From the NCBI RefSeq assembly GCF_900142705.1, contig NZ_FRBV01000001.1, positions 186,001 to 250,000 on the forward strand: a stretch of DNA of 64,000 nucleotides, given 5' to 3'. Both the position numbers and the translations under genes were made by a program. Below the pieces are notes generated by a model that did no database searches, was not told the origin of the DNA, and saw only the letters and a program-made list of their open reading frames with translations. This document shows, one piece after another, positions 1 to 64,000 of the stretch (positions within the stretch are counted from its first letter, which is position 1; each line of letters begins with the position of its first letter). The DNA comes from Nitrosospira sp. Nsp11 (lineage in GTDB: Bacteria; Pseudomonadota; Gammaproteobacteria; Burkholderiales; Nitrosomonadaceae).

Positions 1-653
1 GTGGAAAGTGCCGCTTCGGCTTCTTCCACTACATCCTCATCGGCCACTGTGGGTGCGGTCTCCGACATCAGCAGCGTTTCCGCGTCCGGCGCTTCATCAT
101 AAACAGAAATGCCGACGCCATTGATCATGCTGATGATATTCTCGATCTGTTCGGCATCGAGCATATCATCGGGAAGGTGATCGTTGATCTCGGCATAGGT
201 GAGATAGCCGCGCTCTTTGCCTTGCACGATGAGGCTCTTGAGCCGCATACGCCGCGCCTCGAGATCCTGTGGTGCAAGCGAAGATTTTTCTGCGTCCTTC
301 GACTGGGCAAGCTTGCCTTCCTTTGCTGCCTTGACCTTACCTATTTTGGCAGCAAGCAGACTCGGTTCCTTGGTGGTCATCATCGGCCTCACGATTTCGG
401 TCACAGCGGCCGGGACTTTAGCTCCCGACTTTGCAGTAGTTGTCGTAACATCGTCTTCCAGTGTTTCCGCAGCCGTTTTTACCGGCGCTTTTGCCATCAC
501 TTCTTTTGGCTGGCCTTTCGGCGACTTCTTCATATCGTTTGGTTCCTTTTTGGCCGCCATCCGGACGTCATCAGGACGACTCGCAGCTGCAGCCAGTGAA
601 GCTCCGGTCTTTGACTTTACCGCCGCTTTGACTTGTAATTTTGGTTTTACCAT
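1..653 (-). CDS. rpoD: RNA polymerase primary sigma factor RpoD (N-terminal part, cut by window edge)
   Basis: Reading the minus strand from an ATG at 653 gives an open frame that runs off the left edge (about 217 codons). The first ~100 residues are rich in Lys and Ala, as in the basic N-terminal extension of betaproteobacterial RpoD. They are followed by a recognisable sigma-70 region 1.1: GKERGYLTYAEINDHLPDD, then IENIISMINGVGISVYDEAP. A GGAAAAG ribosome-binding site precedes the start. The gene is last in the order rpsU-yqeY-dnaG-rpoD, the classical macromolecular synthesis operon, which couples ribosomal, primase and sigma factor supply. The DNA-binding regions 2-4 lie outside the window. 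Confidence 0.95.
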   Translation of the reverse strand, partial: MVKPKLQVKAAVKSKTGASLAAAASRPDDVRMAAKKEPNDMKKSPKGQPKEVMAKAPVKTAAETLEDDVTTTTAKSGAKVPAAVTEIVRPMMTTKEPSLLAAKIGKVKAAKEGKLAQSKDAEKSSLAPQDLEARRMRLKSLIVQGKERGYLTYAEINDHLPDDMLDAEQIENIISMINGVGISVYDEAPDAETLLMSETAPTVADEDVVEEAEAALS

Positions 654-747
654 GTCTTTTCCAAATAGTATCGCCAGTTGAAATTCGAAAACTCTCTATT
701 ATATCAAGATTCAATAACGCTGTCCGTACACTGTCCGACTATCGCCT

Positions 748-2529
748 TCAAGAGAGCGCCATCCGCTGGAGCTCCTGTTTTTCCTCGGGAGTAAGCGTGC
801 TCAAGGACTTGTTGTGTAAGGTCGCCATTCGTTCTTTACGTTTCATTTCACGCAACCGGGCCATTGCACCGGAAAACTCTGCTTCCAGGTCTATTTCACT
901 ATCCCAAGTGAGCGTATTGCTCTCAGCCTTTTCCAGGAGAACGCGATGGGAACTATCGTGAAAATATGCGATAGCCGAAGGTATTGCCGTGTTTCCTCCA
1001 ACGTTGGGGTGCGTGTCGATAAATTCAACCAGGGCCTTCAGCGCTGCTACTTCTTCAGCGTATTCCTCGTTCTGCATGAGTAATTCTCTATCCAGCTTCT
1101 GGATATAGCCAGGGTCGTATAACAACACCTGCATCAGCCAGCGGTAAGGTGAAGCGGGTTGTGGTCGAGGCGCCCTTTCACGCGACCGGGAAGCTGAAAC
1201 ACGTTTGATCTTTAACAGACCTTCCAGCTCCCTCTGATCGAGGCCGCTGATCTCCGCCAATCTTTTTAAGAGCATCAGCGCGAGCCCCGGCGCAGTGACC
1301 TTCGCGAGCAACGGCTTCGCGTCCTGTACCAGTTTAGCTCGCCCCTCGCTGGTTTTGATGTCCGTGCGCCCAGACAGTTCCCTAAACAGGAAAACGGATA
1401 GGGGCAATGTTTGCTTTAACAAGGCTTCAAAGGCGTCCTTGCCGAAATTGCGAACGTAGCTATCCGGGTCCTCACCCTCGGGCAGGAAAAGAAAACTGAC
1501 GTTCTTTCCGTCCACAAGCTGCCCAAGGCTATCCTCTAACGCACGCCATGCCGCTTTCCTGCCAGCATTGTCCCCATCGAAACAAAATACGACATTATCG
1601 GACTGACGCAAAAGTTTCTGGACATGATACGGCGTTATCGCCGTGCCCAGCGCGGCCACTGCGTACTCGATGCCATGCTGAAAAAGCGCCACTACATCCA
1701 TGTATCCCTCTACCACGATGACACATCCCGCCATGCGGATTGCCCTGCGGGCCGTGAAAAGGTTATAGAGTTCACGGCCCTTCTGAAACACGGGTGTTTC
1801 GGGAGAGTTAAGATATTTGGGCTCGCCCTGTTCCAGCACTCGACCACCGAAACCTACAATCGCTCCTTTGAGGTTAAGAATGGGAAACATGATGCGGTCG
1901 CGGAACCGGTCGTAGTATTTACCATCGTCGTTGGCAATGACCAACCCGGACTCCACCAGCAGGTTTTTCTGTGCCTTTGTCGGGGCGCCGGAAAATACGG
2001 CATCCAGGTTTTGCCAGCCGGCCGGCGCATACCCAATGCTGAAGTGGGCAGCGGTCTCGCCCGTTAGGCCACGCTTCTTCAGATAAATAATGGCGCCTTT
2101 CGAATGCTTGAGCTGTTCCCGATAAAACCGGGTGGCCACATTCATTACCTCGAGCAAATCCCCGGAAGAGTTTTGGCCTCCTTGCGGCTTGTCTTGGGCC
2201 GACTCCGACTCTGCTGCTCCAGAGCGGGATTCCGTTTGTTGCACAGGAACCTGAAGCCCGATCCGGGCCGCCAGATCATTTACCGCTTCGACAAAATTCA
2301 TGCCGTTGTATTCCATCACGAAGCCGATGGCGTTGCCGTGAGCACCACAGCCAAAACAGTGATAAAACTGCTTGGTGGTGCTTACTGTAAAAGAGGGTGT
2401 CTTTTCGCTATGAAACGGACAGCACGCGGCATAATTTGCGCCGCCTTTCTTGAGCGGCAGGTCTCGTTCAATGACATCAACGATATCTACACGGTTGAGC
2501 AGTTCGTGAATGAATGATTGTGAAATCAT
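748..2529 (-). CDS. dnaG: DNA primase DnaG
   Basis: Synthesises RNA primers at the replication fork. The 593-residue protein has the family's usual length and order. The N-terminal CHC2 zinc finger has C37 and H40, then C58 and C61. The catalytic core follows, with a Toprim domain in which the EGYMD acidic motif lies near residue 274 and the FDGD motif near residue 318. The C-terminal part (from about 430) corresponds to the DnaB helicase-interacting domain and is less conserved. The gene lies 94 bp upstream of rpoD and 139 bp downstream of yqeY, and is probably co-transcribed with both. Confidence 0.98.
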   Translation of the reverse strand: MISQSFIHELLNRVDIVDVIERDLPLKKGGANYAACCPFHSEKTPSFTVSTTKQFYHCFGCGAHGNAIGFVMEYNGMNFVEAVNDLAARIGLQVPVQQTESRSGAAESESAQDKPQGGQNSSGDLLEVMNVATRFYREQLKHSKGAIIYLKKRGLTGETAAHFSIGYAPAGWQNLDAVFSGAPTKAQKNLLVESGLVIANDDGKYYDRFRDRIMFPILNLKGAIVGFGGRVLEQGEPKYLNSPETPVFQKGRELYNLFTARRAIRMAGCVIVVEGYMDVVALFQHGIEYAVAALGTAITPYHVQKLLRQSDNVVFCFDGDNAGRKAAWRALEDSLGQLVDGKNVSFLFLPEGEDPDSYVRNFGKDAFEALLKQTLPLSVFLFRELSGRTDIKTSEGRAKLVQDAKPLLAKVTAPGLALMLLKRLAEISGLDQRELEGLLKIKRVSASRSRERAPRPQPASPYRWLMQVLLYDPGYIQKLDRELLMQNEEYAEEVAALKALVEFIDTHPNVGGNTAIPSAIAYFHDSSHRVLLEKAESNTLTWDSEIDLEAEFSGAMARLREMKRKERMATLHNKSLSTLTPEEKQELQRMALS

Positions 2530-2668
2530 TTATAGTGGATTAAACAATATTACCCCAGCGCAGGGCGCAGGAAAGCACTTTATTGAAAGCAGGTACACTA
2601 CAGCAATCTCGATACGCGCGATATTTGTAACAGCCTTTGCAGCAATCCTGCAGGGATAAGCTGCGTTA

Positions 2669-3115
2669 TCAGGCGATAAGCCTGGTTTTGACCAGAGCCG
2701 ATACTTTTCCCATATCGGCGCGCCCTGCAAGTTTGGGTTTGAGTATGGCCATTACCCGCCCCATGTCCTGCTGTCCTTTTGCGCCAGCAGCGGAAATTGC
2801 TTCGCTTACGGCGTTTTCCACATCGTTGTCGCTCAACGCCTGGGGCATATAATGTTGCAGCACGCCCATTTCGTATTTCTCTACATCGGCTAAATCCTGA
2901 CGATGAGCAGCCTCATACTGGGAAATGGAATCCTTGCGCTGTTTCAGCATCTTTTCGATTACAGCGACTACTGCAGCGTCATCCAGCTCGATACGCTCAT
3001 CCACCTCACGCTGTTTGATAGCCGCCTGCAATAGCCGGATAGCATCCCGCCGCCGCGTATCGCCTGAACGCATGGCGGCCTTCATGTCTTCGGTGATTTG
3101 TTTTTTCAGATCCAC
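2669..3115 (-). CDS. yqeY: GatB/YqeY domain protein
   Basis: A 148-residue protein starting MDLKKQITEDMKAAMRSGD, typical of the YqeY family. It resembles the tail domain of the GatB subunit of the tRNA amidotransferase but stands alone; its exact job is not established. The sequence is helical and highly charged, with the LLQAAIKQREVDERIELDD stretch and a conserved C-terminal DMGRVMAILKPKLAGRADM segment. It sits between rpsU and dnaG, the usual place in betaproteobacteria, and is likely part of the macromolecular synthesis operon. Confidence 0.93.
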   Translation of the reverse strand: MDLKKQITEDMKAAMRSGDTRRRDAIRLLQAAIKQREVDERIELDDAAVVAVIEKMLKQRKDSISQYEAAHRQDLADVEKYEMGVLQHYMPQALSDNDVENAVSEAISAAGAKGQQDMGRVMAILKPKLAGRADMGKVSALVKTRLIA

Positions 3116-3185
3116 AATAAACCAGATCGGGCAGCGCTTATTATTTTATCATGGAAGTTTTAATCGTTTTTTCGACTGACTTTGA

Positions 3186-3398
3186 CTAATAAAGTTTCGG
3201 AGGGAGCAATTGGCTGCGCAGACGTTTGTAAGTACGCTTAACTGCTGCCGCCAGCTTGCGCTTGCGTTCGGCAGTCGGTTTTTCGTAGAATTCCCGGGCA
3301 CGCAACTCAGTGAGCAGGCCGGTTTTTTCTATGGTACGCTTGAAACGTCGCATGGCAACTTCAAACGGCTCGTTTTCCTTGACTTTAATGGTGGTCAT
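3186..3398 (-). CDS. rpsU: 30S ribosomal protein S21
   Basis: A 70-residue, very basic protein with the S21 signatures: [19 protein letters not shown] at the start and an Arg/Lys-rich C-terminal half ([16 protein letters not shown]). S21 sits on the 30S platform near the anti-Shine-Dalgarno region of 16S rRNA and aids initiation. It is first gene of the rpsU-yqeY-dnaG-rpoD operon, divergent from tsaD across a 150 bp interval that carries a plausible sigma-70 promoter. Confidence 0.97.
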
Positions 3399-3493
3399 GA
3401 AGATTTGGTTCCTTTCTAGAAATGTTAAATGACTGACAAACAGGGGCTGGATAAACCGTATCGTATGGTTGATCTAACTATAGACAGCGCGCT

Positions 3494-3522
3494 ATTATAT
3501 AACAAGTGCCAAATGCTGTCGT
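3494..3522 (-). promoter_or_regulatory. Candidate sigma-70 promoter for rpsU operon
   Basis: On the minus strand there is a consensus TATAAT -10 box (plus positions 3494-3499), 17 bp from ACGACA (3517-3522), a 4/6 match to the -35 consensus. It lies about 95 bp upstream of the rpsU start, where the operon promoter is expected. Recognised by eye; no transcription start is known. Confidence 0.4.
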
Positions 3523-3548
3523 AAAAGAGTAATTTCTCCCATATTCCA

Positions 3549-4589
3549 TTGCTCATACTTGGCATTGAAACATCCTGCGACGAAACCGGCGTCGCGCTAT
3601 ATCACACTCAGCACGGGCTATTGAGCCACGCGCTTCATTCCCAGACGGAAATGCACGGAGAGTATGGCGGGGTGGTGCCGGAACTTGCCTCCCGCGACCA
3701 CATCCGGCGGGTATTGCCTCTCGTCAGGCAAACGCTTACGGCGGCCGGGCTCGACCTGAAAGCCCTCGACGCCATCGCCTATACTCAAGGACCGGGACTG
3801 GCGGGGGCGCTACTCGTGGGGGCAAGTATCGCAGCCGCTCTGGGTTTTGCACTGGAAATTCCCGTGCTGGGCGTCCATCACCTTGAAGGACACCTCCTGT
3901 CTCCGCTGTTATCCGATCCCGCACCGGCTTTTCCATTCGTGGCGCTGCTCGTATCGGGCGGCCATACACAATTAATGGAAGTGGGCGGCCTCGGGCTATA
4001 TAAATTACTCGGCGAAACCGTGGATGATGCAGCAGGAGAAGCTTTCGACAAAACCGCCAAGCTGTTGGGGCTGGGCTATCCCGGGGGGCCGGCGCTCTCG
4101 AAACTTGCTGACGAATTTTTTCGGTCAGGCCAACCAAATCAATTTAAACTTCCCCGCCCCATGCTTCGCAGCGGCGATCTTAATTTCAGCTTCAGTGGGC
4201 TCAAGACAGCAGTATTGACGCTGGTCAGAAAACAACCCCTGACCCAGCAAGTCCGAGGTGCCCTCGCCTCTGCTTTTCAGGAAGCCGTCGTTGATGTGCT
4301 GACGGAAAAGTCGTTGGCGGCACTTTTAAAAACTGGCCTTACTCAACTGGTGGTTGCAGGCGGGGTCGGGGCGAACTGTCACCTGCGGAGCAATCTCTGC
4401 CGGGAAGCCGAAAAAATGGGTGCCACTGTTTTTTTTCCCGAACTCGAATTTTGTACGGATAATGGTGCCATGATCGCATTTGCGGGAGCGATGCGATTAC
4501 AGGCATCAGAAACGTGGAATAAAAAGCCGGATAATAGGTTCACGATAAAAGCACGATGGGATCTGGAAATGCAGGACGCCGCAGGGTGA
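3549..4589 (+). CDS. tsaD: tRNA N6-adenosine threonylcarbamoyltransferase TsaD
   Basis: Transfers the threonylcarbamoyl group to A37 of ANN-decoding tRNAs, working with TsaB, TsaC and TsaE (tsaB is at 61.6-62.2 kb). The 346-residue sequence opens with [17 protein letters not shown], the ASKHA-fold signature. It carries the metal-binding pair H111 and H115 in HHLEGH and the [10 protein letters not shown] motif near the C terminus. The only sensible start is TTG at 3549: the frame is closed by TAA at 3522, and no ATG or GTG lies between. No clear ribosome-binding site is seen, so initiation may be weak. Divergent from rpsU. Confidence 0.96.
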
Positions 4590-4595
4590 TGATTA

Positions 4596-5189
4596 TCACG
4601 CGCTGTGCTTGCCGATGCGTGGTTCACCGCCCGCAATCAAGCTGGCGATATTTGACTTATGCCGCCAGATGAGCAACGCGGACATGATAAAAACGACAAA
4701 GGTGCGTGCTTCAAAACCGAAAAAAAATACGGCGTAAAGTGGCGCGAACCCAGCTGCGGCTAAAGCGGCCAGCGATGAGAAGCGCCAGATCGCAGCAACG
4801 ATAATCCAGGTGGCGATCGCCAGCAGCCCTATCCATGGGTTGAATCCCAATAATACGCCCAGGGCCGTCGCCACCCCTTTCCCACCTTTGAAACGCAAGA
4901 ATATCGGGAATAAATGGCCCAGAAACGCCGCGAGCGCCACTACGGCAATCGCTTCGTCACCGAGTGCAAAATGTTGCGCCAAGGCGACCGACAGCCAACC
5001 TTTGCCGACATCGCCCAGCAGCGTGAACACGGCCGCCGCTTTCTTTCCACTGCGCAGCACATTCGTGGCTCCGGGATTTTTCGAGCCATATGTACGAGGG
5101 TCGGGCAGGTGGAAGAGCCAGGCTGCCAGCACTCCAAAGGAAATGGACCCCAGCAAATAGGCCAGCAGGACAAGGGCCATCGGCATCAT
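4596..5189 (-). CDS. plsY: Glycerol-3-phosphate acyltransferase PlsY
   Basis: Inner-membrane enzyme that acylates glycerol-3-phosphate from acyl-phosphate, the first step of phospholipid synthesis. The 197-residue protein has about five hydrophobic segments, starting with [20 protein letters not shown]. It has the PlsY motifs [12 protein letters not shown] (after the first segment) and [18 protein letters not shown]. It converges with tsaD with only 6 bp between the stop codons, a pairing seen in many proteobacteria. Confidence 0.96.
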
Positions 5190-5612
5190 TTAATTAGCGG
5201 CATCTTTGCAGGCAGAATAAAAATTTCCGTGATTCTACTTGAAAATCAATTCGGCCACGCGCGCCGTTGTTTCTGGTTGAAGCCTTTAATAAATGCTATA
5301 AGGATTTAATTGACAACTGAACTGGTAGAATCTGAGCGCTTTCAAGAGCGCGGCCACGGCTATTGCTGGAATTGAGGCTATCGTTTGTAACTGCGACATC
5401 AGAGAGAGCAGGTTTAGCTTACCTCACACAGGGGGGCGCAGAGGGAAGGCTATGGGTAGCTTCACTTTCCGGGTTCCTTGTAACAAGGAATCAGCGGAGC
5501 CAGCTGTTATGCGCTCGCTTTCCTCCCGAGGAAAAATCTGATCCTGTCATGCTGCTACACAGTCGTCGTGCCCCTCCGGCAAACTCAGGGATTTTATTCA
5601 GAGACTTTATAT
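5190..5612. other. 423 bp intergenic region between divergent plsY and folB
   Basis: No convincing protein or tRNA is seen. It contains a perfect dyad at 5474-5490 (TTCCTTG, 3 nt, CAAGGAA), which could be an operator, and a small hairpin near 5336-5351 (GCGCT/AGCGC). A GTG-initiated in-frame extension of folB begins at 5568 but lacks FolB similarity. The length is unusual in this compact genome, so an RNA leader or small RNA is possible but unsupported. Confidence 0.4.
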
Positions 5613-5972
5613 ATGGACATTATTTTTTTACACGAGATCAAGGTCAAAACCTTGATCGGGATCTATCCATGGGAGCTCAACACTGCACAAACCATCCAAC
5701 TCGATTTGGAGATCGGGATGGTGACAAGCCTGGCCTGTCAAACCGATAATATCGAGGATGCGTTGGATTATGCCTTTATTGTCCAACGCATCAACGAAAC
5801 TCTTTCGCAGAAACATTTCTCACTGCTGGAAGCCTTGGCCGAGCATATCGCCCAAATCGTCTTGACCGAATTCAAATCACCCTGGATAAAAGTCAGCGTA
5901 GCGAAGCTCAGCGCGATACGCGGCGTGAAAAAAGTAGGAATATGCATCGAAAGAGGATCGAAGCTCGCGTAG
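5613..5972 (+). CDS. folB: Dihydroneopterin aldolase FolB
   Basis: Converts 7,8-dihydroneopterin to 6-hydroxymethyl-dihydropterin plus glycolaldehyde in folate synthesis. From the ATG at 5613 the protein has 119 residues, the family's usual size. It has the signatures MDIIFLHEIKVKTLIGIYPWE, the ALDYAFIVQRI helix, LLEALAEHIAQ, and the C-terminal VSVAKLSAIRGVKKVGI strand. The GTG at 5568 would add 15 non-conserved residues, so the ATG is preferred. In many betaproteobacteria folB is found next to plsY and tsaD, as here. Confidence 0.95.
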   Translation: MDIIFLHEIKVKTLIGIYPWELNTAQTIQLDLEIGMVTSLACQTDNIEDALDYAFIVQRINETLSQKHFSLLEALAEHIAQIVLTEFKSPWIKVSVAKLSAIRGVKKVGICIERGSKLA

Positions 5973-6097
5973 AAACGCGAACGCTTCAGGTTGGGAACGT
6001 CCAGTCAGCTAATACAGGCCCGGATGCGGGTAATTATATGCCAAAGGTAGTTGAATGGAGCTATCGATCGCGTACTACCCCGCAACGCGCCCACACG

Positions 6098-6685
6098 CTA
6101 ATGTGCAATCAATGCTTCTTCAATTTCAGTAAAAGTCCTCGCCACCTCTATAGGCAGAATTGCGGATCCAAGTTGCTTCTCGATCTGCGTCAACGAAAAA
6201 ATACCGCACACCTCGAGATTACCGTCGGGATCGTTCTCTATTACTAAAGAATGTTGCCGTCCGGCATTGCGCAAACTGGCAATAACATTTGCGACTTTGC
6301 CATGCCGAACCTGTTCGATCGGAATAGCCTCCATACGATCGAGCGGTGTCATGATATCGGCGACCAGAATTTCATTGTGTTTCATACGGCGCTCCTGAAC
6401 GAAGCGGAGCGGCTTTTCACCGAGAATATCGGTCGCGGTAATCATGCCCACCAGAATCTTGTCCTGGTTTAGCACCAAGAGGGAGCGTATACCTCGTTCC
6501 ATCATGTGCGTATTTGCGCATTCCATTGTTTCATTGGGTTCAGTTGTACCCGCCTCGATAGTACGGAAGTCGGTCATCACATCAAGGGCGGGCGACATCA
6601 GAGTGACAGATTTAGGCGGAGTGGGACGGGCGACCCGGACAGCGCCCGCCAGACGCTGTGCAGGGAGAGGGTGATATTCGGACAT
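6098..6685 (-). CDS. CBS-domain pair protein
   Basis: A 195-residue soluble protein with two CBS modules: roughly residues 38-95 (VMTDFRTIEAGTTEPNETME ... SLLVLNQDKILVGMITATD) and 108-180 (IMTPLDRMEAIPIEQV ... HSLVIENDPDGNLEVCGIFSL). Such pairs bind adenine nucleotides and often sense energy state; the partner cannot be told from sequence. The ATG at 6685 is chosen because GGAGGATA lies just upstream; the frame is open 32 codons further, but that stretch overlaps the ribosome-binding site and is not CBS-like. It converges with folB. Confidence 0.88.
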   Translation of the reverse strand: MSEYHPLPAQRLAGAVRVARPTPPKSVTLMSPALDVMTDFRTIEAGTTEPNETMECANTHMMERGIRSLLVLNQDKILVGMITATDILGEKPLRFVQERRMKHNEILVADIMTPLDRMEAIPIEQVRHGKVANVIASLRNAGRQHSLVIENDPDGNLEVCGIFSLTQIEKQLGSAILPIEVARTFTEIEEALIAH

Positions 6686-6932
6686 GGCATTATCCTCCAG
6701 TAGTGGTGGATGGGATGCGCTTGAAATGCTTGAAATCTGAAAATACAATACAAGCCTCCCGTATTTGAACTCTACGCGCAACGAGACGAAGGGTCAATTC
6801 GGTAAGCAGCATATATATCACGGCTGCCAAACCGAGGTAGCTCATAAACTCGAGGGTGATAATTGGAAAAAGATCGGAGAAACGGAAGCTCTGGCAGGAA
6901 CCGGGGAAATTCAAATTCAACCAAACGCAGGG

Positions 6933-7661
6933 TTATTGCGAAATTTCATAAGATAACCCCTGCTCATCCTTCAATCCACCGATTTCCTCGTTCAGTCGTC
7001 GCAGCATCCGTACAGGGTCTTCCGCCTGGGTGACAGGCCTGCCAATGACGAGGTAATTTGCGCCATTTTCAATCGCTTGACGCGGAGAGGTTACCCGCTT
7101 CTGGTCCCCCTGAGAAACATCGACCGGGCGTATCCCCGGTGTGACGAGGCAAAAATTCTCGCCCGTCATTTTCCTGAGCATGGGCGCCTCTAGCGCCGAT
7201 GCTACCACCCCATCCAGTCCGCAGTCGCGCGCCAGCAAGGCTAATCGCTGGACCACATCCTGAGGGCTGCCTTTGAGGCCAATCTCGTCCATATCCTCCG
7301 GCCCCATACTGGTGAGGAGGGTGACGGCGATGAGCCTTGTTTTTCCCGCCGGCACGGCTTCCCGGGCTGCCAATAGCATTTTTCTCCCCCCAAGCGCATG
7401 GATATTCATCATCCACACGCCCAACCCCGCTGCAGCCTTGCATGCACCCGCCACCGTACTGGGAATATCGTGAAATTTCAAATCGAGGAAAACCTCAAAT
7501 CCGTTATCCATCAATTTTTCGACCAATTGCGGGCCTGCGGCGGTAAAAAGCTCCTTTCCCACTTTGACCCTGCATGATGCAGGGTCAAGCTTGGCCGTTA
7601 GGTCCAGTGCCTGTTTTGCCTCAGGAAAATCCAGGGCAATAATAATTCTTGGGTCGCGCAT
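6933..7661 (-). CDS. pyrF: Orotidine-5'-phosphate decarboxylase PyrF
   Basis: Final step of UMP synthesis. The 242-residue protein carries the OMP decarboxylase active-site motif [13 protein letters not shown], with D60, K62 and D65 as the charged catalytic set. It also has the phosphate-binding loops VTPGIRP and [17 protein letters not shown]. It is a class I (about 230-240 residue) enzyme. It lies 268 bp downstream of lapA on the same strand. In many related genomes lapB sits between these genes; here the interval shows no coding sequence. Confidence 0.97.
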
Positions 7662-7928
7662 ACGATCAGTCAGGCGTTCTCAATAAATTCGGCGAGCGTA
7701 TTTATAGCCGCTCAGTTCCTATTCAATAGATAGCTTTCGGATAAATATTGTAGCTTCGCGTTATTGCCAGCAGGCGGTGATGACACCAGCAGCCGTCATG
7801 ACGGTGCATATGAAGGACCTGATAAACGATGATCAAGAGTAATGCCGTGGGTTGATGGCGGCGCATCTATACATGTCTACCATTTCCGCCCTGCCTGAAC
7901 GGGCAGATCGGATTGACGCTTCCTTATC

Positions 7929-8186
7929 TTATCGATGCTCATCCAGCGAAGGATATCTTTTTCTGTATGTCGAAATTTCCCGCCTTTGGCTGAATATCTT
8001 GCCGAGGCAGGATCCGATGCCAATAGCCACGCCGAGGGCGAAAAACAATAATATTATCAGTACCAGCGGCGCGTGCCATTCATAACCGAAATAATAATGT
8101 AGCGTTACCGTTTCGACATTTCTCACGGTAAAGCCAAGCAGCAACAGAAACAGCGCGATGCGCAAGAACCATCTCAGGTAACGCAT
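7929..8186 (-). CDS. lapA: LapA-type (lipopolysaccharide assembly protein A domain) membrane protein
   Basis: An 85-residue inner-membrane protein with two hydrophobic segments (YLRWFLRIALFLLLLGF and PLVLIILLFFALGVAIGIG) joined by the short periplasmic NVETVTLHYYFGYEWHA turn, the LapA/DUF1049 pattern. It ends in a basic cytoplasmic tail. The ATG at 8186 follows AAGGAA; the 23 codons upstream in frame are not conserved-looking. The family is linked to LPS level control with the TPR protein LapB, but no lapB follows. A strong terminator separates it from ihfB. Confidence 0.88.
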   Translation of the reverse strand: MRYLRWFLRIALFLLLLGFTVRNVETVTLHYYFGYEWHAPLVLIILLFFALGVAIGIGSCLGKIFSQRREISTYRKRYPSLDEHR

Positions 8187-8286
8187 GATTCCTTTTTCCC
8201 GGGGCCAGACGTCGTTAACAGCATAAACCGTGCAAATACCCCAATCTCTGCGCATCGCATCGGTTGAATCACGTCAGCCATAAGTT

Positions 8287-8317
8287 AAAAAACGGCACGG
8301 TCCTTCGACCCTGCCGT
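8287..8317 (-). terminator. Rho-independent terminator after ihfB
   Basis: On the minus strand ACGGCA pairs with TGCCGT and GGTC with GACC around a GAAG loop, with one G-G mismatch, followed by six T residues. It lies 30 bp beyond the ihfB stop, so the aroA-cmk-rpsA-ihfB transcription unit probably ends here and lapA needs read-through or its own promoter. Confidence 0.85.
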
Positions 8318-8346
8318 CATTATACCTACCCATCCAATACGATTTT

Positions 8347-8631
8347 TCAGGTTTTGTTATCGACCCGCTCACGCATTTCCTTCCCCGCCTTGAAATGGGG
8401 AACATACTTTTCCGGCACCTTGACCTTCTCGCCGGATTTGGGATTGCGCCCGATACGCGGCGGCCGGTAGTTGAGATCGAAGCTGCCGAATCCACGAATT
8501 TCAATACGCTGTCCCTGCGCTAAACTCTTGGCCATCGCATCAAGTATCACCTTGACTGCAAGCTCGGCATCCTTCGCCCCCAACTGCGGGTAGCGGGCTG
8601 CAAGCCTCGAGATCAGTTCAGACTTTGTCAT
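8347..8631 (-). CDS. ihfB: Integration host factor beta subunit
   Basis: DNA-bending HU/IHF family protein of 94 residues. It begins [21 protein letters not shown] and has the IHF-beta arm sequence [18 protein letters not shown], which carries the intercalating proline. The C-terminal helix [11 protein letters not shown] closes the family fold. It pairs with IHF-alpha (not in this window) and acts in recombination, replication and sigma-54 transcription. It lies 9 bp downstream of rpsA, the conserved arrangement. Confidence 0.97.
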
Positions 8632-8640
8632 GGACGCCCT

Positions 8641-10356
8641 TTATTGTTCAGTATTTTTAACATCCATCTTGGCTTTAAGCAACGCGCCCAAACTGGTGGT
8701 TCCCGCGCTCGCAGCACTATCCACTGTGACCTTGTGCATGGCGTCGGATTCTTCCGCCATATCCTTGGCCTTGATGGAAAGATTAATGCCGCGGTTCTTG
8801 CGATCGACATTGATGATCATTGCCTCGACCGTATCGCCTTCCTTCAAGTGCGAGCGGATGTCCTCGACCCTGTCGCGCGAAACTTCGGATGCACGCAGGT
8901 AGCCTTCGACGTCATTCTCCAGCGCGATTACCGCACCCTTGGCATCAATTGACTTGACCGTGCCTTTGACGAGACTATTCTTATCGTTTATCGAGACAAA
9001 ACTGTTGAATGGGTCGCCTTCCAACTGTTTGATACCCAGCGAAATGCGTTCACGTTCGACATCAATGGATAGCACCATGGCCTCAACTTCGTCGCCTTTC
9101 TTATAATTGCGAACTGCTTCTTCACCCGGCTGACTCCAGGATAGATCGGAAAGATGCACCAACCCGTCTATTCCGCCCTGCAATCCGATGAAAACACCAA
9201 AATCCGTGATGGACTTGATTTGCCCGCGCACTTTGTCGCCTTTTTGATGGTTCATCGCAAAGTCGTCCCATGGATTGACCTTGCATTGCTTCATGCCGAG
9301 CGAGATACGCCGCCGCTCCTCATCGATTTCCAGGATCATCACTTCCACTTCGTCACCCAACTGCACCACTTTGGAGGGGTACACGTTTTTGTTGGTCCAA
9401 TCCATTTCAGAGACATGCACCAGCCCTTCGATACCCTGCTCAATTTCAACAAACGCGCCATAATCAGTCAGATTGCTGACTTTTCCGAATAGGCGGGTAT
9501 GCGGCGGATAACGCCGGGAGAGCCCGACCCATGGGTCTTCGCTCAATTGCTTCATGCCTAGTGATACGCGATTCTTTTCCTGATCGAACTTAAGCACCTT
9601 GGCGGTCACTTCATCACCAACGCTGATGACCTCGGAAGGATGTTTTACTCGCCGCCATGCAAGATCCGTGATGTGCAACAGTCCGTCTATGCCGCCCAAG
9701 TCCACGAATGCGCCATAATCAGTTATGTTCTTGACAATACCCTTGACTATTGCACCTTCCGTCAAATTCGCAAGCAGCGTTTGGCGATCCGCGCCCTGGC
9801 TTTCTTCCAGAACCGCGCGACGCGATACAACCACATTGTTGCGCTTGCGATCAAGTTTGATGACCTTGAATTCCATCTCTTTGTTTTCGTATGGCGTCGT
9901 ATCCTTGACCGGACGGATATCCACCAGCGAACCCGGAAGAAAAGCGCGTATGCCGTTAATCATGGCAGTCAGACCACCCTTGACCTTGCCGCTTACGATG
10001 CCGGAGACAATGGCGCCGCTTTCCATCGCGGCCTCCAGGTCATGCCAGGCCGTGAGCCGTTTGGCCTTATCGCGCGATAACCGGGTTTCGCCGTAGCCAT
10101 CCTCGAGCGCTTCGATGGCGACACTAACGAAATCGCCGGCCTTGACCTCGATTTCGCCTTTATCGTTCTTGAATTCTTCGACAGGGATGAAGCTTTCCGA
10201 TTTCAGTCCGGCGTTTACAACCACAATGTTGTAATCAACACGAACAACCTGGGCGGTGATGACTTCACCGACACGCATTTCCTGGCGGGAAAGACTTTCT
10301 TCAAATAACGCCGCAAAACTTTCGGAAGAATCTATAGCGGGGGAAGCGATAATCAT
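8641..10356 (-). CDS. rpsA: 30S ribosomal protein S1
   Basis: A 571-residue protein with six tandem S1 RNA-binding repeats of 70-85 residues. They are recognisable by recurring blocks such as [30 protein letters not shown] and the spacer phrase [13 protein letters not shown]1 brings mRNA to the 30S subunit and is essential in Gram-negative bacteria. Length and repeat number match the proteobacterial form. It sits between cmk (390 bp upstream) and ihfB (9 bp downstream). Confidence 0.98.
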
Positions 10357-10745
10357 TGTAAAAGATACCTGATTTGGGATCCCGTCAAGGAAAATCGACG
10401 GGGTTAAAAGTTAATAATAAGTGCCCGATCAGAACACGCTCTCCTTTTGCTCGGAAAAAGCGTGATCAGACAGCACCAGCCATACTCCTTGACTACTTGA
10501 TCAATTACCTGGACAACTCTATTTCAATATTTCAACTATTTCTCATGCGCCGAGAACTGAATCTTCGCCATAACGCACCGTTTTATCCATAACACGTATT
10601 AGTCGAACGTGCTATTATCATACTGTAGCGTTTGCGGCGCCTGCATTCTTCTTTTACTTTCTATTCTTTTTTTCGGCTCGCTCGCTGCGGCTGCTGCCTA
10701 CCTGATGATGCAAGTGCATTGACAGGCGCAGCTAACTTCAATTCT
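10357..10745. other. 389 bp intergenic region upstream of rpsA
   Basis: No coding sequence is supported. The half near rpsA is AT-rich and would form the rpsA leader. A GATAAT/TATGAT-like -10 sequence is visible on the minus strand around plus 10614-10622, but no good -35 partner was found. The length suggests that rpsA has its own promoter besides read-through from cmk, and S1 often controls its own translation through the leader; no such structure was verified here. Confidence 0.35.
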
Positions 10746-11426
10746 TCATTTGCGGGCTTTTGCACGGATTTCAGTATATTGCTTTAGTACGCTATCCACT
10801 GCTTGTGTTATATCGAGGAAAGTCGTATCCAGCAACGTTGTATCCGTACCCAGCTGCAGGGGCGCCACGCTCCGATTACTGTCGCGGGCATCGCGGTCTC
10901 GTATATCCTGCAAAAGGGTGGCAATATTAGCACCTATCCCTTTTTCCATCAACTGCTTATGGCGCCGTTGCGCTCGCGTTTCAGCGCTTGCGGTGAGAAA
11001 TATTTTGAGAATGGCATCGGGAAAAACGACCGATCCCATATCGCGGCCGTCCGCCACCAGGCCGGGAAGCTGGCAAAATGCACGCTGCCGCGCTAATAGC
11101 GCGGCTCTAACCAGCGGATAAGCAGCTATTCTGGAAGCCGAGTTGCCGCACTCTTCCGTGCGAATCGCATCGGTGACGCTTTCATTGCCCAGTCGGATTT
11201 CTTCATCCTTAAAGACGACATCCAGGCCTGCGGCAACATCGCTTATTGTCCTTTCATCGGCCAGGTCGACCTTAGCACGCATCGTTGCCAGCGCCACCAA
11301 CCGGTAGAGCGCACCACTGTCGAGATAGTGAAATCCCAGTTTTGCCGCCACCCGTTGCGCAACCGTACCCTTGCCCGAAGCCGAAGGGCCATCAATGGCG
11401 ATAACGGGAACATCATTAGTATTCAT
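10746..11426 (-). CDS. cmk: Cytidylate kinase
   Basis: Phosphorylates CMP and dCMP using ATP. From the ATG at 11426 the protein has 226 residues. It has the P-loop [16 protein letters not shown] near the N terminus, the [12 protein letters not shown] substrate-binding helix, [16 protein letters not shown], and the Arg-rich lid [18 protein letters not shown] (starting LLQ). An in-frame start five codons upstream is possible but adds nothing conserved. It lies between aroA and rpsA, as in most proteobacteria. Confidence 0.96.
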
Positions 11427-11465
11427 GAAATACAACCTCAATAAAATTCACTCGGCTTCTGCCGG

Positions 11466-12833
11466 TCAGGGATTGGCTATGGCCGCGAACTTTTCAAAAT
11501 AGTCAGGAAAAGTCTTGGCGACGCAACGGGGATCGTTTATACGCACAGGCGCGCCAAAAGACGCCAGCGAAAAGCACATGGCCATCCGGTGGTCATCGTA
11601 CGTATCAATTGCTGCATCCTTGGTGAGCCTACCGGCTGGCGGAGTGATACGCAGGAAATTCGCGCCCTCCTCCACCACTGCACCCAACTTGCGCAATTCC
11701 TTTGCCACTGCCGCGAGACGATCGGTTTCTTTCACCCGCCAACTGGCGATATTCCTGAGCGTGGTGGTACCAGCAGCAAACAACGCCGCCACCGCAAGCG
11801 TCATGGCTGCGTCCGGAATATGGTTGCAGTCGAGGTCAACGGCTCGCAGGCCACCAGATGCTGGGGCGCTTGCCTCGATCCAGTTAATGCCCACGCTGAT
11901 GCGCGCTCCCATTTCTTCCAGCACTTCGGCAAAACGGACATCTCCCTGAAGGCTGTCCTGTCCGATGCCCTCTACTCGCACCGGGCCGGTACCGATGGCG
12001 CCGGCGGCAAGGAAATACGAAGCGGAGGATGCGTCGCCCTCGACAAATATCTCCCCGGGGCTGCGATAGCGTTGGCCTGAACGCATAGTGAAGCGCTGCC
12101 ATTCCTCACGCTCCACCTGCACGCCGAAACGAGCCATCAGTGCTATGGTCAACTCGATATATGGTCGCGAGATCAACTCTCCCGCCACCGTTATCGTCGA
12201 CGTATGATTGAAGCGCATTGCGGATAAGGGCAAAGCCATCAGCAGACCCGTCAGGAACTGGCTGGATACATCACCCTTCACCGTTATCTCCTCTCCGTGG
12301 ATGCACCCTGGCTTGATTTGAAGCGGCGGAAAACCTTCATTTTCCAGATAGGTTATCTCCGCCCCCCACTGGCGTAGCGCACTCACCAGGTCGCCGATAG
12401 GGCGCTCATGCATGCGCGGTACACCGGATAATTTGTAATATCCCTGAGCCAGCGCCAGCACGGCCGTCAAAGGACGGAAAGCCGTGCCTGCATTGCCCAG
12501 GAATAAACTCGCTTCACTGACGGGAAAACGGAGAGGCAACTGTCCGCCTATGCCTTGCACCCGATAACTATTTTCATTGATCCGGACGATGGGCACACCC
12601 AGCGCCTCAAGTGCCTCCAGCATCCGCGCCGTATCGTCGGAAATAAGCAGATCACGTATGACTGTCGCGCCGTCGGCCAATGCAGCAAGCAATAGTATGC
12701 GGTTGGAAATGCTTTTAGAGCCAGGCAAGCGCACCGCGCCCTGAGCAGTCTTGACTGCCGGGAGATCAATAAAACTCACGCCGTGCCTTATAGGTCGTGG
12801 GGTCATCTTCGTCGATATGAATAAGGGTTGCAT
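11466..12833 (-). CDS. aroA: 3-phosphoshikimate 1-carboxyvinyltransferase (EPSP synthase)
   Basis: Sixth step of the shikimate pathway. The sequence has the class I EPSP synthase motifs [57 protein letters not shown], the [17 protein letters not shown] block and [10 protein letters not shown] near the end. Two ATG starts are possible, at 12833 (455 residues) and 12806 (446 residues). Neither has a clear ribosome-binding site; the shorter form is closer to the usual length of about 430. It is first gene of an aroA-cmk-rpsA-ihfB run. Confidence 0.95.
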
Positions 12834-13379
12834 GAAGACTCGAACATTATCCTGCCCTCTCTTTAAGATTCAATGCAGTGTCAGCGTTAATGAGATTCAA
12901 TGCAGTATCAGCGTTAAGAAGCAGCGCCGTTCCTGGTTTACAATACTTGCGGATGCTGGACGCACGGCTTGAATAAGTGCTCTCGTTTCCGGAGCAGGCT
13001 GCAAGCATCAAAGTAGTGCCTGAAGAGTTGGGCCTCGCCTGCGTCCTTCGGTAAACCTCAGCCAAATGGTTACTCCGACGCTTATACTCATGTTAAAATA
13101 ACTCAATGATTTCAGACGGATATTATAGGAAAAACAGCGTAAACCCTGCGATAAACCAAGTATTATAATCAATACGTCTTGAATAAACATTAAACCTGCT
13201 GTTCTGATGGACGCGCAGCTTCCGGTTGCGTCATCACCCAGGTTGCAAGAAAGCCTATCTCGAACGGGTTGGGCAGATTGAAACGATTTTAAGTTTTTTC
13301 TTCCAAACATGCCCCATCCTCACGTGCGTCATATTCGCGAGCAGGTTGGCCCGGAATCCATACTGAAGGAAGTCGCAGC
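12834..13379. other. 546 bp intergenic region between divergent aroA and cysK
   Basis: No gene is supported. Near aroA it carries a 27 bp tandem duplication (listed separately). Near 13165-13170 there is a consensus TATAAT on the plus strand that could serve cysK, though its -35 partner is poor. AAGGAAG about 9 bp before 13380 is the cysK ribosome-binding site. Confidence 0.4.
12866..12918. repeat. 27 bp tandem duplication upstream of aroA
   Basis: Two adjacent units starting AGATTCAATGCAGT, continuing (G or A)TCAGCGTTAA, with a period of 27 bp. The units differ at one internal base and at their ends. The duplication lies 33-85 bp upstream of the longer aroA start, within its probable leader or promoter. 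Function unknown. Confidence 0.8.
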
Positions 13380-14375
13380 ATGCCGCGTTGGTTCAAGGAT
13401 AACTCGCTGTCTATCGGACATACGCCGTTGGTTCAGCTTAACCGCATTACCGACGGCGCTCCCGCAACGGTACTGGCCAAGATCGAGGGACGTAACCCTG
13501 CTTATTCCGTAAAATGTCGAATTGGCACGGCGATGATCGAGGACGCGGAAAAGCGCGGACTACTCCATACGGGAACAGAACTGGTAGAACCGACGAGCGG
13601 CAACACCGGCATCGCACTGGCTTCCGTTGCGGCCTCCCGCGGCATACCGCTGACCTTGACCATGCCGGAAACCATGAGCGTGGAACGGCGTAAATTGCTT
13701 GGCGCCTATGGGGCAAAACTGGTATTGACGGAAGGCGCACGGGGAATGAAAGGCGCCGTGTTGAAAGCCGAGGAAATTGTTGCCTCTGATCCTGACCGGT
13801 ATGTATTGCTTCAGCAATTCAACAACCCAGCCAACCCGGCCATCCATGAACGCACTACCGGGCCGGAAATCTGGAATGATACCGAGGGCGCCATTGATAT
13901 TTTTGTTTCCGGCGTGGGTACAGGCGGTACTATAACCGGCGTTTCGCGCTACATCAAAAATACAAAGGGGAAAACGATCATTTCTGTTGCGGTTGAACCA
14001 TCCGCCAGTCCGGTATTGACTCAATTACGTGCGGGTGAGTCGCTGAAACCCGGACCGCACAAAATTCCTGGAATTGGCGCCGGTTTCGTTCCGGAGAATT
14101 TAGACCTGTCGCTGGTGGACGATATCGAGCAGGTCAGCAATGAAGATGCGTTGCGCTATGCCCGCCGCCTTGCCCGCGAAGAAGGCATTATTTCCGGAAT
14201 TTCATGCGGGGCGGCTGTGGCGGTGGCTATACGCTATGCCAAGCGTCGGGAAAACGCAGGAAAAACCATCGTCGTAATCCTTCCCGATTCGGGAGAACGT
14301 TACTTGAGTTCCATTCTCTTCGAGGATGTGCTTGATGGCCAGGGTGCGGTGCATGATCCTAAATCCGGTAGTTGA
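13380..14375 (+). CDS. cysK: Cysteine synthase A (O-acetylserine sulfhydrylase)
   Basis: PLP enzyme that makes cysteine from O-acetylserine and sulfide. The 331 residues follow CysK closely: [19 protein letters not shown], the PLP lysine K45 in [26 protein letters not shown], the glycine-rich phosphate loop [15 protein letters not shown] and [13 protein letters not shown]. The mobile-loop and substrate motifs are those of CysK rather than CysM. epsC, which supplies its substrate, follows 218 bp downstream, and the two enzymes could form the cysteine synthase complex. Confidence 0.95.
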
Positions 14376-14466
14376 CCGCTCATTTGATAGATCAGTGTCA
14401 TGATTAATAACAATATTTCATTTTATTTGACGCCCACCTTCCGGGTGAGGTCGCTACGGGGAGAAT

Positions 14467-14564
14467 TGCACAGTTTTTGCGGCACATGGCTGCGTTGCAA
14501 CTCCTTGGAATGGAATGACCATTCCGCGTTGTTGCGCCTTGCCCTGCACCTCAAAAACTGTGCA
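14467..14564. repeat. 98 bp imperfect palindrome between cysK and epsC
   Basis: The outer arms are perfect 13-mers (TGCACAGTTTTTG at 14467-14479 and its complement at 14552-14564). Aligning the left half with the reverse complement of the right half shows about 75% identity to the centre near 14515, where GGAATGG faces CCATTCC. It is not a simple intrinsic terminator, because the arms are long and no T-run follows. It could be a mobile-repeat relic, or fold in mRNA and set the cysK/epsC ratio. Confidence 0.8.
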
Positions 14565-14593
14565 CTTCCCCCCGTCCAACTACCGGATTTAGG

Positions 14594-15547
14594 ATGATGG
14601 CAAAATCAGGAAAGACAGGATACTCATCATCGAAAGGGGCAGGTTTGGAAATCGACAAGGTTGTGGCCGAGCTACGGGCCTTGCGTGTGAAATCACTGGA
14701 AAACCGGCAGAGGCGCGACAGGCCGCCCAAGCTCCCCTCCCGCAAGGTACTGGTCGGGATCGCGGATGGGTTGAGCGCCGTGTTGTTTCCGAACCGCCTG
14801 GGCTTACCCGAACTCACCAATGAGAGTGTCGATTATTACGTCGGGCACACGTTGGATGTCACGCTCCGCGAACTATTGGTTCAAGTGCGCCGTGAACTGC
14901 GCTTTACTTCCGGCCTGGAAACCGCAAGCAATTCGGATCGAGAACAGGCCGCGGCTATCACCCAGGCGTTCGCCCGGCAATTACCCCATATCCGAACTTT
15001 GCTGGAAAGCGACATCCAGGCAGCGTACGAGGGCGATCCGGCGGCCCGCAGCCTGGACGAGGTATTGGTCTGTTACCCGGGCATTATGGCCATTACGCAT
15101 TATCGCCTCGCGCATGAACTGCACTGTCTGGGCGCACCGCTGATTGCACGCATGATTTCGGAAATCGCCCATTCCGCCACTGGTATTGAGATTCATCCAG
15201 GGGCGAAGATTGGAGGCAGTTTTTTTATCGATCACGGCACCGGTGTAGTCATCGGCGAAACCGCCATCATTGGCGAACACGTGCGCCTGTATCAGGCCGT
15301 GACGCTGGGCGCAAAACGCTTCCCCACGGATGAGCATGGTGCGCTGGTAAAAGGGAACATTCGGCACCCTATTGTCGAGGATGATGTAATTATCTACGCT
15401 GGCGCCACCATTCTTGGCCGTATCACCATCGGGCGCGGCTCGACCATCGGCGGCAACGTCTGGCTTACGCGCAGCATTCCGCCCGGCAGTATTATCTCGC
15501 AAGCGCAAATACGTAATGAGGTATATGACGGCGGCGCCGGCATTTAA
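14594..15547 (+). CDS. epsC: Serine O-acetyltransferase, EpsC type
   Basis: Makes O-acetylserine, the substrate of the upstream CysK. The 317-residue protein has an N-terminal helical region of about 160 residues. A left-handed beta-helix of hexapeptide repeats follows: GIEIHPGAKIGGSFFIDHGTG, VVIGETAIIGEHVRLYQAV, then YAGATILGRITIGRGSTIGG. The catalytic His lies in IDHGTG. The long N-terminal part and the RYLAHEL-like THYRLAHEL motif fit the EpsC/long SAT group rather than E. coli CysE. The first residue may be either of two consecutive Met codons. Confidence 0.93.
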   Translation: MMAKSGKTGYSSSKGAGLEIDKVVAELRALRVKSLENRQRRDRPPKLPSRKVLVGIADGLSAVLFPNRLGLPELTNESVDYYVGHTLDVTLRELLVQVRRELRFTSGLETASNSDREQAAAITQAFARQLPHIRTLLESDIQAAYEGDPAARSLDEVLVCYPGIMAITHYRLAHELHCLGAPLIARMISEIAHSATGIEIHPGAKIGGSFFIDHGTGVVIGETAIIGEHVRLYQAVTLGAKRFPTDEHGALVKGNIRHPIVEDDVIIYAGATILGRITIGRGSTIGGNVWLTRSIPPGSIISQAQIRNEVYDGGAGI

Positions 15548-15774
15548 GCGGGTAATCCATATCGACGTTGATACTGAAATCATTCAGATGCGCTGGATCA
15601 GGTTGGGAATGGATGCGCAGCCAACCGAACTCATCAGGGAGTTAATTGCGTAGAGATGTGCTTGGGCTTTCTGCCCGGGTTGACGTTAGGTGAGCCACTA
15701 CTTAGACTCCATAGACTGTGCAAGATACAGGAACGCCTCACTTTTCGAGTAGAACAGCAACAATACAAAATATT

Positions 15775-16608
15775 ATGCACCCGAATTGCATTAAGTGCGG
15801 AAGTAAAAAAACGCACAGCTCTCGTGCCCGGCCTGGGGAACGGACAGTGTCCATGCTGTTCCTTCGGCCTGTACGCTGCCGCGATTGCAGACAACGCTTT
15901 TGGGTGCGAAACCCCCATGCTTATGTTGCAGTGGGATCTGCCCTAACCGTGGGTGCGATACTGATTGCGTTGGTCTGGCTAGTCATAGAAGAGAACATGG
16001 CTGACTATTACGTTGGGCCCGTATCTGAAATCGAGCTGGAGAATCCCGCTATTCCCGGCAATGGCAACCCCGGACGCGATCATGAAGAACACTTGAATGC
16101 GGCGACCACCGGCGTCAAACCTCCTGCCGGAACGGCAGCGACGCGTAACACAGGGCCAGCCTCTCCTGCGACACCAGGTCCGGCGGATGATCATTATTTT
16201 ACGGTGCGGTTGTATCAAGAGAGTGCTGAGAAGGGGGATAGCGATGCGCAGTATAAGCTCGGCCTGTTATATTTGACTGGAAATGGCGCCCTTCAGGATT
16301 TCGCCGAGGCTGCGAAGTGGCTTAAACTGGCAGCAGAACAAGGCTACGGCCCGGCACAGTATGAGCTAGGCCTCATCTACCGCACCGGATATGGCGTGGC
16401 TATCGATCAGGTACAGAGCTACGTATGGCTGAATCTCGCCGCTGCCGCCGGGGTTCAGCAAGCGGTAACGGCTCGGGACGAAATCATGCACACTCTTAGC
16501 CCCAAGCAACTTTTGCAAGCGCAAAAAATCTCGCGTGATTGGCTCTCTGCAAGACTCAAGCCCAAAACAACCGGCGAAAAGGCTAACCAGGCGGAGCCAG
16601 GAGATTAG
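15775..16608 (+). CDS. Zinc-ribbon, transmembrane, Sel1-repeat protein
   Basis: A 277-residue protein from ATG 15775 (a GTG at 15718 would add 19 residues). Order of parts: an N-terminal zinc ribbon with C5-x2-C8 and C35-x2-C38; one membrane segment at about 49-71; a Pro/Thr/Ala-rich linker with low complexity to about residue 145; then two Sel1-type helical repeats (AQYKLGLLYLTGNGALQDF and AQYELGLIYRTGYGVAIDQ) and a third partial one. Sel1 repeats bind other proteins. The likely topology is a cytoplasmic ribbon with a periplasmic repeat domain. Function unknown; no operon partner is evident. Confidence 0.82.
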   Translation: MHPNCIKCGSKKTHSSRARPGERTVSMLFLRPVRCRDCRQRFWVRNPHAYVAVGSALTVGAILIALVWLVIEENMADYYVGPVSEIELENPAIPGNGNPGRDHEEHLNAATTGVKPPAGTAATRNTGPASPATPGPADDHYFTVRLYQESAEKGDSDAQYKLGLLYLTGNGALQDFAEAAKWLKLAAEQGYGPAQYELGLIYRTGYGVAIDQVQSYVWLNLAAAAGVQQAVTARDEIMHTLSPKQLLQAQKISRDWLSARLKPKTTGEKANQAEPGD

Positions 16609-16909
16609 GCAATATATTAAAAGACCAGGAGCCCCTGCAAGGTCGCCTTAACGCTATACCGGGACATAATGCCGGGCAATAGGGCGATGGCAGGGATTGT
16701 GTCTGCGAAACAGCGTTGGCTTACTGGTTACCTCAGCGGGCTTTTCGGTTCATACTCGCCGCACTTATCGTTACCTGGGGTTATTTGAAGTTACAAGTTA
16801 CCTTAGGCAGCCGCTGAGCTAGCTCTTGGCCAGCCACCATGTCATGTTTTTTGCCCTTCCACCTCCAACCGCTTAGGTTCAATGCAGTTATATTGCCGGA
16901 GAAGCCGCC
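16609..16909. other. 301 bp intergenic region
   Basis: Between the Sel1 protein and the FAD oxidoreductase. No conserved frame, tRNA, terminator or convincing promoter was recognised. Confidence 0.4.
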
Positions 16910-18325
16910 ATGAATGAATCATACGATGTCATCATTGTCGGGGCCGGCACTGCGGGTCTGGCTGCATTGAATGAAGTGAAGAAGCAGACATCCAACTTCA
17001 TCCTCATCAACGATGGACCATGGGGAACGGTCTGTGCCCGGGTGGGTTGCATGCCTTCCAAAGCGCTGATCGAGGCAGCGAATACCTTTCACTCTCGCAG
17101 CACGTTTGAGGAATTTGGTATTCGGGAAGCGAGTTCTCTCACACTTGACATTCCTGCTGCGCTGTGGCGTGTACGCCGGCTACGCGATGATTTTGTTGCC
17201 GGCACGCTGAAGATTTCCGAAGCACTGGGCGAGCACGCGATTTCCGGTCGTGCGCGCTTGCTTGGACCAGGAAGGCTGGAAGTAAACGGGCGTGAACTTC
17301 GCGCACGCAGCATTATCATCGCTTCCGGCTCACGCCCGGTCGTCCCTGAGCCATGGCGGGTTTTCGGGAAGCAATTGCTCACTACGGATACATTATTCGA
17401 ACAGCAAACGCTGCCTTCCCGCATGGCAGTGATAGGCTTGGGCCCGGTGGGCGTGGAAATGGCCCAGGCGCTTTCCCGGTTGGGCGTGGATGTCGTGGCG
17501 TTTGGCGAGCAAATCTCGATTGCGGGATTGAAAGACCCCAGCGTGAATGCCGCGGCGATAGAACTTTTGAAACAGGAATTTCCCATTCATCTGGGGCAAA
17601 AGGCTGAGCTACGCGCAACTAACGGCGGTATGCAAGTACATGCCGGAAGTAAAGAGGCCATGGTCGACAGCGTTCTCGTCAGCCTGGGCCGTCGGCCCAA
17701 TATCGACAGCCTTGGGCTGGAAACATTGGGTGTCGAACTCAATGAGCAGGGGCTGCCTTCAGTCGATCCTCATACTATGCAAATAGCCGATCTGCCGGTT
17801 TTCATGGCTGGCGACATCAACGACCACACTCCTCTTCTGCATGAGGCAGCGGATGAGGGATATATCGCCGGAGTCAACGCGACTCAGCGTGATCCCCTGT
17901 ATTTCAAGCGCCGGGTCCCACTTGCGATAGTCTTCACCGATCCGGGCATTGCGATGACAGGCACGCGCTTCGATTCGCTCGACGTCGATACGATACTGAC
18001 GGGAGAAGCGCGTTTTGAACATCAGGGCCGCGCCAGGGTGGCCCAGCGCAACAAGGGCATCCTACGTCTTTATGCCGAACCGGAAAGCGGCCGGCTACTC
18101 GGTGCCGAAATGTGTTCCCCCGCGGGGGAACACATGGCACATTTGGTGGCGCTAGCCATCGAGCGTTCGCTCACGGTACATGATATGCTGCGATTGCCGT
18201 TTTATCACCCCACTCTGGAAGAAGGTTTGCGCAGCGCTTTGCGCCAACTATCGGCACAAGTTCCCGCTTGCGGCAAATCGGATCTTGCCGGCTGCGATGC
18301 ATTCGATTGCGAGGCTCTTAATTAA
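16910..18325 (+). CDS. Dihydrolipoyl dehydrogenase-like FAD disulfide oxidoreductase
   Basis: A 471-residue class I pyridine nucleotide-disulfide oxidoreductase. It has FAD-binding VGAGTAG (10-16), the redox pair C42 and C47 in TVCARVGCMPSK, an NAD-binding GLGPVGVEMAQALSRLG loop, the second FAD motif FMAGDIND, and the C-terminal dimer domain ending in FYHPTLEEGL. The His-x4-Glu catalytic pair of E3 enzymes is kept, though the His preceding it in typical HAHPT is absent. No lipoyl domain and no dehydrogenase-complex genes are adjacent, so it may reduce another disulfide or quinone. CDS certain, substrate not. Confidence 0.85.
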   Translation: MNESYDVIIVGAGTAGLAALNEVKKQTSNFILINDGPWGTVCARVGCMPSKALIEAANTFHSRSTFEEFGIREASSLTLDIPAALWRVRRLRDDFVAGTLKISEALGEHAISGRARLLGPGRLEVNGRELRARSIIIASGSRPVVPEPWRVFGKQLLTTDTLFEQQTLPSRMAVIGLGPVGVEMAQALSRLGVDVVAFGEQISIAGLKDPSVNAAAIELLKQEFPIHLGQKAELRATNGGMQVHAGSKEAMVDSVLVSLGRRPNIDSLGLETLGVELNEQGLPSVDPHTMQIADLPVFMAGDINDHTPLLHEAADEGYIAGVNATQRDPLYFKRRVPLAIVFTDPGIAMTGTRFDSLDVDTILTGEARFEHQGRARVAQRNKGILRLYAEPESGRLLGAEMCSPAGEHMAHLVALAIERSLTVHDMLRLPFYHPTLEEGLRSALRQLSAQVPACGKSDLAGCDAFDCEALN

Positions 18326-18536
18326 TCCTGTTTTGGTCAAACATAGCCGGTTGCGCCGCTCCTTCAATGAGAAAAGGCGCTGAAAGCGCATATAGCAGGG
18401 CCCGTATACGGCACGCCTGAAACAGTACATAAGCAAAGGGACGAAAATCCAGCCAAGGCGGCGCCTCCGCTTCATGTTTATGTGTGAAATACTTGAACAT
18501 TTTAGCGTCCAGGCTGCCAAACTCAATCACAAGCAT
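18318..18536 (-). CDS. Possible small protein (unassigned)
   Basis: A 72-codon frame on the minus strand starting MLVIEFGSLDAKMFKYF, with an AAAGG ribosome-binding site 6 nt before its ATG. It converges on the FAD oxidoreductase gene with an 8 bp stop overlap. No family is recognised and there is no signal peptide. It occupies most of a 344 bp gap otherwise without genes. Coding status is doubtful. Confidence 0.25.
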   Translation of the reverse strand: MLVIEFGSLDAKMFKYFTHKHEAEAPPWLDFRPFAYVLFQACRIRALLYALSAPFLIEGAAQPAMFDQNRIN

Positions 18537-18669
18537 TAACAACCTTTAGGTCAGGAGTAGCAACCCAGGCGGACAACAGGGGTGAATCCTGGCATATTTG
18601 TGCTGGCATGGATATCGAGAACATTTTTGCATAAGCGTTTCGAGCAGGAAAGACCGGGGGATTATTTCT
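18326..18669. other. 344 bp intergenic region
   Basis: Between the FAD oxidoreductase and the CopD-like gene. Apart from the doubtful minus-strand frame at 18318-18536, nothing is recognised. GGGGGA near 18656 is the ribosome-binding site for the next gene. Confidence 0.35.
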
Positions 18670-19152
18670 ATGGATGAGTTCGCTTTTGCCAGAGTGGTCC
18701 ATGTGCTGGGCGTTGTGCTATGGATTGGTGGCGTGGCGATGGTCACTACCGTGCTGATTCCAGCCATGGCACAGATGAGATCGGTATCCGAACGAACCGA
18801 GTTTTTTGCGCGTATCGAAGGCCGCTTTGCACCTCAGGCTCGCTTCGTCACGGTGCTCGTGGGTTTGAGCGGATTCTACATGGTGCATTTTCTGAATGCA
18901 TGGAACCGTTTTGCCGAATTGGGCTTCTGGTGGATGCATGCCATGGTCCTGGTCTGGCTAATCTTTACTTTGATGTTGTTTGTGGTGGAACCGCTGGTAT
19001 TGCGGAAACGGACCCCGAAAACAGCGCAACACGACGCCGAAAAGACTTTTCACCGGATGCGGCGCATGCATTGGATATTGCTTGGTTTAAGCCTTATTAC
19101 TATTGCCGGAGCGGTGGCGGGCAGCCACGGCTGGATGTTGAGCGGAGAGTGA
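18670..19152 (+). CDS. CopD-like four-helix integral membrane protein
   Basis: A 160-residue inner-membrane protein with four hydrophobic segments: VVHVLGVVLWIGGVAMVTTV, FVTVLVGLSGFYMVHFL, WWMHAMVLVWLIFTLMLFVV and WILLGLSLITIAGAVAG. His residues sit in the first and third, and the pattern resembles the CopD/DUF2269 group of putative copper- or haem-associated membrane proteins. ATG 18670 is preferred over an in-frame start 24 codons upstream because a GGGGGA site precedes it and the extension is unlike the family. It is followed at 2 bp by a SirB-like gene and is certainly co-transcribed. Confidence 0.75.
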   Translation: MDEFAFARVVHVLGVVLWIGGVAMVTTVLIPAMAQMRSVSERTEFFARIEGRFAPQARFVTVLVGLSGFYMVHFLNAWNRFAELGFWWMHAMVLVWLIFTLMLFVVEPLVLRKRTPKTAQHDAEKTFHRMRRMHWILLGLSLITIAGAVAGSHGWMLSGE

Positions 19153-19154
19153 GC

Positions 19155-19547
19155 ATGAGTTACGCAACATTGAAAATGATTCATGTCACCAGCGTGATAA
19201 TCAGCTACCTGTTGTTTTCGTTGCGCAGCATATGGAAAATGCGTGAATCGTCCGCTTTGCAGCGGCGCTGGGTAAAAGTTACACCGCACGTGGTGGATAC
19301 CATACTGCTGACGAGTGCCATCGTGCTGGCCATCAGGATTCACCAGGATCCGATACATGATTCATGGCTCAGCGCCAAAGTCATCGGTCTGCTGGCTTAT
19401 ATCGGCCTGGGGATGATGGCGCTGAAATTCGGCAAAACCCGTAAAGCAAGAATGTATGCGTGGATCGCGGCTCAGTTGACCTTTCTTTATATCGTACTGG
19501 TCGCCCTGACTAAAAATCCGGCAGTACTTTCCTTTGCGTCCTCGTAA
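19155..19547 (+). CDS. SirB family membrane protein
   Basis: A 130-residue membrane protein starting MSYATLKMIHVTSVIISYLLF, with four hydrophobic helices and the SirB signature of His residues in helix 1 plus TPHVVDTILLTSAIVLAI. SirB2-like proteins are widespread, with no firm biochemical role. The start ATG lies 2 bp after the stop of the CopD-like gene, with GGAGAG overlapping that stop. The frame is open further upstream, but that part overlaps the CopD-like gene and is not coding. Confidence 0.85.
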   Translation: MSYATLKMIHVTSVIISYLLFSLRSIWKMRESSALQRRWVKVTPHVVDTILLTSAIVLAIRIHQDPIHDSWLSAKVIGLLAYIGLGMMALKFGKTRKARMYAWIAAQLTFLYIVLVALTKNPAVLSFASS

Positions 19548-19709
19548 ACGGACAAGCCTGCAATTTGACGACCTCCCGCCTCACTTCCCTGAAAAATACT
19601 TCAAAATGTGCCCTAGCATTCCCAGCGTTCGCTTCTACCGCATTGCTTCACGTAATACCTTATAATTGCATATGTTCGTCTTAACTCTCTTTTTCAAAAT
19701 TCTTCTTAC

Positions 19710-22040
19710 ATGCTAGCACGTTGGTGGGTTTACCTGCTCGCCGCATTTTTAGCGCTAGGTCTTATTGGAGTCTTGCTAGCCGGCTTTGCCGCGCTGGTTA
19801 CCATTCCCACATTGCCCTCGCTTGAAGCGCTGACCGATTACCGTCCGAAAATCCCTTTACGGGTTTACAGCGCTGAAGGTCTCCTGATCGGGGAATTCGG
19901 CGAAGAGCGCCGCGAGGTGGTGAAAATCAGCTCGGTCCCGGCGCGCCTGAAACAGGCGATTCTGGCCGCTGAGGACGACCGCTTTTATCAGCATGGCGGA
20001 GTGGATTATCCCGGCATATTGCGGGCTGCCTATTCGAATTTCACTTCCGGCGGTGCGCGGCAAGGGGCCAGCACCATTACCATGCAAGTCGCTCGTAATT
20101 TTTTCCTGACCAAGGAAAAAACACTCACTCGGAAATTCAGCGAGGCTTTGCTGGCGTTTAAAATTGAGCACAGCCTGAGCAAAGACGAGATTCTTGAACT
20201 TTACTTCAATCAGATATATCTCGGGCAGCGCGCTTATGGCTTTGCTGCCGCGTCGCAGGTCTATTTCGGCAAGAACCTGGACAAGATCAACCTCGCAGAA
20301 GCCGCAATGCTCGCGGGATTGCCCAAGGCGCCTTCACGCTTTAACCCGGTAGTCAATCCCAAGCGCGCGAAGATGCGGCAACTTTATGTCCTCCGGCGCA
20401 TGCACGAACTCGGCTATATTTCCAGTCCCGCGTTCAAAGAAGCGGAAAAACAACCGTTGCAGGTCAAGCGCGAATCGCAGGAATTTGCAATGCACGCAGG
20501 CTTTGTAGCAGAAATGGCACGTCAGGCGGTATATGAGCGCCATCATGAAGACACCTATACTAAAGGCTTCAAAGTCTATACCACGATACGACGGCTGGAT
20601 CAGGACGCAGCCTACAAGGCGGTGCGGCAAGCCGTGATGGATTATGACAGCCGACATGGTTATCGCGGCCCTGAAGCATTTATCAATTTGGCGCAAGCCG
20701 ACCTGGATCGCGAAGAGATTCTGGAAGATGCGTTACAGGAAGTGGCCGACAGTGACGATATCCAGGCTGCCGTAGTGCTGGCCGCCAGCACGAAATCGGT
20801 CAAGGCATACCGAAGGGGCGGCGAAATCATTGAGATCACCGGTGATGGTCTCAAGTTCGCCCAGAAATCCCTTTCCAGCAACAGCAAGGCGGGCTCTGGC
20901 CAGCAATATATTCGTCCGGGCTCGCTAATCCGGATACGGAAGAACGAAAAAGACGTGTGGCATATCGTGCAACTTCCTCAGGTCGAGGCCTCGCTGGTTG
21001 CAATAAACTCGCATGATGGGGCAATTCGCGCGATCGTAGGCGGGTTCGACTTCAACCGAAGTCAGTTTAACCACGTCATACAGGCGTGGCGCCAACCGGG
21101 CTCCAGTTTCAAACCGTTCATTTATTCCGCATCTCTGGAAAAAGGCTTTACGCCAGCCACCGTCATCAATGACGCGCCACTCTCCTTTACCGCCGAGGAA
21201 ACAGGAAGCGATCAGTGGGACCCACGAAATTTCGAGGATACTTATGAGGGGCCGGTACGCATGCGTGAAGCGCTTGCCAAATCCAAAAATCTGGTTTCCA
21301 TTCGCATTCTTCAGGCAATTGACGTTCAATACGCGCAGGATTATGTTGCCCGCTTCGGCTTCGACCCCAAGCTGCACCCCGCCTACCTGCCGATGGCATT
21401 GGGCGCCGGTTCGGTGACTCCGATACAGATGGCGGTGGGTTATGCCGCGTTCGCCAACGGGGGCTTTCTCGTAACACCCTATTTCATCCAGCGCATCGAG
21501 GATGAGAAAGGCAATATACTGGAGCAGCCAAAACCTGTACTGGCGGGGGAAAGCGCCAAGCAAATCATAGACCCGCGCAACGCCTTTCTTATGACCAGCA
21601 TGATGCGGGATGTGGTGCAGCGGGGAACCGCGACTAGAGCAAAACAACTAGGCCGTGCCGATCTGGCTGGGAAAACCGGCACTACCAGCAATTATGTCGA
21701 TGCATGGTTTTGTGGCTACCAGGCCGATCTGGTCGCTATTGCCTGGATCGGCTTTGATAACCCGAAATCATTGGGAAACAACGAAACCGGGGGCCGGGCT
21801 GCCCTGCCGATGTGGATGAGCTATATGAGCAAGGCATTGAAGGGCGTCCCGACAGCGGCTTATACGCCTCCTGCCGGCATCACCACAGCGAAAATCAACC
21901 CCGAAACCGGTTTGAGGGAAGCCCACGGCGCCATGACCGAATATTTCCTGGAGGAGCAACTACCGCCCGAAGCAGACAACAAGGTGGATGAAGCTATAAA
22001 ATCGGTGGAGGACGTGATAAAGGAGTTTTTGTCACCGTGA
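19710..22040 (+). CDS. mrcA: Penicillin-binding protein 1A (bifunctional peptidoglycan synthase)
   Basis: Inner-membrane glycosyltransferase and transpeptidase, 776 residues. Parts in order: a membrane anchor (residues 5-32); the GT51 domain with catalytic ILAAEDDRFYQHGGVDY, RQGASTITMQVARNFFL and LELYFNQIYLG; an OB-like insert; and the transpeptidase domain with nucleophile S465 (SSFK), SKN and KTGT (K655-T658). The C terminus is short and acidic. In many betaproteobacteria this gene is divergent from pilMNOPQ; here the upstream neighbour is the SirB-like gene instead. Confidence 0.97.
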   Translation: MLARWWVYLLAAFLALGLIGVLLAGFAALVTIPTLPSLEALTDYRPKIPLRVYSAEGLLIGEFGEERREVVKISSVPARLKQAILAAEDDRFYQHGGVDYPGILRAAYSNFTSGGARQGASTITMQVARNFFLTKEKTLTRKFSEALLAFKIEHSLSKDEILELYFNQIYLGQRAYGFAAASQVYFGKNLDKINLAEAAMLAGLPKAPSRFNPVVNPKRAKMRQLYVLRRMHELGYISSPAFKEAEKQPLQVKRESQEFAMHAGFVAEMARQAVYERHHEDTYTKGFKVYTTIRRLDQDAAYKAVRQAVMDYDSRHGYRGPEAFINLAQADLDREEILEDALQEVADSDDIQAAVVLAASTKSVKAYRRGGEIIEITGDGLKFAQKSLSSNSKAGSGQQYIRPGSLIRIRKNEKDVWHIVQLPQVEASLVAINSHDGAIRAIVGGFDFNRSQFNHVIQAWRQPGSSFKPFIYSASLEKGFTPATVINDAPLSFTAEETGSDQWDPRNFEDTYEGPVRMREALAKSKNLVSIRILQAIDVQYAQDYVARFGFDPKLHPAYLPMALGAGSVTPIQMAVGYAAFANGGFLVTPYFIQRIEDEKGNILEQPKPVLAGESAKQIIDPRNAFLMTSMMRDVVQRGTATRAKQLGRADLAGKTGTTSNYVDAWFCGYQADLVAIAWIGFDNPKSLGNNETGGRAALPMWMSYMSKALKGVPTAAYTPPAGITTAKINPETGLREAHGAMTEYFLEEQLPPEADNKVDEAIKSVEDVIKEFLSP

Positions 22041-22094
22041 TTTTTGTCATCGTGAAATGATGAGGCCCATACCTCACGCCAACCCAAGAAATAG

Positions 22095-22165
22095 GTAGGT
22101 CGGGCTCCGCCCGACAACCAAAGAAAGACAATCAAAGAAACGATGTCGGGCAGAGCCCGACCTAC
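22095..22165. repeat. Dispersed double-hairpin (BIME-like) repeat, copy 1
   Basis: Two 21 bp arms starting GTAGGTCGGGCTC in inverted orientation, 29 bp apart, matching at 20 of 21 positions. Each arm is itself a hairpin (GTCGGGC, 3 nt, GCCCGAC). It lies between the convergent stops of mrcA and hemB. The same arms recur at 60217-60272. Typical of REP/BIME elements that stabilise or end transcripts. Confidence 0.9.
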
Positions 22166-22182
22166 TATCACTCCTCGATACT

Positions 22183-23190
<1,008 letters not shown>

Positions 23191-23270
23191 CTACCTAAAA
23201 AAGAAAATTGATAAAAAATGAAAAACCGGGAACTTGTACTCGAATTCTGTATCTTACTTACAGACGTTGC

Positions 23271-24005
23271 TTAATTGTCTCCCGCTTTTCCTCCCTGAGC
23301 GGGTACCTTAATCCCTATTAAGGTATGTTTGCCCCCGGTTTTATTCCCCTTTAACCGGGGGTTTTTTATTTTTGGCTTTGAGACGGCTTTTGGTTCCTGG
23401 ATCAAATCGGCTTCCAATCCCAACCATGTGCCAAGCAAGGCCGTAGCGTCTTTCACCCCTTCCCTGGTTTTACTGGAAAACAGCTGTACGCTGCATTGCG
23501 GATAAGCTTCACGTAAATAAGCCAGCACCTCTTTGAGTATTTTCTCCGCATGCTGCCTGGTCAGCTTATCCGATTTGGTGAGCAGTACATGCACCGGTTT
23601 TCCTGTTGACGCGAACCAGGCCAGCATCTGGCGATCAAGTGGCGTCAACGGGTGCCGCACATCCATGATAAGCACCATTCCACAGAGCGATTCCCGCGTC
23701 TGGAGGTAGGTGCTGAGCAGGTGCTCCCAATGTCGTCGCACATCAATGGGTACTTTGGCATAACCATATCCTGGAAGGTCTACCAGAAAACGGCCGCCTC
23801 CCAGCTGAAAAAAATTCAAATGCTGAGTGCGTCCGGGCGTTTTGCTGACGAAAGCAAGGCGGCCACGAGTAGCCAGCGCGTTGATTGCGCTGGACTTTCC
23901 CGCATTCGACCGCCCGGCAAAGGCTATCTCCACCCCGTCAGGCGCCGGCAAACAGCTCAGCTGATTAACAGTGGTATAAAACGTTGCATGCTGAAAAACG
24001 GACAT
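23271..24005 (-). CDS. engB: Ribosome biogenesis GTPase EngB (YsxC/YihA)
   Basis: GTPase needed for 50S assembly. The 244-residue protein has the Walker A loop [16 protein letters not shown] (residues 29-44), G2 [12 protein letters not shown]3 DLPGYG and G4 LLTKSDKL. The last ~40 residues are a Lys/Gly-rich tail that goes beyond the usual ~200-residue length, and their DNA contains two perfect hairpins (listed separately). It is followed by hemB 83 bp downstream, a common betaproteobacterial pair. Confidence 0.95.
23304..23325. repeat. Perfect hairpin inside the 3' end of engB
   Basis: TACCTTAAT, a 4 nt loop, then ATTAAGGTA: nine perfect base pairs inside codons for the EngB basic tail. It lies 7 bp from a second, GC-rich hairpin. 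Purpose unknown. Confidence 0.7.
23332..23370 (+). terminator. Intrinsic-terminator-like hairpin, plus strand, within engB
   Basis: On the plus strand CCCCCGGTT pairs perfectly with AACCGGGGG across a 12 nt loop and is followed by TTTTTTATTTTT. Its form is that of a strong intrinsic terminator, but it lies antisense inside the engB coding region, so it would stop antisense transcription. In the sense engB mRNA it still forms a stable stem. Confidence 0.6.
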
Positions 24006-24157
24006 ATTTCAACCAAAAGAGTAAACGCAGACAGCTAAAAACAAAATTTCCAAATGGCTTCCAAATAAGTCTCCAAGGATACGAACGGACCGACAAATCG
24101 CACGAAGGGAGGAGACCTATTCAGAGGCTTCCAACTTGCTGCGGATGAGAGCTGAGT

Positions 24158-24919
24158 TTACAGCGGTGCTTTCGGGTTCTCCTGGGCGATCGCCAGCAGA
24201 CCTTGCAATACCAGATTATCCATCACTTTGGCATTGACGTTAAGTTGCGGCAGCAACCGCTGTGCCGAGCCCCCGCTTAAAATACAGTCAGGCACGCGAC
24301 CCAGCGTGCCTGCAAGCGTCACGGCCATCCGTTCGATGGCGCCAGCAATTGCATGCATCGTGCCGCTGCATATGGCGTCTGCAGTGCTGTCGGGGTAATC
24401 GCAAAATTTCCCCTCCCCGGATGTCAGGGATACGATATTCCTCATCAGTATTTGCTGCATCAGATCAATACCCGGAGTAATAATGCCGCCAAGAAATTCA
24501 CCCGTATCAGTAAGGGCGTCAACAGTCATTGCGGTCCCGGCATCCACTACCAGGCATCCTTGCCGTTCCGATTCCCATGCACCAATCAGCGCCGCCCACC
24601 GATCACTGCCGAGTTGGGCAGGATCCGCATAGTAGTTGCGCACACCGCACTGGTAAGCAACCGCATGGATCCATTCCGGCTGAATTTTCCATCTAACAAA
24701 TAGCTCGGACAGATCACTCCTGGCCTGTGCGTCGGCAACATTGGACACCATGATACGCGAAGGTTCCTCCAGAACCTCCCATTCTCGCTCTAGCAAACCC
24801 TTTTTTCCTTGCGCCACGACTCCTTGTTTCAGCGGGTTGCCTCCATCGTACAGCCCCCACTTGATATGAGTGTTGCCGGAATCAACTGCCAGCAAAAGTG
24901 GTTTCAGGCTATTCGGCAT
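24158..24919 (-). CDS. coaX: Type III pantothenate kinase CoaX
   Basis: First step of coenzyme A synthesis (pantothenate to 4'-phosphopantothenate). The 253 residues show the ASKHA-fold motifs LAVDSGNTHIKWGLYD at the start, VVDAGTAMTVDALTDTGEFLGG with the catalytic Asp, and ILSGGSAQRLLP. The coding region overlaps the 3' end of birA by 16 bp, so the two are translationally linked; birA-coaX is a standing pair in betaproteobacteria. Confidence 0.95.
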   Translation of the reverse strand: MPNSLKPLLLAVDSGNTHIKWGLYDGGNPLKQGVVAQGKKGLLEREWEVLEEPSRIMVSNVADAQARSDLSELFVRWKIQPEWIHAVAYQCGVRNYYADPAQLGSDRWAALIGAWESERQGCLVVDAGTAMTVDALTDTGEFLGGIITPGIDLMQQILMRNIVSLTSGEGKFCDYPDSTADAICSGTMHAIAGAIERMAVTLAGTLGRVPDCILSGGSAQRLLPQLNVNAKVMDNLVLQGLLAIAQENPKAPL

Positions 24920-25893
24920 AGCGTAATCTCGCCACCGCTGTAGCTACGAATACCCGCTGAAGTTTGCAGCAGCAACGATCCGTCATCCGCCACGCCATGT
25001 ACAGTGCCCTCCTGACTTGAGCCGTCGGGAAAGCGAAGACTGACCGCCTTATTTTCACAAAAATGGTGGCTCATCCATTCTTCCTTGAATGGCGCAAAAC
25101 CTCGACGCTCAAACTCTCTCAACGCAGCGGTGAGATCGATCAATAGCGCAGCCAATAATTCATTGCGGTCAGGCATTTTACCGGTAATCGAATACACGTC
25201 CGTCACACCCTGGTCTATACGCGCCTGTATATTATCCGACAGTTTCAGGTTTACGCCCACGCCAATGACGGCAGCGGATGGACCCAGCATATCGCCGTGC
25301 AATTCGATGAGTATGCCTGCAAGCTTGCACAGGTTGTACATGACGTCGTTGGGCCACTTGAGTACCGCGTCCTTGATTCCCGCGGACTCGAGCGTGCGTA
25401 TGATCGCCACTCCAATCGCGAGACTTAGGCCGGACAGGAAGCTCGCACCCTGCTGAAATTGCCAGGACATCGAAAAAGCAAGGCTGCCGCCCAAGCCCGA
25501 ATGCCATTGCCGTCCACGGCGTCCACGTCCGCTGGTTTGCAATTCTGCCGCAACCACATGAATACCCGCTCTGCCGCGATTTATTCCCCTCGAAGCCTCA
25601 TGGAGCAAAAAAGTGTTGGTTGAGTCGATGCTATCCATCACTTCAAGGTGGAAATTGTTCGCGTCGCGGCCGAGATGCTTCAGAATCACCTCCCGTTCCA
25701 TCCATTGCACCGGATCGAGCAGACGGTAGCCACGGCCGTGAATCCTGTGTACTGTCAGACCGGCTTCATCCACATCTCGTAGCGCGTTGGACACGCTGGC
25801 CCGCGAAACACCCAAGGTTTGTGCAATGGTAGCGCCCGAATGGAATTCATTATCGCTCAACAGGCGCAGAATGGAAAAAGTGAGCGGCTTCAT
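24904..25893 (-). CDS. birA: Biotin-[acetyl-CoA-carboxylase] ligase BirA
   Basis: Attaches biotin to the carboxylase carrier protein. The 329 residues hold an N-terminal winged helix (about 1-62: ATIAQTLGVSRASVSNALRD), then the ligase domain with TSGRGRRGRQWHSG (biotinyl-AMP loop) and VLKWPNDVMYN, and a small C-terminal SH3-like domain. The HTH suggests it can also act as a repressor, as in E. coli. No classical biotin operator was seen nearby. Divergent from glnS. Confidence 0.95.
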   Translation of the reverse strand: MKPLTFSILRLLSDNEFHSGATIAQTLGVSRASVSNALRDVDEAGLTVHRIHGRGYRLLDPVQWMEREVILKHLGRDANNFHLEVMDSIDSTNTFLLHEASRGINRGRAGIHVVAAELQTSGRGRRGRQWHSGLGGSLAFSMSWQFQQGASFLSGLSLAIGVAIIRTLESAGIKDAVLKWPNDVMYNLCKLAGILIELHGDMLGPSAAVIGVGVNLKLSDNIQARIDQGVTDVYSITGKMPDRNELLAALLIDLTAALREFERRGFAPFKEEWMSHHFCENKAVSLRFPDGSSQEGTVHGVADDGSLLLQTSAGIRSYSGGEITLCRIA

Positions 25894-25970
25894 ATTAATT
25901 AGTGTAGTGCAAATCTTTCCAGCCTGCGCTACAGCTTGTGCATTAATCGCGTGAAGGTTTTTTATCCGAT

Positions 25971-25999
25971 TTAGCGTAATGCGCTAATCTCTCTATAAT
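25971..25999 (+). promoter_or_regulatory. Candidate glnS promoter with overlapping dyad
   Basis: A consensus TATAAT lies at 25994-25999, 23 bp before the glnS ATG. At 17 bp spacing the -35 position reads TTAGCG, a poor match. That hexamer is the left half of a dyad, TTAGCG-TAATG-CGCTAA (25971-25987), so a repressor or activator site overlapping the -35 region is possible. Confidence 0.35.
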
Positions 26000-26021
26000 A
26001 GGTGAACCGGCGCCAAGCATA

Positions 26022-27749
26022 ATGAATGACACGAGAGAGGCTAATTTGAAAGATAACCCTGCAACCGGTCCCGCCGCGCTGCCCGTTTCCAACTTCATCC
26101 GTAATATCATCGAAGAAGATAACAGGACAGGCAAATGGAACGGACGCGTAGAAACGCGTTTTCCGCCCGAACCGAATGGCTACCTGCACATCGGCCATGC
26201 CAAAAGCATCTGCCTCAACTTTGGCCTTGCCCGTGATTATAACGGTATATGTCACTTGCGTTTTGACGACACCAATCCCGAAAAAGAGGAGCAGGAATAT
26301 GTCGATTCGATACTCGATTCAGTTAAATGGCTGGGCTTCAGCTGGGACAGGCACCTCCATTACGCTTCGGACTATTTCGATAAGCTTTACGAGTTTGCCG
26401 AGCACCTTATCAAGCGGGGCAAAGCATATGTAGACAGCCTCACTGCCGAGGAAATCCGCGCGTTACGCGGAACACTGACCGAGGCGGGCGAGAATAGCCC
26501 TTATCGCGAACGCGTCATTGAAGAAAACCTTGACTTGTTTCGACGGATGAAAGCGGGAGAGTTTGCAGACGGGACGCATGTTTTGCGCGCCAAAATCGAC
26601 ATGACATCTCCCAACATCAACCTGCGCGATCCTGTCATATATCGTATCCGTCATGTTCATCATCATCGCACCGGCGATAAATGGTGTATTTACCCGATGT
26701 ACGATTACACGCATTGCCTTTCAGATGCGCTGGAAAAAATTACTCACTCGCTTTGCACGCTGGAATTCGAAGATCACCGTCCGCTCTATGATTGGGTATT
26801 GGATCAATTGGCGGATATCGTCCCCTGCCACCCGCAGCAAATCGAATTTGCGCGGTTGAATCTCACCTATACCGTTATGAGCAAGCGCAAGCTGATCGAA
26901 CTGGTTGAGGGGGGCGTCGTCGATGGTTGGGATGACCCACGCATGAATACGCTGGCGGGGGTACGACGCCGGGGCTACACGCCAGAATCCATTCGACTTT
27001 TTGCCGAGCGCATCGGCGTCAGCAAGGCCGATTCATGGATAGAGCTGGGTATGCTGGAAGACTGCCTTCGCGAAGACCTGAATGAACGTGCTCACCGGCG
27101 ACTCGCTGTCCTGAAACCGCTAAAGGTCGTTATCGATAATTATCCGGAAAATAGCGAGGAGGATTGCATGGCGCCCAACCATCCGCAGAAGCCGGAGTGG
27201 GGAAACCGCGTTTTGCCTTTGTCAAAAATCATCTATATCGAGCGCAGCGACTTCATGGAAACACCGTCGAAGGGCTACTTCCGTCTCTTTCCCGGTGCGG
27301 AAGTGCGGCTGCGTTATGCTTATATCGTAAAATGCGTGAATGTCGTGAAAGACGCCGCCGGAGAAATTATGGAAATTCACTGCACCTATGATCCCGACAC
27401 CAGGAGCGGCACAGCAGGCGCGGACAAGCGCAAAGTCAAGGGCAACATACACTGGCTTTCGGCAAACCATGCGCGGCAGGCCGAAGTACGAATTTATGAC
27501 CGTCTGTTTTCCCATGCTCATCCTGATGCGGGAGGACAGAATTACAAAACTTTTCTGAATTCCAATTCAAAGAAAATTATCACTGCCTATGTAGAACCGG
27601 CACTCGATCAGGCTCAACCGGAAGACCGCTTTCAATTCGAACGCCACGGTTACTTCATCGCCGACCGTGAGAGTACGAAACCGGGAAAACCGGTGTTCAA
27701 TCGAGCGGTAACACTGCGGGATTCATGGAGCAAGCCAGCTAAGGCCTGA
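26022..27749 (+). CDS. glnS: Glutaminyl-tRNA synthetase
   Basis: Class I aminoacyl-tRNA synthetase, 575 residues. It has the HIGH motif in [20 protein letters not shown], the KMSKS counterpart in [12 protein letters not shown], and the anticodon-binding beta-barrels in the C-terminal half (ending with a strand reading [19 protein letters not shown]). Its length fits the proteobacterial enzyme. Divergent from birA; trxA follows 310 bp later. Confidence 0.97.
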
Positions 27750-28059
27750 AACACGGCGGTTGAAAACACGGCAGGCGCTCATACCGAACTTGTGCGGTTT
27801 CTGCTGTGGTATGATGCGGATTCAGCGTAAACCCGTCTTTCTTGAAAAAGCTGCTTCCCTTTCGTGCATTTTTTCGATAGCATATAAAAAATACAAAAGC
27901 AAAGCATCCGGAAAAGAAGCAATATATAATTTCTGATATTGCCACAGACCCTTGACTGAACTGCAGCTTCTTCATTTTCAGCATTATCGCATCGATGTCG
28001 TTTGATCCTGCCCGCCGTAGTCATTAGCCGCATCTATTTAACTTGAATGAGAAAGTCAC
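27750..28059. other. 310 bp intergenic region before trxA
   Basis: AT-rich, presumably holding the trxA-rho promoter. TTGACT near 27952 is a -35 candidate without a matching -10 at normal spacing. No terminator after glnS and no gene were found. Confidence 0.35.
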
Positions 28060-28386
28060 ATGAGCCAGCATATCCTTTATATTTCCGATGGGACATTTGA
28101 AGCCGAAGTACTGCAATCCGCCGTGCCGGTTCTGGTTGACTACTGGGCGGAGTGGTGCGGACCATGCAAGATGATCGCGCCGATCCTGGATGAGGTAGCC
28201 CAGGAATATGGAGATCGTCTGAAAGTGGCAAAACTGAATATTGACGAAAATCAGGCCACCCCGCCAAAATATGGCATCCGCGGTATTCCCACGCTTATGC
28301 TTTTTAAAAACGGCAATATCGAGGCGACCAAGGTTGGCGCGCTATCAAAATCCCAGCTTACCGCTTTTATTGACAGCCATATCTAA
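28060..28386 (+). CDS. trxA: Thioredoxin 1
   Basis: Cytoplasmic disulfide reductase of 108 residues, with the redox site [13 protein letters not shown] (C33, C36), the conserved Asp in LVDYW, and the cis-proline loop [15 protein letters not shown]. Lies 142 bp upstream of rho, a widely kept order. Confidence 0.97.
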
Positions 28387-28528
28387 AATCGCTAATCTTG
28401 TAAAGAACCGCCTCCCCAAGCGGAATCCTATTCGATCTACCGCTTCTAATTCTCGCTCTGCCCCATCAGTTTTTTCCAACGCGTCCTGACGCTTTACGTC
28501 CCTGTTCTTCACCCACGAGTTCCACTCA

Positions 28529-29788
28529 ATGCACTTATCCGACCTTAAGAACTTCCACGTCACCGAACTGGTAGAAATGGCCATCGCCAATGAAATTGAC
28601 GGCGCCAACCGGCTGCGAAAACAGGACTTGATTTTCGCCTTACTAAAAAACCAGGCACGCAAGGGGGAAAGCATTTACGGCGAAGGCACCCTGGAAGTGC
28701 TTCAGGACGGCTTTGGCTTCCTGCGATCTCCAGATACCTCATATCTGGCTGGACCCGATGATATTTATGTCTCCCCCAGCCAGATAAGGCGCTTCAACCT
28801 GCACACCGGGGATTCCATAGAAGGCGAAATTCGCACTCCCAAGGATGGCGAACGCTACTTTGCCCTGGTTAAGGTGGATAAGGTCAACAGCGAACCGCCA
28901 GAAAATTCCAAGCACAAGATTCTGTTTGAAAATCTCACCCCGCTATTTCCCACCGAGCGATTACTGCTCGAACGTGACATCAAAGCCGAGGAAAACGTTA
29001 CCAGCCGCATCATCGATCTCATTGCCCCCATCGGCAAAGGCCAGCGCGGTCTGCTGGTAGCGAGCCCCAAGTCGGGGAAAACGGTCATGCTTCAGCATAT
29101 CGCCCATGCGATAGCGGCCAATCACCCCGACGTCATTCTGATGGTATTGTTGATAGACGAGCGTCCCGAGGAAGTAACCGAGATGATCCGCTCCGTCAGG
29201 GGTGAGGTAGTCTCCTCCACTTTCGACGAGCCTGCGGTACGTCACGTGCAAGTGGCCGACATGGTGATCGAAAAAGCAAAGCGGTTGGTCGAGCACAAGA
29301 AAGATGTCGTGATACTGCTGGACTCCATCACGCGACTGGCCCGCGCTTACAATACCGTGGTTCCTGCTTCCGGCAAGGTATTGACCGGTGGCGTCGATGC
29401 CAATGCACTGCAACGCCCCAAGCGTTTCTTTGGGGCCGCACGCAACATCGAAGAAGGGGGCTCCCTTACCATCATCGCCACCGCCCTGGTGGATACGGGC
29501 TCGCGCATGGACGATGTGATTTATGAGGAATTCAAGGGTACCGGCAACATGGAGATCCACCTTGATCGGCGCATGGCGGAAAAACGCACCTACCCCGCCA
29601 TCAACGTGAACCGCTCCGGCACCCGCAAGGAAGAATTGCTCATCAAACCGGATGTATTACAGAAAATCTGGGTGCTGCGCAAATTGCTCTACCCGATGGA
29701 CGACATGGAAGCAATGGAATTCTTGCTCGACAAGATCAAGGCCACGAAAAATAACGCGGATTTCTTCGATTCCATGCGCCGGGTATAG
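28529..29788 (+). CDS. rho: Transcription termination factor Rho
   Basis: Hexameric RNA-dependent ATPase, 419 residues. Parts: the N-terminal helical domain ([18 protein letters not shown]); the RNA-binding cold-shock-like fold ([20 protein letters not shown], with [15 protein letters not shown]); the Walker A region [18 protein letters not shown]; Walker [17 protein letters not shown]; and the Q/R-loop region. Length and motifs are standard. It is followed by rpmE, which ends with an intrinsic terminator. Confidence 0.98.
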
Positions 29789-29920
29789 TGTTTCCGGAAC
29801 AAAAACCCCGCCTTAATCGAATACATTGTTGCAACCTCTCCCCGGACTATAAGATAATAAGAGTTTTTCCTGCTCCGCAGCTATCCCCTGCCGATCGGGC
29901 ACAGCTCAAGGACATACGCC

Positions 29921-30145
29921 ATGAAAGCAAACATCCACCCAAACTATCAGGAAATTACCGTTACCTGCAGTTGCGGTAGCATATTCCAGACCCGTTCCAC
30001 CATGGGCAAGCCGTTGCATATTGAAGTATGCTCGGTCTGCCACCCCTTCTATACCGGCAAGCAAAAAATCGTTGACACCGCCGGGCGAGTAGAAAAATTC
30101 CGCCAGAAATATGGAAAAAAGGTCGAAAAACAGCCAGCGGCTTAA
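29921..30145 (+). CDS. rpmE: 50S ribosomal protein L31 (zinc form)
   Basis: A 74-residue protein, [19 protein letters not shown], with four Cys (16, 18, 37, 40) in the C-x-C and C-x2-C pattern of zinc-binding L31, and the [11 protein letters not shown] motif. It lies downstream of rho in the usual order. The zinc-binding form is generally made under zinc-replete conditions. Confidence 0.97.
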
Positions 30146-30175
30146 AATCGATCGTCGGAGACTTGCTGAGGTAGA

Positions 30176-30228
30176 GCAGGCAGAAAAAAGAGCAGCTTCA
30201 AGCTGCTCTTTTTTCTGCCTGCTTTTTT
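30176..30228 (+). terminator. Strong intrinsic terminator after rpmE
   Basis: A nearly loop-less perfect inverted repeat of about 23 bp per arm (30176-30198 against 30200-30222), centred on AGCAGCTTCAAGCTGCT, followed by TTTTTT. It lies 30 bp after the rpmE stop and 28 bp before the next gene's start, and has an A-run on the other side, so it could act in both directions. Confidence 0.95.
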
Positions 30229-30256
30229 ATTTTCAGCAGTCGATTAAAATAATACG

Positions 30257-31741
30257 ATGAGAATCCTGATCGCGCTTCAATTGGCCCTCGCGCTCAGCTG
30301 CCTGATTCAGTTGACAGGGTGCGCGGTAAATCCGGTTACAGGTAACCGGAATTTCACGCTCATGTCGGAAGCCGATGAGATGCGCGAGGGGCGGCAAGCC
30401 GCTATCGAGATAAGCAAGGCATACAATACTTATGGCGGTCTGCCGGCTTTGCAAAATTATGTCAACGAGATTGGGCAGAAGCTTGCCAGGAAAAGCCACC
30501 GCCCTCAGCTCGACTATCATTTCACGGTCGTAGACAGCCCTGAGGTAAACGCCTTTGCCTTGCCTGGCGGTCATATCTACCTCACACGAGGCATCCTGGC
30601 TTATCTTAATTCCGAAGCGGAACTTGCCGCCGTGCTAGGGCATGAGATTGGTCATGTTACGGCACGCCATAGCGTGCAGCAATCTAGCGCTGCCACTGCA
30701 GCCAATGTTGCCGCCGCCGTTGGCGGCCTGGTAGCGGGCATATTCGTGCCGCAGCTTGGCGGACAGTTGGCACAAGGCGTTCAAAGCCTTCTCGGGGTTA
30801 CTGGCAGCGCTCTTCTTTCAGGCTACGGCCGCAGCCACGAGCTGGAGGCGGACCGGCTGGGCGCGGAGTATCTTGCGCGAAGCGGTTACGATCCCCAAGC
30901 AATGATCAAAGTCATTTCCGTGCTGAAAAATCAGGAGTTGTTCGATATCGAAGCCGCGAAGCAGGAAGGACGCGAGCCGCGCCGTTATCATGGTATTTTT
31001 GCCACTCACCCCGACAACGACACGCGATTGCAGGAGGTGGTTGGCGAAGCGAATCGATATGTCCAGCCAGGAAAAATCGATGATCACCGCGCGGAATTCC
31101 TGCACCAGACCGAAGGCATGATTTTCGGCGATGCCGTCAGCCAGGGAGTTGTGCGAGGAAATACGTTTCAACACAAGCAAATGGGTTTCAGGCTATCTTT
31201 CCCATCCGGCTGGCGTATCCGAAATAAGCCGGATGAAGTTGTCGCGGTGAGTCCCGATGGGGAGGCCATGGTGGTGTTAGGACCTCTTGGTGATCAACGC
31301 GGGGCGCCAGCAGATCTTGCCCAAGAGCGCCTTCGCCCTGAATCCCCTGCGGAAATTCTATCGATGACCCATAATGGGCTGCCAATGGCTGTCGTAACGT
31401 CCCTTGCGCAGGGTGAGCGACCCTTCAAGGCGGCTGTGATTTATCACGAAGACAAGGCATATCTCGTCGCGGGACGAGGTGACTCCCCCGCCGCCTTCGC
31501 CCGCTACCGGGATGCCATCTCCAGCACCATTGAAAGTTTTCGTGCGCTTACCGATGCGGAAAAAAAATCTGCCAAGGCACTTGAGATCCGAACCATCAAA
31601 GCCACCATTGGCTTGAGTTATGCCGGACTGGCCAAAGAGTCTCCTCTAGGGATTAACGCCGAAAGCTACCTGCGCTTGCTCAACGGCCAGTATCCCGAGG
31701 GAGAGCCCGCCGCTGGCCAGATCATCAAAATCGTCAAATAA
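30257..31741 (+). CDS. M48 family metalloprotease, lipoprotein (BepA-like)
   Basis: A 494-residue secreted lipoprotein. The signal peptide ends in a lipobox, LTGC, near residue 22. The M48 catalytic domain follows, with zinc motif HEIGH (residues 129-133) in AAVLGHEIGHVTARHS and the third ligand Glu in HELEADRLGAEYLARSG near 196. The C-terminal ~200 residues contain a domain that reads like a small membrane-proximal fold rather than clear TPRs. Likely a periplasmic quality-control protease like BepA/YfgC, acting on outer membrane proteins. The exact substrate is unknown. Starts immediately after the rpmE terminator. Confidence 0.9.
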   Translation: MRILIALQLALALSCLIQLTGCAVNPVTGNRNFTLMSEADEMREGRQAAIEISKAYNTYGGLPALQNYVNEIGQKLARKSHRPQLDYHFTVVDSPEVNAFALPGGHIYLTRGILAYLNSEAELAAVLGHEIGHVTARHSVQQSSAATAANVAAAVGGLVAGIFVPQLGGQLAQGVQSLLGVTGSALLSGYGRSHELEADRLGAEYLARSGYDPQAMIKVISVLKNQELFDIEAAKQEGREPRRYHGIFATHPDNDTRLQEVVGEANRYVQPGKIDDHRAEFLHQTEGMIFGDAVSQGVVRGNTFQHKQMGFRLSFPSGWRIRNKPDEVVAVSPDGEAMVVLGPLGDQRGAPADLAQERLRPESPAEILSMTHNGLPMAVVTSLAQGERPFKAAVIYHEDKAYLVAGRGDSPAAFARYRDAISSTIESFRALTDAEKKSAKALEIRTIKATIGLSYAGLAKESPLGINAESYLRLLNGQYPEGEPAAGQIIKIVK

Positions 31742-31833
31742 ATCATACGCTAACGTTACCATGCGTAACCTGAAGTCAACATGATGATTTTATCGCGCGT
31801 AATTCTCAAAGTCCTGTTTCGTCAGCCGCGCCA

Positions 31834-31992
31834 GCATCCTGTCGGGCTTGAAGAGTCGCAGCGAAAAAATCAAGGGGTGAGGGCGGATTTTGAAGGTCAA
31901 TAGTTATTCTATTGGTCGAAAAAGCGGCGAAATATGAACCGCCCATGGACGCGTAGCGCTTTTGCGGCCGATTTCCTTTAAGCGCCAGCTGC
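31834..31992 (-). mobile_element. MITE-like element, copy 1 (degenerate)
   Basis: About 159 bp closely similar, in inverted orientation, to the element at 43450-43611. Shared blocks include the CCTGTCGG(A/G)CTTGAAG end, the central CAATAG-TTATT-CTATTG hairpin (31895-31917), an A-rich AAAAAGCGG block and ATTTCCTTTAAG. The left end is intact. The right end has lost the clean terminal inverted repeat and stops 1 bp before the stop codon of the glycerophosphodiesterase gene. No transposase; too small to be autonomous. Confidence 0.8.
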
Positions 31993-31993
31993 G

Positions 31994-32656
31994 CTAGGCA
32001 TTTTGCACCAGAAGCGGATAATCGGTAATCACCCCATCCACGCCGAGTTCCCGGCAATCATCGTGCTCGGCTTTGGTGACGGGACCATAAACGAAATTGC
32101 GGAAACCATCCAACGACGCCTGTTTCAACAGGTCGCCGTCCAGCACATCATAATCCCATACGATATGATTGATCCTGGGATTGCCGTTATAGTTCAAGTC
32201 TGCCAGCAACGAACTCAGCGTTCGCGGCCGATGCGCCAGCAAAAGGCCGCAATTGACCTTGAGCGACGATGCACAGATCGCCACCAGGTCATGGCGAAAA
32301 GACGTGACGATAATACGGTGGCCGGCCTGGTGCTTTTTGATAACGCCAATTACGGAGGATAGCGCCTTTATTGCCTTGATCTCGACATTCCACAAGATGC
32401 CGGGAAAATGTTCCAGCGCTTCATCCAGAGTGGGCACCTGGTGCCCCGCGATTTGCTCGATGTCGCTCCGTATCAACTCCGCCACCGCTTGTCCGGAGGC
32501 AATAATACGGTCATGAATCAGCACCGGCAAACCATCGAGGCTGATGCGCACGTCGGTTTCAATGCCGTTCGCGCCTACCGCCACCGCCGCCTCGAAAGCA
32601 GCCATGGTGTTTTCGGGAACCGCATCGTGATACCCGCGATGAGCGATTACCAGCAT
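31994..32656 (-). CDS. Glycerophosphodiester phosphodiesterase
   Basis: A 220-residue cytoplasmic GDPD: IAHRGYHDAVPENTMAAFEAA with H6, R7, E15 and N16 of the active site, then GIETDVRISLDGLPVLIHD and the ILWNVEIK strand. It hydrolyses glycerophosphodiesters to glycerol-3-phosphate and an alcohol. No signal peptide, so it resembles the UgpQ type. The stop codon directly abuts a MITE-like repeat, so the 3' untranslated region is the repeat itself. The alpha/beta hydrolase upstream ends only 21 bp away, so co-transcription is likely. Confidence 0.92.
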   Translation of the reverse strand: MLVIAHRGYHDAVPENTMAAFEAAVAVGANGIETDVRISLDGLPVLIHDRIIASGQAVAELIRSDIEQIAGHQVPTLDEALEHFPGILWNVEIKAIKALSSVIGVIKKHQAGHRIIVTSFRHDLVAICASSLKVNCGLLLAHRPRTLSSLLADLNYNGNPRINHIVWDYDVLDGDLLKQASLDGFRNFVYGPVTKAEHDDCRELGVDGVITDYPLLVQNA

Positions 32657-32677
32657 GATCTGCGATCAGGAACCATA

Positions 32678-33562
32678 TTAGTTTGTCGAAGCTTCCGACG
32701 CTTCAGGTGCAGGCACGTACCTGTCGATAAATTCATTCAATACGTTCACCCAATCGTCCCGCATGTAAATGAAACCATTATTGTGGCCGCCCTGTAACTC
32801 CAGAAATTGTTTTGGATCGGGCGCTGCCTGATATAACGCCTGGCCATGCGCAAACGGCACAATTTCGTCCTGTGGACTATGAGCGACAAATACGGGGCAG
32901 GTAACATTTCGCAAGTAGTCAATCGTGTTGTACTCGAAACGGGACAGCAGCCGTACGGGCAAAAACGGGTACATTTCCGCCGCCATGTCGGGTACCGAAG
33001 TGAACGCGGAAGCCAGCACCAGCAAAGCCGGCTTTTCGTTTGCCGCAAGCCACGCTGCTATAGCGCCACCGAGGGATTCACCGAATAAAACGACATTATC
33101 AGGCGGCAAAGTTCTTTTTTCGATAAGGTATTGCCAGGCGGCCTGAGCGTCAAGATAGGTGCCAGGCTCGGATGGCGTTCCACTACTTTCGCCAAAACCG
33201 CGATAATCGAAAATAAATGTATTGTAACCGAGCCGGTAAAACATGGGCAGATAGTCCAGGCGGTGCGAAATGCTTCCGGCGTTGCCATGCAGAAACAAAA
33301 CAGTTGCGGCTGGGGTTGCGGTTGGGGTGGCGGGGGCCGGCACAAACCAGCCGTGCAGGATTTCGCCGTCCGCAGTAGTGATCTCCACGGCCTCGTAGGC
33401 AAGTCCCAGATCATCTGGCGTTCCGGTAATGCTTCGCCCAAATTCCGGATAATAGATGAGACGCGGTTGCACAAAAAAGATTGCCGCCGCGAAAACGGCA
33501 TACCCAACCATAGCCACGAGGCCTAAATTGAATAGCATATTGGTGCCCGAAAGGAATGGCAT
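32678..33562 (-). CDS. Membrane-anchored alpha/beta hydrolase
   Basis: A 294-residue serine hydrolase. An N-terminal hydrophobic segment ([19 protein letters not shown]) should anchor it, with the catalytic domain outside the cytoplasm. Oxyanion motif FLHGNAGS, nucleophile in GESLGG, Asp in [10 protein letters not shown], and His in [10 protein letters not shown] short Pro/Thr/Ala repeat ([13 protein letters not shown]) follows the anchor. It resembles the BEM46/YfhR-like family (DUF-type hydrolases), substrate unknown. The start could be 33562 or ATG 33538. Confidence 0.88.
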
Positions 33563-33706
33563 TGGGAAACCTGTGAATATTTCCCGGGCTTGTCTGCTCA
33601 GTTGCCGGTCATTCGCTACACGGAAGCTTATTCAGAGGTTTCTGGGTTAATCCGCCTGCTCATAGTTATAATAGCGGCTTTTCAGCCATCAGTAACAGGA
33701 ACGCAA

Positions 33707-34255
33707 ATGAATCTTGACCGGGTTGGTTCTGGCCGCGACGTGCCCAACGATTTCAACGTCATTATAGAAATACCCATGAATGCCGATCCTATCAAGTATG
33801 AAGTTGACAAGGAAACCGGTGCGTTGTTCGTGGACCGCTTCATGTCAACGTCGATGCACTACCCTTGCAACTATGGTTATATTCCTCACACGCTATCGGA
33901 AGATGGAGATCCGGTGGATGTGCTGGTAATCTCGCCGGTTCCGCTCATTTCCGGCGTGGTGGTGCGATGCAGGGCTCTGGGAATGTTGGAAATGACCGAT
34001 GAAGCCGGTGAAGATGCCAAAGTATTAGCTGTGCCTATTGACAAGCTGTGCAGCCTCTACCGCAAGAAAAAATCCCATGATGATTTACCAGATCTGGTTC
34101 TTTCACAAATTGCGCATTTTTTCGCTCATTACAAAGATTTGGAACCCAACAAGTGGGTCAAGGTAAATGGCTGGGTTGGTGTCAAAGAAGCAAAAGCGGA
34201 AATTGTGAACGGTGTAAAGCGCTATAACGCAGCCAAAAAGAAGCCGATGTTTTAA
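33707..34255 (+). CDS. ppa: Inorganic pyrophosphatase (family I)
   Basis: Hydrolyses pyrophosphate. From ATG 33707 (AGGA site 9 bp upstream) the protein has 182 residues, the usual size. Metal-binding residues are in [11 protein letters not shown] and [13 protein letters not shown]; the [16 protein letters not shown] and WVKVNGWVG motifs are also present. The frame is open 39 codons further upstream, but that part is unlike any pyrophosphatase. Confidence 0.96.
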
Positions 34256-34345
34256 AAAAGCCGCTGAGCAGGCCTCAGGCGTGAAGTATGGAAACTGATA
34301 CGGCACAGGTTAACCCAGGGTCAGTGAAAGGCAATGTGAACGCAT

Positions 34346-34984
34346 GTGAAAATGAGCTGGCTTGAATATATACAACTCAAGGGGACGCTTGTAACCCTTG
34401 AACCGCTCGATTTCACTCACATCGATCCGTTAAAGGCAGCGGTAATGGATGGAGAGTTATGGAAGCTCTGGTTTGCCAATGTGCCCTCGCCTGCCAAAAT
34501 CGGCGACTATGTAGCTGAAGCTGTTGAAAACGCCAGGAACGGAAATATCGCGTTTGCAGTTCGGCTCAATGATGCGAACAGGATAGTGGGAACCACGCGC
34601 TTCTATAACGTGGACGAAAAGAGCAGGCGGCCGATGCTCGGCTATACCTGGTATGCAAAATCCGCCTGTAAAACAGGCGTAAATACCGAAAGCAAGCTCT
34701 TGTTGCTGGAACATGTCTTCGAGCAAAAAAAAGCCATCGCGGTAGAGTTCAGGACGCATTTTTTTAACCAGGCCTCAAGAACGGCAATTGAGCGGCTCGG
34801 CGCCAAGCAGGACGGGATTTTACGCAATCACCAGATAATGCGTGACGGTTCGGTTCGTGATACGGTTATCTATTCCATACTTCAGCATGAATGGCCCTCG
34901 GTAAAAAACAATTTAACGAGCAGGCTCTCGTTCCACAAACACGGCAATGAAGCCGCTGCGTCGCAAAATACGCCAGCCTCATAA
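34346..34984 (+). CDS. GNAT family N-acetyltransferase (RimJ/RimL-like)
   Basis: A 212-residue GNAT protein. It starts LEYIQLKGTLVTLEPLDFTH, has the acetyl-CoA region around the GYTWYAKSACKTGVNTESK segment, and a C-terminal FFNQASRTAIERLGAKQDGILR helix typical of the RimJ/RimL group. The canonical R/Q-x2-G-x-G/A loop is altered (SACKTGVN), common in this subgroup. Substrate unknown. No operon partners. Confidence 0.85.
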   Translation: MKMSWLEYIQLKGTLVTLEPLDFTHIDPLKAAVMDGELWKLWFANVPSPAKIGDYVAEAVENARNGNIAFAVRLNDANRIVGTTRFYNVDEKSRRPMLGYTWYAKSACKTGVNTESKLLLLEHVFEQKKAIAVEFRTHFFNQASRTAIERLGAKQDGILRNHQIMRDGSVRDTVIYSILQHEWPSVKNNLTSRLSFHKHGNEAAASQNTPAS

Positions 34985-35097
34985 CCTCCATGCCGAATTT
35001 AAATCGATTTCATGAACTCGGAGACAGAGGCGCTATCAAAGCGTATATCGACCGACAACACCGCTGATGCCACTGTCTATCAATTTATGGAGAAAGC

Positions 35098-35850
35098 ATG
35101 AATTTCGACAGTTGCGAGGAATCGTTCATGAATCGACGGCAAATGCTCACCTTGATCGGCGCAGCCGGCATAAACAGTTTCAGTGGATATTCGTCCGCCA
35201 ACGAGTCGGTGCGCAGGACCCTCTCATGTGTTCTCACTCCTCAGCAGACCGAAGGTCCGTACTTCGTCGATGAGCATTTGCATCGTTCGGATATTCGATC
35301 CGATCCTTCGGATGGATCGATAAAAGAGGGACTGCCCCTCGCGCTTGAGATTCGTGTTTTTGCCGCAGCGACAGGTACGAAGGTCGGCAATGGAATCGAC
35401 TGCAAGCCCCTTGCGGGCGCTTCTGTACATATTTGGCATTGTGATGCCCAAGGGATCTACTCTGATGTGACGGATAGCAGCTTCAACACCGTGGGCAAGA
35501 AATTCCTGCGCGGCTATCAAGTGACGGATACAAGCGGCAGCGTGCGATTTCTCACTATTTACCCCGGCTGGTATCCCGGCAGAACGGTTCATATTCATTT
35601 CAAAATACGTACCGACCCGAAATATGCGCGGGCGCGCGAGTTTACGTCGCAGCTCTATTTCAACGACTCGATTACGGACCTGGCGTATGCACGGCAGCAG
35701 GCGTATGCGAGAAAAGGGGGCTACCTGCCGAGAACGAGAAATGAGGGCGACAGCATATTCCGCGAAGGAGGAGACCAGCTAATGCTTACGCTTCTGGAAA
35801 CGGGAGAGGGGTACGCGACAACATTTGATGTCGGGCTCGAAACGGGGTAG
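35098..35850 (+). CDS. Exported intradiol ring-cleavage dioxygenase-like protein
   Basis: A 250-residue protein (220-240 after export). Near the N terminus, NRRQMLTLIGAAGINSFSG looks like a Tat or Sec signal with an arginine pair. The catalytic domain keeps the non-haem iron set: Tyr in GIYSDV, then Tyr and two His in GWYPGRTVHIHFKIR. TPQQTEGPYFVDEHLHRSDIR is the dioxygenase entry motif. Two starts are possible, both with ribosome-binding sites: 35098 and 35128 (MNRRQM). The second gives a cleaner signal peptide. No aromatic pathway genes are nearby, so the substrate is unknown. Confidence 0.87.
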   Translation: MNFDSCEESFMNRRQMLTLIGAAGINSFSGYSSANESVRRTLSCVLTPQQTEGPYFVDEHLHRSDIRSDPSDGSIKEGLPLALEIRVFAAATGTKVGNGIDCKPLAGASVHIWHCDAQGIYSDVTDSSFNTVGKKFLRGYQVTDTSGSVRFLTIYPGWYPGRTVHIHFKIRTDPKYARAREFTSQLYFNDSITDLAYARQQAYARKGGYLPRTRNEGDSIFREGGDQLMLTLLETGEGYATTFDVGLETG

Positions 35851-35930
35851 GCGAACGCCGCACAAAGTTCGAGCGTCATTGAATTACATACATGGGCTCG
35901 GTGCCCGAAGGCGGCTGGTTCGGAAACTTC

Positions 35931-38306
35931 TTAAATCAGCTTGAATTCGGAAGCGGGGCGACCGGTGCCCCGTTGACCCAGCGACGCCTGAATAGCATCA
36001 TCCACCGTTTCCAGGAAAACGAATTCCAGTGTGGCACGCGTCGCTTCGGGCACATCCCGCAGATCTTTTTCATTGCGCGCCGGCAGTAGTACCGCGCGCA
36101 GACCCGCGCGCTGCGCCGCAAGCACCTTCTCCTTGATTCCCCCTACGGGCAATACCATCCCGCGCAAACTGATCTCCCCGGTCATTGCCACGTCGTGATT
36201 TATCGGCCGATCGGTAAAAAGCGAGGCGAGCGCTATAAACATGGCTACCCCGGCGCTGGGGCCGTCTTTCGGAATGGCTCCCGCCGGCACGTGCACATGA
36301 ACATCCACACCGTCGAACATTGCCGCAGGAATATGCAAATCGCCCGCAATCGCCTTCACCAAGGTGAGCGCCGCCTGAGCGCTCTCCTTCATGACGCCGC
36401 CAAGCTGCCCTGTCAGAATCAGTTGGCCGCGTCCACTCACTCGCGTAGCTTCGATGAAAAGAATGTCACCGCCCGCCGGCGTCCAGGCAAGGCCGGTAGC
36501 CACGCCAGGCAGGCTGGCGCGCAAGCCGATCTCATGCTCATATTTGGCAGGGCCCAGGATACCATCCAGATCTGCAACATCGACGCGCACCCTGAGCTGC
36601 GCGCCATCGGCAACCCGCATGGCCGCATGACGCATCACACGCCCGATTTCGCGTTCGAATTGGCGTACCCCGGCCTCACGGGTATAATTCGCTATGATGC
36701 TATTCAACGCCTCGACTGTTATTTCACACTGCCCTTCGATCAGGCCGTTGCCCTCGCATTGGCGAGCCACCAGGTAACGCAGCGCGATTTGAAGTTTTTC
36801 CTCATGGGTATAGCCTGGGATATCGATTATCTCCATGCGATCGCGTACCGGGGGCGGCACGTTGTCAATTACATTCGCCGTCGCAATGAAGACGACACGG
36901 CTCAAGTCAAAAGGCACGCCGAGATAATTATCCCGGAAAGTCGAATTTTGTTCCGGGTCCAGGACCTCCAGCAGTGCGGCCGATGGGTCTCCGTGAAGAC
37001 TGGCGGACATCTTGTCTACCTCGTCAAGCATCATCACGCAATTGCGCGCTTTGGCCTTGCGCAGACTCTGCACGATATTTCCCGGCATGGCACCAATATA
37101 AGTGCGGCGATGACCGCGCATTTCCGCCTCGTCATGCACGCCACCCAAAGATACGCGAACAAACGGCCGCTGCAGTGCCCGCGCGATGCTCTGGCCGAGC
37201 GAGGTCTTGCCCACCCCCGGCGGGCCGACAAAACAAAGAATCGGCGCGCGCCCCTGAGGTTTCAGTTTTTGTACTGCCAGAAACTCGACAACGCGCTGCT
37301 TGACGCGCTCAAGCCCGAAGTGATCGGCTTCCAGTATCTCGCGCGCTGCATTCAGGTCGATCGGCATGTCGGCCGGAAGCCGCCACGGCAACTCAGTCAT
37401 CCACTCAAGATAAATGTGAAGCATTGAATATTCGCTTGAGGCCGACGGCATGCGTTGCAATCGTTGCAGCTCCTTGCGCGCCTGGGCCTCGATTTCATCC
37501 GGCATGCCGGCCTTGGCGATAGCCTCATCCAGTTCCGTGATCTCCTGGTCGTTGCCTTCAGTTTCACCCAGTTCTTTCTGGATCGTCTTTAATTGCTCAC
37601 GCAGCAAGAATTTGCGCTCGCGGTCCACCAACTGTTCTTTCGTCCGCTCACCAATCTCCTGCGAGAGCCTGAGCACCTCGATGCGGCGCGACAGGATCTG
37701 AAGCACTTTTTTCAACCGTTCTTCCGTACTCAAGGTTTCGAGCAACATCTGCTTCTCACCGACTTCAGCATCGAGCAGGCTCGCGGCAATATCCGCCAGA
37801 TGCGACGGCGCTCGTGTAGCTTGTAGCGCGTGCGCAAGCTCCGCAGGCACCCCGGGCAACAACGAGAGAATTTCTACGGTGCGTTCACGCAACTGCATAG
37901 CCAGCGCCTCGGCCTCGGTGGATACCTCGGCCGGCTCGGCAATGCGTCGTATTCGAGCGGCAAGAAACGGATAGCCCTCGACCAGTTCTTCAATGCAAAA
38001 TCGCTCCAGACCCTGGCAGACGGCGTGACGCAGCCCATCGGCCGAGGTGAGATGCCGGACGATACTTATTATCGTGCCCATATTGAACAATGTGTCGAGC
38101 GCCGGCTCATCGATGGCCGCGTCCTTTTGCAGAACGATGCCCAGCGGCCAGTTGGAGTGTAGAGCATGCTCCACCGCCGCGATTGACTTTGCTCGGCCAA
38201 CGGTGATCGCCGTCAATACGTGGGGAAACACCACAAGGTTGCGCATAGGCACTAGCGCGATCACGTCCTTGGGTAACTCGAATTTGGTGACGGTAGACTC
38301 TTCCAT
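35931..38306 (-). CDS. lon: ATP-dependent protease Lon
   Basis: A 791-residue hexameric protease: N-terminal LonN substrate domain ([19 protein letters not shown]), a coiled-coil section, the AAA+ module with Walker [10 protein letters not shown] (K367) and Walker [10 protein letters not shown], and the C-terminal Ser-Lys peptidase with S684 in [12 protein letters not shown] and the Lys in [12 protein letters not shown]. The residue pattern is that of LonA. It converges with the dioxygenase gene. It reads away from the accessory region at 38.5-43 kb. GAGGGA is the ribosome-binding site. Confidence 0.97.
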
Positions 38307-38882
38307 AACGATTCCCTCGGCAATAAGCGATTCTTTGCTAAAGTGTATAAGTCTTATGGATCTGCTCAGCCTCTACTGTCGTGCATGGTGCATGGTATAA
38401 AAGACCGGTAGCCGAGCAGGATGAAAGACGATAAATTATCGCTCCATGTTCCAGTCTAGCATTCGCTGGTCGAGCGTCAACTTGATTGAATTTTTTCTGG
38501 CTAACACAAATATTTTTACGCTTTCGGAGGGACGATCATAATGTACGCGGCGACGCCTGAAATGTCGGCATTCTCATTCGCGCATTCATATTGGTCCTGC
38601 ACTGCAGCCGGGGGTAGGAAGCGCTTCGGATATCTCCAGCACTGTGGGCAGTTTCTGATTAAAGCGCTGAATAAATCTCACGCAGGCCCGGATTATTTCA
38701 TACAATGAAGCGGTAGCGGCCGAGCTTCGGCAAGGTTCAACCCATTGCCAGAGAAATAAATGAGCAGATATCTCGTACAACTTAACTTCATTTCCTTCGT
38801 AAAGTTCAATTCGCTGGCATTCTGTTGTGCCAATACGTTATTTTCTCCCTTAAACGCATTTTTCACTTTTCAGAGTAGCGGT
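38307..38882. other. 576 bp region upstream of lon and the small membrane protein gene
   Basis: No confident gene. A 55-codon frame at 38541-38708 has a GGAGG site (listed separately). A frame open from 38760 joins the next small gene but gives no signal-peptide or family cue. The lon promoter is expected near 38306-38400; no heat-shock consensus was recognised. Confidence 0.35.
38541..38708 (+). CDS. Possible 55-residue peptide (unassigned)
   Basis: An ATG at 38541 preceded 10 nt upstream by GGAGG opens a 55-codon frame (MYAATPEMSAFSFAHSYW...) ending with TGA. No membrane segment or family is recognised, and the spacing to the ribosome-binding site is long. Coding is doubtful. Confidence 0.2.
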   Translation: MYAATPEMSAFSFAHSYWSCTAAGGRKRFGYLQHCGQFLIKALNKSHAGPDYFIQ

Positions 38883-39071
38883 ATGGGGAAAGCGCTTCTT
38901 GTTCTCCTTTTAGCGCCGTTTGCGGGTTTGCTTCTGGGCATAATCTTTGGCGCTCTCGCGTTCCCGCTTTATAAGGTGCTGACTACCCATAGCCAATTCC
39001 TTGCATCTCTTACCGGCAGATTCCAGGAAATACCGAGCAGTTCCACAGATGAGCCTGCCAGGGATGACTAA
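38883..39071 (+). CDS. Small single-helix membrane protein (unassigned)
   Basis: A 62-residue frame from ATG 38883: GKALLVLLLAPFAGLLLGIIFG gives one membrane helix, followed by a polar tail ending EIPSSSTDEPARDD. The frame is open upstream to 38760, which would give 103 residues with another hydrophobic stretch. The stop lies 28 bp before the cupin gene on the same strand, suggesting joint expression. No family recognised. Confidence 0.45.
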   Translation: MGKALLVLLLAPFAGLLLGIIFGALAFPLYKVLTTHSQFLASLTGRFQEIPSSSTDEPARDD

Positions 39072-39098
39072 GCACGGTCCTACTCGCGAGGAGGGCAA

Positions 39099-39458
39099 TT
39101 GAAGGTTAAAGCAACGTTTGAGGAAGTATTTTCCCGCATTCCAGGTCCTGTCACCGCAGAATGGTCCATGGGTGAACGATTCGCCGTTGCGCTTGCTCAC
39201 GGCAGCATGTCGATCGAATATTACGCACCCATCGGCCTTGACCCCCAGATACCGCATGAACAGGATGAGGTTTACTTCATCCATAAGGGGACAGGTGAGC
39301 TTGTTATCGGTGAAGATCGTCATTCGTTCAAGGCGGGCGATTGCCTGTTTGTAGCCGCCAACGTTGAGCACCGGTTCGAGAATTTTTCCAGTGATTTTGG
39401 AACGTGGGTTGTATTCTGGGGGCCTAAAGGTGGCGAAAACGATGGTGGAAGCGGTTGA
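39099..39458 (+). CDS. Small cupin-fold protein
   Basis: A 119-residue single-domain cupin. It contains the conserved motif 1 (PHEQDEVYFIHKGTGELVIGE, where H, E and a later position supply metal ligands) and motif 2 (GDCLFVAANVEHRFENFSSD). The start is TTG at 39099, supported by a strong GAGGAGGG site 4-12 bp upstream. Cupins range from enzymes to sugar-binding proteins. Substrate unknown; no catalytic assignment is justified. Confidence 0.8.
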   Translation: MKVKATFEEVFSRIPGPVTAEWSMGERFAVALAHGSMSIEYYAPIGLDPQIPHEQDEVYFIHKGTGELVIGEDRHSFKAGDCLFVAANVEHRFENFSSDFGTWVVFWGPKGGENDGGSG

Positions 39459-39549
39459 GGAAAACCCCTGATTCACCAGCCTGTTCAAGCATGGTCATGT
39501 ATTAGTCATGTCTTCGTTAAATGCTTTGTCATCGCTGCGAGCCTGTTCA

Positions 39550-40470
39550 TCAATGTGGTGTCTTGTGGGAGTGGGCTGAGTGGGCTGAATGGGCTGAGTG
39601 CGCCGAAGTGTCAGCATCCTCGGGAAGATGAAGTTGATGCAGGATGCCGTCAGTGAAGACCTGATAATTTATGTCGTAATACAGGCGATACTGGATTTTT
39701 CGTGCGTCGGGTCTTGGCTGTACGGATCCCGGGGTGGCGGTTGAACCTTGATAGACCTTGCCCGAGAACTCGTAATGGAATACCGGTCCAAAGCCGCTAT
39801 AAGGCAGCGTCAACGTTTCGGAATGTATCAGCTTGTCGCCATCGTCAAAGGCATGAACGTCAATCCATGCGTTGGCGCCGAGAGTGGTTTCTCTGACCCA
39901 TGCAGTCACCTTCAACATCGTCTGCAAGTCTGTTCCTTGGCGGGGGCCGCCTTCCGGCAGTGGTGGAAAGACGTTGACCTTGACAGCACTGTGCTCCAGC
40001 ACATTAACCGTCTCCGGACTTGTTATCGCGCCGCTGCGATAAGCGACCGGCTGCATCGGGGCTCGCGCCGGCGCACCGTCGATCTCGAACCAGTAATTGG
40101 AGCCAAACCGGCTGTCCCAAGCGTCGCAACGCGTGCTGGTCTGATAAAAATTGTGGAACCAGATCTCCGCCTGTGCAGCGTCATCCGGCACCGCGGTTTC
40201 AAATGGCGCAGGCACATGTCCGATAATTATGCCTGGTGGGCTTTCCTGGTTTCGGACCGGGGCAATCACACTGCCGCTAACGACCTCCCCTCGAGGATGA
40301 AACCGGATATATGCGGTGATATCGCCGAGCCCGGCGCCATGCCATGTCGTGAAACAGTGCGGTAGTCTGTGCATGTCATACTCGACCTTGAGCCGTCCAC
40401 TGCGCTCGATCATGCCATGCTGGAACTCGCGCCAATCCCCGAGGAACTGAATCGTTGCTTTTGATTTCAT
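39550..40470 (-). CDS. Unassigned protein downstream of the GMC-DUF1080 fusion
   Basis: A 306-residue protein with no signal peptide or membrane segment, starting MKSKATIQFLGDWREFQHG after a GGAGGAAATT site. The N-terminal ~110 residues carry KVEYDMHRLPHC and ITAYIRFHPRGEVVSG; the C-terminal half has NAWIDVHAFDDGDKLIHSE and RLYYDINYQVFTDGIL. The general look recalls the small DUF6209-like group, but I cannot confirm this. The tail is a (Ser-Ala-His) repeat coded by four 9 bp units. Only 29 bp separate it from the GMC-fusion gene upstream, so the two form an operon. Confidence 0.7.
   Translation of the reverse strand: MKSKATIQFLGDWREFQHGMIERSGRLKVEYDMHRLPHCFTTWHGAGLGDITAYIRFHPRGEVVSGSVIAPVRNQESPPGIIIGHVPAPFETAVPDDAAQAEIWFHNFYQTSTRCDAWDSRFGSNYWFEIDGAPARAPMQPVAYRSGAITSPETVNVLEHSAVKVNVFPPLPEGGPRQGTDLQTMLKVTAWVRETTLGANAWIDVHAFDDGDKLIHSETLTLPYSGFGPVFHYEFSGKVYQGSTATPGSVQPRPDARKIQYRLYYDINYQVFTDGILHQLHLPEDADTSAHSAHSAHSAHSHKTPH
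39571..39606. repeat. Four tandem 9 bp units coding Ser-Ala-His repeats
   Basis: Plus-strand units GTGGGCTGA, GTGGGCTGA, ATGGGCTGA, GTGCGCCGA: a microsatellite near the 3' end of the unassigned gene. The two outer units differ from the inner core by 1-2 bases, so the repeat could change copy number by slippage in frame. Confidence 0.9.
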
Positions 40471-40499
40471 AATTTCCTCCTGCTTTCTGCTGGTATGGG

Positions 40500-43232
40500 T
40501 TAAGCGGTCTTGATGCGGACATGGCGCCAGGCGACTGTGCTGCCCGCATAAGCCTGGATGCCGATGAATCCGGGGGATAGGCCGCGGTTTGCGTCGGTAT
40601 TGTGGAATATCGTCGTTTGCTTCCGTTCGCCGGTCTCGATATTGGTAAGGAAGACGGCATAGTCGTTGCCCTGCACGACAATCTCATATTCAAACCAGGT
40701 AGCGGGAACGAGCGCGGGGCCGGGCGTATAGTTCTGCACGGCCGGTTCGTTGAAATTCAGGTGCCAGACTTTATCGCCAGCCTGAATTTTATAGATCGCG
40801 CCGGTACGATTTTTAAATAATCCATCCGGCTCAGGCTTGATGCCATAAAAGTCCTTGCCGGAATCCCCGCGGGCGTTGTCGTCGATCTGGACCTCAAAAC
40901 CAGCAATCACAGGTTTCCAGGCAGGATTTGCCGCATCGAAGGAAGGTTCGGGCGATGGTTGCTGCGAGACGCGATTTTGGAGAGCCGCGGTCAGGCCAGG
41001 CGTCGGGCGCGGGAAGCGGACGAATACGCCGCTGTTGTGGTTTGTGGCGTCGAAGATGCGAAACTGCAGGCGCAACGTGAAATCGCCAAAAGCTTCCTGG
41101 GAGTAGTAGAACAGCCGCAGCGCGCCATCGCCATAGCTGACCATTTCGCCGTTGAGGTGCAGCATGCCACCGCCGCCGGGTCCGGCAAGCGTCCAGTTTT
41201 TGAACTTAGCCGCCGTGCCGTCGAAGAGCGGGCGGAAACCGGTTTCGTCCTGAGGACTGATGACCGGGTCGGGGCTGAAGAGCACGCCACCGTTGAGCAA
41301 ATCTCCCGTCCGACGGCCCAGCGCGACACCCGTGAGCATCGGGTTCGGTGAACCCAGAGAGGGGAAGAGCGCCGGGCTGGCAACGTAGCAATTGGTGGTG
41401 TCGTGGATACGACCAAAATCATTGGTTACAGCGTCCGCGATGTTGTCGCCCATGCGCATCGTGCCCGCGTCGTGGTGCGTGGTACCCAGGTCGTCGCGAC
41501 GGTTCCTGAACGCGGAGAGTATGGCCAGCCGCTGCGCCCGGGTACCAGAAGGTACCGGAATGGCGCCGTCAGGATTGGCCAGAAGTATCTCGAACGGTTC
41601 ATTGCCGGCAAAGATGAGCGCGATCTTATCGGCTACCACATCCATGGCATCCCATGTGGCGCGATCAGTGTTGGTCTGTGCACTGCCGGGAAACTGCTGT
41701 GGACTGGCTTTGGCGTTGCCGAGATGAACAACGGCCTTCGGGCGCCCAAAGTCACTTTCCCGCGTCGAAAGATCAATGAAGCTGTCGGGATTGCGAGTTG
41801 TCATTTCGCCGATGCCGCGAATGGTGATGACGACGGTCGCATCATTCGCGCGGCGCATCGCTTCGAAAAGTTCCAAATCCGGGATTTTCTTGAAAAGCTC
41901 GGCTTCGGAATCGCTGCCCAGCTTGCCCAATCCAGAGGCGGTGATCTGGAAGTGATAAGTCCGGTTGTTGGGTGCCTTGCCTTTGATGAGCAACGCCGAT
42001 GCCTGGAGGCTGGGAATCAACGTGGCCGGCAGGTTGGCCGCGATGGCCGTGCGCGGTATCCGTATGGTGAGGTTGGTACGCAGATGCGCAATAAGATTTT
42101 CACCCATGCGTTGCGCAGCGCGCCCAGCAAGCGATTGCTGAAAGGTGGTCAGTGCCACTCGCGTGGTTTCAACCGTGCCAAGCGCGATTACCGCCGCACC
42201 CTGCCTGCCGTTTCGCGGTGGCGCGAGCAGAATATCCCGTGATGCGCCATTCTGCCAGATACGCGCGCCCGTTACTCGCACCCAATTATCGGCTTGCGTC
42301 TCGGTGATGAGTTCCTGTACGTGGCAGTTTGGCACAATCATGAGCCGCTTGCGTGCGTCCGCTACCGGTCCTACTCCGTCCGCCTCTTTGTTCGCCAGCC
42401 TTGCTGCGCTGATCAACCCGGGGATCGCGCTGAATTTATTGATTGGAAAGAATCCAGGCAACGTTGTCGACTGTACCGCAAGTGGTGCTTCAAGTTTGAA
42501 AAGTTCGTGCAGGACCGCCTCGGGAGTGATGTCGGTGCCGGGCAAACCCAGCCAGTCACGAAGCGGCGCTGCGGTCAGCGGCGGTTCTCCGGGGTCGGGG
42601 TAGCGCACCGCCGGATGCTCAAGGAGCTGAGCGAAGGTAAACCCTGTTTCATTGCCTGGTGTGTTGAGCCCGGCGTGGAGTTGTTTGCGCAGCGCAATGT
42701 GGAGCGGCCCGTAGATGAAGTCGTTAGTCTCTTTTACGCCGATCTGCCGACTCGACTGTGCGAAATAACCCTCAGCGGGAGGTGGCGGCCGCAACGCCGT
42801 TTTTACCGCTGGTGGCCATGCCGCCATTTCCTCATCAAGCATCTCGGGCGACCACCCGCCCCATGTCAGCGAGCGCCCTCCGACAGCGAAGATCAGGCCG
42901 AGGTAGTTCAGTGCGGGATGATTGACCCATGGCACACGCAAATCCGGCGCACCTCCCATAAACGGCATGTTTTGCACGTGCTCGGGCACTACGAATGGCC
43001 CTGCCTCGAGTACGAGAATCCGGCGGCTGCGCGTGGCATCGGTAATAAAAAGATGTTCCGCCATCACTGCGCCGAAGGTGCCGCCGCCAATGATAATTAC
43101 ATCAAAGCCGCGCTGGCGCCCACCGACGGTTTGCGCCGCACTATCGACTGCTTCCTGCAAGGTGTTGCAGAGGAACCTCCCCATGTTGTCCAATGTAAAC
43201 GAAGTGGATTCAGAGGCCAGCAATTGAGGCAT
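40500..43232 (-). CDS. GMC oxidoreductase fused to a DUF1080/3-keto-disaccharide hydrolase domain
   Basis: A 910-residue protein with two modules. Residues ~43-650 are a GMC-family flavoenzyme: dinucleotide loop DVIIIGGGTFGAVMAE (44-59), the FAD-proximal ADP region ILVLEAGP, GGRSLTWGGWSP, catalytic His in THHDAGTMRMG (near 584), and the partner Asn in GSPNPMLTGVALG (near 628). Residues ~663-905 match the DUF1080 lectin-like fold: FRPLFDGTAAKFKNW, FYYSQEAFGDFTLRLQFR, NHNSGVFVRFP and NYTPGPALVP..W..YEIVV. Members of that domain family are described as 3-keto-disaccharide hydrolases. No signal peptide. First gene of a two-gene operon. The fused order is unusual (see findings). Confidence 0.9.
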   Translation of the reverse strand: MPQLLASESTSFTLDNMGRFLCNTLQEAVDSAAQTVGGRQRGFDVIIIGGGTFGAVMAEHLFITDATRSRRILVLEAGPFVVPEHVQNMPFMGGAPDLRVPWVNHPALNYLGLIFAVGGRSLTWGGWSPEMLDEEMAAWPPAVKTALRPPPPAEGYFAQSSRQIGVKETNDFIYGPLHIALRKQLHAGLNTPGNETGFTFAQLLEHPAVRYPDPGEPPLTAAPLRDWLGLPGTDITPEAVLHELFKLEAPLAVQSTTLPGFFPINKFSAIPGLISAARLANKEADGVGPVADARKRLMIVPNCHVQELITETQADNWVRVTGARIWQNGASRDILLAPPRNGRQGAAVIALGTVETTRVALTTFQQSLAGRAAQRMGENLIAHLRTNLTIRIPRTAIAANLPATLIPSLQASALLIKGKAPNNRTYHFQITASGLGKLGSDSEAELFKKIPDLELFEAMRRANDATVVITIRGIGEMTTRNPDSFIDLSTRESDFGRPKAVVHLGNAKASPQQFPGSAQTNTDRATWDAMDVVADKIALIFAGNEPFEILLANPDGAIPVPSGTRAQRLAILSAFRNRRDDLGTTHHDAGTMRMGDNIADAVTNDFGRIHDTTNCYVASPALFPSLGSPNPMLTGVALGRRTGDLLNGGVLFSPDPVISPQDETGFRPLFDGTAAKFKNWTLAGPGGGGMLHLNGEMVSYGDGALRLFYYSQEAFGDFTLRLQFRIFDATNHNSGVFVRFPRPTPGLTAALQNRVSQQPSPEPSFDAANPAWKPVIAGFEVQIDDNARGDSGKDFYGIKPEPDGLFKNRTGAIYKIQAGDKVWHLNFNEPAVQNYTPGPALVPATWFEYEIVVQGNDYAVFLTNIETGERKQTTIFHNTDANRGLSPGFIGIQAYAGSTVAWRHVRIKTA

Positions 43233-43664
43233 GTCGTTTCCGCTGGATTAGATAACTATTGATCATTGCGTCGGTTGATTGGCAGTGAGCAGGAAAGTGC
43301 CATCGCAGTGTTGATGACCTCTGCGCTCATGGATCAAACATTCATATCACTATAGTTCACAAACTCGCGCATTTCCGAAAATGAGAACAACTGAATCATT
43401 TGAACTTTAGTGCTCCCTGTAAGAATCCAAGCTTGACTTATGCTCATTGGCAGCCTGTCGGACTTAAAGGAAATGGGCTGCAAAAGCGTCTGGCTGTTTC
43501 ATCTTTCCCCGCTTTTTTGGCCAATAGAATAACTATTGGCCTTCAGAATCCTCCAAAACTGTCCTCACCCAGTTACTTTTTCGCCGCGATTCTTCAAGTC
43601 CGACAGGCTGCTAGAAAAACAGCTATTGGCAGCATTCGTTCGCGGGTATAGAATCCCAGAAGCC
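43233..43664. other. 432 bp region between the GMC gene and the czc-like operon
   Basis: Holds the second MITE-like element (43450-43611). The remainder, 43233-43449, has no gene. A TTGACT near 43433 lies just outside the element's left end, so an outward or hybrid promoter for the efflux operon could be built at the junction; this is speculation. Confidence 0.4.
43450..43611 (+). mobile_element. MITE-like element, copy 2 (intact ends)
   Basis: 162 bp bounded by perfect 16 bp terminal inverted repeats (GCAGCCTGTCGGACTT at 43450-43465 and its complement at 43596-43611). The centre is a perfect 9 bp stem around AATAA (43519-43541). No transposase, no obvious target-site duplication. An inverted, decayed relative lies at 31834-31992. 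It ends 53 bp before the start of the His-rich gene that opens the czc-like operon. Confidence 0.88.
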
Positions 43665-44042
43665 ATGAACCCGCGCCGTCATATTCACCTCGTCATGCTT
43701 GTACTGTTCGTCACTATGATGACCAACGCATTCAGCTGGGCGTTTAACGGCGAGGTTTTCGCGCATGAGCTCGACCATGAGCATCACGTTCTTTCTCTCG
43801 ATCCAACAGCGCATCTTGAGGCCCATCAGCACGCGGCTATAAATGATGAAGGCCATCTCGATGCCGCCACTCATTTGTGTCTTCACGCGGCAGGGCAGTA
43901 TCAGCCCTTTTTCTTTACAGCTCCTTTAACTGTACCCGCTTCCATTGGTATGGAAGTTCCGGGAATCTTTGTCTCTGCCACCGTTCCCGAATCCATTCCC
44001 GAGTCACCCCTGCATCCACCCCGAAACACCCTGGCAAGCTGA
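43665..44042 (+). CDS. His-rich exported protein, CzcI-like
   Basis: A 125-residue protein starting MNPRRHIHLVMLVLFVTMMTNAFSWA, a signal peptide or single anchor. A His-rich section follows (HELDHEHHVL, LEAHQHAAIND), then a Pro-rich tail. Small periplasmic His-rich proteins such as CzcI precede czcCBA in metal-resistance operons, and its location 203 bp upstream of a czcC-like gene supports that role. The frame is open further upstream, but those codons fall inside the MITE-like element. Metal specificity unknown. Confidence 0.68.
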   Translation: MNPRRHIHLVMLVLFVTMMTNAFSWAFNGEVFAHELDHEHHVLSLDPTAHLEAHQHAAINDEGHLDAATHLCLHAAGQYQPFFFTAPLTVPASIGMEVPGIFVSATVPESIPESPLHPPRNTLAS

Positions 44043-44245
44043 ATCTGCAAGTCTCGCAAAAGTATCCCGTGGCATTGCTTTGGGAAGGCCCCTACTCGCC
44101 GGGAGAATATTCGAGGCCTTTATCCTTGTGTTCATTGTGCCGCTGCGCCATGCGCAGGCTTGCCGCATTCCTATCTGCGTAAGGACCGGCTGACTCATAC
44201 GAGCGCCGGTTACGGAGTTTGATATCTACCTTGCGGAGGACTTTC

Positions 44246-45694
44246 ATGAGCTTTGATGTATCGTTCGCGCCGTCACGATATTCCGTGCTGGCTGGATGGC
44301 TTATTCTTGTGCTGAGTTGGCACTCTTCGGCAATTGCGGAAGGCACCTTTGCCGGCGTCATTCCCGACAGAAGCCTGCGCGTTTCCGATGTGCTCCAGCC
44401 TGAGGAGAAGGACGACTTGACTTTACGGGATGCCGCGCTGCTTGCATTGCAGCGCAATCCCGAGCTGGCTTCTTTTGCCAAGGAGATACGCGCGCTGGAA
44501 GGCGCAACACTTCAAGCTGGGCTGCTTCGAAACCCGGAGTTATCGGTCAATGTCGAAAATATCGGAAATATTCAGCCGCTTCAGGGGGATATCAATTCGC
44601 AAAAGGCGGTTGCACAGGAGGTTGTGCAACAAATCACGACTATCCGCATCAGTCAGCTGATCGAGCTCGGCGGGAAGCGCGCGGCTCGAGTCAATGCGGC
44701 GCTGCTCGGTGAAGAACTGGCAGGTAAAGACTATGAAACAAGACGGGTGGAACTTATCGCCCGGATAGCAAATACCTTCACGGAAGTGCTGGCCGGACAA
44801 GAACGTGTGCGGCTTGCCGAGGATAACTTGCAACTGGCACAGAGGGTAGTCAATACGACGGGGAAGCGTGTCCAGGCCGGCAAGGTGCCTCCCATCGAGG
44901 AAACCAGGGCCGGAGTGACACTCTCCACCACCCGGATCGAGCTTGAGCAAGCGCAGCGTGATCTGGCGTCGGCGCGCAAACGGCTGACGCTGCTATGGGG
45001 CAACGCTTCCCCGCGATTTACCCGAGCGCTGGGAAATCTTGAATCATTGATCACCCTGCCAAGCTTTGAAGTTCTCGCGGAACGCGTTCTCAGCAGCCCT
45101 GCAGCGCTTCGCGCCATGAAAAATATAGAACAGCGTAAAGCGCTGCTGGAGGTGGAACAGACGCGGCGGATACCGAATCTCACCATAAACGCGGGTGTCG
45201 TTCATCACGCTCTGCTCGGGGGCAATACGCCCGTGGTCGGCCTGGTGATGCCGTTGCCATTTTTCGACCGCAATCAGGGCAGTGTCCGGGAAGCGCATCA
45301 ACGTGTAGACAAGGCCATCGACGAGCAGGCAGCCATCGACCTGCGGCTTAAAGCCGAGCTCACGCTGGCGTATGAGGCCTTGTCGAGTGCGCAAAACGAG
45401 GTAGGTATACTGCGCGACGAAATTCTGCCCGCGGCCAAAAGCGCGTTCGAGGTTACCAACAAAGGCTATGAGCTGGGTAAATTTGGATTTCTTGAAGTGC
45501 TGGATGCGCAACGCACTTTATTCCAGAACAGAATCCTTTATGTGCGCGCGCTTGCGAATTACCACCGCCTGGTCAATGAAATCGAACGCGTGATTGCAGC
45601 ACCCATCGATGCGGCGGTAAGTCCTGCTGCAATCAACGGCCCAAATACAAATGGCACAAATGACGCAAATGGGGATTCAAGGAGCACATTGTGA
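44246..45694 (+). CDS. czcC: Outer membrane efflux protein, CzcC-like
   Basis: A 482-residue TolC-family protein. ATG 44246 has a perfect GGAGGA site, so the TTG nine codons upstream is not needed. A signal sequence (LAGWLILVLSWHSSAIAEG) is followed by two OEP repeats with long helices (ALLALQRNPELASFAKEIRA ... ELTLAYEALSSAQNEVGILRD). It forms the outer channel of an RND pump. It overlaps the next gene by 4 bp (GTGA), showing translational coupling. It contains no metal-binding motif of its own. Confidence 0.9.
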   Translation: MSFDVSFAPSRYSVLAGWLILVLSWHSSAIAEGTFAGVIPDRSLRVSDVLQPEEKDDLTLRDAALLALQRNPELASFAKEIRALEGATLQAGLLRNPELSVNVENIGNIQPLQGDINSQKAVAQEVVQQITTIRISQLIELGGKRAARVNAALLGEELAGKDYETRRVELIARIANTFTEVLAGQERVRLAEDNLQLAQRVVNTTGKRVQAGKVPPIEETRAGVTLSTTRIELEQAQRDLASARKRLTLLWGNASPRFTRALGNLESLITLPSFEVLAERVLSSPAALRAMKNIEQRKALLEVEQTRRIPNLTINAGVVHHALLGGNTPVVGLVMPLPFFDRNQGSVREAHQRVDKAIDEQAAIDLRLKAELTLAYEALSSAQNEVGILRDEILPAAKSAFEVTNKGYELGKFGFLEVLDAQRTLFQNRILYVRALANYHRLVNEIERVIAAPIDAAVSPAAINGPNTNGTNDANGDSRSTL

Positions 45695-47241
45695 ATAAGC
45701 GCCAAAGGATATCGATTGCCGTTGTCATCGTAACAGGGATCTTACTGGGTGGATTAATCCTTACCTGGAACAAGGCTTCTTCTCCCGATATCCCACATGA
45801 GGTTCATGATGAAGCTGCCGCCACCGGCGCTCACGAGGACCATAAAACCAGTAACCACCCAGCGACGGAAAGGCGAGCGGGACAAGAGCCCGGCAAAGGT
45901 CCCAAGGGAGGAAAGCTGTTTATCAAGAACGGCTTCGGCGTAGAGGTCACCATTTTTGAAAAAGGAGTACCGCCGCAATTGCGCCTCTACCTCTATGAAA
46001 ACGGGAAGCTTCTTCCGCCCACTGCCGCGAAAGTGACGCTCACGCTATCCCGGCTGGGTGCGCCGGCGCAGATATTCAACTTCAAGCCTGAGGCCGACTA
46101 TCTGCTGGGCGATCAGGTAGTGGAGGAGCCACACTCATTCGATATGGCAATCGCAGCCGAACACGACGGTGAAACGTTTCGCTGGGGTTACAGCCAGGTC
46201 GAAGCACGTGTAGCAATGCCGGACGAAATGCTGAAAAGCATCGGCATCGAAATACGCACTGCCGGACCAGCAATGCTCAAACTGACGCTCAAGCTGCCGG
46301 GCGAAATCGTATTCGACGAGCATACCATCGTGCAGGTCGTACCCCGGTTGCCCGGCATCGTGGATGCCGTCTATCGGCATCATGGCCAGCATGTGCAGAA
46401 AGGCGAGGTACTTGCCGTCATTGAAAGCATGATGCTGGCTGATTTACGCAGCCAGTTCTTCGCAGCGCGAAAACGGCTGGGGCTGGCGCGGATCACATTT
46501 GAACGTGAAAAGCAGTTGTGGGAAGAAAAGATCTCCGCAAAGCAGGATTATCTCACTGCCCAGCAGGCGCTGGTCGAAGCCGAGATCGCTTCCGATCTTG
46601 CCTTATCCAAATTGCGCACGCTTGGCGTGCGGCCTGAGGCAATCTATCAGGAGCATGATCTGTCCCGCTATGAGATCCAGGCTCCAATTCCGGGCCTTAT
46701 TACCGCCAAAGCCATAGCGCAGGGCCAGACGCTTAAAGAGGATACGGCGATCTTCACCATAGCCGATGTTTCCACCGTATGGGCGCAAATCACGGTTTAT
46801 GCAAAAGACCTGGATGTGCTCAAGATCGGGCAGAAGGCAAAGGTAAAAGCCACCGCGATCGATGTGGAGGGCGAAGGGGAGATCTCCTACATCAGCGCCC
46901 TTGTCGGTGCCGCGACGCGCACTGCCACCGCGCGGATCATACTGGATAACAAGGACGGCAGATGGCGGCCAGGCATGTTTGTCACAGCCGAACTGGTGGT
47001 CGAAGAAATTCAAGTGCCTGTCGCGGTTTCGGTGGATGCCATCCAGACACTGAATGATTGGTCGGTGGTGTTTGGCCGCTACGGGGAACACTTTGAAGCA
47101 CGTCCACTGAAGCTCGGCCGCAGCGATGGCAAAATGGTTGAGGTGCTGGGCGGACTCTCCGCTGGAGAGCAGTACGCCACAGGCAACAGCTTTATCATCA
47201 AATCCGAACTCGGCAAGGCAGGTGCATCCCATGATCACTGA
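45691..47241 (+). CDS. czcB: RND efflux periplasmic adaptor, CzcB-like
   Basis: A 516-residue membrane fusion protein. The start is GTG at 45691 within the czcC stop (AGGAG site). Membrane anchor at 8-26, then a His-rich stretch (HEVHDEAAATGAHEDHKTSNHP) that suggests metal binding, a ~100-residue N-terminal extension domain (KLFIKNGFGVEVTIFEKG), and the barrel-sandwich/hairpin/beta-barrel modules (VVPRLPGIVDAVYRHHGQHV ... GLITAKAIAQGQTLKEDTAIF). A C-terminal HDH ends the protein. The extension plus His-rich linker is the CzcB/CusB type for divalent metals. Confidence 0.92.
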   Translation: MNKRQRISIAVVIVTGILLGGLILTWNKASSPDIPHEVHDEAAATGAHEDHKTSNHPATERRAGQEPGKGPKGGKLFIKNGFGVEVTIFEKGVPPQLRLYLYENGKLLPPTAAKVTLTLSRLGAPAQIFNFKPEADYLLGDQVVEEPHSFDMAIAAEHDGETFRWGYSQVEARVAMPDEMLKSIGIEIRTAGPAMLKLTLKLPGEIVFDEHTIVQVVPRLPGIVDAVYRHHGQHVQKGEVLAVIESMMLADLRSQFFAARKRLGLARITFEREKQLWEEKISAKQDYLTAQQALVEAEIASDLALSKLRTLGVRPEAIYQEHDLSRYEIQAPIPGLITAKAIAQGQTLKEDTAIFTIADVSTVWAQITVYAKDLDVLKIGQKAKVKATAIDVEGEGEISYISALVGAATRTATARIILDNKDGRWRPGMFVTAELVVEEIQVPVAVSVDAIQTLNDWSVVFGRYGEHFEARPLKLGRSDGKMVEVLGGLSAGEQYATGNSFIIKSELGKAGASHDH

Positions 47242-47291
47242 AAATCGGTGCAACCAAACGGCAAACTGCAGGTCAGCCGAGATTTTCCTGA

Positions 47292-50471
<3,180 letters not shown>

Positions 50472-50779
50472 AACCCATCGCATACTTACCCCCTACTCAT
50501 CCTTAGCCAATCTGAAAAAACTGTAGTAAATTTCTTTTGTCGGCCAGTCCCGGCTCCGGGCAGAGGCGGCGGCATTGTAGCGCACTGCCGTACACTCTAA
50601 CCGGCAATTTCCACCGCGAAAAAGGGCCCGCAGCGCTGACGTCTGCAAGGACGATCTGATGCAAGGATATGAAGATGGGTGAAAGAACTTTATTTAATTT
50701 GCCAGTCTTGCCATTTGCGGGAAACGGTATGATGTCTGGAGTTGTGCCTCGTTGTCCAACTTCAGAAAAGAAAACCATC
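50472..50779. other. 308 bp intergenic region after czcA
   Basis: No gene, terminator or transposon-like sequence recognised. The frame of the following gene is open from 50669, but its conserved start is 50780. Confidence 0.35.
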
Positions 50780-51082
50780 ATGCTAAAAGTTGCTCTATTT
50801 GTACGATTACAAGCCAAACCCGGGAAGGAAACCGATGTAAGCAATTTTCTCGAACAGGGACTTGCACTCGCGAACCAGGAAGCCGAGACGCCGGTATGGT
50901 TCGCTCTTCGCCTGGGCCCGTCCACTTTCGGCGTTTTCGATGCATTCACCGATGAGGCGGGGCGGTCGGCGCATTTATCCGGTCCGATCGCAGAAGCACT
51001 GAGCGCCAACGCAGCTGATTTACTGGCGGAACCCCCGCAGATTGAGTATATAGACGTACTCGGCGCGAAGCTTCCACTCTGA
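50780..51082 (+). CDS. Antibiotic biosynthesis monooxygenase (ABM) domain protein
   Basis: A 100-residue ferredoxin-like-fold protein: VALFVRLQAKPGKETDVSNFLEQ, then TPVWFALRLGPSTFGVFDAF and RSAHLSGPIAEALSANA, the ABM/dimeric alpha-beta barrel pattern of small quinol monooxygenases and haem-degrading relatives. ATG 50780 follows AGAAAAG; the 37 codons upstream are unlike the family. A role in quinone or electrophile detoxification is plausible but not shown. Confidence 0.8.
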   Translation: MLKVALFVRLQAKPGKETDVSNFLEQGLALANQEAETPVWFALRLGPSTFGVFDAFTDEAGRSAHLSGPIAEALSANAADLLAEPPQIEYIDVLGAKLPL

Positions 51083-51236
51083 CGCATCAGCGGCGAGAAC
51101 CGGAAGTAGCGCGAAGGAGTGGAGCAGATAATTCACCCACTCCTTCAGATGTTCGATCCCCTAAAAGCTTATCCTCCTTCCATCCTCGGGATTTAAGTTA
51201 AAATATTTTTTTGATCATACGCGCACATCAATTTTC

Positions 51237-52454
51237 ATGAAAAAAACTCGCGCTCCTCATCGCACCAAATCTCCGCGCGTAGTGCAAGAGCTTTGCCGCC
51301 TGGCGGCTGGGCTTGCCGCTTCCGGCAGCCGTATAGAAGACGCCTTCTGGGAAAACCGCCTTGCGGCAAAGATACACGCTCAACTACGGACAAGCGACGA
51401 TCAAAATCTCGAAGCGGCGTTGGATCAGCTTTATGACACGGACCCGGCGGGTTATAGCGAGTTCATTTATGCCATAGAGGCTGCAATTGAATGCAGCATA
51501 TTGACACATGAAGATCGACGCTATGATGTGCTGATGTTTGCCGTGCCGGTGCTGACGTGGTCGCGATTTTCAATTCCTTCGGGGCCGGTAGACGAAGCAA
51601 TGCTGGCCAATTTGCGGGTACAGTTGCAGACCCATGTGCTGGCGCCGAATGTTCAGTTCGTGCTCGCGGATTGTCTGTTCAGTCCCGACCAATTGCCGCG
51701 CGGCTATCACCTTACACATGAGCTGGCCGGCAAGCTATGGTCGGCAGCGGTGGCTGGAGAGCGTATGTTGCATATGAATCCCAACCGGCTAGCCGAAACC
51801 GGACGTTTTCTCTCCGATACACGTTATCTTCTAGGGGGCATCGCGGCGCCGCAAGGAAAGGCCATGTTCCGCTGGCAGCAAGCGAACGGGGTTGGCGAGA
51901 CCAGGAACAGCAACCTCCCGGCTCTGATGTTATCAAAAGAGGAAATTGTGCTTGCATGGCAGACTCACGGCGGTGAAGCTTTACGGCAGTTGTTCCTGGG
52001 GTGCGCGTTTGAATTACCGATACCCGATGGCTTTTTTTCGGCCTGGCGCATGGCGGATCGCCTCGCCCGGCCCTATTCCACGCATGCCACCGTTAATTTC
52101 CTGCAAACTACACTGAATATCTCCCCAAACAGGCTGCGTGCGGTAATCGCGCCTTTCTATGATCAGTGGCTGGAAGAATACCGTATAGGTTTCACGCTCA
52201 AGGATCGCAACGAGGTGCTGTACGGGATAGTATGGGCATTGGTTGGCGATGAAGATGAGAGCAGCGATATCGTCACCCAAATCGAAACGACCTTGCGGGA
52301 ATGCGGCATAGGTCATACCATGTTGCTGCAAAATCATTTTCTTCTGGACTATTGCGAGGAGTGTGGCACTCCATTGTTTCCAAACCCGGAAGGCGAAGTG
52401 GTTCACGCTGAATTTCCGGAAGAAGGCGAAGTAGCGCCAATACATTTACATTAA
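51237..52454 (+). CDS. DUF2863 family protein
   Basis: A 405-residue soluble protein recognisable as the betaproteobacterial DUF2863 family: VVQELCRLAAGLAASGSRIED at the start, RRYDVLMFAVPVLTWSRFSIPSG, RMLHMNPNRLAETGRFLSDTRYLLGG, and a C-terminal CEECGTPLFPNPEGEVVHAEFPEE, where C-x2-C may bind metal. No function is established. It lies upstream of msrB and the yciB-yciI-bolA-ppiC group on the same strand, the same order as in related genomes. Confidence 0.85.
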   Translation: MKKTRAPHRTKSPRVVQELCRLAAGLAASGSRIEDAFWENRLAAKIHAQLRTSDDQNLEAALDQLYDTDPAGYSEFIYAIEAAIECSILTHEDRRYDVLMFAVPVLTWSRFSIPSGPVDEAMLANLRVQLQTHVLAPNVQFVLADCLFSPDQLPRGYHLTHELAGKLWSAAVAGERMLHMNPNRLAETGRFLSDTRYLLGGIAAPQGKAMFRWQQANGVGETRNSNLPALMLSKEEIVLAWQTHGGEALRQLFLGCAFELPIPDGFFSAWRMADRLARPYSTHATVNFLQTTLNISPNRLRAVIAPFYDQWLEEYRIGFTLKDRNEVLYGIVWALVGDEDESSDIVTQIETTLRECGIGHTMLLQNHFLLDYCEECGTPLFPNPEGEVVHAEFPEEGEVAPIHLH

Positions 52455-52542
52455 GATACACTCTTTGTCCGCTTGGAACACATCCCTGAAATATCCTTGA
52501 GATACCTTTCAGGTGGCGCTAAATTTTCGACTGAAGGGAATC

Positions 52543-52950
52543 ATGGACCGAAAAATCGTCAAGTCTGAACAGGAATGGCAAAAGCAGCTTACGCCTCAGC
52601 AGTACCATGTTTGTCGCGAGGGCGGTACCGAGCCCGCTTTTACAGGTGAATACTGGAATTGCCACGATAAAGGCGTATACCGTTGCGCATGCTGCGGTGC
52701 TGCGCTATTCAGTTCGGATACCAAGTTCGATTCAGGCACGGGTTGGCCTTCTTTCTGGCAACCGGTGGCCCCGGCCAATGTCACAGCCGAGGAAGATAAC
52801 AGCTTTTTCATGCACCGGACTGAGGTATTGTGTGCCCGCTGCGATGCGCACCTGGGGCATGTATTCGACGACGGACCTGAGCCAACCGGTTTACGCTATT
52901 GCATCAATTCCGGATCACTCAAGCTCGATCGGGGAACAGGCAATATATAA
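52543..52950 (+). CDS. msrB: Peptide methionine (R)-S-oxide reductase MsrB
   Basis: Reduces methionine R-sulfoxide in proteins. From ATG 52543 (AAGGGA site) the protein has 135 residues: [20 protein letters not shown], zinc site C48-x2-C51 and C97-x2-C100, [11 protein letters not shown], and the catalytic C120 in [10 protein letters not shown]. The GTG at 52513 would add ten non-conserved residues. Confidence 0.96.
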
Positions 52951-53043
52951 GCGGCTCGATTGCTTTATCAGTACGGCATATCTTTTTTATGACACTGAAA
53001 GACATGCCGGGCGTTTTAGTGGAAATCTAGCTCGACCGTTCGT

Positions 53044-53089
53044 CATTCGTCCGGCCTTTTTTACCTCATTCGTCCAGTCTTTTTTAGCC
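53044..53089. repeat. Tandem 23 bp imperfect duplication
   Basis: Two adjacent units, each CATTCGTCC then two to three variable bases and CTTTTTTA, in the 286 bp gap between msrB and yciB. Ends in T-runs but has no stem. Function unknown. Confidence 0.6.
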
Positions 53090-53236
53090 AGGACGGAGAA
53101 TCATCTGTCGGGGCTAAAATCTCCCGCAATTTAAGCGTATATATTCGCTCATCTTTCTGGAAAATTTGAATAGATTTTTACGTGGCTAACGGCCATAATT
53201 ACTCTTCAACGGCTCCTGCCGGCCCAGTTGGACATT

Positions 53237-53782
53237 ATGAAGCTTCTTTTTGATCTCTTTCCGGTAATCCTGTTTTTCGTTGCTTTCAAAATTTATGGCA
53301 TCTACGCGGCCACTGCCGTTGCCATTGGCGCCACTTTTGCGCAAATCGTCTGGGTCTGGTTTCGCCACGGCAAGGTGGATACCATGCTGTGGGTCAGCCT
53401 TGTTATCATCGTTATTTTCGGCAGTGCAACATTGATCCTGCAAGATGAAACATTCATCAAGTGGAAACCGTCGGTACTTTACTGGCTTTTCGCCGCCGCG
53501 CTACTGTTGGCCCACCTGGTTTTCAAGAAGAACTTGATCCGTGTCATGATGAAAGAACAGATCAAGCTGCCAGACCCCGTATGGGGCCGCCTCAACGCCA
53601 GCTGGGCGGCATTTTTCGCGTTAATGGGCGGAGCGAATCTTTACGTGGCTTTCAATTATGATACTGATACCTGGGTCAACTTCAAGCTGTTCGGGTTTAT
53701 GGGTCTGATGGTGGCTTTTGTCCTGTTACAAGGTGTGATGCTGGGTAAATACATACAGGACAGTGAGGATAAGGAAGCGTGA
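53237..53782 (+). CDS. yciB: Septation protein A / intracellular septation membrane protein YciB
   Basis: A 181-residue membrane protein with five hydrophobic segments: [69 protein letters not shown] and [20 protein letters not shown]. It has the family signatures [14 protein letters not shown] and [17 protein letters not shown]. Involved in cell envelope integrity and division in enterics. An ATG at 53237 is preferred over the TTG at 53228. Its stop overlaps the yciI ATG. Confidence 0.94.
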
Positions 53783-54081
53783 TGTTCTATGCGATAAACG
53801 GGGAAGATATACCCGACAGCCTGGAAAAAAGGATGGCGGTCCGTCCGGAACATCTGGAACGCATCAAGGTATTGCAGGAAGAGGGGCGTCTTATCCTGGC
53901 TGGACCATACCCGGCAATCGATAGCCCCGACCCAGGCCCGGCAGGATTTTCCGGTAGCCTGATCGTAGCCGAATTCGAATCACTGGAAGCAGCGCAAACC
54001 TGGGCAGAAGCCGATCCATATGTCACTTCCGGCGTATATGGCAAATTGACGGTCAGGCCATTCAGAAAAATTTTACCTTAA
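53782..54081 (+). CDS. yciI: YciI family protein
   Basis: A 99-residue ferredoxin-like protein: [21 protein letters not shown], the [25 protein letters not shown] active-site-like His/Asp region and [17 protein letters not shown]. The family's catalytic role is uncertain. ATG 53782 overlaps the yciB stop (TGATG), so translation is coupled; GTG 53779 is the alternative. Confidence 0.93.
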
Positions 54082-54090
54082 ATAAAACCG

Positions 54091-54354
54091 TTGAGTACAA
54101 TTGAATTGATCAAGCAGAAACTTTCTGTTCTTGAACCGGAAAAAATTGAAATCGTGGATGAGAGCGCCAGGCATGCAGGGCATGAAGGCGCTAAAAGCGG
54201 TGGCGGGCATTATTTACTCACCATTGTTTCCCATAAATTTTCCGGGAAATCCGCGTTGGCGCGACATCGTCTGGTCTATACCGCGCTGCAAGAGATGATG
54301 CATAAGAATATTCACGCCTTAAGTGTAAAAGCGTATACTCCCGAAGAAATTTGA
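54091..54354 (+). CDS. bolA: BolA family protein
   Basis: An 87-residue protein: IELIKQKLSVLEPEKIEIVDESARHAGHE, then GGHYLLTIVSHKFSGKSALARHRLVYTAL, the BolA fold with its conserved His and RH motif. Partner of monothiol glutaredoxins in iron-sulfur trafficking. The start appears to be TTG at 54091, with no clear ribosome-binding site and an upstream gene 9 bp away, so coupling is likely. Confidence 0.93.
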   Translation: MSTIELIKQKLSVLEPEKIEIVDESARHAGHEGAKSGGGHYLLTIVSHKFSGKSALARHRLVYTALQEMMHKNIHALSVKAYTPEEI

Positions 54355-54380
54355 TTTTGATCCCATGACAAGGAAGCCCC

Positions 54381-55178
54381 ATGTATTTTATTAAATTTTC
54401 CCAACTAACAGCGCTAGGTATTTCCGGGCTGATTGCCGTGACGGCTGTTCAGGCTCAAACTGGGTCGTCCATGGCGAAGGTGAATGGAGTCGCCATTCCT
54501 CAGTCACGCATTGAATTTATAATGAAAGCGCGCGCTGCCCAGGATCAGCCGGATTCTCCTGAAGCCAGAAAAGCCTTGCGTGAGGACCTCATAACCGAGG
54601 AAGTAATCGCTCAGGAAGCGAAAAAAAAGGGACTCGACAAGGACCCGGATTTCGTAACCCAACTCGAGATGGCTCGTCAAACAGCCCTGGTTAGAGCTTA
54701 TCAGGTCGATTACATAAAAAACCACCCGGTTAGCGATGAAGAGCTGCGCAAGGAATATGAAACGGTCAAAACTCAGATGGGTGACAAAGAATACAAGGCG
54801 CATCATGTTTTAGTTGCTAGCGAGGCAGAAGCTAAGGATATTATCGCGCGTATCAAAAAAGGTACCAAGCTTGAGAAGATTGCCGAGGAAAAATCCCTGG
54901 ATACCGGTAGCAAAAATAAGGGTGGCGAGCTCGACTGGAGTCCTGCTGCAAGCTATGTCCAGCCCTTTGCCGAAGCCTTGACTAAATTGACCAAGGGTCA
55001 GCTCACCGAACAACCGGTAAAAACGCCCTTCGGCTGGCATGTTATACGGCTGGACGACGTGCGGCCCCTGAAGGTTCCTCCATTCGAAGAAATAAAGCAG
55101 AACCTGGCCCAACGCGTATTGCAACGTCAATTCGCGGCATCTGTCGGCGAGTTGCGATCCAAGGCGAAGGTTGAATAA
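54381..55178 (+). CDS. Periplasmic peptidylprolyl isomerase (PpiC/parvulin type)
   Basis: A 265-residue secreted protein: signal peptide LTALGISGLIAVTAVQAQ, a SurA-like N-terminal helical part (MAKVNGVAIPQSRIEFIMKAR), and a parvulin domain at about 135-240 (EYKAHHVLVASEAEAKDIIARIKKG ... GGELDWSPAASYVQPFAEAL ... TPFGWHVIRLDDVR). It assists outer-membrane or secreted protein folding. Last gene of the yciB-yciI-bolA-ppiC group, and followed by an intrinsic terminator. Confidence 0.94.
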   Translation: MYFIKFSQLTALGISGLIAVTAVQAQTGSSMAKVNGVAIPQSRIEFIMKARAAQDQPDSPEARKALREDLITEEVIAQEAKKKGLDKDPDFVTQLEMARQTALVRAYQVDYIKNHPVSDEELRKEYETVKTQMGDKEYKAHHVLVASEAEAKDIIARIKKGTKLEKIAEEKSLDTGSKNKGGELDWSPAASYVQPFAEALTKLTKGQLTEQPVKTPFGWHVIRLDDVRPLKVPPFEEIKQNLAQRVLQRQFAASVGELRSKAKVE

Positions 55179-55202
55179 CTCGTATTCAAATGCTCGCTAG
55201 AT

Positions 55203-55231
55203 AAAAAGGCGGTCGGTGACCGCCTTTTTTT
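55203..55231 (+). terminator. Intrinsic terminator after the ppiC-like gene
   Basis: AAAGGCGGTC pairs with GACCGCCTTT around a short GGT loop and is followed by a run of T. It lies 25 bp past the stop and closes the DUF2863-to-ppiC run; the A-run on the other side could serve the convergent alr gene. Confidence 0.92.
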
Positions 55232-55289
55232 ACGGGCGCAATTTGAACAGGTCCAAGGAAAAACCCGAACTTTCGCCTTCTGAATCGGA

Positions 55290-56363
55290 TCAAGTTACTA
55301 TCTGCATGCGTGGCGCCAGTGCGCATAATAACTCGTAGCCAACCGTACCGGCTGATTGCGCCACCTCGTCAACGGGCATTCCCTTTCCCCAGAGCGTTAC
55401 CGGGGTACCCACCCCGGCGTTTTCTATTTCGGTCAGATCTACATGCAGCATATCCATGGATACACGCCCGACAATGCGGGTGCGCCTGCCGTTTACCAAT
55501 ATAGGGGTGCCAGTAGGCGCATGACGCGGGTAGCCGTCGGCGTAACCGCCCGCGACAATTCCCACGCGCATCGGCCCGTGTGTACGAAAAGTATGACCAT
55601 ATCCGACGCCATCTCTCGGCTCAAGCGTTTGCACCGCGATGATCTTGCTCGATACCGTCATCGCCGGGTGCAGATCCAGCTCGTCAGCAGGGGTGTCGGC
55701 GAATGGGGAGGCGCCATAAAGCACGATGCCCGGCCGTACCCAATCGGCATGTGTTTCGGGAAAACGGAGGATAGCAGCGGAATTAGCCATTGAACGGGGC
55801 AGATACCGCCCTTCGACGGCAGCGTTGAAACGTTGTAGCTGCGCGGCGATGCTCTCGCTTCTGCAGGGCTCGTCTGCGCGGGCAAAATGCGTCATCACGG
55901 TAATTTGACCTACGGCAGAATTCGCTTTGAGGGTTTCCAGCGCAGCGGGAAACTCATCAAGCGTAAATCCCAGCCGATTCATGCCGGTATTGAGCTTCAG
56001 AAATACATCCAGCTTGCCGCGGGGCCTGGATGCCGACAACATCGCGAGCTGCTCGCGGTGATGGATTACGGTGCTTAAGTGGTATTGCTCGATCCAACCT
56101 AATTCGCTTATATCGAAAAAACCTTCGAGTAGCAAAATCGTCTGGCGATAGCCCGCCTCCCGCAGCCGCACGGCAGCGTCCAGCTCAAGCATTGCGAACC
56201 CTTCTGCTCGAGCTAGTGCTTCGGCGGCACGCAGTAGCCCATGGCCATATGCGTCAGCCTTGATCACTGCCATCACGCGCGAGTTGGGGGCGTGGCGGCG
56301 AACGACGGACAGATTATATTCGAGTGCGGAGAGATCGATCAGTGCCTGGATGGGGCGTGACAT
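55290..56363 (-). CDS. alr: Alanine racemase
   Basis: PLP enzyme that supplies D-alanine for peptidoglycan. 357 residues: N-terminal TIM barrel with K35 in VIKADAYGHGLL, MNRLGFTLDEF, the C-terminal beta domain with the catalytic Tyr in DGVGYGHTFRTHG, and the VSMDMLHVDLT motif. Length and motifs are standard. Convergent with the ppiC-like gene and divergent from lplT. Confidence 0.96.
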   Translation of the reverse strand: MSRPIQALIDLSALEYNLSVVRRHAPNSRVMAVIKADAYGHGLLRAAEALARAEGFAMLELDAAVRLREAGYRQTILLLEGFFDISELGWIEQYHLSTVIHHREQLAMLSASRPRGKLDVFLKLNTGMNRLGFTLDEFPAALETLKANSAVGQITVMTHFARADEPCRSESIAAQLQRFNAAVEGRYLPRSMANSAAILRFPETHADWVRPGIVLYGASPFADTPADELDLHPAMTVSSKIIAVQTLEPRDGVGYGHTFRTHGPMRVGIVAGGYADGYPRHAPTGTPILVNGRRTRIVGRVSMDMLHVDLTEIENAGVGTPVTLWGKGMPVDEVAQSAGTVGYELLCALAPRMQIVT

Positions 56364-56563
56364 CAGCAGGGCAACCTCTGAATAAATCCACTGCAGAGGA
56401 TTCTGGATTTAGGCAGAGGTTTCTTGGGACATAACAAATATTTCATCAGTGATCCTGAATCAGATGGTTTCAATTTTATAGCACAACGGTTTCGTGATAT
56501 TGCCCGGATGAGCATTGTATAATTCCTCGCCTTACGGGTGAGAAAGTTTTAGGAGAGCAAAGC

Positions 56564-57838
56564 TTGAAACGCGGATTCTATACCATCATGGCAGCGCAGT
56601 TTTTCTCTTCGCTGGCGGACAATGCGCTGCTGGTCGTCGCCATTGCGCTGTTGATAGAACTGCATGCGCCTGCTTACCTCACTCCGATGCTCAAGTTTGT
56701 GTTCGTGTTGTTTTATGTGATTCTTGCCCCGTTCGTTGGCGCTTTTGCCGATTCCATGGCCAAGGGGTGGGTAATGTTCATTAGCAATAGCATCAAGATC
56801 GTAGGTTGCAGTCTGCTTTTTCTGGCATCGCATCAGTATTTTGCTCTAGCTGCCTATGCAGTCGTCGGGCTTGGCGCCGCTGCTTACTCTCCCGCTAAAT
56901 ACGGCATACTCACTGAACTGCTGCCCCCCGAAAAACTGGTCGTAGCCAATGGCTGGATCGAAGGTTTGACCGTTGCCTCCATCATAATAGGCACGGTGCT
57001 GGGCGGGCTACTGATCTCACCCTCGGTCTCCGCCATGTTTTTGACGCTCGACTTTCCACTCATAGACACAGGTGTGAATACCGTCGCGGAAGCCGCCATA
57101 CTTCTTATCGCCGTATTCTATACCACCGCCGCCATCTTCAATCTGTACATTCCCAATACCGGAGTTGACCACCGCGTTCTCAAGAAAAACCCTGTATTCC
57201 TGATACATGAGTTCGGGCATTGCATGAAGCTGTTATGGACAGACAAGCTCGGGCAAATTTCGCTGGCTGTCACTACGTTGTTTTGGGGGGCGGGGGCAAC
57301 CCTGCAATTTATCGTGCTGAAATGGGCCGATATCGCGCTCGGCTATCCGCTAAGTAAAGCTGCGCAATTACAAGGCGTAGTGGCCGTAGGGATCGCGGTA
57401 GGCGCCGTTATCGCGGCACGGTTGGTGTCGCTCCGGCAGTCGGTAAAAGTGATTCCTCTTGGCATCGCCATGGGCATCGTCGTAATAGCCATGATTCTGG
57501 CGCACGATTTGTGGATTGCGGTTCCGCTTTTAATGCTGATCGGCGGACTTGCTGGTTTTTTTGTAGTGCCGATGAATGCTCTGCTGCAACACCGCGGACA
57601 CATCCTGATGGGTGCCGGACACTCCATAGCAGTTCAGAATTTCAATGAGAACCTGAGTATTCTCACCATGCTGGCCGTGTATGCAATATTGGTGAGTTTC
57701 GACGTCCATGTTTACACCGTTATTGTTCTGTTCGGCCTCCTCGTGGCGATAATCATGGCGCTGATACGTCGATGGCATCTGCGTAACCAGAGCATTGAAG
57801 ATTCATTGCATCTGATCGGCGCCCATAAAGGGCACTAG
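56564..57838 (+). CDS. lplT: Lysophospholipid transporter LplT-like (MFS)
   Basis: A 424-residue MFS transporter with twelve hydrophobic segments: starts KRGFYTIMAAQFFSSLADNALLV, contains KYGILTELLPPEKLVVANGWIEG and GAGHSIAVQNFNENLSIL, all close to LplT. It flips 2-acyl lysophospholipids into the inner leaflet, where Aas reacylates them. The start is TTG 56564, with AGGAGAG 7 bp ahead. No aas gene is adjacent, unlike enterics, so a separate acyltransferase must serve. Confidence 0.9.
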   Translation: MKRGFYTIMAAQFFSSLADNALLVVAIALLIELHAPAYLTPMLKFVFVLFYVILAPFVGAFADSMAKGWVMFISNSIKIVGCSLLFLASHQYFALAAYAVVGLGAAAYSPAKYGILTELLPPEKLVVANGWIEGLTVASIIIGTVLGGLLISPSVSAMFLTLDFPLIDTGVNTVAEAAILLIAVFYTTAAIFNLYIPNTGVDHRVLKKNPVFLIHEFGHCMKLLWTDKLGQISLAVTTLFWGAGATLQFIVLKWADIALGYPLSKAAQLQGVVAVGIAVGAVIAARLVSLRQSVKVIPLGIAMGIVVIAMILAHDLWIAVPLLMLIGGLAGFFVVPMNALLQHRGHILMGAGHSIAVQNFNENLSILTMLAVYAILVSFDVHVYTVIVLFGLLVAIIMALIRRWHLRNQSIEDSLHLIGAHKGH

Positions 57839-58031
57839 GGAATCTGAACAAATATTGAGAGCAGCCTGACCCTTTGGCTACGACTATAAATGCGTTGCCG
57901 GCTGTGCTTCCTGGCTTCCTGGCATCCTGGACTGAGCCACAACACGGCTCCGTTGCCTCGTGATCATTCCGACTTGCCACAACGCTTCGCACCGGGCTTG
58001 CCAAAGGTTCCGGCGCATCGATGTTTTTCTG

Positions 58032-58532
58032 CTATAAAATGACCGGCCGATCGGATAGCTCATTTTCTCCGCCCTTTCGCTCAGCGGGGAAATGCGTCTG
58101 CAAATGATTGCCGATCCCTTGGATTCCCGCAATTACCCCTGATTCGAACTGACCCAGACGAAAAGCTTCTTCCATTTCATGACAGATCTTTTCCCACTCC
58201 CCACTACCGACTTTGCTGTTGATTCCACGATCCGCAACGATTTCAACATCGCGATCCGCAAGCAATAAATAAATAAGCACACCATTGTTATGCTCTGTAT
58301 CCCAGACACGAAGCTGGGCAAATGCCTCCACGGCTCGCTCGCGTGCCGACTGATCTCTAAGCAGCGGCCACGTATTCAATGCTGCCTCCACCGCAAAAAG
58401 GATCTCCCCGTCATGGCTGACTTCAGTTCGGCTGATAGCCTGTTCGATTGCTATCAGCACGGCATCCGGAAATACACGCCGCACGGCCATAGAACTGGTA
58501 AAACAGTGCCGCAGTATGCGTGCAAAATTCAT
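58032..58532 (-). CDS. TPM domain protein (short)
   Basis: A 166-residue protein with a TPM (TLP18.3/Psb32/MOLO-1) fold: RTEVSHDGEILFAVEAALNTWPL, VEAFAQLRVWDTEHNNGVLIYLLLADRDVEIVADRGIN and GEWEKICHEMEEAFRLGQFE. No signal peptide or glycine tail. Its ATG follows directly on the TAG of the larger TPM gene, in the order lemA - TPM - TPM. Function of these trios is unproven, though they associate with envelope stress. Confidence 0.85.
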   Translation of the reverse strand: MNFARILRHCFTSSMAVRRVFPDAVLIAIEQAISRTEVSHDGEILFAVEAALNTWPLLRDQSARERAVEAFAQLRVWDTEHNNGVLIYLLLADRDVEIVADRGINSKVGSGEWEKICHEMEEAFRLGQFESGVIAGIQGIGNHLQTHFPAERKGGENELSDRPVIL

Positions 58533-59408
58533 CTACCATCTCCCTGATGCGCCACCGCCTCCAAAGCCGCCGCCACCCCCACCAAAGCCACCGCCTCCTC
58601 CAAACCCACCCCTGCCGCCCATGCCACCGCCGGGCCAGCCACCGCGGCCCCCTCTAAAAACTCCCCCGCCAGGGCTGCCGAACAAGCTTACGAAAAATGC
58701 AAGGATAGCCGCAATGATGCCGATGACTAGCGAAGAAAAAAGCAGCCAGCCCAGAAATCCTGCCGAAGCGCTTATGATGCCGGCGCCGATGAAGCGCCCA
58801 AAGAAGGACTGCAATACTTTTGCCACGACGATGAGCATGATAAAAATCGGGATAATGTTATCCATCACCGCATTCCCCGAAGGAGCACGTTCGCCGCGCC
58901 TGGCTTGGGGCGGCGGCAACGGTTCTCCTTCGACCACGCTCATCGTTTGCTCAATACCGGCATCGATACCGCCGGCAAAATTGCCCTGCTTGAATTCAGG
59001 AACAATGACTTCATCGACTATGCGCTTTGCCAGGGCGTCCGGCAGCACGCCCTCCAGACCATATCCCACCTCTATACGCACCGTCCTGTCCTGCTTGGCG
59101 ACTAACAGGAGTGCGCCGTCATCGATACCTTTTCGCCCGAGTTTCCACGCCTCGGCCACGCGAATCGAATATTGCTCGATAGTTTCAGGCTGAGTGGTGG
59201 GAACGATCAACACCGCAATCTGGCTGCCTTTTCTGGCTTCAAACGCAGCCAGTTTCTGTTCCAGTTGCGCGGCCTCATCCGTCGTCAGTGTACCGGTCAG
59301 GTCGGTAACGCGGGATTTAAGCGCTGGAATTGCCACCTCCGCCATCGACAAAGAGACGGAAAAGAGCAGCGCGAAGAATACAAGAGCTTTTCTTTCAGTT
59401 TGTCTCAT
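58533..59408 (-). CDS. TPM domain protein with glycine-rich tail
   Basis: A 291-residue protein: signal peptide MRQTERKALVFFALLFSVSLS, TPM domain (RVTDLTGTLTTDEAAQLEQKLAAFEARKGSQ, then DRTVRIEVGYGLEGVLPDALA), two hydrophobic segments (IIPIFIMLIVVAKVL and LVIGIIAAILAFFVSLFG), and a Gly/Phe-rich C terminus ending in a GGGGASGRW tail. ATG 59408 is preferred over TTG 59465. Second gene of the lemA operon. The tail is coded by tandem GGN codons. Confidence 0.9.
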   Translation of the reverse strand: MRQTERKALVFFALLFSVSLSMAEVAIPALKSRVTDLTGTLTTDEAAQLEQKLAAFEARKGSQIAVLIVPTTQPETIEQYSIRVAEAWKLGRKGIDDGALLLVAKQDRTVRIEVGYGLEGVLPDALAKRIVDEVIVPEFKQGNFAGGIDAGIEQTMSVVEGEPLPPPQARRGERAPSGNAVMDNIIPIFIMLIVVAKVLQSFFGRFIGAGIISASAGFLGWLLFSSLVIGIIAAILAFFVSLFGSPGGGVFRGGRGGWPGGGMGGRGGFGGGGGFGGGGGGFGGGGASGRW

Positions 59409-59482
59409 AAAGAAAAGTTGAGGCGCGGCTTCAAGTTCCGGGGTCAGGTATTTAGATTCCCGCAAAGAATCTGTTTCCCCGG

Positions 59483-60076
59483 CTATGGCTTGCTGAAATC
59501 CACCTTCGGTGCAACTGAAATTGCTTTCTCGTTTTCAACGGCGAAGCTAGGCTTCACCTTGAACCCGAATATCATTGCCGTAAGGTTGCTGGGGAACGAA
59601 CGCACCGTGATGTTGTACTCCTGGACCGCCTTGATGTAGCGGTTACGAGCCACGGTGATACGATTCTCGGTGCCTTCCAGTTGTGCCTGCAATTCACGAA
59701 AATTGGCGTCCGATTTAAGTTGCGGATAGTTCTCCGCCACCACAAGCAAGCGCGACAGGGCGCTTGTCAGTTCCCCCTGGACACTCTGAAACTTCGCAAA
59801 GGCTTCGGGGTCGTTGATCAGCTCCGGCGTAGCCTGGATGCTTCCCACCTTGGAGCGGGCATTCGTTACGCCCAGCAGCACGTCTTTTTCCTGCGCGGCA
59901 AAACCTTTCACTACGTTTACAAGATTGGGCACCAGGTCCGCGCGACGTTGATACTGATTCAGAACTTCCGCCCAGCTCGCCTTGATTTGCTCATCGGTAG
60001 ACTGCAAGGTATTATAGCCACAGCCGCTCAAGGTAACGGCAAGAAGCAATGTCAAAGACCGCAGAAAATTAGTCAT
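59483..60076 (-). CDS. lemA: LemA family lipoprotein
   Basis: A 197-residue LemA protein with a lipobox (TLSGCGY, C near residue 19) and the LemA helical hairpins: SWAEVLNQYQRRADLVPNLV, ENYPQLKSDANFRELQAQLEGTENRI and AVQEYNITVRSFPSNLTAMI. LemA proteins anchor envelope-stress modules; here it is first gene of an operon with two TPM proteins. Confidence 0.92.
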   Translation of the reverse strand: MTNFLRSLTLLLAVTLSGCGYNTLQSTDEQIKASWAEVLNQYQRRADLVPNLVNVVKGFAAQEKDVLLGVTNARSKVGSIQATPELINDPEAFAKFQSVQGELTSALSRLLVVAENYPQLKSDANFRELQAQLEGTENRITVARNRYIKAVQEYNITVRSFPSNLTAMIFGFKVKPSFAVENEKAISVAPKVDFSKP

Positions 60077-60216
60077 GGAATTCTTCCTGAAAAAAGCGTT
60101 GCTTCACATAGGTGGTAAATGGGGATTAGTTATCCTAATGCAAGGGACCTCTGAATAAGTCCTCCACTGAGCGCGAAACGACGCGGACCGGAGCGCTGAC
60201 GTTACCAAACTGCAAA

Positions 60217-60272
60217 GTAGGTCGGGCTCTGCCCGACATCCGTTTTTGATCGTCGGGCAGAGCCCGACCTAC
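60217..60272. repeat. Dispersed double-hairpin (BIME-like) repeat, copy 2
   Basis: The same 21 bp arms as at 22095-22165, here perfectly inverted and 14 bp apart, each a small hairpin of GTCGGGC/GCCCGAC. It lies in the 288 bp gap between the uracil-DNA glycosylase and lemA genes. Confidence 0.9.
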
Positions 60273-60364
60273 TCCTCCGACCATTCGCGTCGTTGCTCCC
60301 TTGCCTTGCTGGACGCAACGCCATGAAGCCGCAGCCGCCCTCCTGTTCTGACAAATCGTGTGAC

Positions 60365-61111
60365 TTATTCGAAGGTTCCCAAAGTCTCCATTGTACGTCT
60401 GGCGAAACACAAATCCTCCCAGGCTTTCGCTTTTGCGGGCAATGTCCTCAGCAGATAAGCGGGGTGATAGGTGACAATAACAGGAATACCCGAATGCTGG
60501 TGCAATCTTCCGCGAAGGCTGCCGAGATTGGCATCGGTGTGCAGTAGATTCTCCGCCGCGACTTTTCCCAGCGCAATGATAAGCCTGGGCTTCATTAATT
60601 CGATTTGACGCGCGAGATACGGTTCGCATTGATGCGCCTCATGGGAGGTGGGGGCCCTGTTGTCAGGTGGACGGCATTTCACGATATTGGCGATGTAGAC
60701 ATTCTGACCGCGCTTCAGATCGATTGCCGCCAACATGTTGTCCAGCAACTTGCCGGCTTGCCCGACAAAAGGCTCTCCGGTCGCATCCTCCTGCGCACCG
60801 GGTCCTTCACCCACATAAAGCCAGTCGGCGTTCTTGTCCCCTATGCCGAATACGGTGCGTGTGCGGGACTGAAACAGTGGGCACGCAATACAACCCTCAA
60901 CGCTGGCTTTAAGTTCATCCCAGCCCATCCGCAAAATTTGTGCGCGCCTGTCTTCCTTTGCGTCTACATGGAGATCGGGAACGGGCTCAACGGCAACCTC
61001 GGCTTTCTCAGCAGAAGCGCGACCGTGCATTTCGGTCCTGGTACGCCACAGTGGCGTCAAGCCCAGTTCCTTGAGTATGTCCTTGCGCCTGGTTCGCCTG
61101 GCAACAGTCAT
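60365..61111 (-). CDS. Uracil-DNA glycosylase, family 4 (iron-sulfur type)
   Basis: A 248-residue UDG. Four Cys for the 4Fe-4S cluster: C74, C77, C146 and C162, in the C-x2-C and C-x15-C pattern of family 4. Catalytic region GEGPGAQEDATGEPFVGQAGKLLD and the IVTYHPAYLLR motif. The N-terminal ~50 residues, charged and without known motif, extend the core. It overlaps rimI by 4 bp and forms tsaB-rimI-UDG, a common betaproteobacterial operon. Confidence 0.93.
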   Translation of the reverse strand: MTVARRTRRKDILKELGLTPLWRTRTEMHGRASAEKAEVAVEPVPDLHVDAKEDRRAQILRMGWDELKASVEGCIACPLFQSRTRTVFGIGDKNADWLYVGEGPGAQEDATGEPFVGQAGKLLDNMLAAIDLKRGQNVYIANIVKCRPPDNRAPTSHEAHQCEPYLARQIELMKPRLIIALGKVAAENLLHTDANLGSLRGRLHQHSGIPVIVTYHPAYLLRTLPAKAKAWEDLCFARRTMETLGTFE

Positions 61112-61569
61112 AACACCAGTTCCATAACCAATGAGTCTTCACGGCCACCCATCGCAGGGTAATAATCCTTGCGTTTGGCGATCTGCGTGAACCCGATCCG
61201 TTTATATAGCCGGGCAGCGATATGATTGGATTCTCGTACATCCAGGAACATCGTCAACGCACGCTGTTCTCTGGCGATATGGATGAAATGCCGCAGCAAT
61301 CTTTCACCCCAGCCCTTCCCCTGCGCTCCTGCAGCAATGCTAAGCGTCAGCAGATGCGCTTCCTGCGCTCCAATTGTCATCACACCGTACCCAAAGACGT
61401 CTCCATCCTGCTCTAAAACAAGGGAATGGTAACCGGACTGGAGCGAATCGCTGAAGTTTCCGCGCGTCCACGGAAAAAGAAAAACCTCTCGTTCGAGTGC
61501 TACCACCATATCCAGGTCTGCCGGAACCATCCGTCTTATCTGCGGCATCTCCTGGAATTGAGCACTCAT
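61108..61569 (-). CDS. rimI: Ribosomal protein S18 alanine N-acetyltransferase RimI
   Basis: A 153-residue GNAT enzyme: RRMVPADLDMVVALEREVFLFPWTRGNFSDSL, acetyl-CoA loop LLTLSIAAGAQGKGWGERLL and the RESNHIAARLYKRIGF motif (RimI type). It overlaps tsaB by 4 bp (ATGA), giving coupled translation. Acetylates the N terminus of S18. Confidence 0.95.
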   Translation of the reverse strand: MSAQFQEMPQIRRMVPADLDMVVALEREVFLFPWTRGNFSDSLQSGYHSLVLEQDGDVFGYGVMTIGAQEAHLLTLSIAAGAQGKGWGERLLRHFIHIAREQRALTMFLDVRESNHIAARLYKRIGFTQIAKRKDYYPAMGGREDSLVMELVL

Positions 61570-62249
61570 CGCTCCTTCTCCTTTAGTGCTACTTTATTAC
61601 GGATGTATAGTGGCGCAGCATCGGCAGGGTCGATACCCGATCCCTTTCTGAATTCTGCCGCAGCCAACTGAACTATGGCGCGGGCATTCGGCCTGAGGCC
61701 ACTGATAACATGGCCGATACATCCATGGTAACGGCTTCGCAGTATTTCCTCATACATTTCAAAACCGCTGCCACAAACTGTCCAGTCGTTTCCTGAAACC
61801 AGGGGCGCATTGTGCGGCGAGCACAGTGCCGGTTCGCTCACCGGCAGCCATCCATCTGCTGTCCTCTTATACGCAGCATGATATATCTCGCTCATGCGCG
61901 CGTCGAGCGCGGCAATTACTCCGGCAACTGTTCCTTTTTCCCCGGCGTCCTGCGCCAATGCTTCCAATGTGCATATACCGATTACCGGCAGGTCTGCACC
62001 AAGTGCCAGCCCTTGAGTTACGCCGCACGCAATGCGCAAGCCGGTGAACGACCCTGGCCCCGAGCCGAAAGCGATACCATCCAGTTGTCTCAGCGTCAAA
62101 CCGGCCTCGTCCAGCGTGTGCCTCACCATAGGCAAAATCAGTTCAGAATGACGCTGTTCCGCAAGAATCTCCTGATTCAGGATCTCGCTATCCCACAATA
62201 GTGCAACCGAGCAATATTCAGTAGATGTATCGAGAGCGAGAATTTTCAA
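61566..62249 (-). CDS. tsaB: tRNA threonylcarbamoyladenosine synthesis protein TsaB
   Basis: A 227-residue ASKHA-fold protein, ILALDTSTEYCSVALLWDSEIL at the start, with FGSGPGSFTGLRIACGVTQGL and the LDARMSEIYHAAY motif. It is the scaffold partner of TsaD (gene at 3.5 kb in this window). First gene of the tsaB-rimI-UDG operon. Confidence 0.95.
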   Translation of the reverse strand: MKILALDTSTEYCSVALLWDSEILNQEILAEQRHSELILPMVRHTLDEAGLTLRQLDGIAFGSGPGSFTGLRIACGVTQGLALGADLPVIGICTLEALAQDAGEKGTVAGVIAALDARMSEIYHAAYKRTADGWLPVSEPALCSPHNAPLVSGNDWTVCGSGFEMYEEILRSRYHGCIGHVISGLRPNARAIVQLAAAEFRKGSGIDPADAAPLYIRNKVALKEKER

Positions 62250-62403
62250 GGTAAAATTGAACGAATATTAAGTATTATACGAAGGCAAGATTCTGCCGAC
62301 GGAAACTTCTGTTGAAATCGCGTTGTCAATTGATGAGCAACTCTTTACTCGCTTTTACTTGGTTGTACCTGGTTTTACTTTACCACCATCGGACGGAGGA
62401 GTC

Positions 62404-62844
62404 ATGAGCATCACGTGGATTCTGGTCGCAAACGCAAGCGCAGCATATCTTTACGCAAATTACGGACCCAAGAAAGGACTACAGAAACTCAAGGAATTCA
62501 GACATGATGCCAGCAGGGAAAAGGGGCAGCATCTGGTTTCCGACCGTCCCGGACACAACAAGAGCCACGGCAACGGCTGCGGCTCCTATATTTCCTCCAC
62601 CGATCCAAAACAACATGAAGCGCGGACCTTTGCCTGCCAGCTAGCCAGAGAACTGGAGCATGGCCGCACCACCAACAGTTATCAACGCCTGATCCTAGTT
62701 GTGTCAACTCCGTTCATGGGCCTGATCAACAGCAATCTGGGAAGCCATGTACGAAATTTAGTAAGCGATACTTTTGAAAAGGATTACACCAAAGCTAGCG
62801 AGAAATATCTGACAAGACACCTGGAAAGCTGCATTTATCTTTAA
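62404..62844 (+). CDS. Host attachment family protein
   Basis: A 146-residue soluble protein, starting MSITWILVANASAAYLYANYG, with RPGHNKSHGNGCGSYIS, a His/Gly-rich motif, then QLARELEHGRTTNSYQRLILVV and NLVSDTFEKDYTKASEKYLTRHLE. This is the Host_attach/baeRF-like family, named from an Agrobacterium attachment protein. The actual biochemical role is unproven. ATG 62404 is chosen on a strong GGAGGAGTC site. It stands alone. Confidence 0.82.
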   Translation: MSITWILVANASAAYLYANYGPKKGLQKLKEFRHDASREKGQHLVSDRPGHNKSHGNGCGSYISSTDPKQHEARTFACQLARELEHGRTTNSYQRLILVVSTPFMGLINSNLGSHVRNLVSDTFEKDYTKASEKYLTRHLESCIYL

Positions 62845-62863
62845 TCATAAAAGAAACTCTGGC

Positions 62864-62889
62864 GTCGGGTTGCGCTATGCAAACCCGAC
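62864..62889. repeat. Short GTCGGGTT hairpin
   Basis: GTCGGGTT, ten bases, AACCCGAC, 20 bp after the host-attachment gene. It resembles, but is not a full copy of, the double-hairpin repeats at 22.1 and 60.2 kb, and may be a relative of the same repeat family. Confidence 0.6.
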
Positions 62890-63016
62890 CTCTTCTTTGG
62901 TATATTCGATAGTGCCGGCCTAATAAAAAAATCACTAAAAGTAGGGCGCAATAAGCAACGCGCATTGCGCCGTATGATTTTTCAATCGTTGGCCCTCCCC
63001 TGATGTGTTGCCAAAA

Positions 63017-63601
63017 TCAAGGTTTATTAGAAGTCTCCAAAGGCCAGCAGCGAATCGGCGTATAAATCGAGCCGTTGCTGGTCTGTTCCGATTTAACCAG
63101 CGACCATTCCCGCACCCGCCAGGCCATGGGCTCGGGCAATTCAGGCAACGGTTGGCAGAAGGCATTCCTCATCAACGTTATGTGTGGCGCATAAGCTCGC
63201 TGCTCCAACAAAAACCCGGCCGTGGAGATTGCTTCCTGTAGCGCGCTCACCAGATTGGCAAGTGCGTGAGGAACCTTGGCTGGCGCTAGATAAACGATAT
63301 GGTTATGTTTCCAGTAGCGAATCTCATCAATGACCAAATCAAAAGCAGGCAAGCTGGACTGGTTGATTCTATCGCCTGCCTCGTATAGCGCCTTCAGGCT
63401 GTCGGGATATACTTTTCCCACAAACACCAGCGTGAGATGAATGTTTTCTGCTTTTATTTTCCGTCCGCCGCAGAGCGATTCCAGCCGCAGTTGTTTTGCC
63501 AGTCCAGCCAGTTGCTTTTGCGCATCGTTGTCCGGCCATATTGCAAAAAAAATGCGGTAGGCTTTTCCCGCGCTTTCAGTATTTTCTTCAGTTGTCGGCA
63601 T
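63017..63601 (-). CDS. thpR: RNA 2',3'-cyclic phosphodiesterase ThpR
   Basis: A 194-residue 2H-family phosphoesterase: [19 protein letters not shown], the two catalytic HxTx motifs in [10 protein letters not shown] and [10 protein letters not shown], and a GDRINQSS loop. The Met start overlaps the 3' end of ispF by 14 bp, so it is probably translated from the ispF transcript. Confidence 0.92.
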
Positions 63602-64000
63602 TATCCAAGGTAATCAGGCATACGGCCTCCGCCTCTATCCCCTCGCCCCTTCCAACCGGGCCCAGGCGCTCCGCAGTCTTGGCCTTGATGTTGATATCCT
63701 CCGGTTGCATCCGAAGGTCATGTGCAATGTTGCTCAACATACCCGGAATATACGGCGCCATCTTGGGCGCCTGCGCTATGATAGTGGCATCAATGTTCAC
63801 GACCTTGTAACCACGCTCTGCCAGCAAGCCATAAACGTTATGCAACAGCACGCGGCTATCGATGTTTCTGTAACGGGGGTCGGTATCCGAAAAATGCCTG
63901 CCGATGTCGCCCAGCGCTGCCGCGCCCAGAAGCGCGTCGCATATCGCATGCAGCAGCACGTCTGCGTCGGAATGTCCGAGAAGACCCTTCTCGTAAGGAA
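63588..64000 (-). CDS. ispF: 2-C-methyl-D-erythritol 2,4-cyclodiphosphate synthase IspF (N terminus cut)
   Basis: The open frame runs into the right edge. It begins in-window with [25 protein letters not shown], containing the zinc-binding His of [11 protein letters not shown], and continues with [15 protein letters not shown] and the C-terminal [24 protein letters not shown] block. Makes the cyclic diphosphate of the MEP isoprenoid pathway. At least ~20 N-terminal residues are outside the window; ispD would be expected upstream. Confidence 0.96.

What the first reader, a model, noticed from the sequence alone, without database searches (positions are those of the whole stretch)
40500..43232. 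One polypeptide joins a GMC flavin oxidoreductase to a 3-keto-disaccharide hydrolase-type domain
Seen directly: 910 residues with a complete GMC module (GGGTFG loop, HHDAGTMRMG, SPNPMLTG) followed by a DUF1080-type domain (FRPLFDG ... NHNSGVFVRFP ... YEIVV). Known: some GMC enzymes oxidise C3 of glucosides, and the DUF1080 family includes 3-keto-disaccharide hydrolases; the two activities are normally on separate proteins. Inference: the fusion could oxidise a disaccharide or glycoside and split the 3-keto product in one chain. In a probable autotroph, such an enzyme would be unexpected and may act on stored or host-derived sugars, or on a non-sugar substrate.
Basis: partly seen in the sequence, partly recalled or inferred. 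Interest (0 to 1): 0.75.

Follow-up and report, generated by a model that had tools for sequence, protein, structure and literature searches.

The report
Sugar-oxidising and sugar-splitting fusion enzyme
One bacterial protein joins a probable sugar-oxidising enzyme to a domain from a family that splits oxidised sugars; close copies occur in unrelated bacteria, often beside chromate-resistance-type genes, which hints at an unsuspected role.

Summary
The fusion is real: 910 codons, minus strand, 40500-43232, with a GMC flavoenzyme module and a PF06439 3-keto-disaccharide hydrolase domain. It is an established architecture: both parts are covered in 22 of 23 loci found and in 15 of 23 genomes of the genus, but in 0 of 397 other Pseudomonadota sampled at E <= 1e-60. 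Key motifs are invariant over 17 fusions; both domains are under purifying selection. Best reading: a cytosolic two-step enzyme that oxidises a glucosyl unit and cleaves the 3-keto product. An alpha-glucan-type substrate is weakly hinted at by alpha-amylase neighbours of two distant members and by a low-confidence CBM21-like model of the adjacent DUF6209 protein. New here: 13 of 31 loci have ChrL, ChrB or ChrA within 10 kb; 18 do not. Fusion and ChrL identities do not track each other, suggesting repeated pairing rather than one transferred unit. The window copy lacks the ChrL gene of its closest relative. No activity is shown. No paper with both 'GMC' and 'DUF1080' was found.

The parts
40500..43232 (-). 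GMC oxidoreductase / 3-keto-disaccharide hydrolase-type fusion, 910 aa (P0001)
   Evidence: same architecture in A1 and in the paralogue L003:8112-10670
43071..43088 (-). GGGTFG dinucleotide (FAD)-binding motif, residues 49-54
   Evidence: sequence; G49, G50, G51, F53, G54 invariant over 17 fusions
41316..41669 (-). PF05199 GMC_oxred_C, residues 522-639
   Evidence: E 6e-14
41472..41477 (-). H586-H587; H587 aligns with a His of the C-glycoside oxidase 8qve
   Evidence: invariant; the corresponding role is that of PsG3Ox H440 (PMC10646112, passages)
41343..41345 (-). N630 of SPNPMLTG; aligns with the Asn of 8qve, role as PsG3Ox N484
40509..41240 (-). PF06439 3keto-disac_hyd domain, residues 665-908
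   Evidence: E 1.2e-24; 12 of 12 C-domains of A2 match at E <= 0.01; PDB relatives 3imm, 3s5q, 4jqt, 3h3l, 8rr2, 8tda
41028..41036 (-). N733-S734-G735, invariant motif of the C-terminal domain
40881..40895 (-). E780-x-Q782-x-D784, invariant motif of the C-terminal domain (putative active site)
   Evidence: E and Q align with EIQI of 3imm and 3s5q, with a one-residue shift before the D in 3imm
39550..40470 (-). DUF6209 protein (306 aa), same strand, 29 bp after the fusion's stop; model partly CBM21-like
   Evidence: PF19714, E 2.7e-17; also beside the fusion in G006, G010 (=L004), L007 and L010; Foldseek of a low-confidence model
39491..39571 (.). 81-bp stretch where the closest relative (G006, L047) has 1274 bp including a DUF1259/ChrL gene
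   Evidence: (gap between blastn blocks)
44219..50471 (+). heavy-metal RND efflux operon (outer-membrane, adaptor and CusA/CzcA-type genes), divergent from the fusion; conserved flank of this site
   Evidence: OEP; RND_mfp over cut-off; TIGR00914 CusA/CzcA, 1611.8 bits

Best explanation
A cytosolic, FAD-dependent bifunctional enzyme. Step 1 (inferred): the GMC domain takes hydride from a ring hydroxyl, most likely C3 of a glucosyl unit, through the His587/Asn630 pair; its electron acceptor (O2 or quinone) is unknown. Step 2 (inferred): the C-terminal PF06439 domain cleaves the now activated 3-keto glycoside, by hydrolysis or by elimination and hydration, to release free sugar. Substrate (weak inference): an alpha-glucoside or a short alpha-glucan; in the window the DUF6209 partner may bind the glucan. 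The gene is horizontally mobile and is often found beside ChrL/ChrB/ChrA and metal-efflux genes, where sugar oxidation could supply reductant or remove a sugar by-product under oxyanion or metal stress. Shown: architecture, conservation, purifying selection, distribution, gene neighbourhoods. Not shown: any activity, the regiochemistry, the substrate, the location in the cell, or a role in chromate resistance.
For: Domains; 12 of 12 C-domains match PF06439. Fold: after the mimivirus fibre 7ptv, the GMC part is matched best by C-glucosyl oxidoreductase 8qve (3.4e-10), C-glycoside oxidase 7dve and pyranose oxidase 7qf8; the C-part by 3u1x (4.1e-8). Motifs: H587 and N630 align with 8qve; these and N733-S734-G735, E780, Q782, D784, Y814, Q893 are invariant over 17 fusions down to 43% identity (columns with at least 14 letters). 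Selection: dN/dS against G006 0.065 (GMC) and 0.129 (C-domain). PF06439 and 3-keto sugars: BT2157 and fitness data for CCNA_01705 (PMC9007349, passages). GMC glycoside 3-oxidases exist (PMC10646112, passages). Alpha-glucan hints: alpha-amylase genes beside the Rhizobium and Nostoc fusions, CBM21-like DUF6209 model. Context: chr genes within 10 kb in 13 of 31 loci; 7 of 11 DUF1259 genes in 22 genus genomes lie within 2 kb of a fusion or its remnant.
Against: No assay. PF06439 is not only 3-keto hydrolases: the same paper lists an endo-xanthanase/lichenase, THTE_1561 (PMC9007349, passages). Its catalytic residues could not be checked against a mechanistic paper, so 'active site' rests on conservation. 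GMC enzymes act on many alcohols; identity to the solved sugar oxidases is 11-17% in the structural alignments. The full-length model is mediocre (pLDDT 62). The DUF6209 model is poor (pLDDT 59.8), six of its seven leading CBM21 matches are one protein (PTG), unrelated TEAD and RhoGDI chains follow closely, and no sequence match to CBM21 appeared. DUF6209 is beside the fusion in only 3 of 22 genus genomes. By eye (no prediction run) the fusion has no signal peptide while ChrL has one, so the two may not share a compartment. 18 of 31 loci lack chr neighbours; 8 of the 22 genomes behind the loci have neither ChrB_C nor DUF1259 (some are incomplete assemblies).
Confidence: 0.5

Rival explanations
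1. The C-terminal domain is not catalytic here but a lectin-like module that holds a sugar oxidase on a glycan; only the GMC step happens.
For: Lectins and a galectin-like protein are among the Foldseek matches; Laminin_G_3 and Laminin_G_2 each match one member of A2 (E 9.8e-5 and 0.0096); C-domain dN/dS is higher than that of the GMC part (0.129 against 0.065).
Against: Motifs shared with solved PF06439 proteins are invariant; 12 of 12 C-domains match PF06439.
Confidence: 0.2
2. The fusion is a true accessory of chromate (oxyanion) resistance: oxidation of a cell sugar feeds reductant, or the reductone-like 3-keto products, to Cr(VI) reduction, in parallel with the flavoenzyme-type ChrJ of Arthrobacter. 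This may be the same enzyme as in the best explanation with its role named.
For: chr markers within 10 kb in 13 of 31 loci, from the Nitrosospira-type genus, Nitrospira, Nitrobacter, Rhodospirillales, another proteobacterium and Acidobacteriota; operon-like order ChrA-ChrL-fusion in Nitrobacter, fusion-ChrL in G003 and G012 and fusion-DUF6209-ChrL in G006; ChrL of Nitrobacter and of the genus are 32-36% identical although the fusions are 74% identical, while inside the genus fusions of 43-47% identity sit by ChrL of 69-87%, so the pairing looks repeated; chrL and chrJ (a malate:quinone oxidoreductase homologue) contribute to chromate resistance in Arthrobacter FB24 (PMC2751784, passages).
Against: 18 of 31 loci have no chr gene within 10 kb; 8 of 22 genomes behind the loci lack ChrB_C and DUF1259; at the window's own site chr genes are missing and the fusion stays; CHR transporters may move other anions.
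Confidence: 0.2
3. The neighbourhood is hitch-hiking: the fusion is a mobile sugar-catabolism gene that lands in metal-resistance islands by chance.
For: The window's clade mixes phyla; recombinase-like genes (read by eye) flank the paralogue and a 73% identical one lies in the Nitrospira locus; the window's flank is a metal-efflux operon.
Against: By my arithmetic a DUF1259 gene would lie within 2 kb of a fusion with a chance of roughly 0.3% in a 3.2 Mb genome, against 7 of 11 seen (loci not independent); fusions of clades A, B and C are each paired with ChrL.
Confidence: 0.25
4. The GMC domain oxidises a non-sugar alcohol, and the C-domain has drifted to another reaction.
For: GMC substrates are diverse; the best NCBIfam hits are mycofactocin and choline-type families, all far below cut-off; the best sequence matches in the PDB include 5-hydroxymethylfurfural oxidase.
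Against: Glucose dehydrogenase leads the sequence matches and sugar or C-glycoside oxidases most of the top structural ones; the PF06439 partner and alpha-amylase neighbours point to sugars.
Confidence: 0.15

Closest known systems
PF06439 3-keto-disaccharide hydrolases (BT2157; CCNA_01705 with LacABC)
   Same: C-terminal domain family; partner of a C3 sugar oxidation (PMC9007349, passages)
   Different: In the Caulobacter case oxidoreductase and proposed hydrolase are separate proteins and the hydrolase is proposed to be periplasmic; here one chain, cytosolic by eye
GMC glycoside 3-oxidases / C-glycoside oxidases (PsG3Ox 7qf8, DaCGO1 8qve, 7dve)
   Same: Among the best structural matches of the GMC part; His/Asn pair aligns with 8qve
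   Different: Solved enzymes lack the second domain; in the C- and O-glycoside routes I read passages of, cleavage is by unrelated Mn2+ eliminases (PMC10628242); identity is 14-17%
chr clusters with chrL (Arthrobacter FB24; Cupriavidus STM 6070)
   Same: ChrA, ChrB, superoxide dismutase and ChrL lie near several fusions
   Different: No GMC/3-keto hydrolase fusion is mentioned in the passages read (PMC2751784, PMC7060636); in FB24 the accessory oxidoreductase is a malate:quinone oxidoreductase homologue

Membership tests
GMC oxidoreductases | GMC_oxred_C domain over curated cut-off | tested here: met
   53.2 bits, cut-off 24.6
GMC oxidoreductases | GMC_oxred_N domain (PF00732) | tested here: not met
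   not listed at E <= 0.1; FAD-binding motif present, fold matches GMC enzymes
GMC oxidoreductases | Catalytic His plus His/Asn | tested here: met
   H587 and N630 align with 8qve, invariant in 17 fusions
GMC glycoside 3-oxidases | Oxidation of a glycoside at C3 | not testable with these tools
   needs assay
PF06439 3-keto-disaccharide hydrolase | Whole-profile match over cut-off | tested here: met
   87.8 bits, cut-off 26.8, profile 1-187
PF06439 3-keto-disaccharide hydrolase | Known catalytic or metal residues kept | tested here: inconclusive
   conserved motifs kept; no mechanistic reference readable
PF06439 3-keto-disaccharide hydrolase | Cleaves 3-keto glycosides | not testable with these tools
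   needs assay
chr (chromate resistance) cluster member | Lies beside chrA/chrB/chrL | tested here: inconclusive
   13 of 31 loci; not in the window itself
chr (chromate resistance) cluster member | Needed for or induced by chromate | not testable with these tools
   needs experiment
CBM21 (for DUF6209 partner) | Sequence match to a CBM21 family | tested here: not met
   only DUF6209 in 4 of 4 members (and one HlyD match, E 0.2)
CBM21 (for DUF6209 partner) | CBM21-like fold | tested here: inconclusive
   ranks 1-7 are CBM21 (best 2.1e-4; six of them PTG), but the model's pLDDT is 59.8 and unrelated chains follow closely

The most novel reading that the evidence does not exclude
A one-chain oxidoreductive glycosidase acting on cellular alpha-glucan is a repeatedly recruited accessory of ChrL-type chromate/oxyanion resistance: stored sugar is oxidised and split to give reductant, or reductone-like 3-keto sugars, for detoxification. 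This would link the 3-keto glycoside pathway to metal-oxyanion stress in autotrophic nitrifiers and other bacteria.
Probability: 0.15. Interest if true: 0.8.

Novelty: new variant of a known kind. Interest (0 to 1): 0.52.

Why it matters
In the examples I could read, the 3-keto route of glycoside breakdown is a set of separate enzymes. A single chain that holds both steps, conserved across phyla, would be a natural two-step biocatalyst and a simple system for studying the PF06439 domain. Its repeated pairing with ChrL (DUF1259), a protein of unknown biochemistry whose loss lowers chromate resistance in Arthrobacter, gives a testable lead to what such accessory genes do.

Tried and rejected
Sequencing or assembly artefact: rejected, the same uninterrupted order in many genomes. 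Phage gene: no match at E 1e-5 in 50,697 phage records. Obligate pairing with DUF6209: rejected, 3 of 22 genus genomes. Obligate pairing with chr genes: rejected, 18 of 31 loci without. Transfer of ChrL and fusion as one unit between the genus and Nitrobacter: unlikely, identities differ; for Acidobacteriota the contrast is smaller (ChrL 37-44%, fusions 56-59% to the window). Shared cleft between the two active sites: not judged, model too weak. A glycosyltransferase-like gene (read by eye) about 60 bp downstream of the paralogue as a general partner: rejected, no match in the 15 other loci compared. PF01408 sugar reductases in the own genome: 4 matches, uninformative. DUF6209 by sequence in the PDB: nothing below E 1. 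Gemmatirosa relative of the DUF6209 C-terminal half: neighbourhood uninformative. Rows dropped: L082 does not hold the fusion (my wrong contig number) and was left out of the count of 31; L023 itself shows no chr neighbour. L005, L008, L009, L011, L014, L020 and L024 lie on short contigs and were not in the table. G002 (80% complete) was left out, L021's genome out. A DUF1259 fragment in G011 and one beside the Microvirga fusion are not counted. The census scored at most two candidates per genome at E <= 1e-60.
Full report
What is there. The window holds one uninterrupted minus-strand frame of 910 codons at 40500-43232. Pfam finds GMC_oxred_C at residues 522-639 (E 6e-14) and 3keto-disac_hyd at 665-908 (E 1.2e-24, whole profile); the N-terminal GMC model is not listed at E <= 0.1. 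NCBIfam gives only sub-cut-off GMC families.

Fold and motifs. AlphaFold2 on 18 aligned fusions gave mean pLDDT 62, too weak for domain arrangement. Foldseek matches the GMC part to the C-glucosyl oxidoreductase 8qve, C-glycoside oxidase 7dve and pyranose oxidase 7qf8, and the C-terminal part to the putative glycosyl hydrolase 3u1x; the very first row is the mimivirus genomic fibre 7ptv. By sequence the PDB list is led by a glucose dehydrogenase, followed by hydroxymethylfurfural oxidase and others. A profile of 12 C-domains finds 13 PDB sequences at E <= 1, led by 3imm (4.4e-14), 3s5q, 4jqt and 3h3l and including 8rr2, named 3-keto-disaccharide hydrolase domain-containing protein. H587 and N630 align with a His and an Asn of 8qve; in PsG3Ox the corresponding pair (H440, N484) is needed for activity (PMC10646112, passages). 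Over 17 fusions down to 43% identity, H586, H587, N630 and, in the C-domain, N733-S734-G735, E780, Q782, D784, T810, Y814 and Q893 never change (only columns with at least 14 letters, the Nostoc member not included). Both domains are under purifying selection: dN/dS 0.065 and 0.129 against G006, 0.064 and 0.093 against G010. That the PF06439 positions are catalytic is inference; I found no readable mechanistic paper.

Distribution. The search for related loci gave 23 loci in genome contigs: Nitrosovibrio, Nitrosospira, Nitrospira, Nitrobacter, Microvirga, Rhodospirillales, unclassified proteobacterial and gammaproteobacterial MAGs, Acidobacteriota and Chthoniobacter. In 22 of the 23 the match spans both parts (L014 and L024 cut by contig ends, L011 and L025 with broken frames); in L026 only residues 657-909 match. 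Among 61 genomes of the relatives search 20 had a match at E <= 0.001, but only 15, all of the same genus (23 genomes including the own one), carry the fusion; the other five have short GMC-only matches. Contig lengths identify several of these genus genomes as Nitrosospira multiformis strains and Nitrosovibrio tenuis. Of 398 Pseudomonadota sampled only the own genome matched at E <= 1e-60. The own genome has two fusions, the second 45% identical. Plasmid records of Rhizobium leguminosarum (36%) and Nostoc (29%) carry distant members over nearly the full length. In the tree, the window's clade of 16 mixes the own genus, Nitrospira, Nitrobacter, Acidobacteriota, Verrucomicrobiota and Rhodospirillales (identity to the window 74-96%), the mark of horizontal transfer; the program warns that Nostoc and Rhizobium are long branches whose place is unsure and that clade B may be drawn to clade A by long branches.

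Neighbourhood in the window. Downstream by 29 bp on the same strand is a DUF6209 protein; it lies beside the fusion in G000, G006 and G010, the only three of 22 genus genomes that have the family, and beside the Nitrospira L007 and Rhodospirillales L010 fusions. Its model is poor (pLDDT 59.8), yet the first seven Foldseek matches are CBM21 domains, best E 2.1e-4, six of them from one protein, with unrelated chains close behind; sequence searches do not confirm this. Divergently upstream lies a CusCBA-type metal efflux operon.

Chromate-type neighbourhood elsewhere. Near related fusions I found DUF1259/ChrL, ChrB, ChrA, an Fe/Mn superoxide dismutase, EamA transporters and a protein family without Pfam match. 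In the table of 31 loci (one of them a fusion remnant, 19 from one genus), 13 have ChrL, ChrB or ChrA within 10 kb and 18 do not. In 22 genus genomes 7 of 11 DUF1259 genes (two of the seven with broken frames) lie within 2 kb of a fusion or remnant; the other four are in G005, G008, G011 and G021, and in G005, G011 and G021 they adjoin a ChrA gene. By arithmetic chance would give about 0.3% per gene, though the loci are related. In Microvirga a DUF1259 fragment with a stop lies about 0.2 kb from the fusion; it is not counted. ChrL of Nitrobacter is 32-36% identical to ChrL beside fusions of the own genus, although the Nitrobacter fusion is 74% identical to the window's; inside the genus, fusions of three clades (43-47% identity) sit by ChrL proteins of 69-87% identity; for Acidobacteriota ChrL are 37-44% and the fusions 56-59% identical. 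So the pair was not simply moved as a unit, at least between Nitrobacter and the genus. In Arthrobacter FB24 chrL and chrJ, a malate:quinone oxidoreductase homologue, contribute to chromate resistance (PMC2751784, passages); Cupriavidus has a chrL next to a concanavalin-like exported protein (PMC7060636, passages).

Against a chr role. 8 of 22 genomes behind the loci have neither ChrB_C nor DUF1259 (some incomplete, and one of the eight, that of L026, has only the C-terminal part). At the window's own chromosomal site, between the Cus operon and the cupin/Lon genes, G006 has fusion-DUF6209-ChrL, G009 has a different fusion clade with ChrL, ChrB and EamA, G008 has that clade without chr genes, and the window has 81 bp where G006 has 1274 bp including ChrL. 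So the fusion can stay where its chr neighbours are absent.

Sugar link. The distant Rhizobium fusion is followed by an alpha-amylase family gene, and the Nostoc one has such a gene 3.4 kb downstream (with a transposase gene between) and a DyP-type peroxidase gene upstream. With the CBM21-like DUF6209 model this points, weakly, to an alpha-glucan-type substrate. PF06439 proteins are tied to 3-keto sugars by BT2157 and by fitness data for CCNA_01705, but the same paper lists an endo-xanthanase/lichenase of this architecture (PMC9007349, passages).

Literature. No paper in the held library has both GMC and DUF1080, none DUF6209, none chromate, GMC and ChrB together, and PF06439 is named in three papers, one of them on cardiotoxicity. 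Subscription papers are mostly missing from the library; recent work on 3-keto glycoside cleavage in Bacteroides is recalled, not read.

Verdict. The proposed two-step action is plausible and the best reading, but unproven. It is a new variant of a known kind, with an unexpected and apparently repeated chr-type context as the main new lead.

Noticed in passing
window 39491-39571 against L047:9410-10683: A DUF1259/ChrL gene present in the closest relative G006 is missing from the window (81 bp against 1274 bp).
   Followed up: yes
L003:983-1822 and 12158-13159: The own genome's second fusion copy lies between two recombinase-like genes (read by eye), one of which has a 73% identical relative near the Nitrospira fusion (L007).
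   Followed up: partly
L065:8207-9883 and 15925-17820: The Nostoc plasmid fusion has a DyP-type peroxidase gene 36 bp upstream and an alpha-amylase gene downstream; annotated M4 metallopeptidase and emfourin genes lie near.
   Followed up: partly
L066:5507-6834: Azospirillum plasmid: only residues 584-908 of the fusion are matched, under two annotated genes, next to an M4 metallopeptidase gene.
   Followed up: no
L052:9305-10078 (G007): A remnant holding only the C-terminal part of a clade A fusion (77% identical, residues 645-909), still beside a ChrL gene.
   Followed up: partly
window 39099-39458: A small cupin gene shared by the same chromosomal site in G006, G007 and G009 (family 24).
   Followed up: no
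L011, L025: Fusion frames interrupted in these metagenome-assembled contigs; pseudogenes or assembly errors.
   Followed up: no
L083:6965-7474: Gemmatirosa has a stand-alone relative of the C-terminal half of the DUF6209 protein (44% identity), so that half looks like a module of its own.
   Followed up: partly
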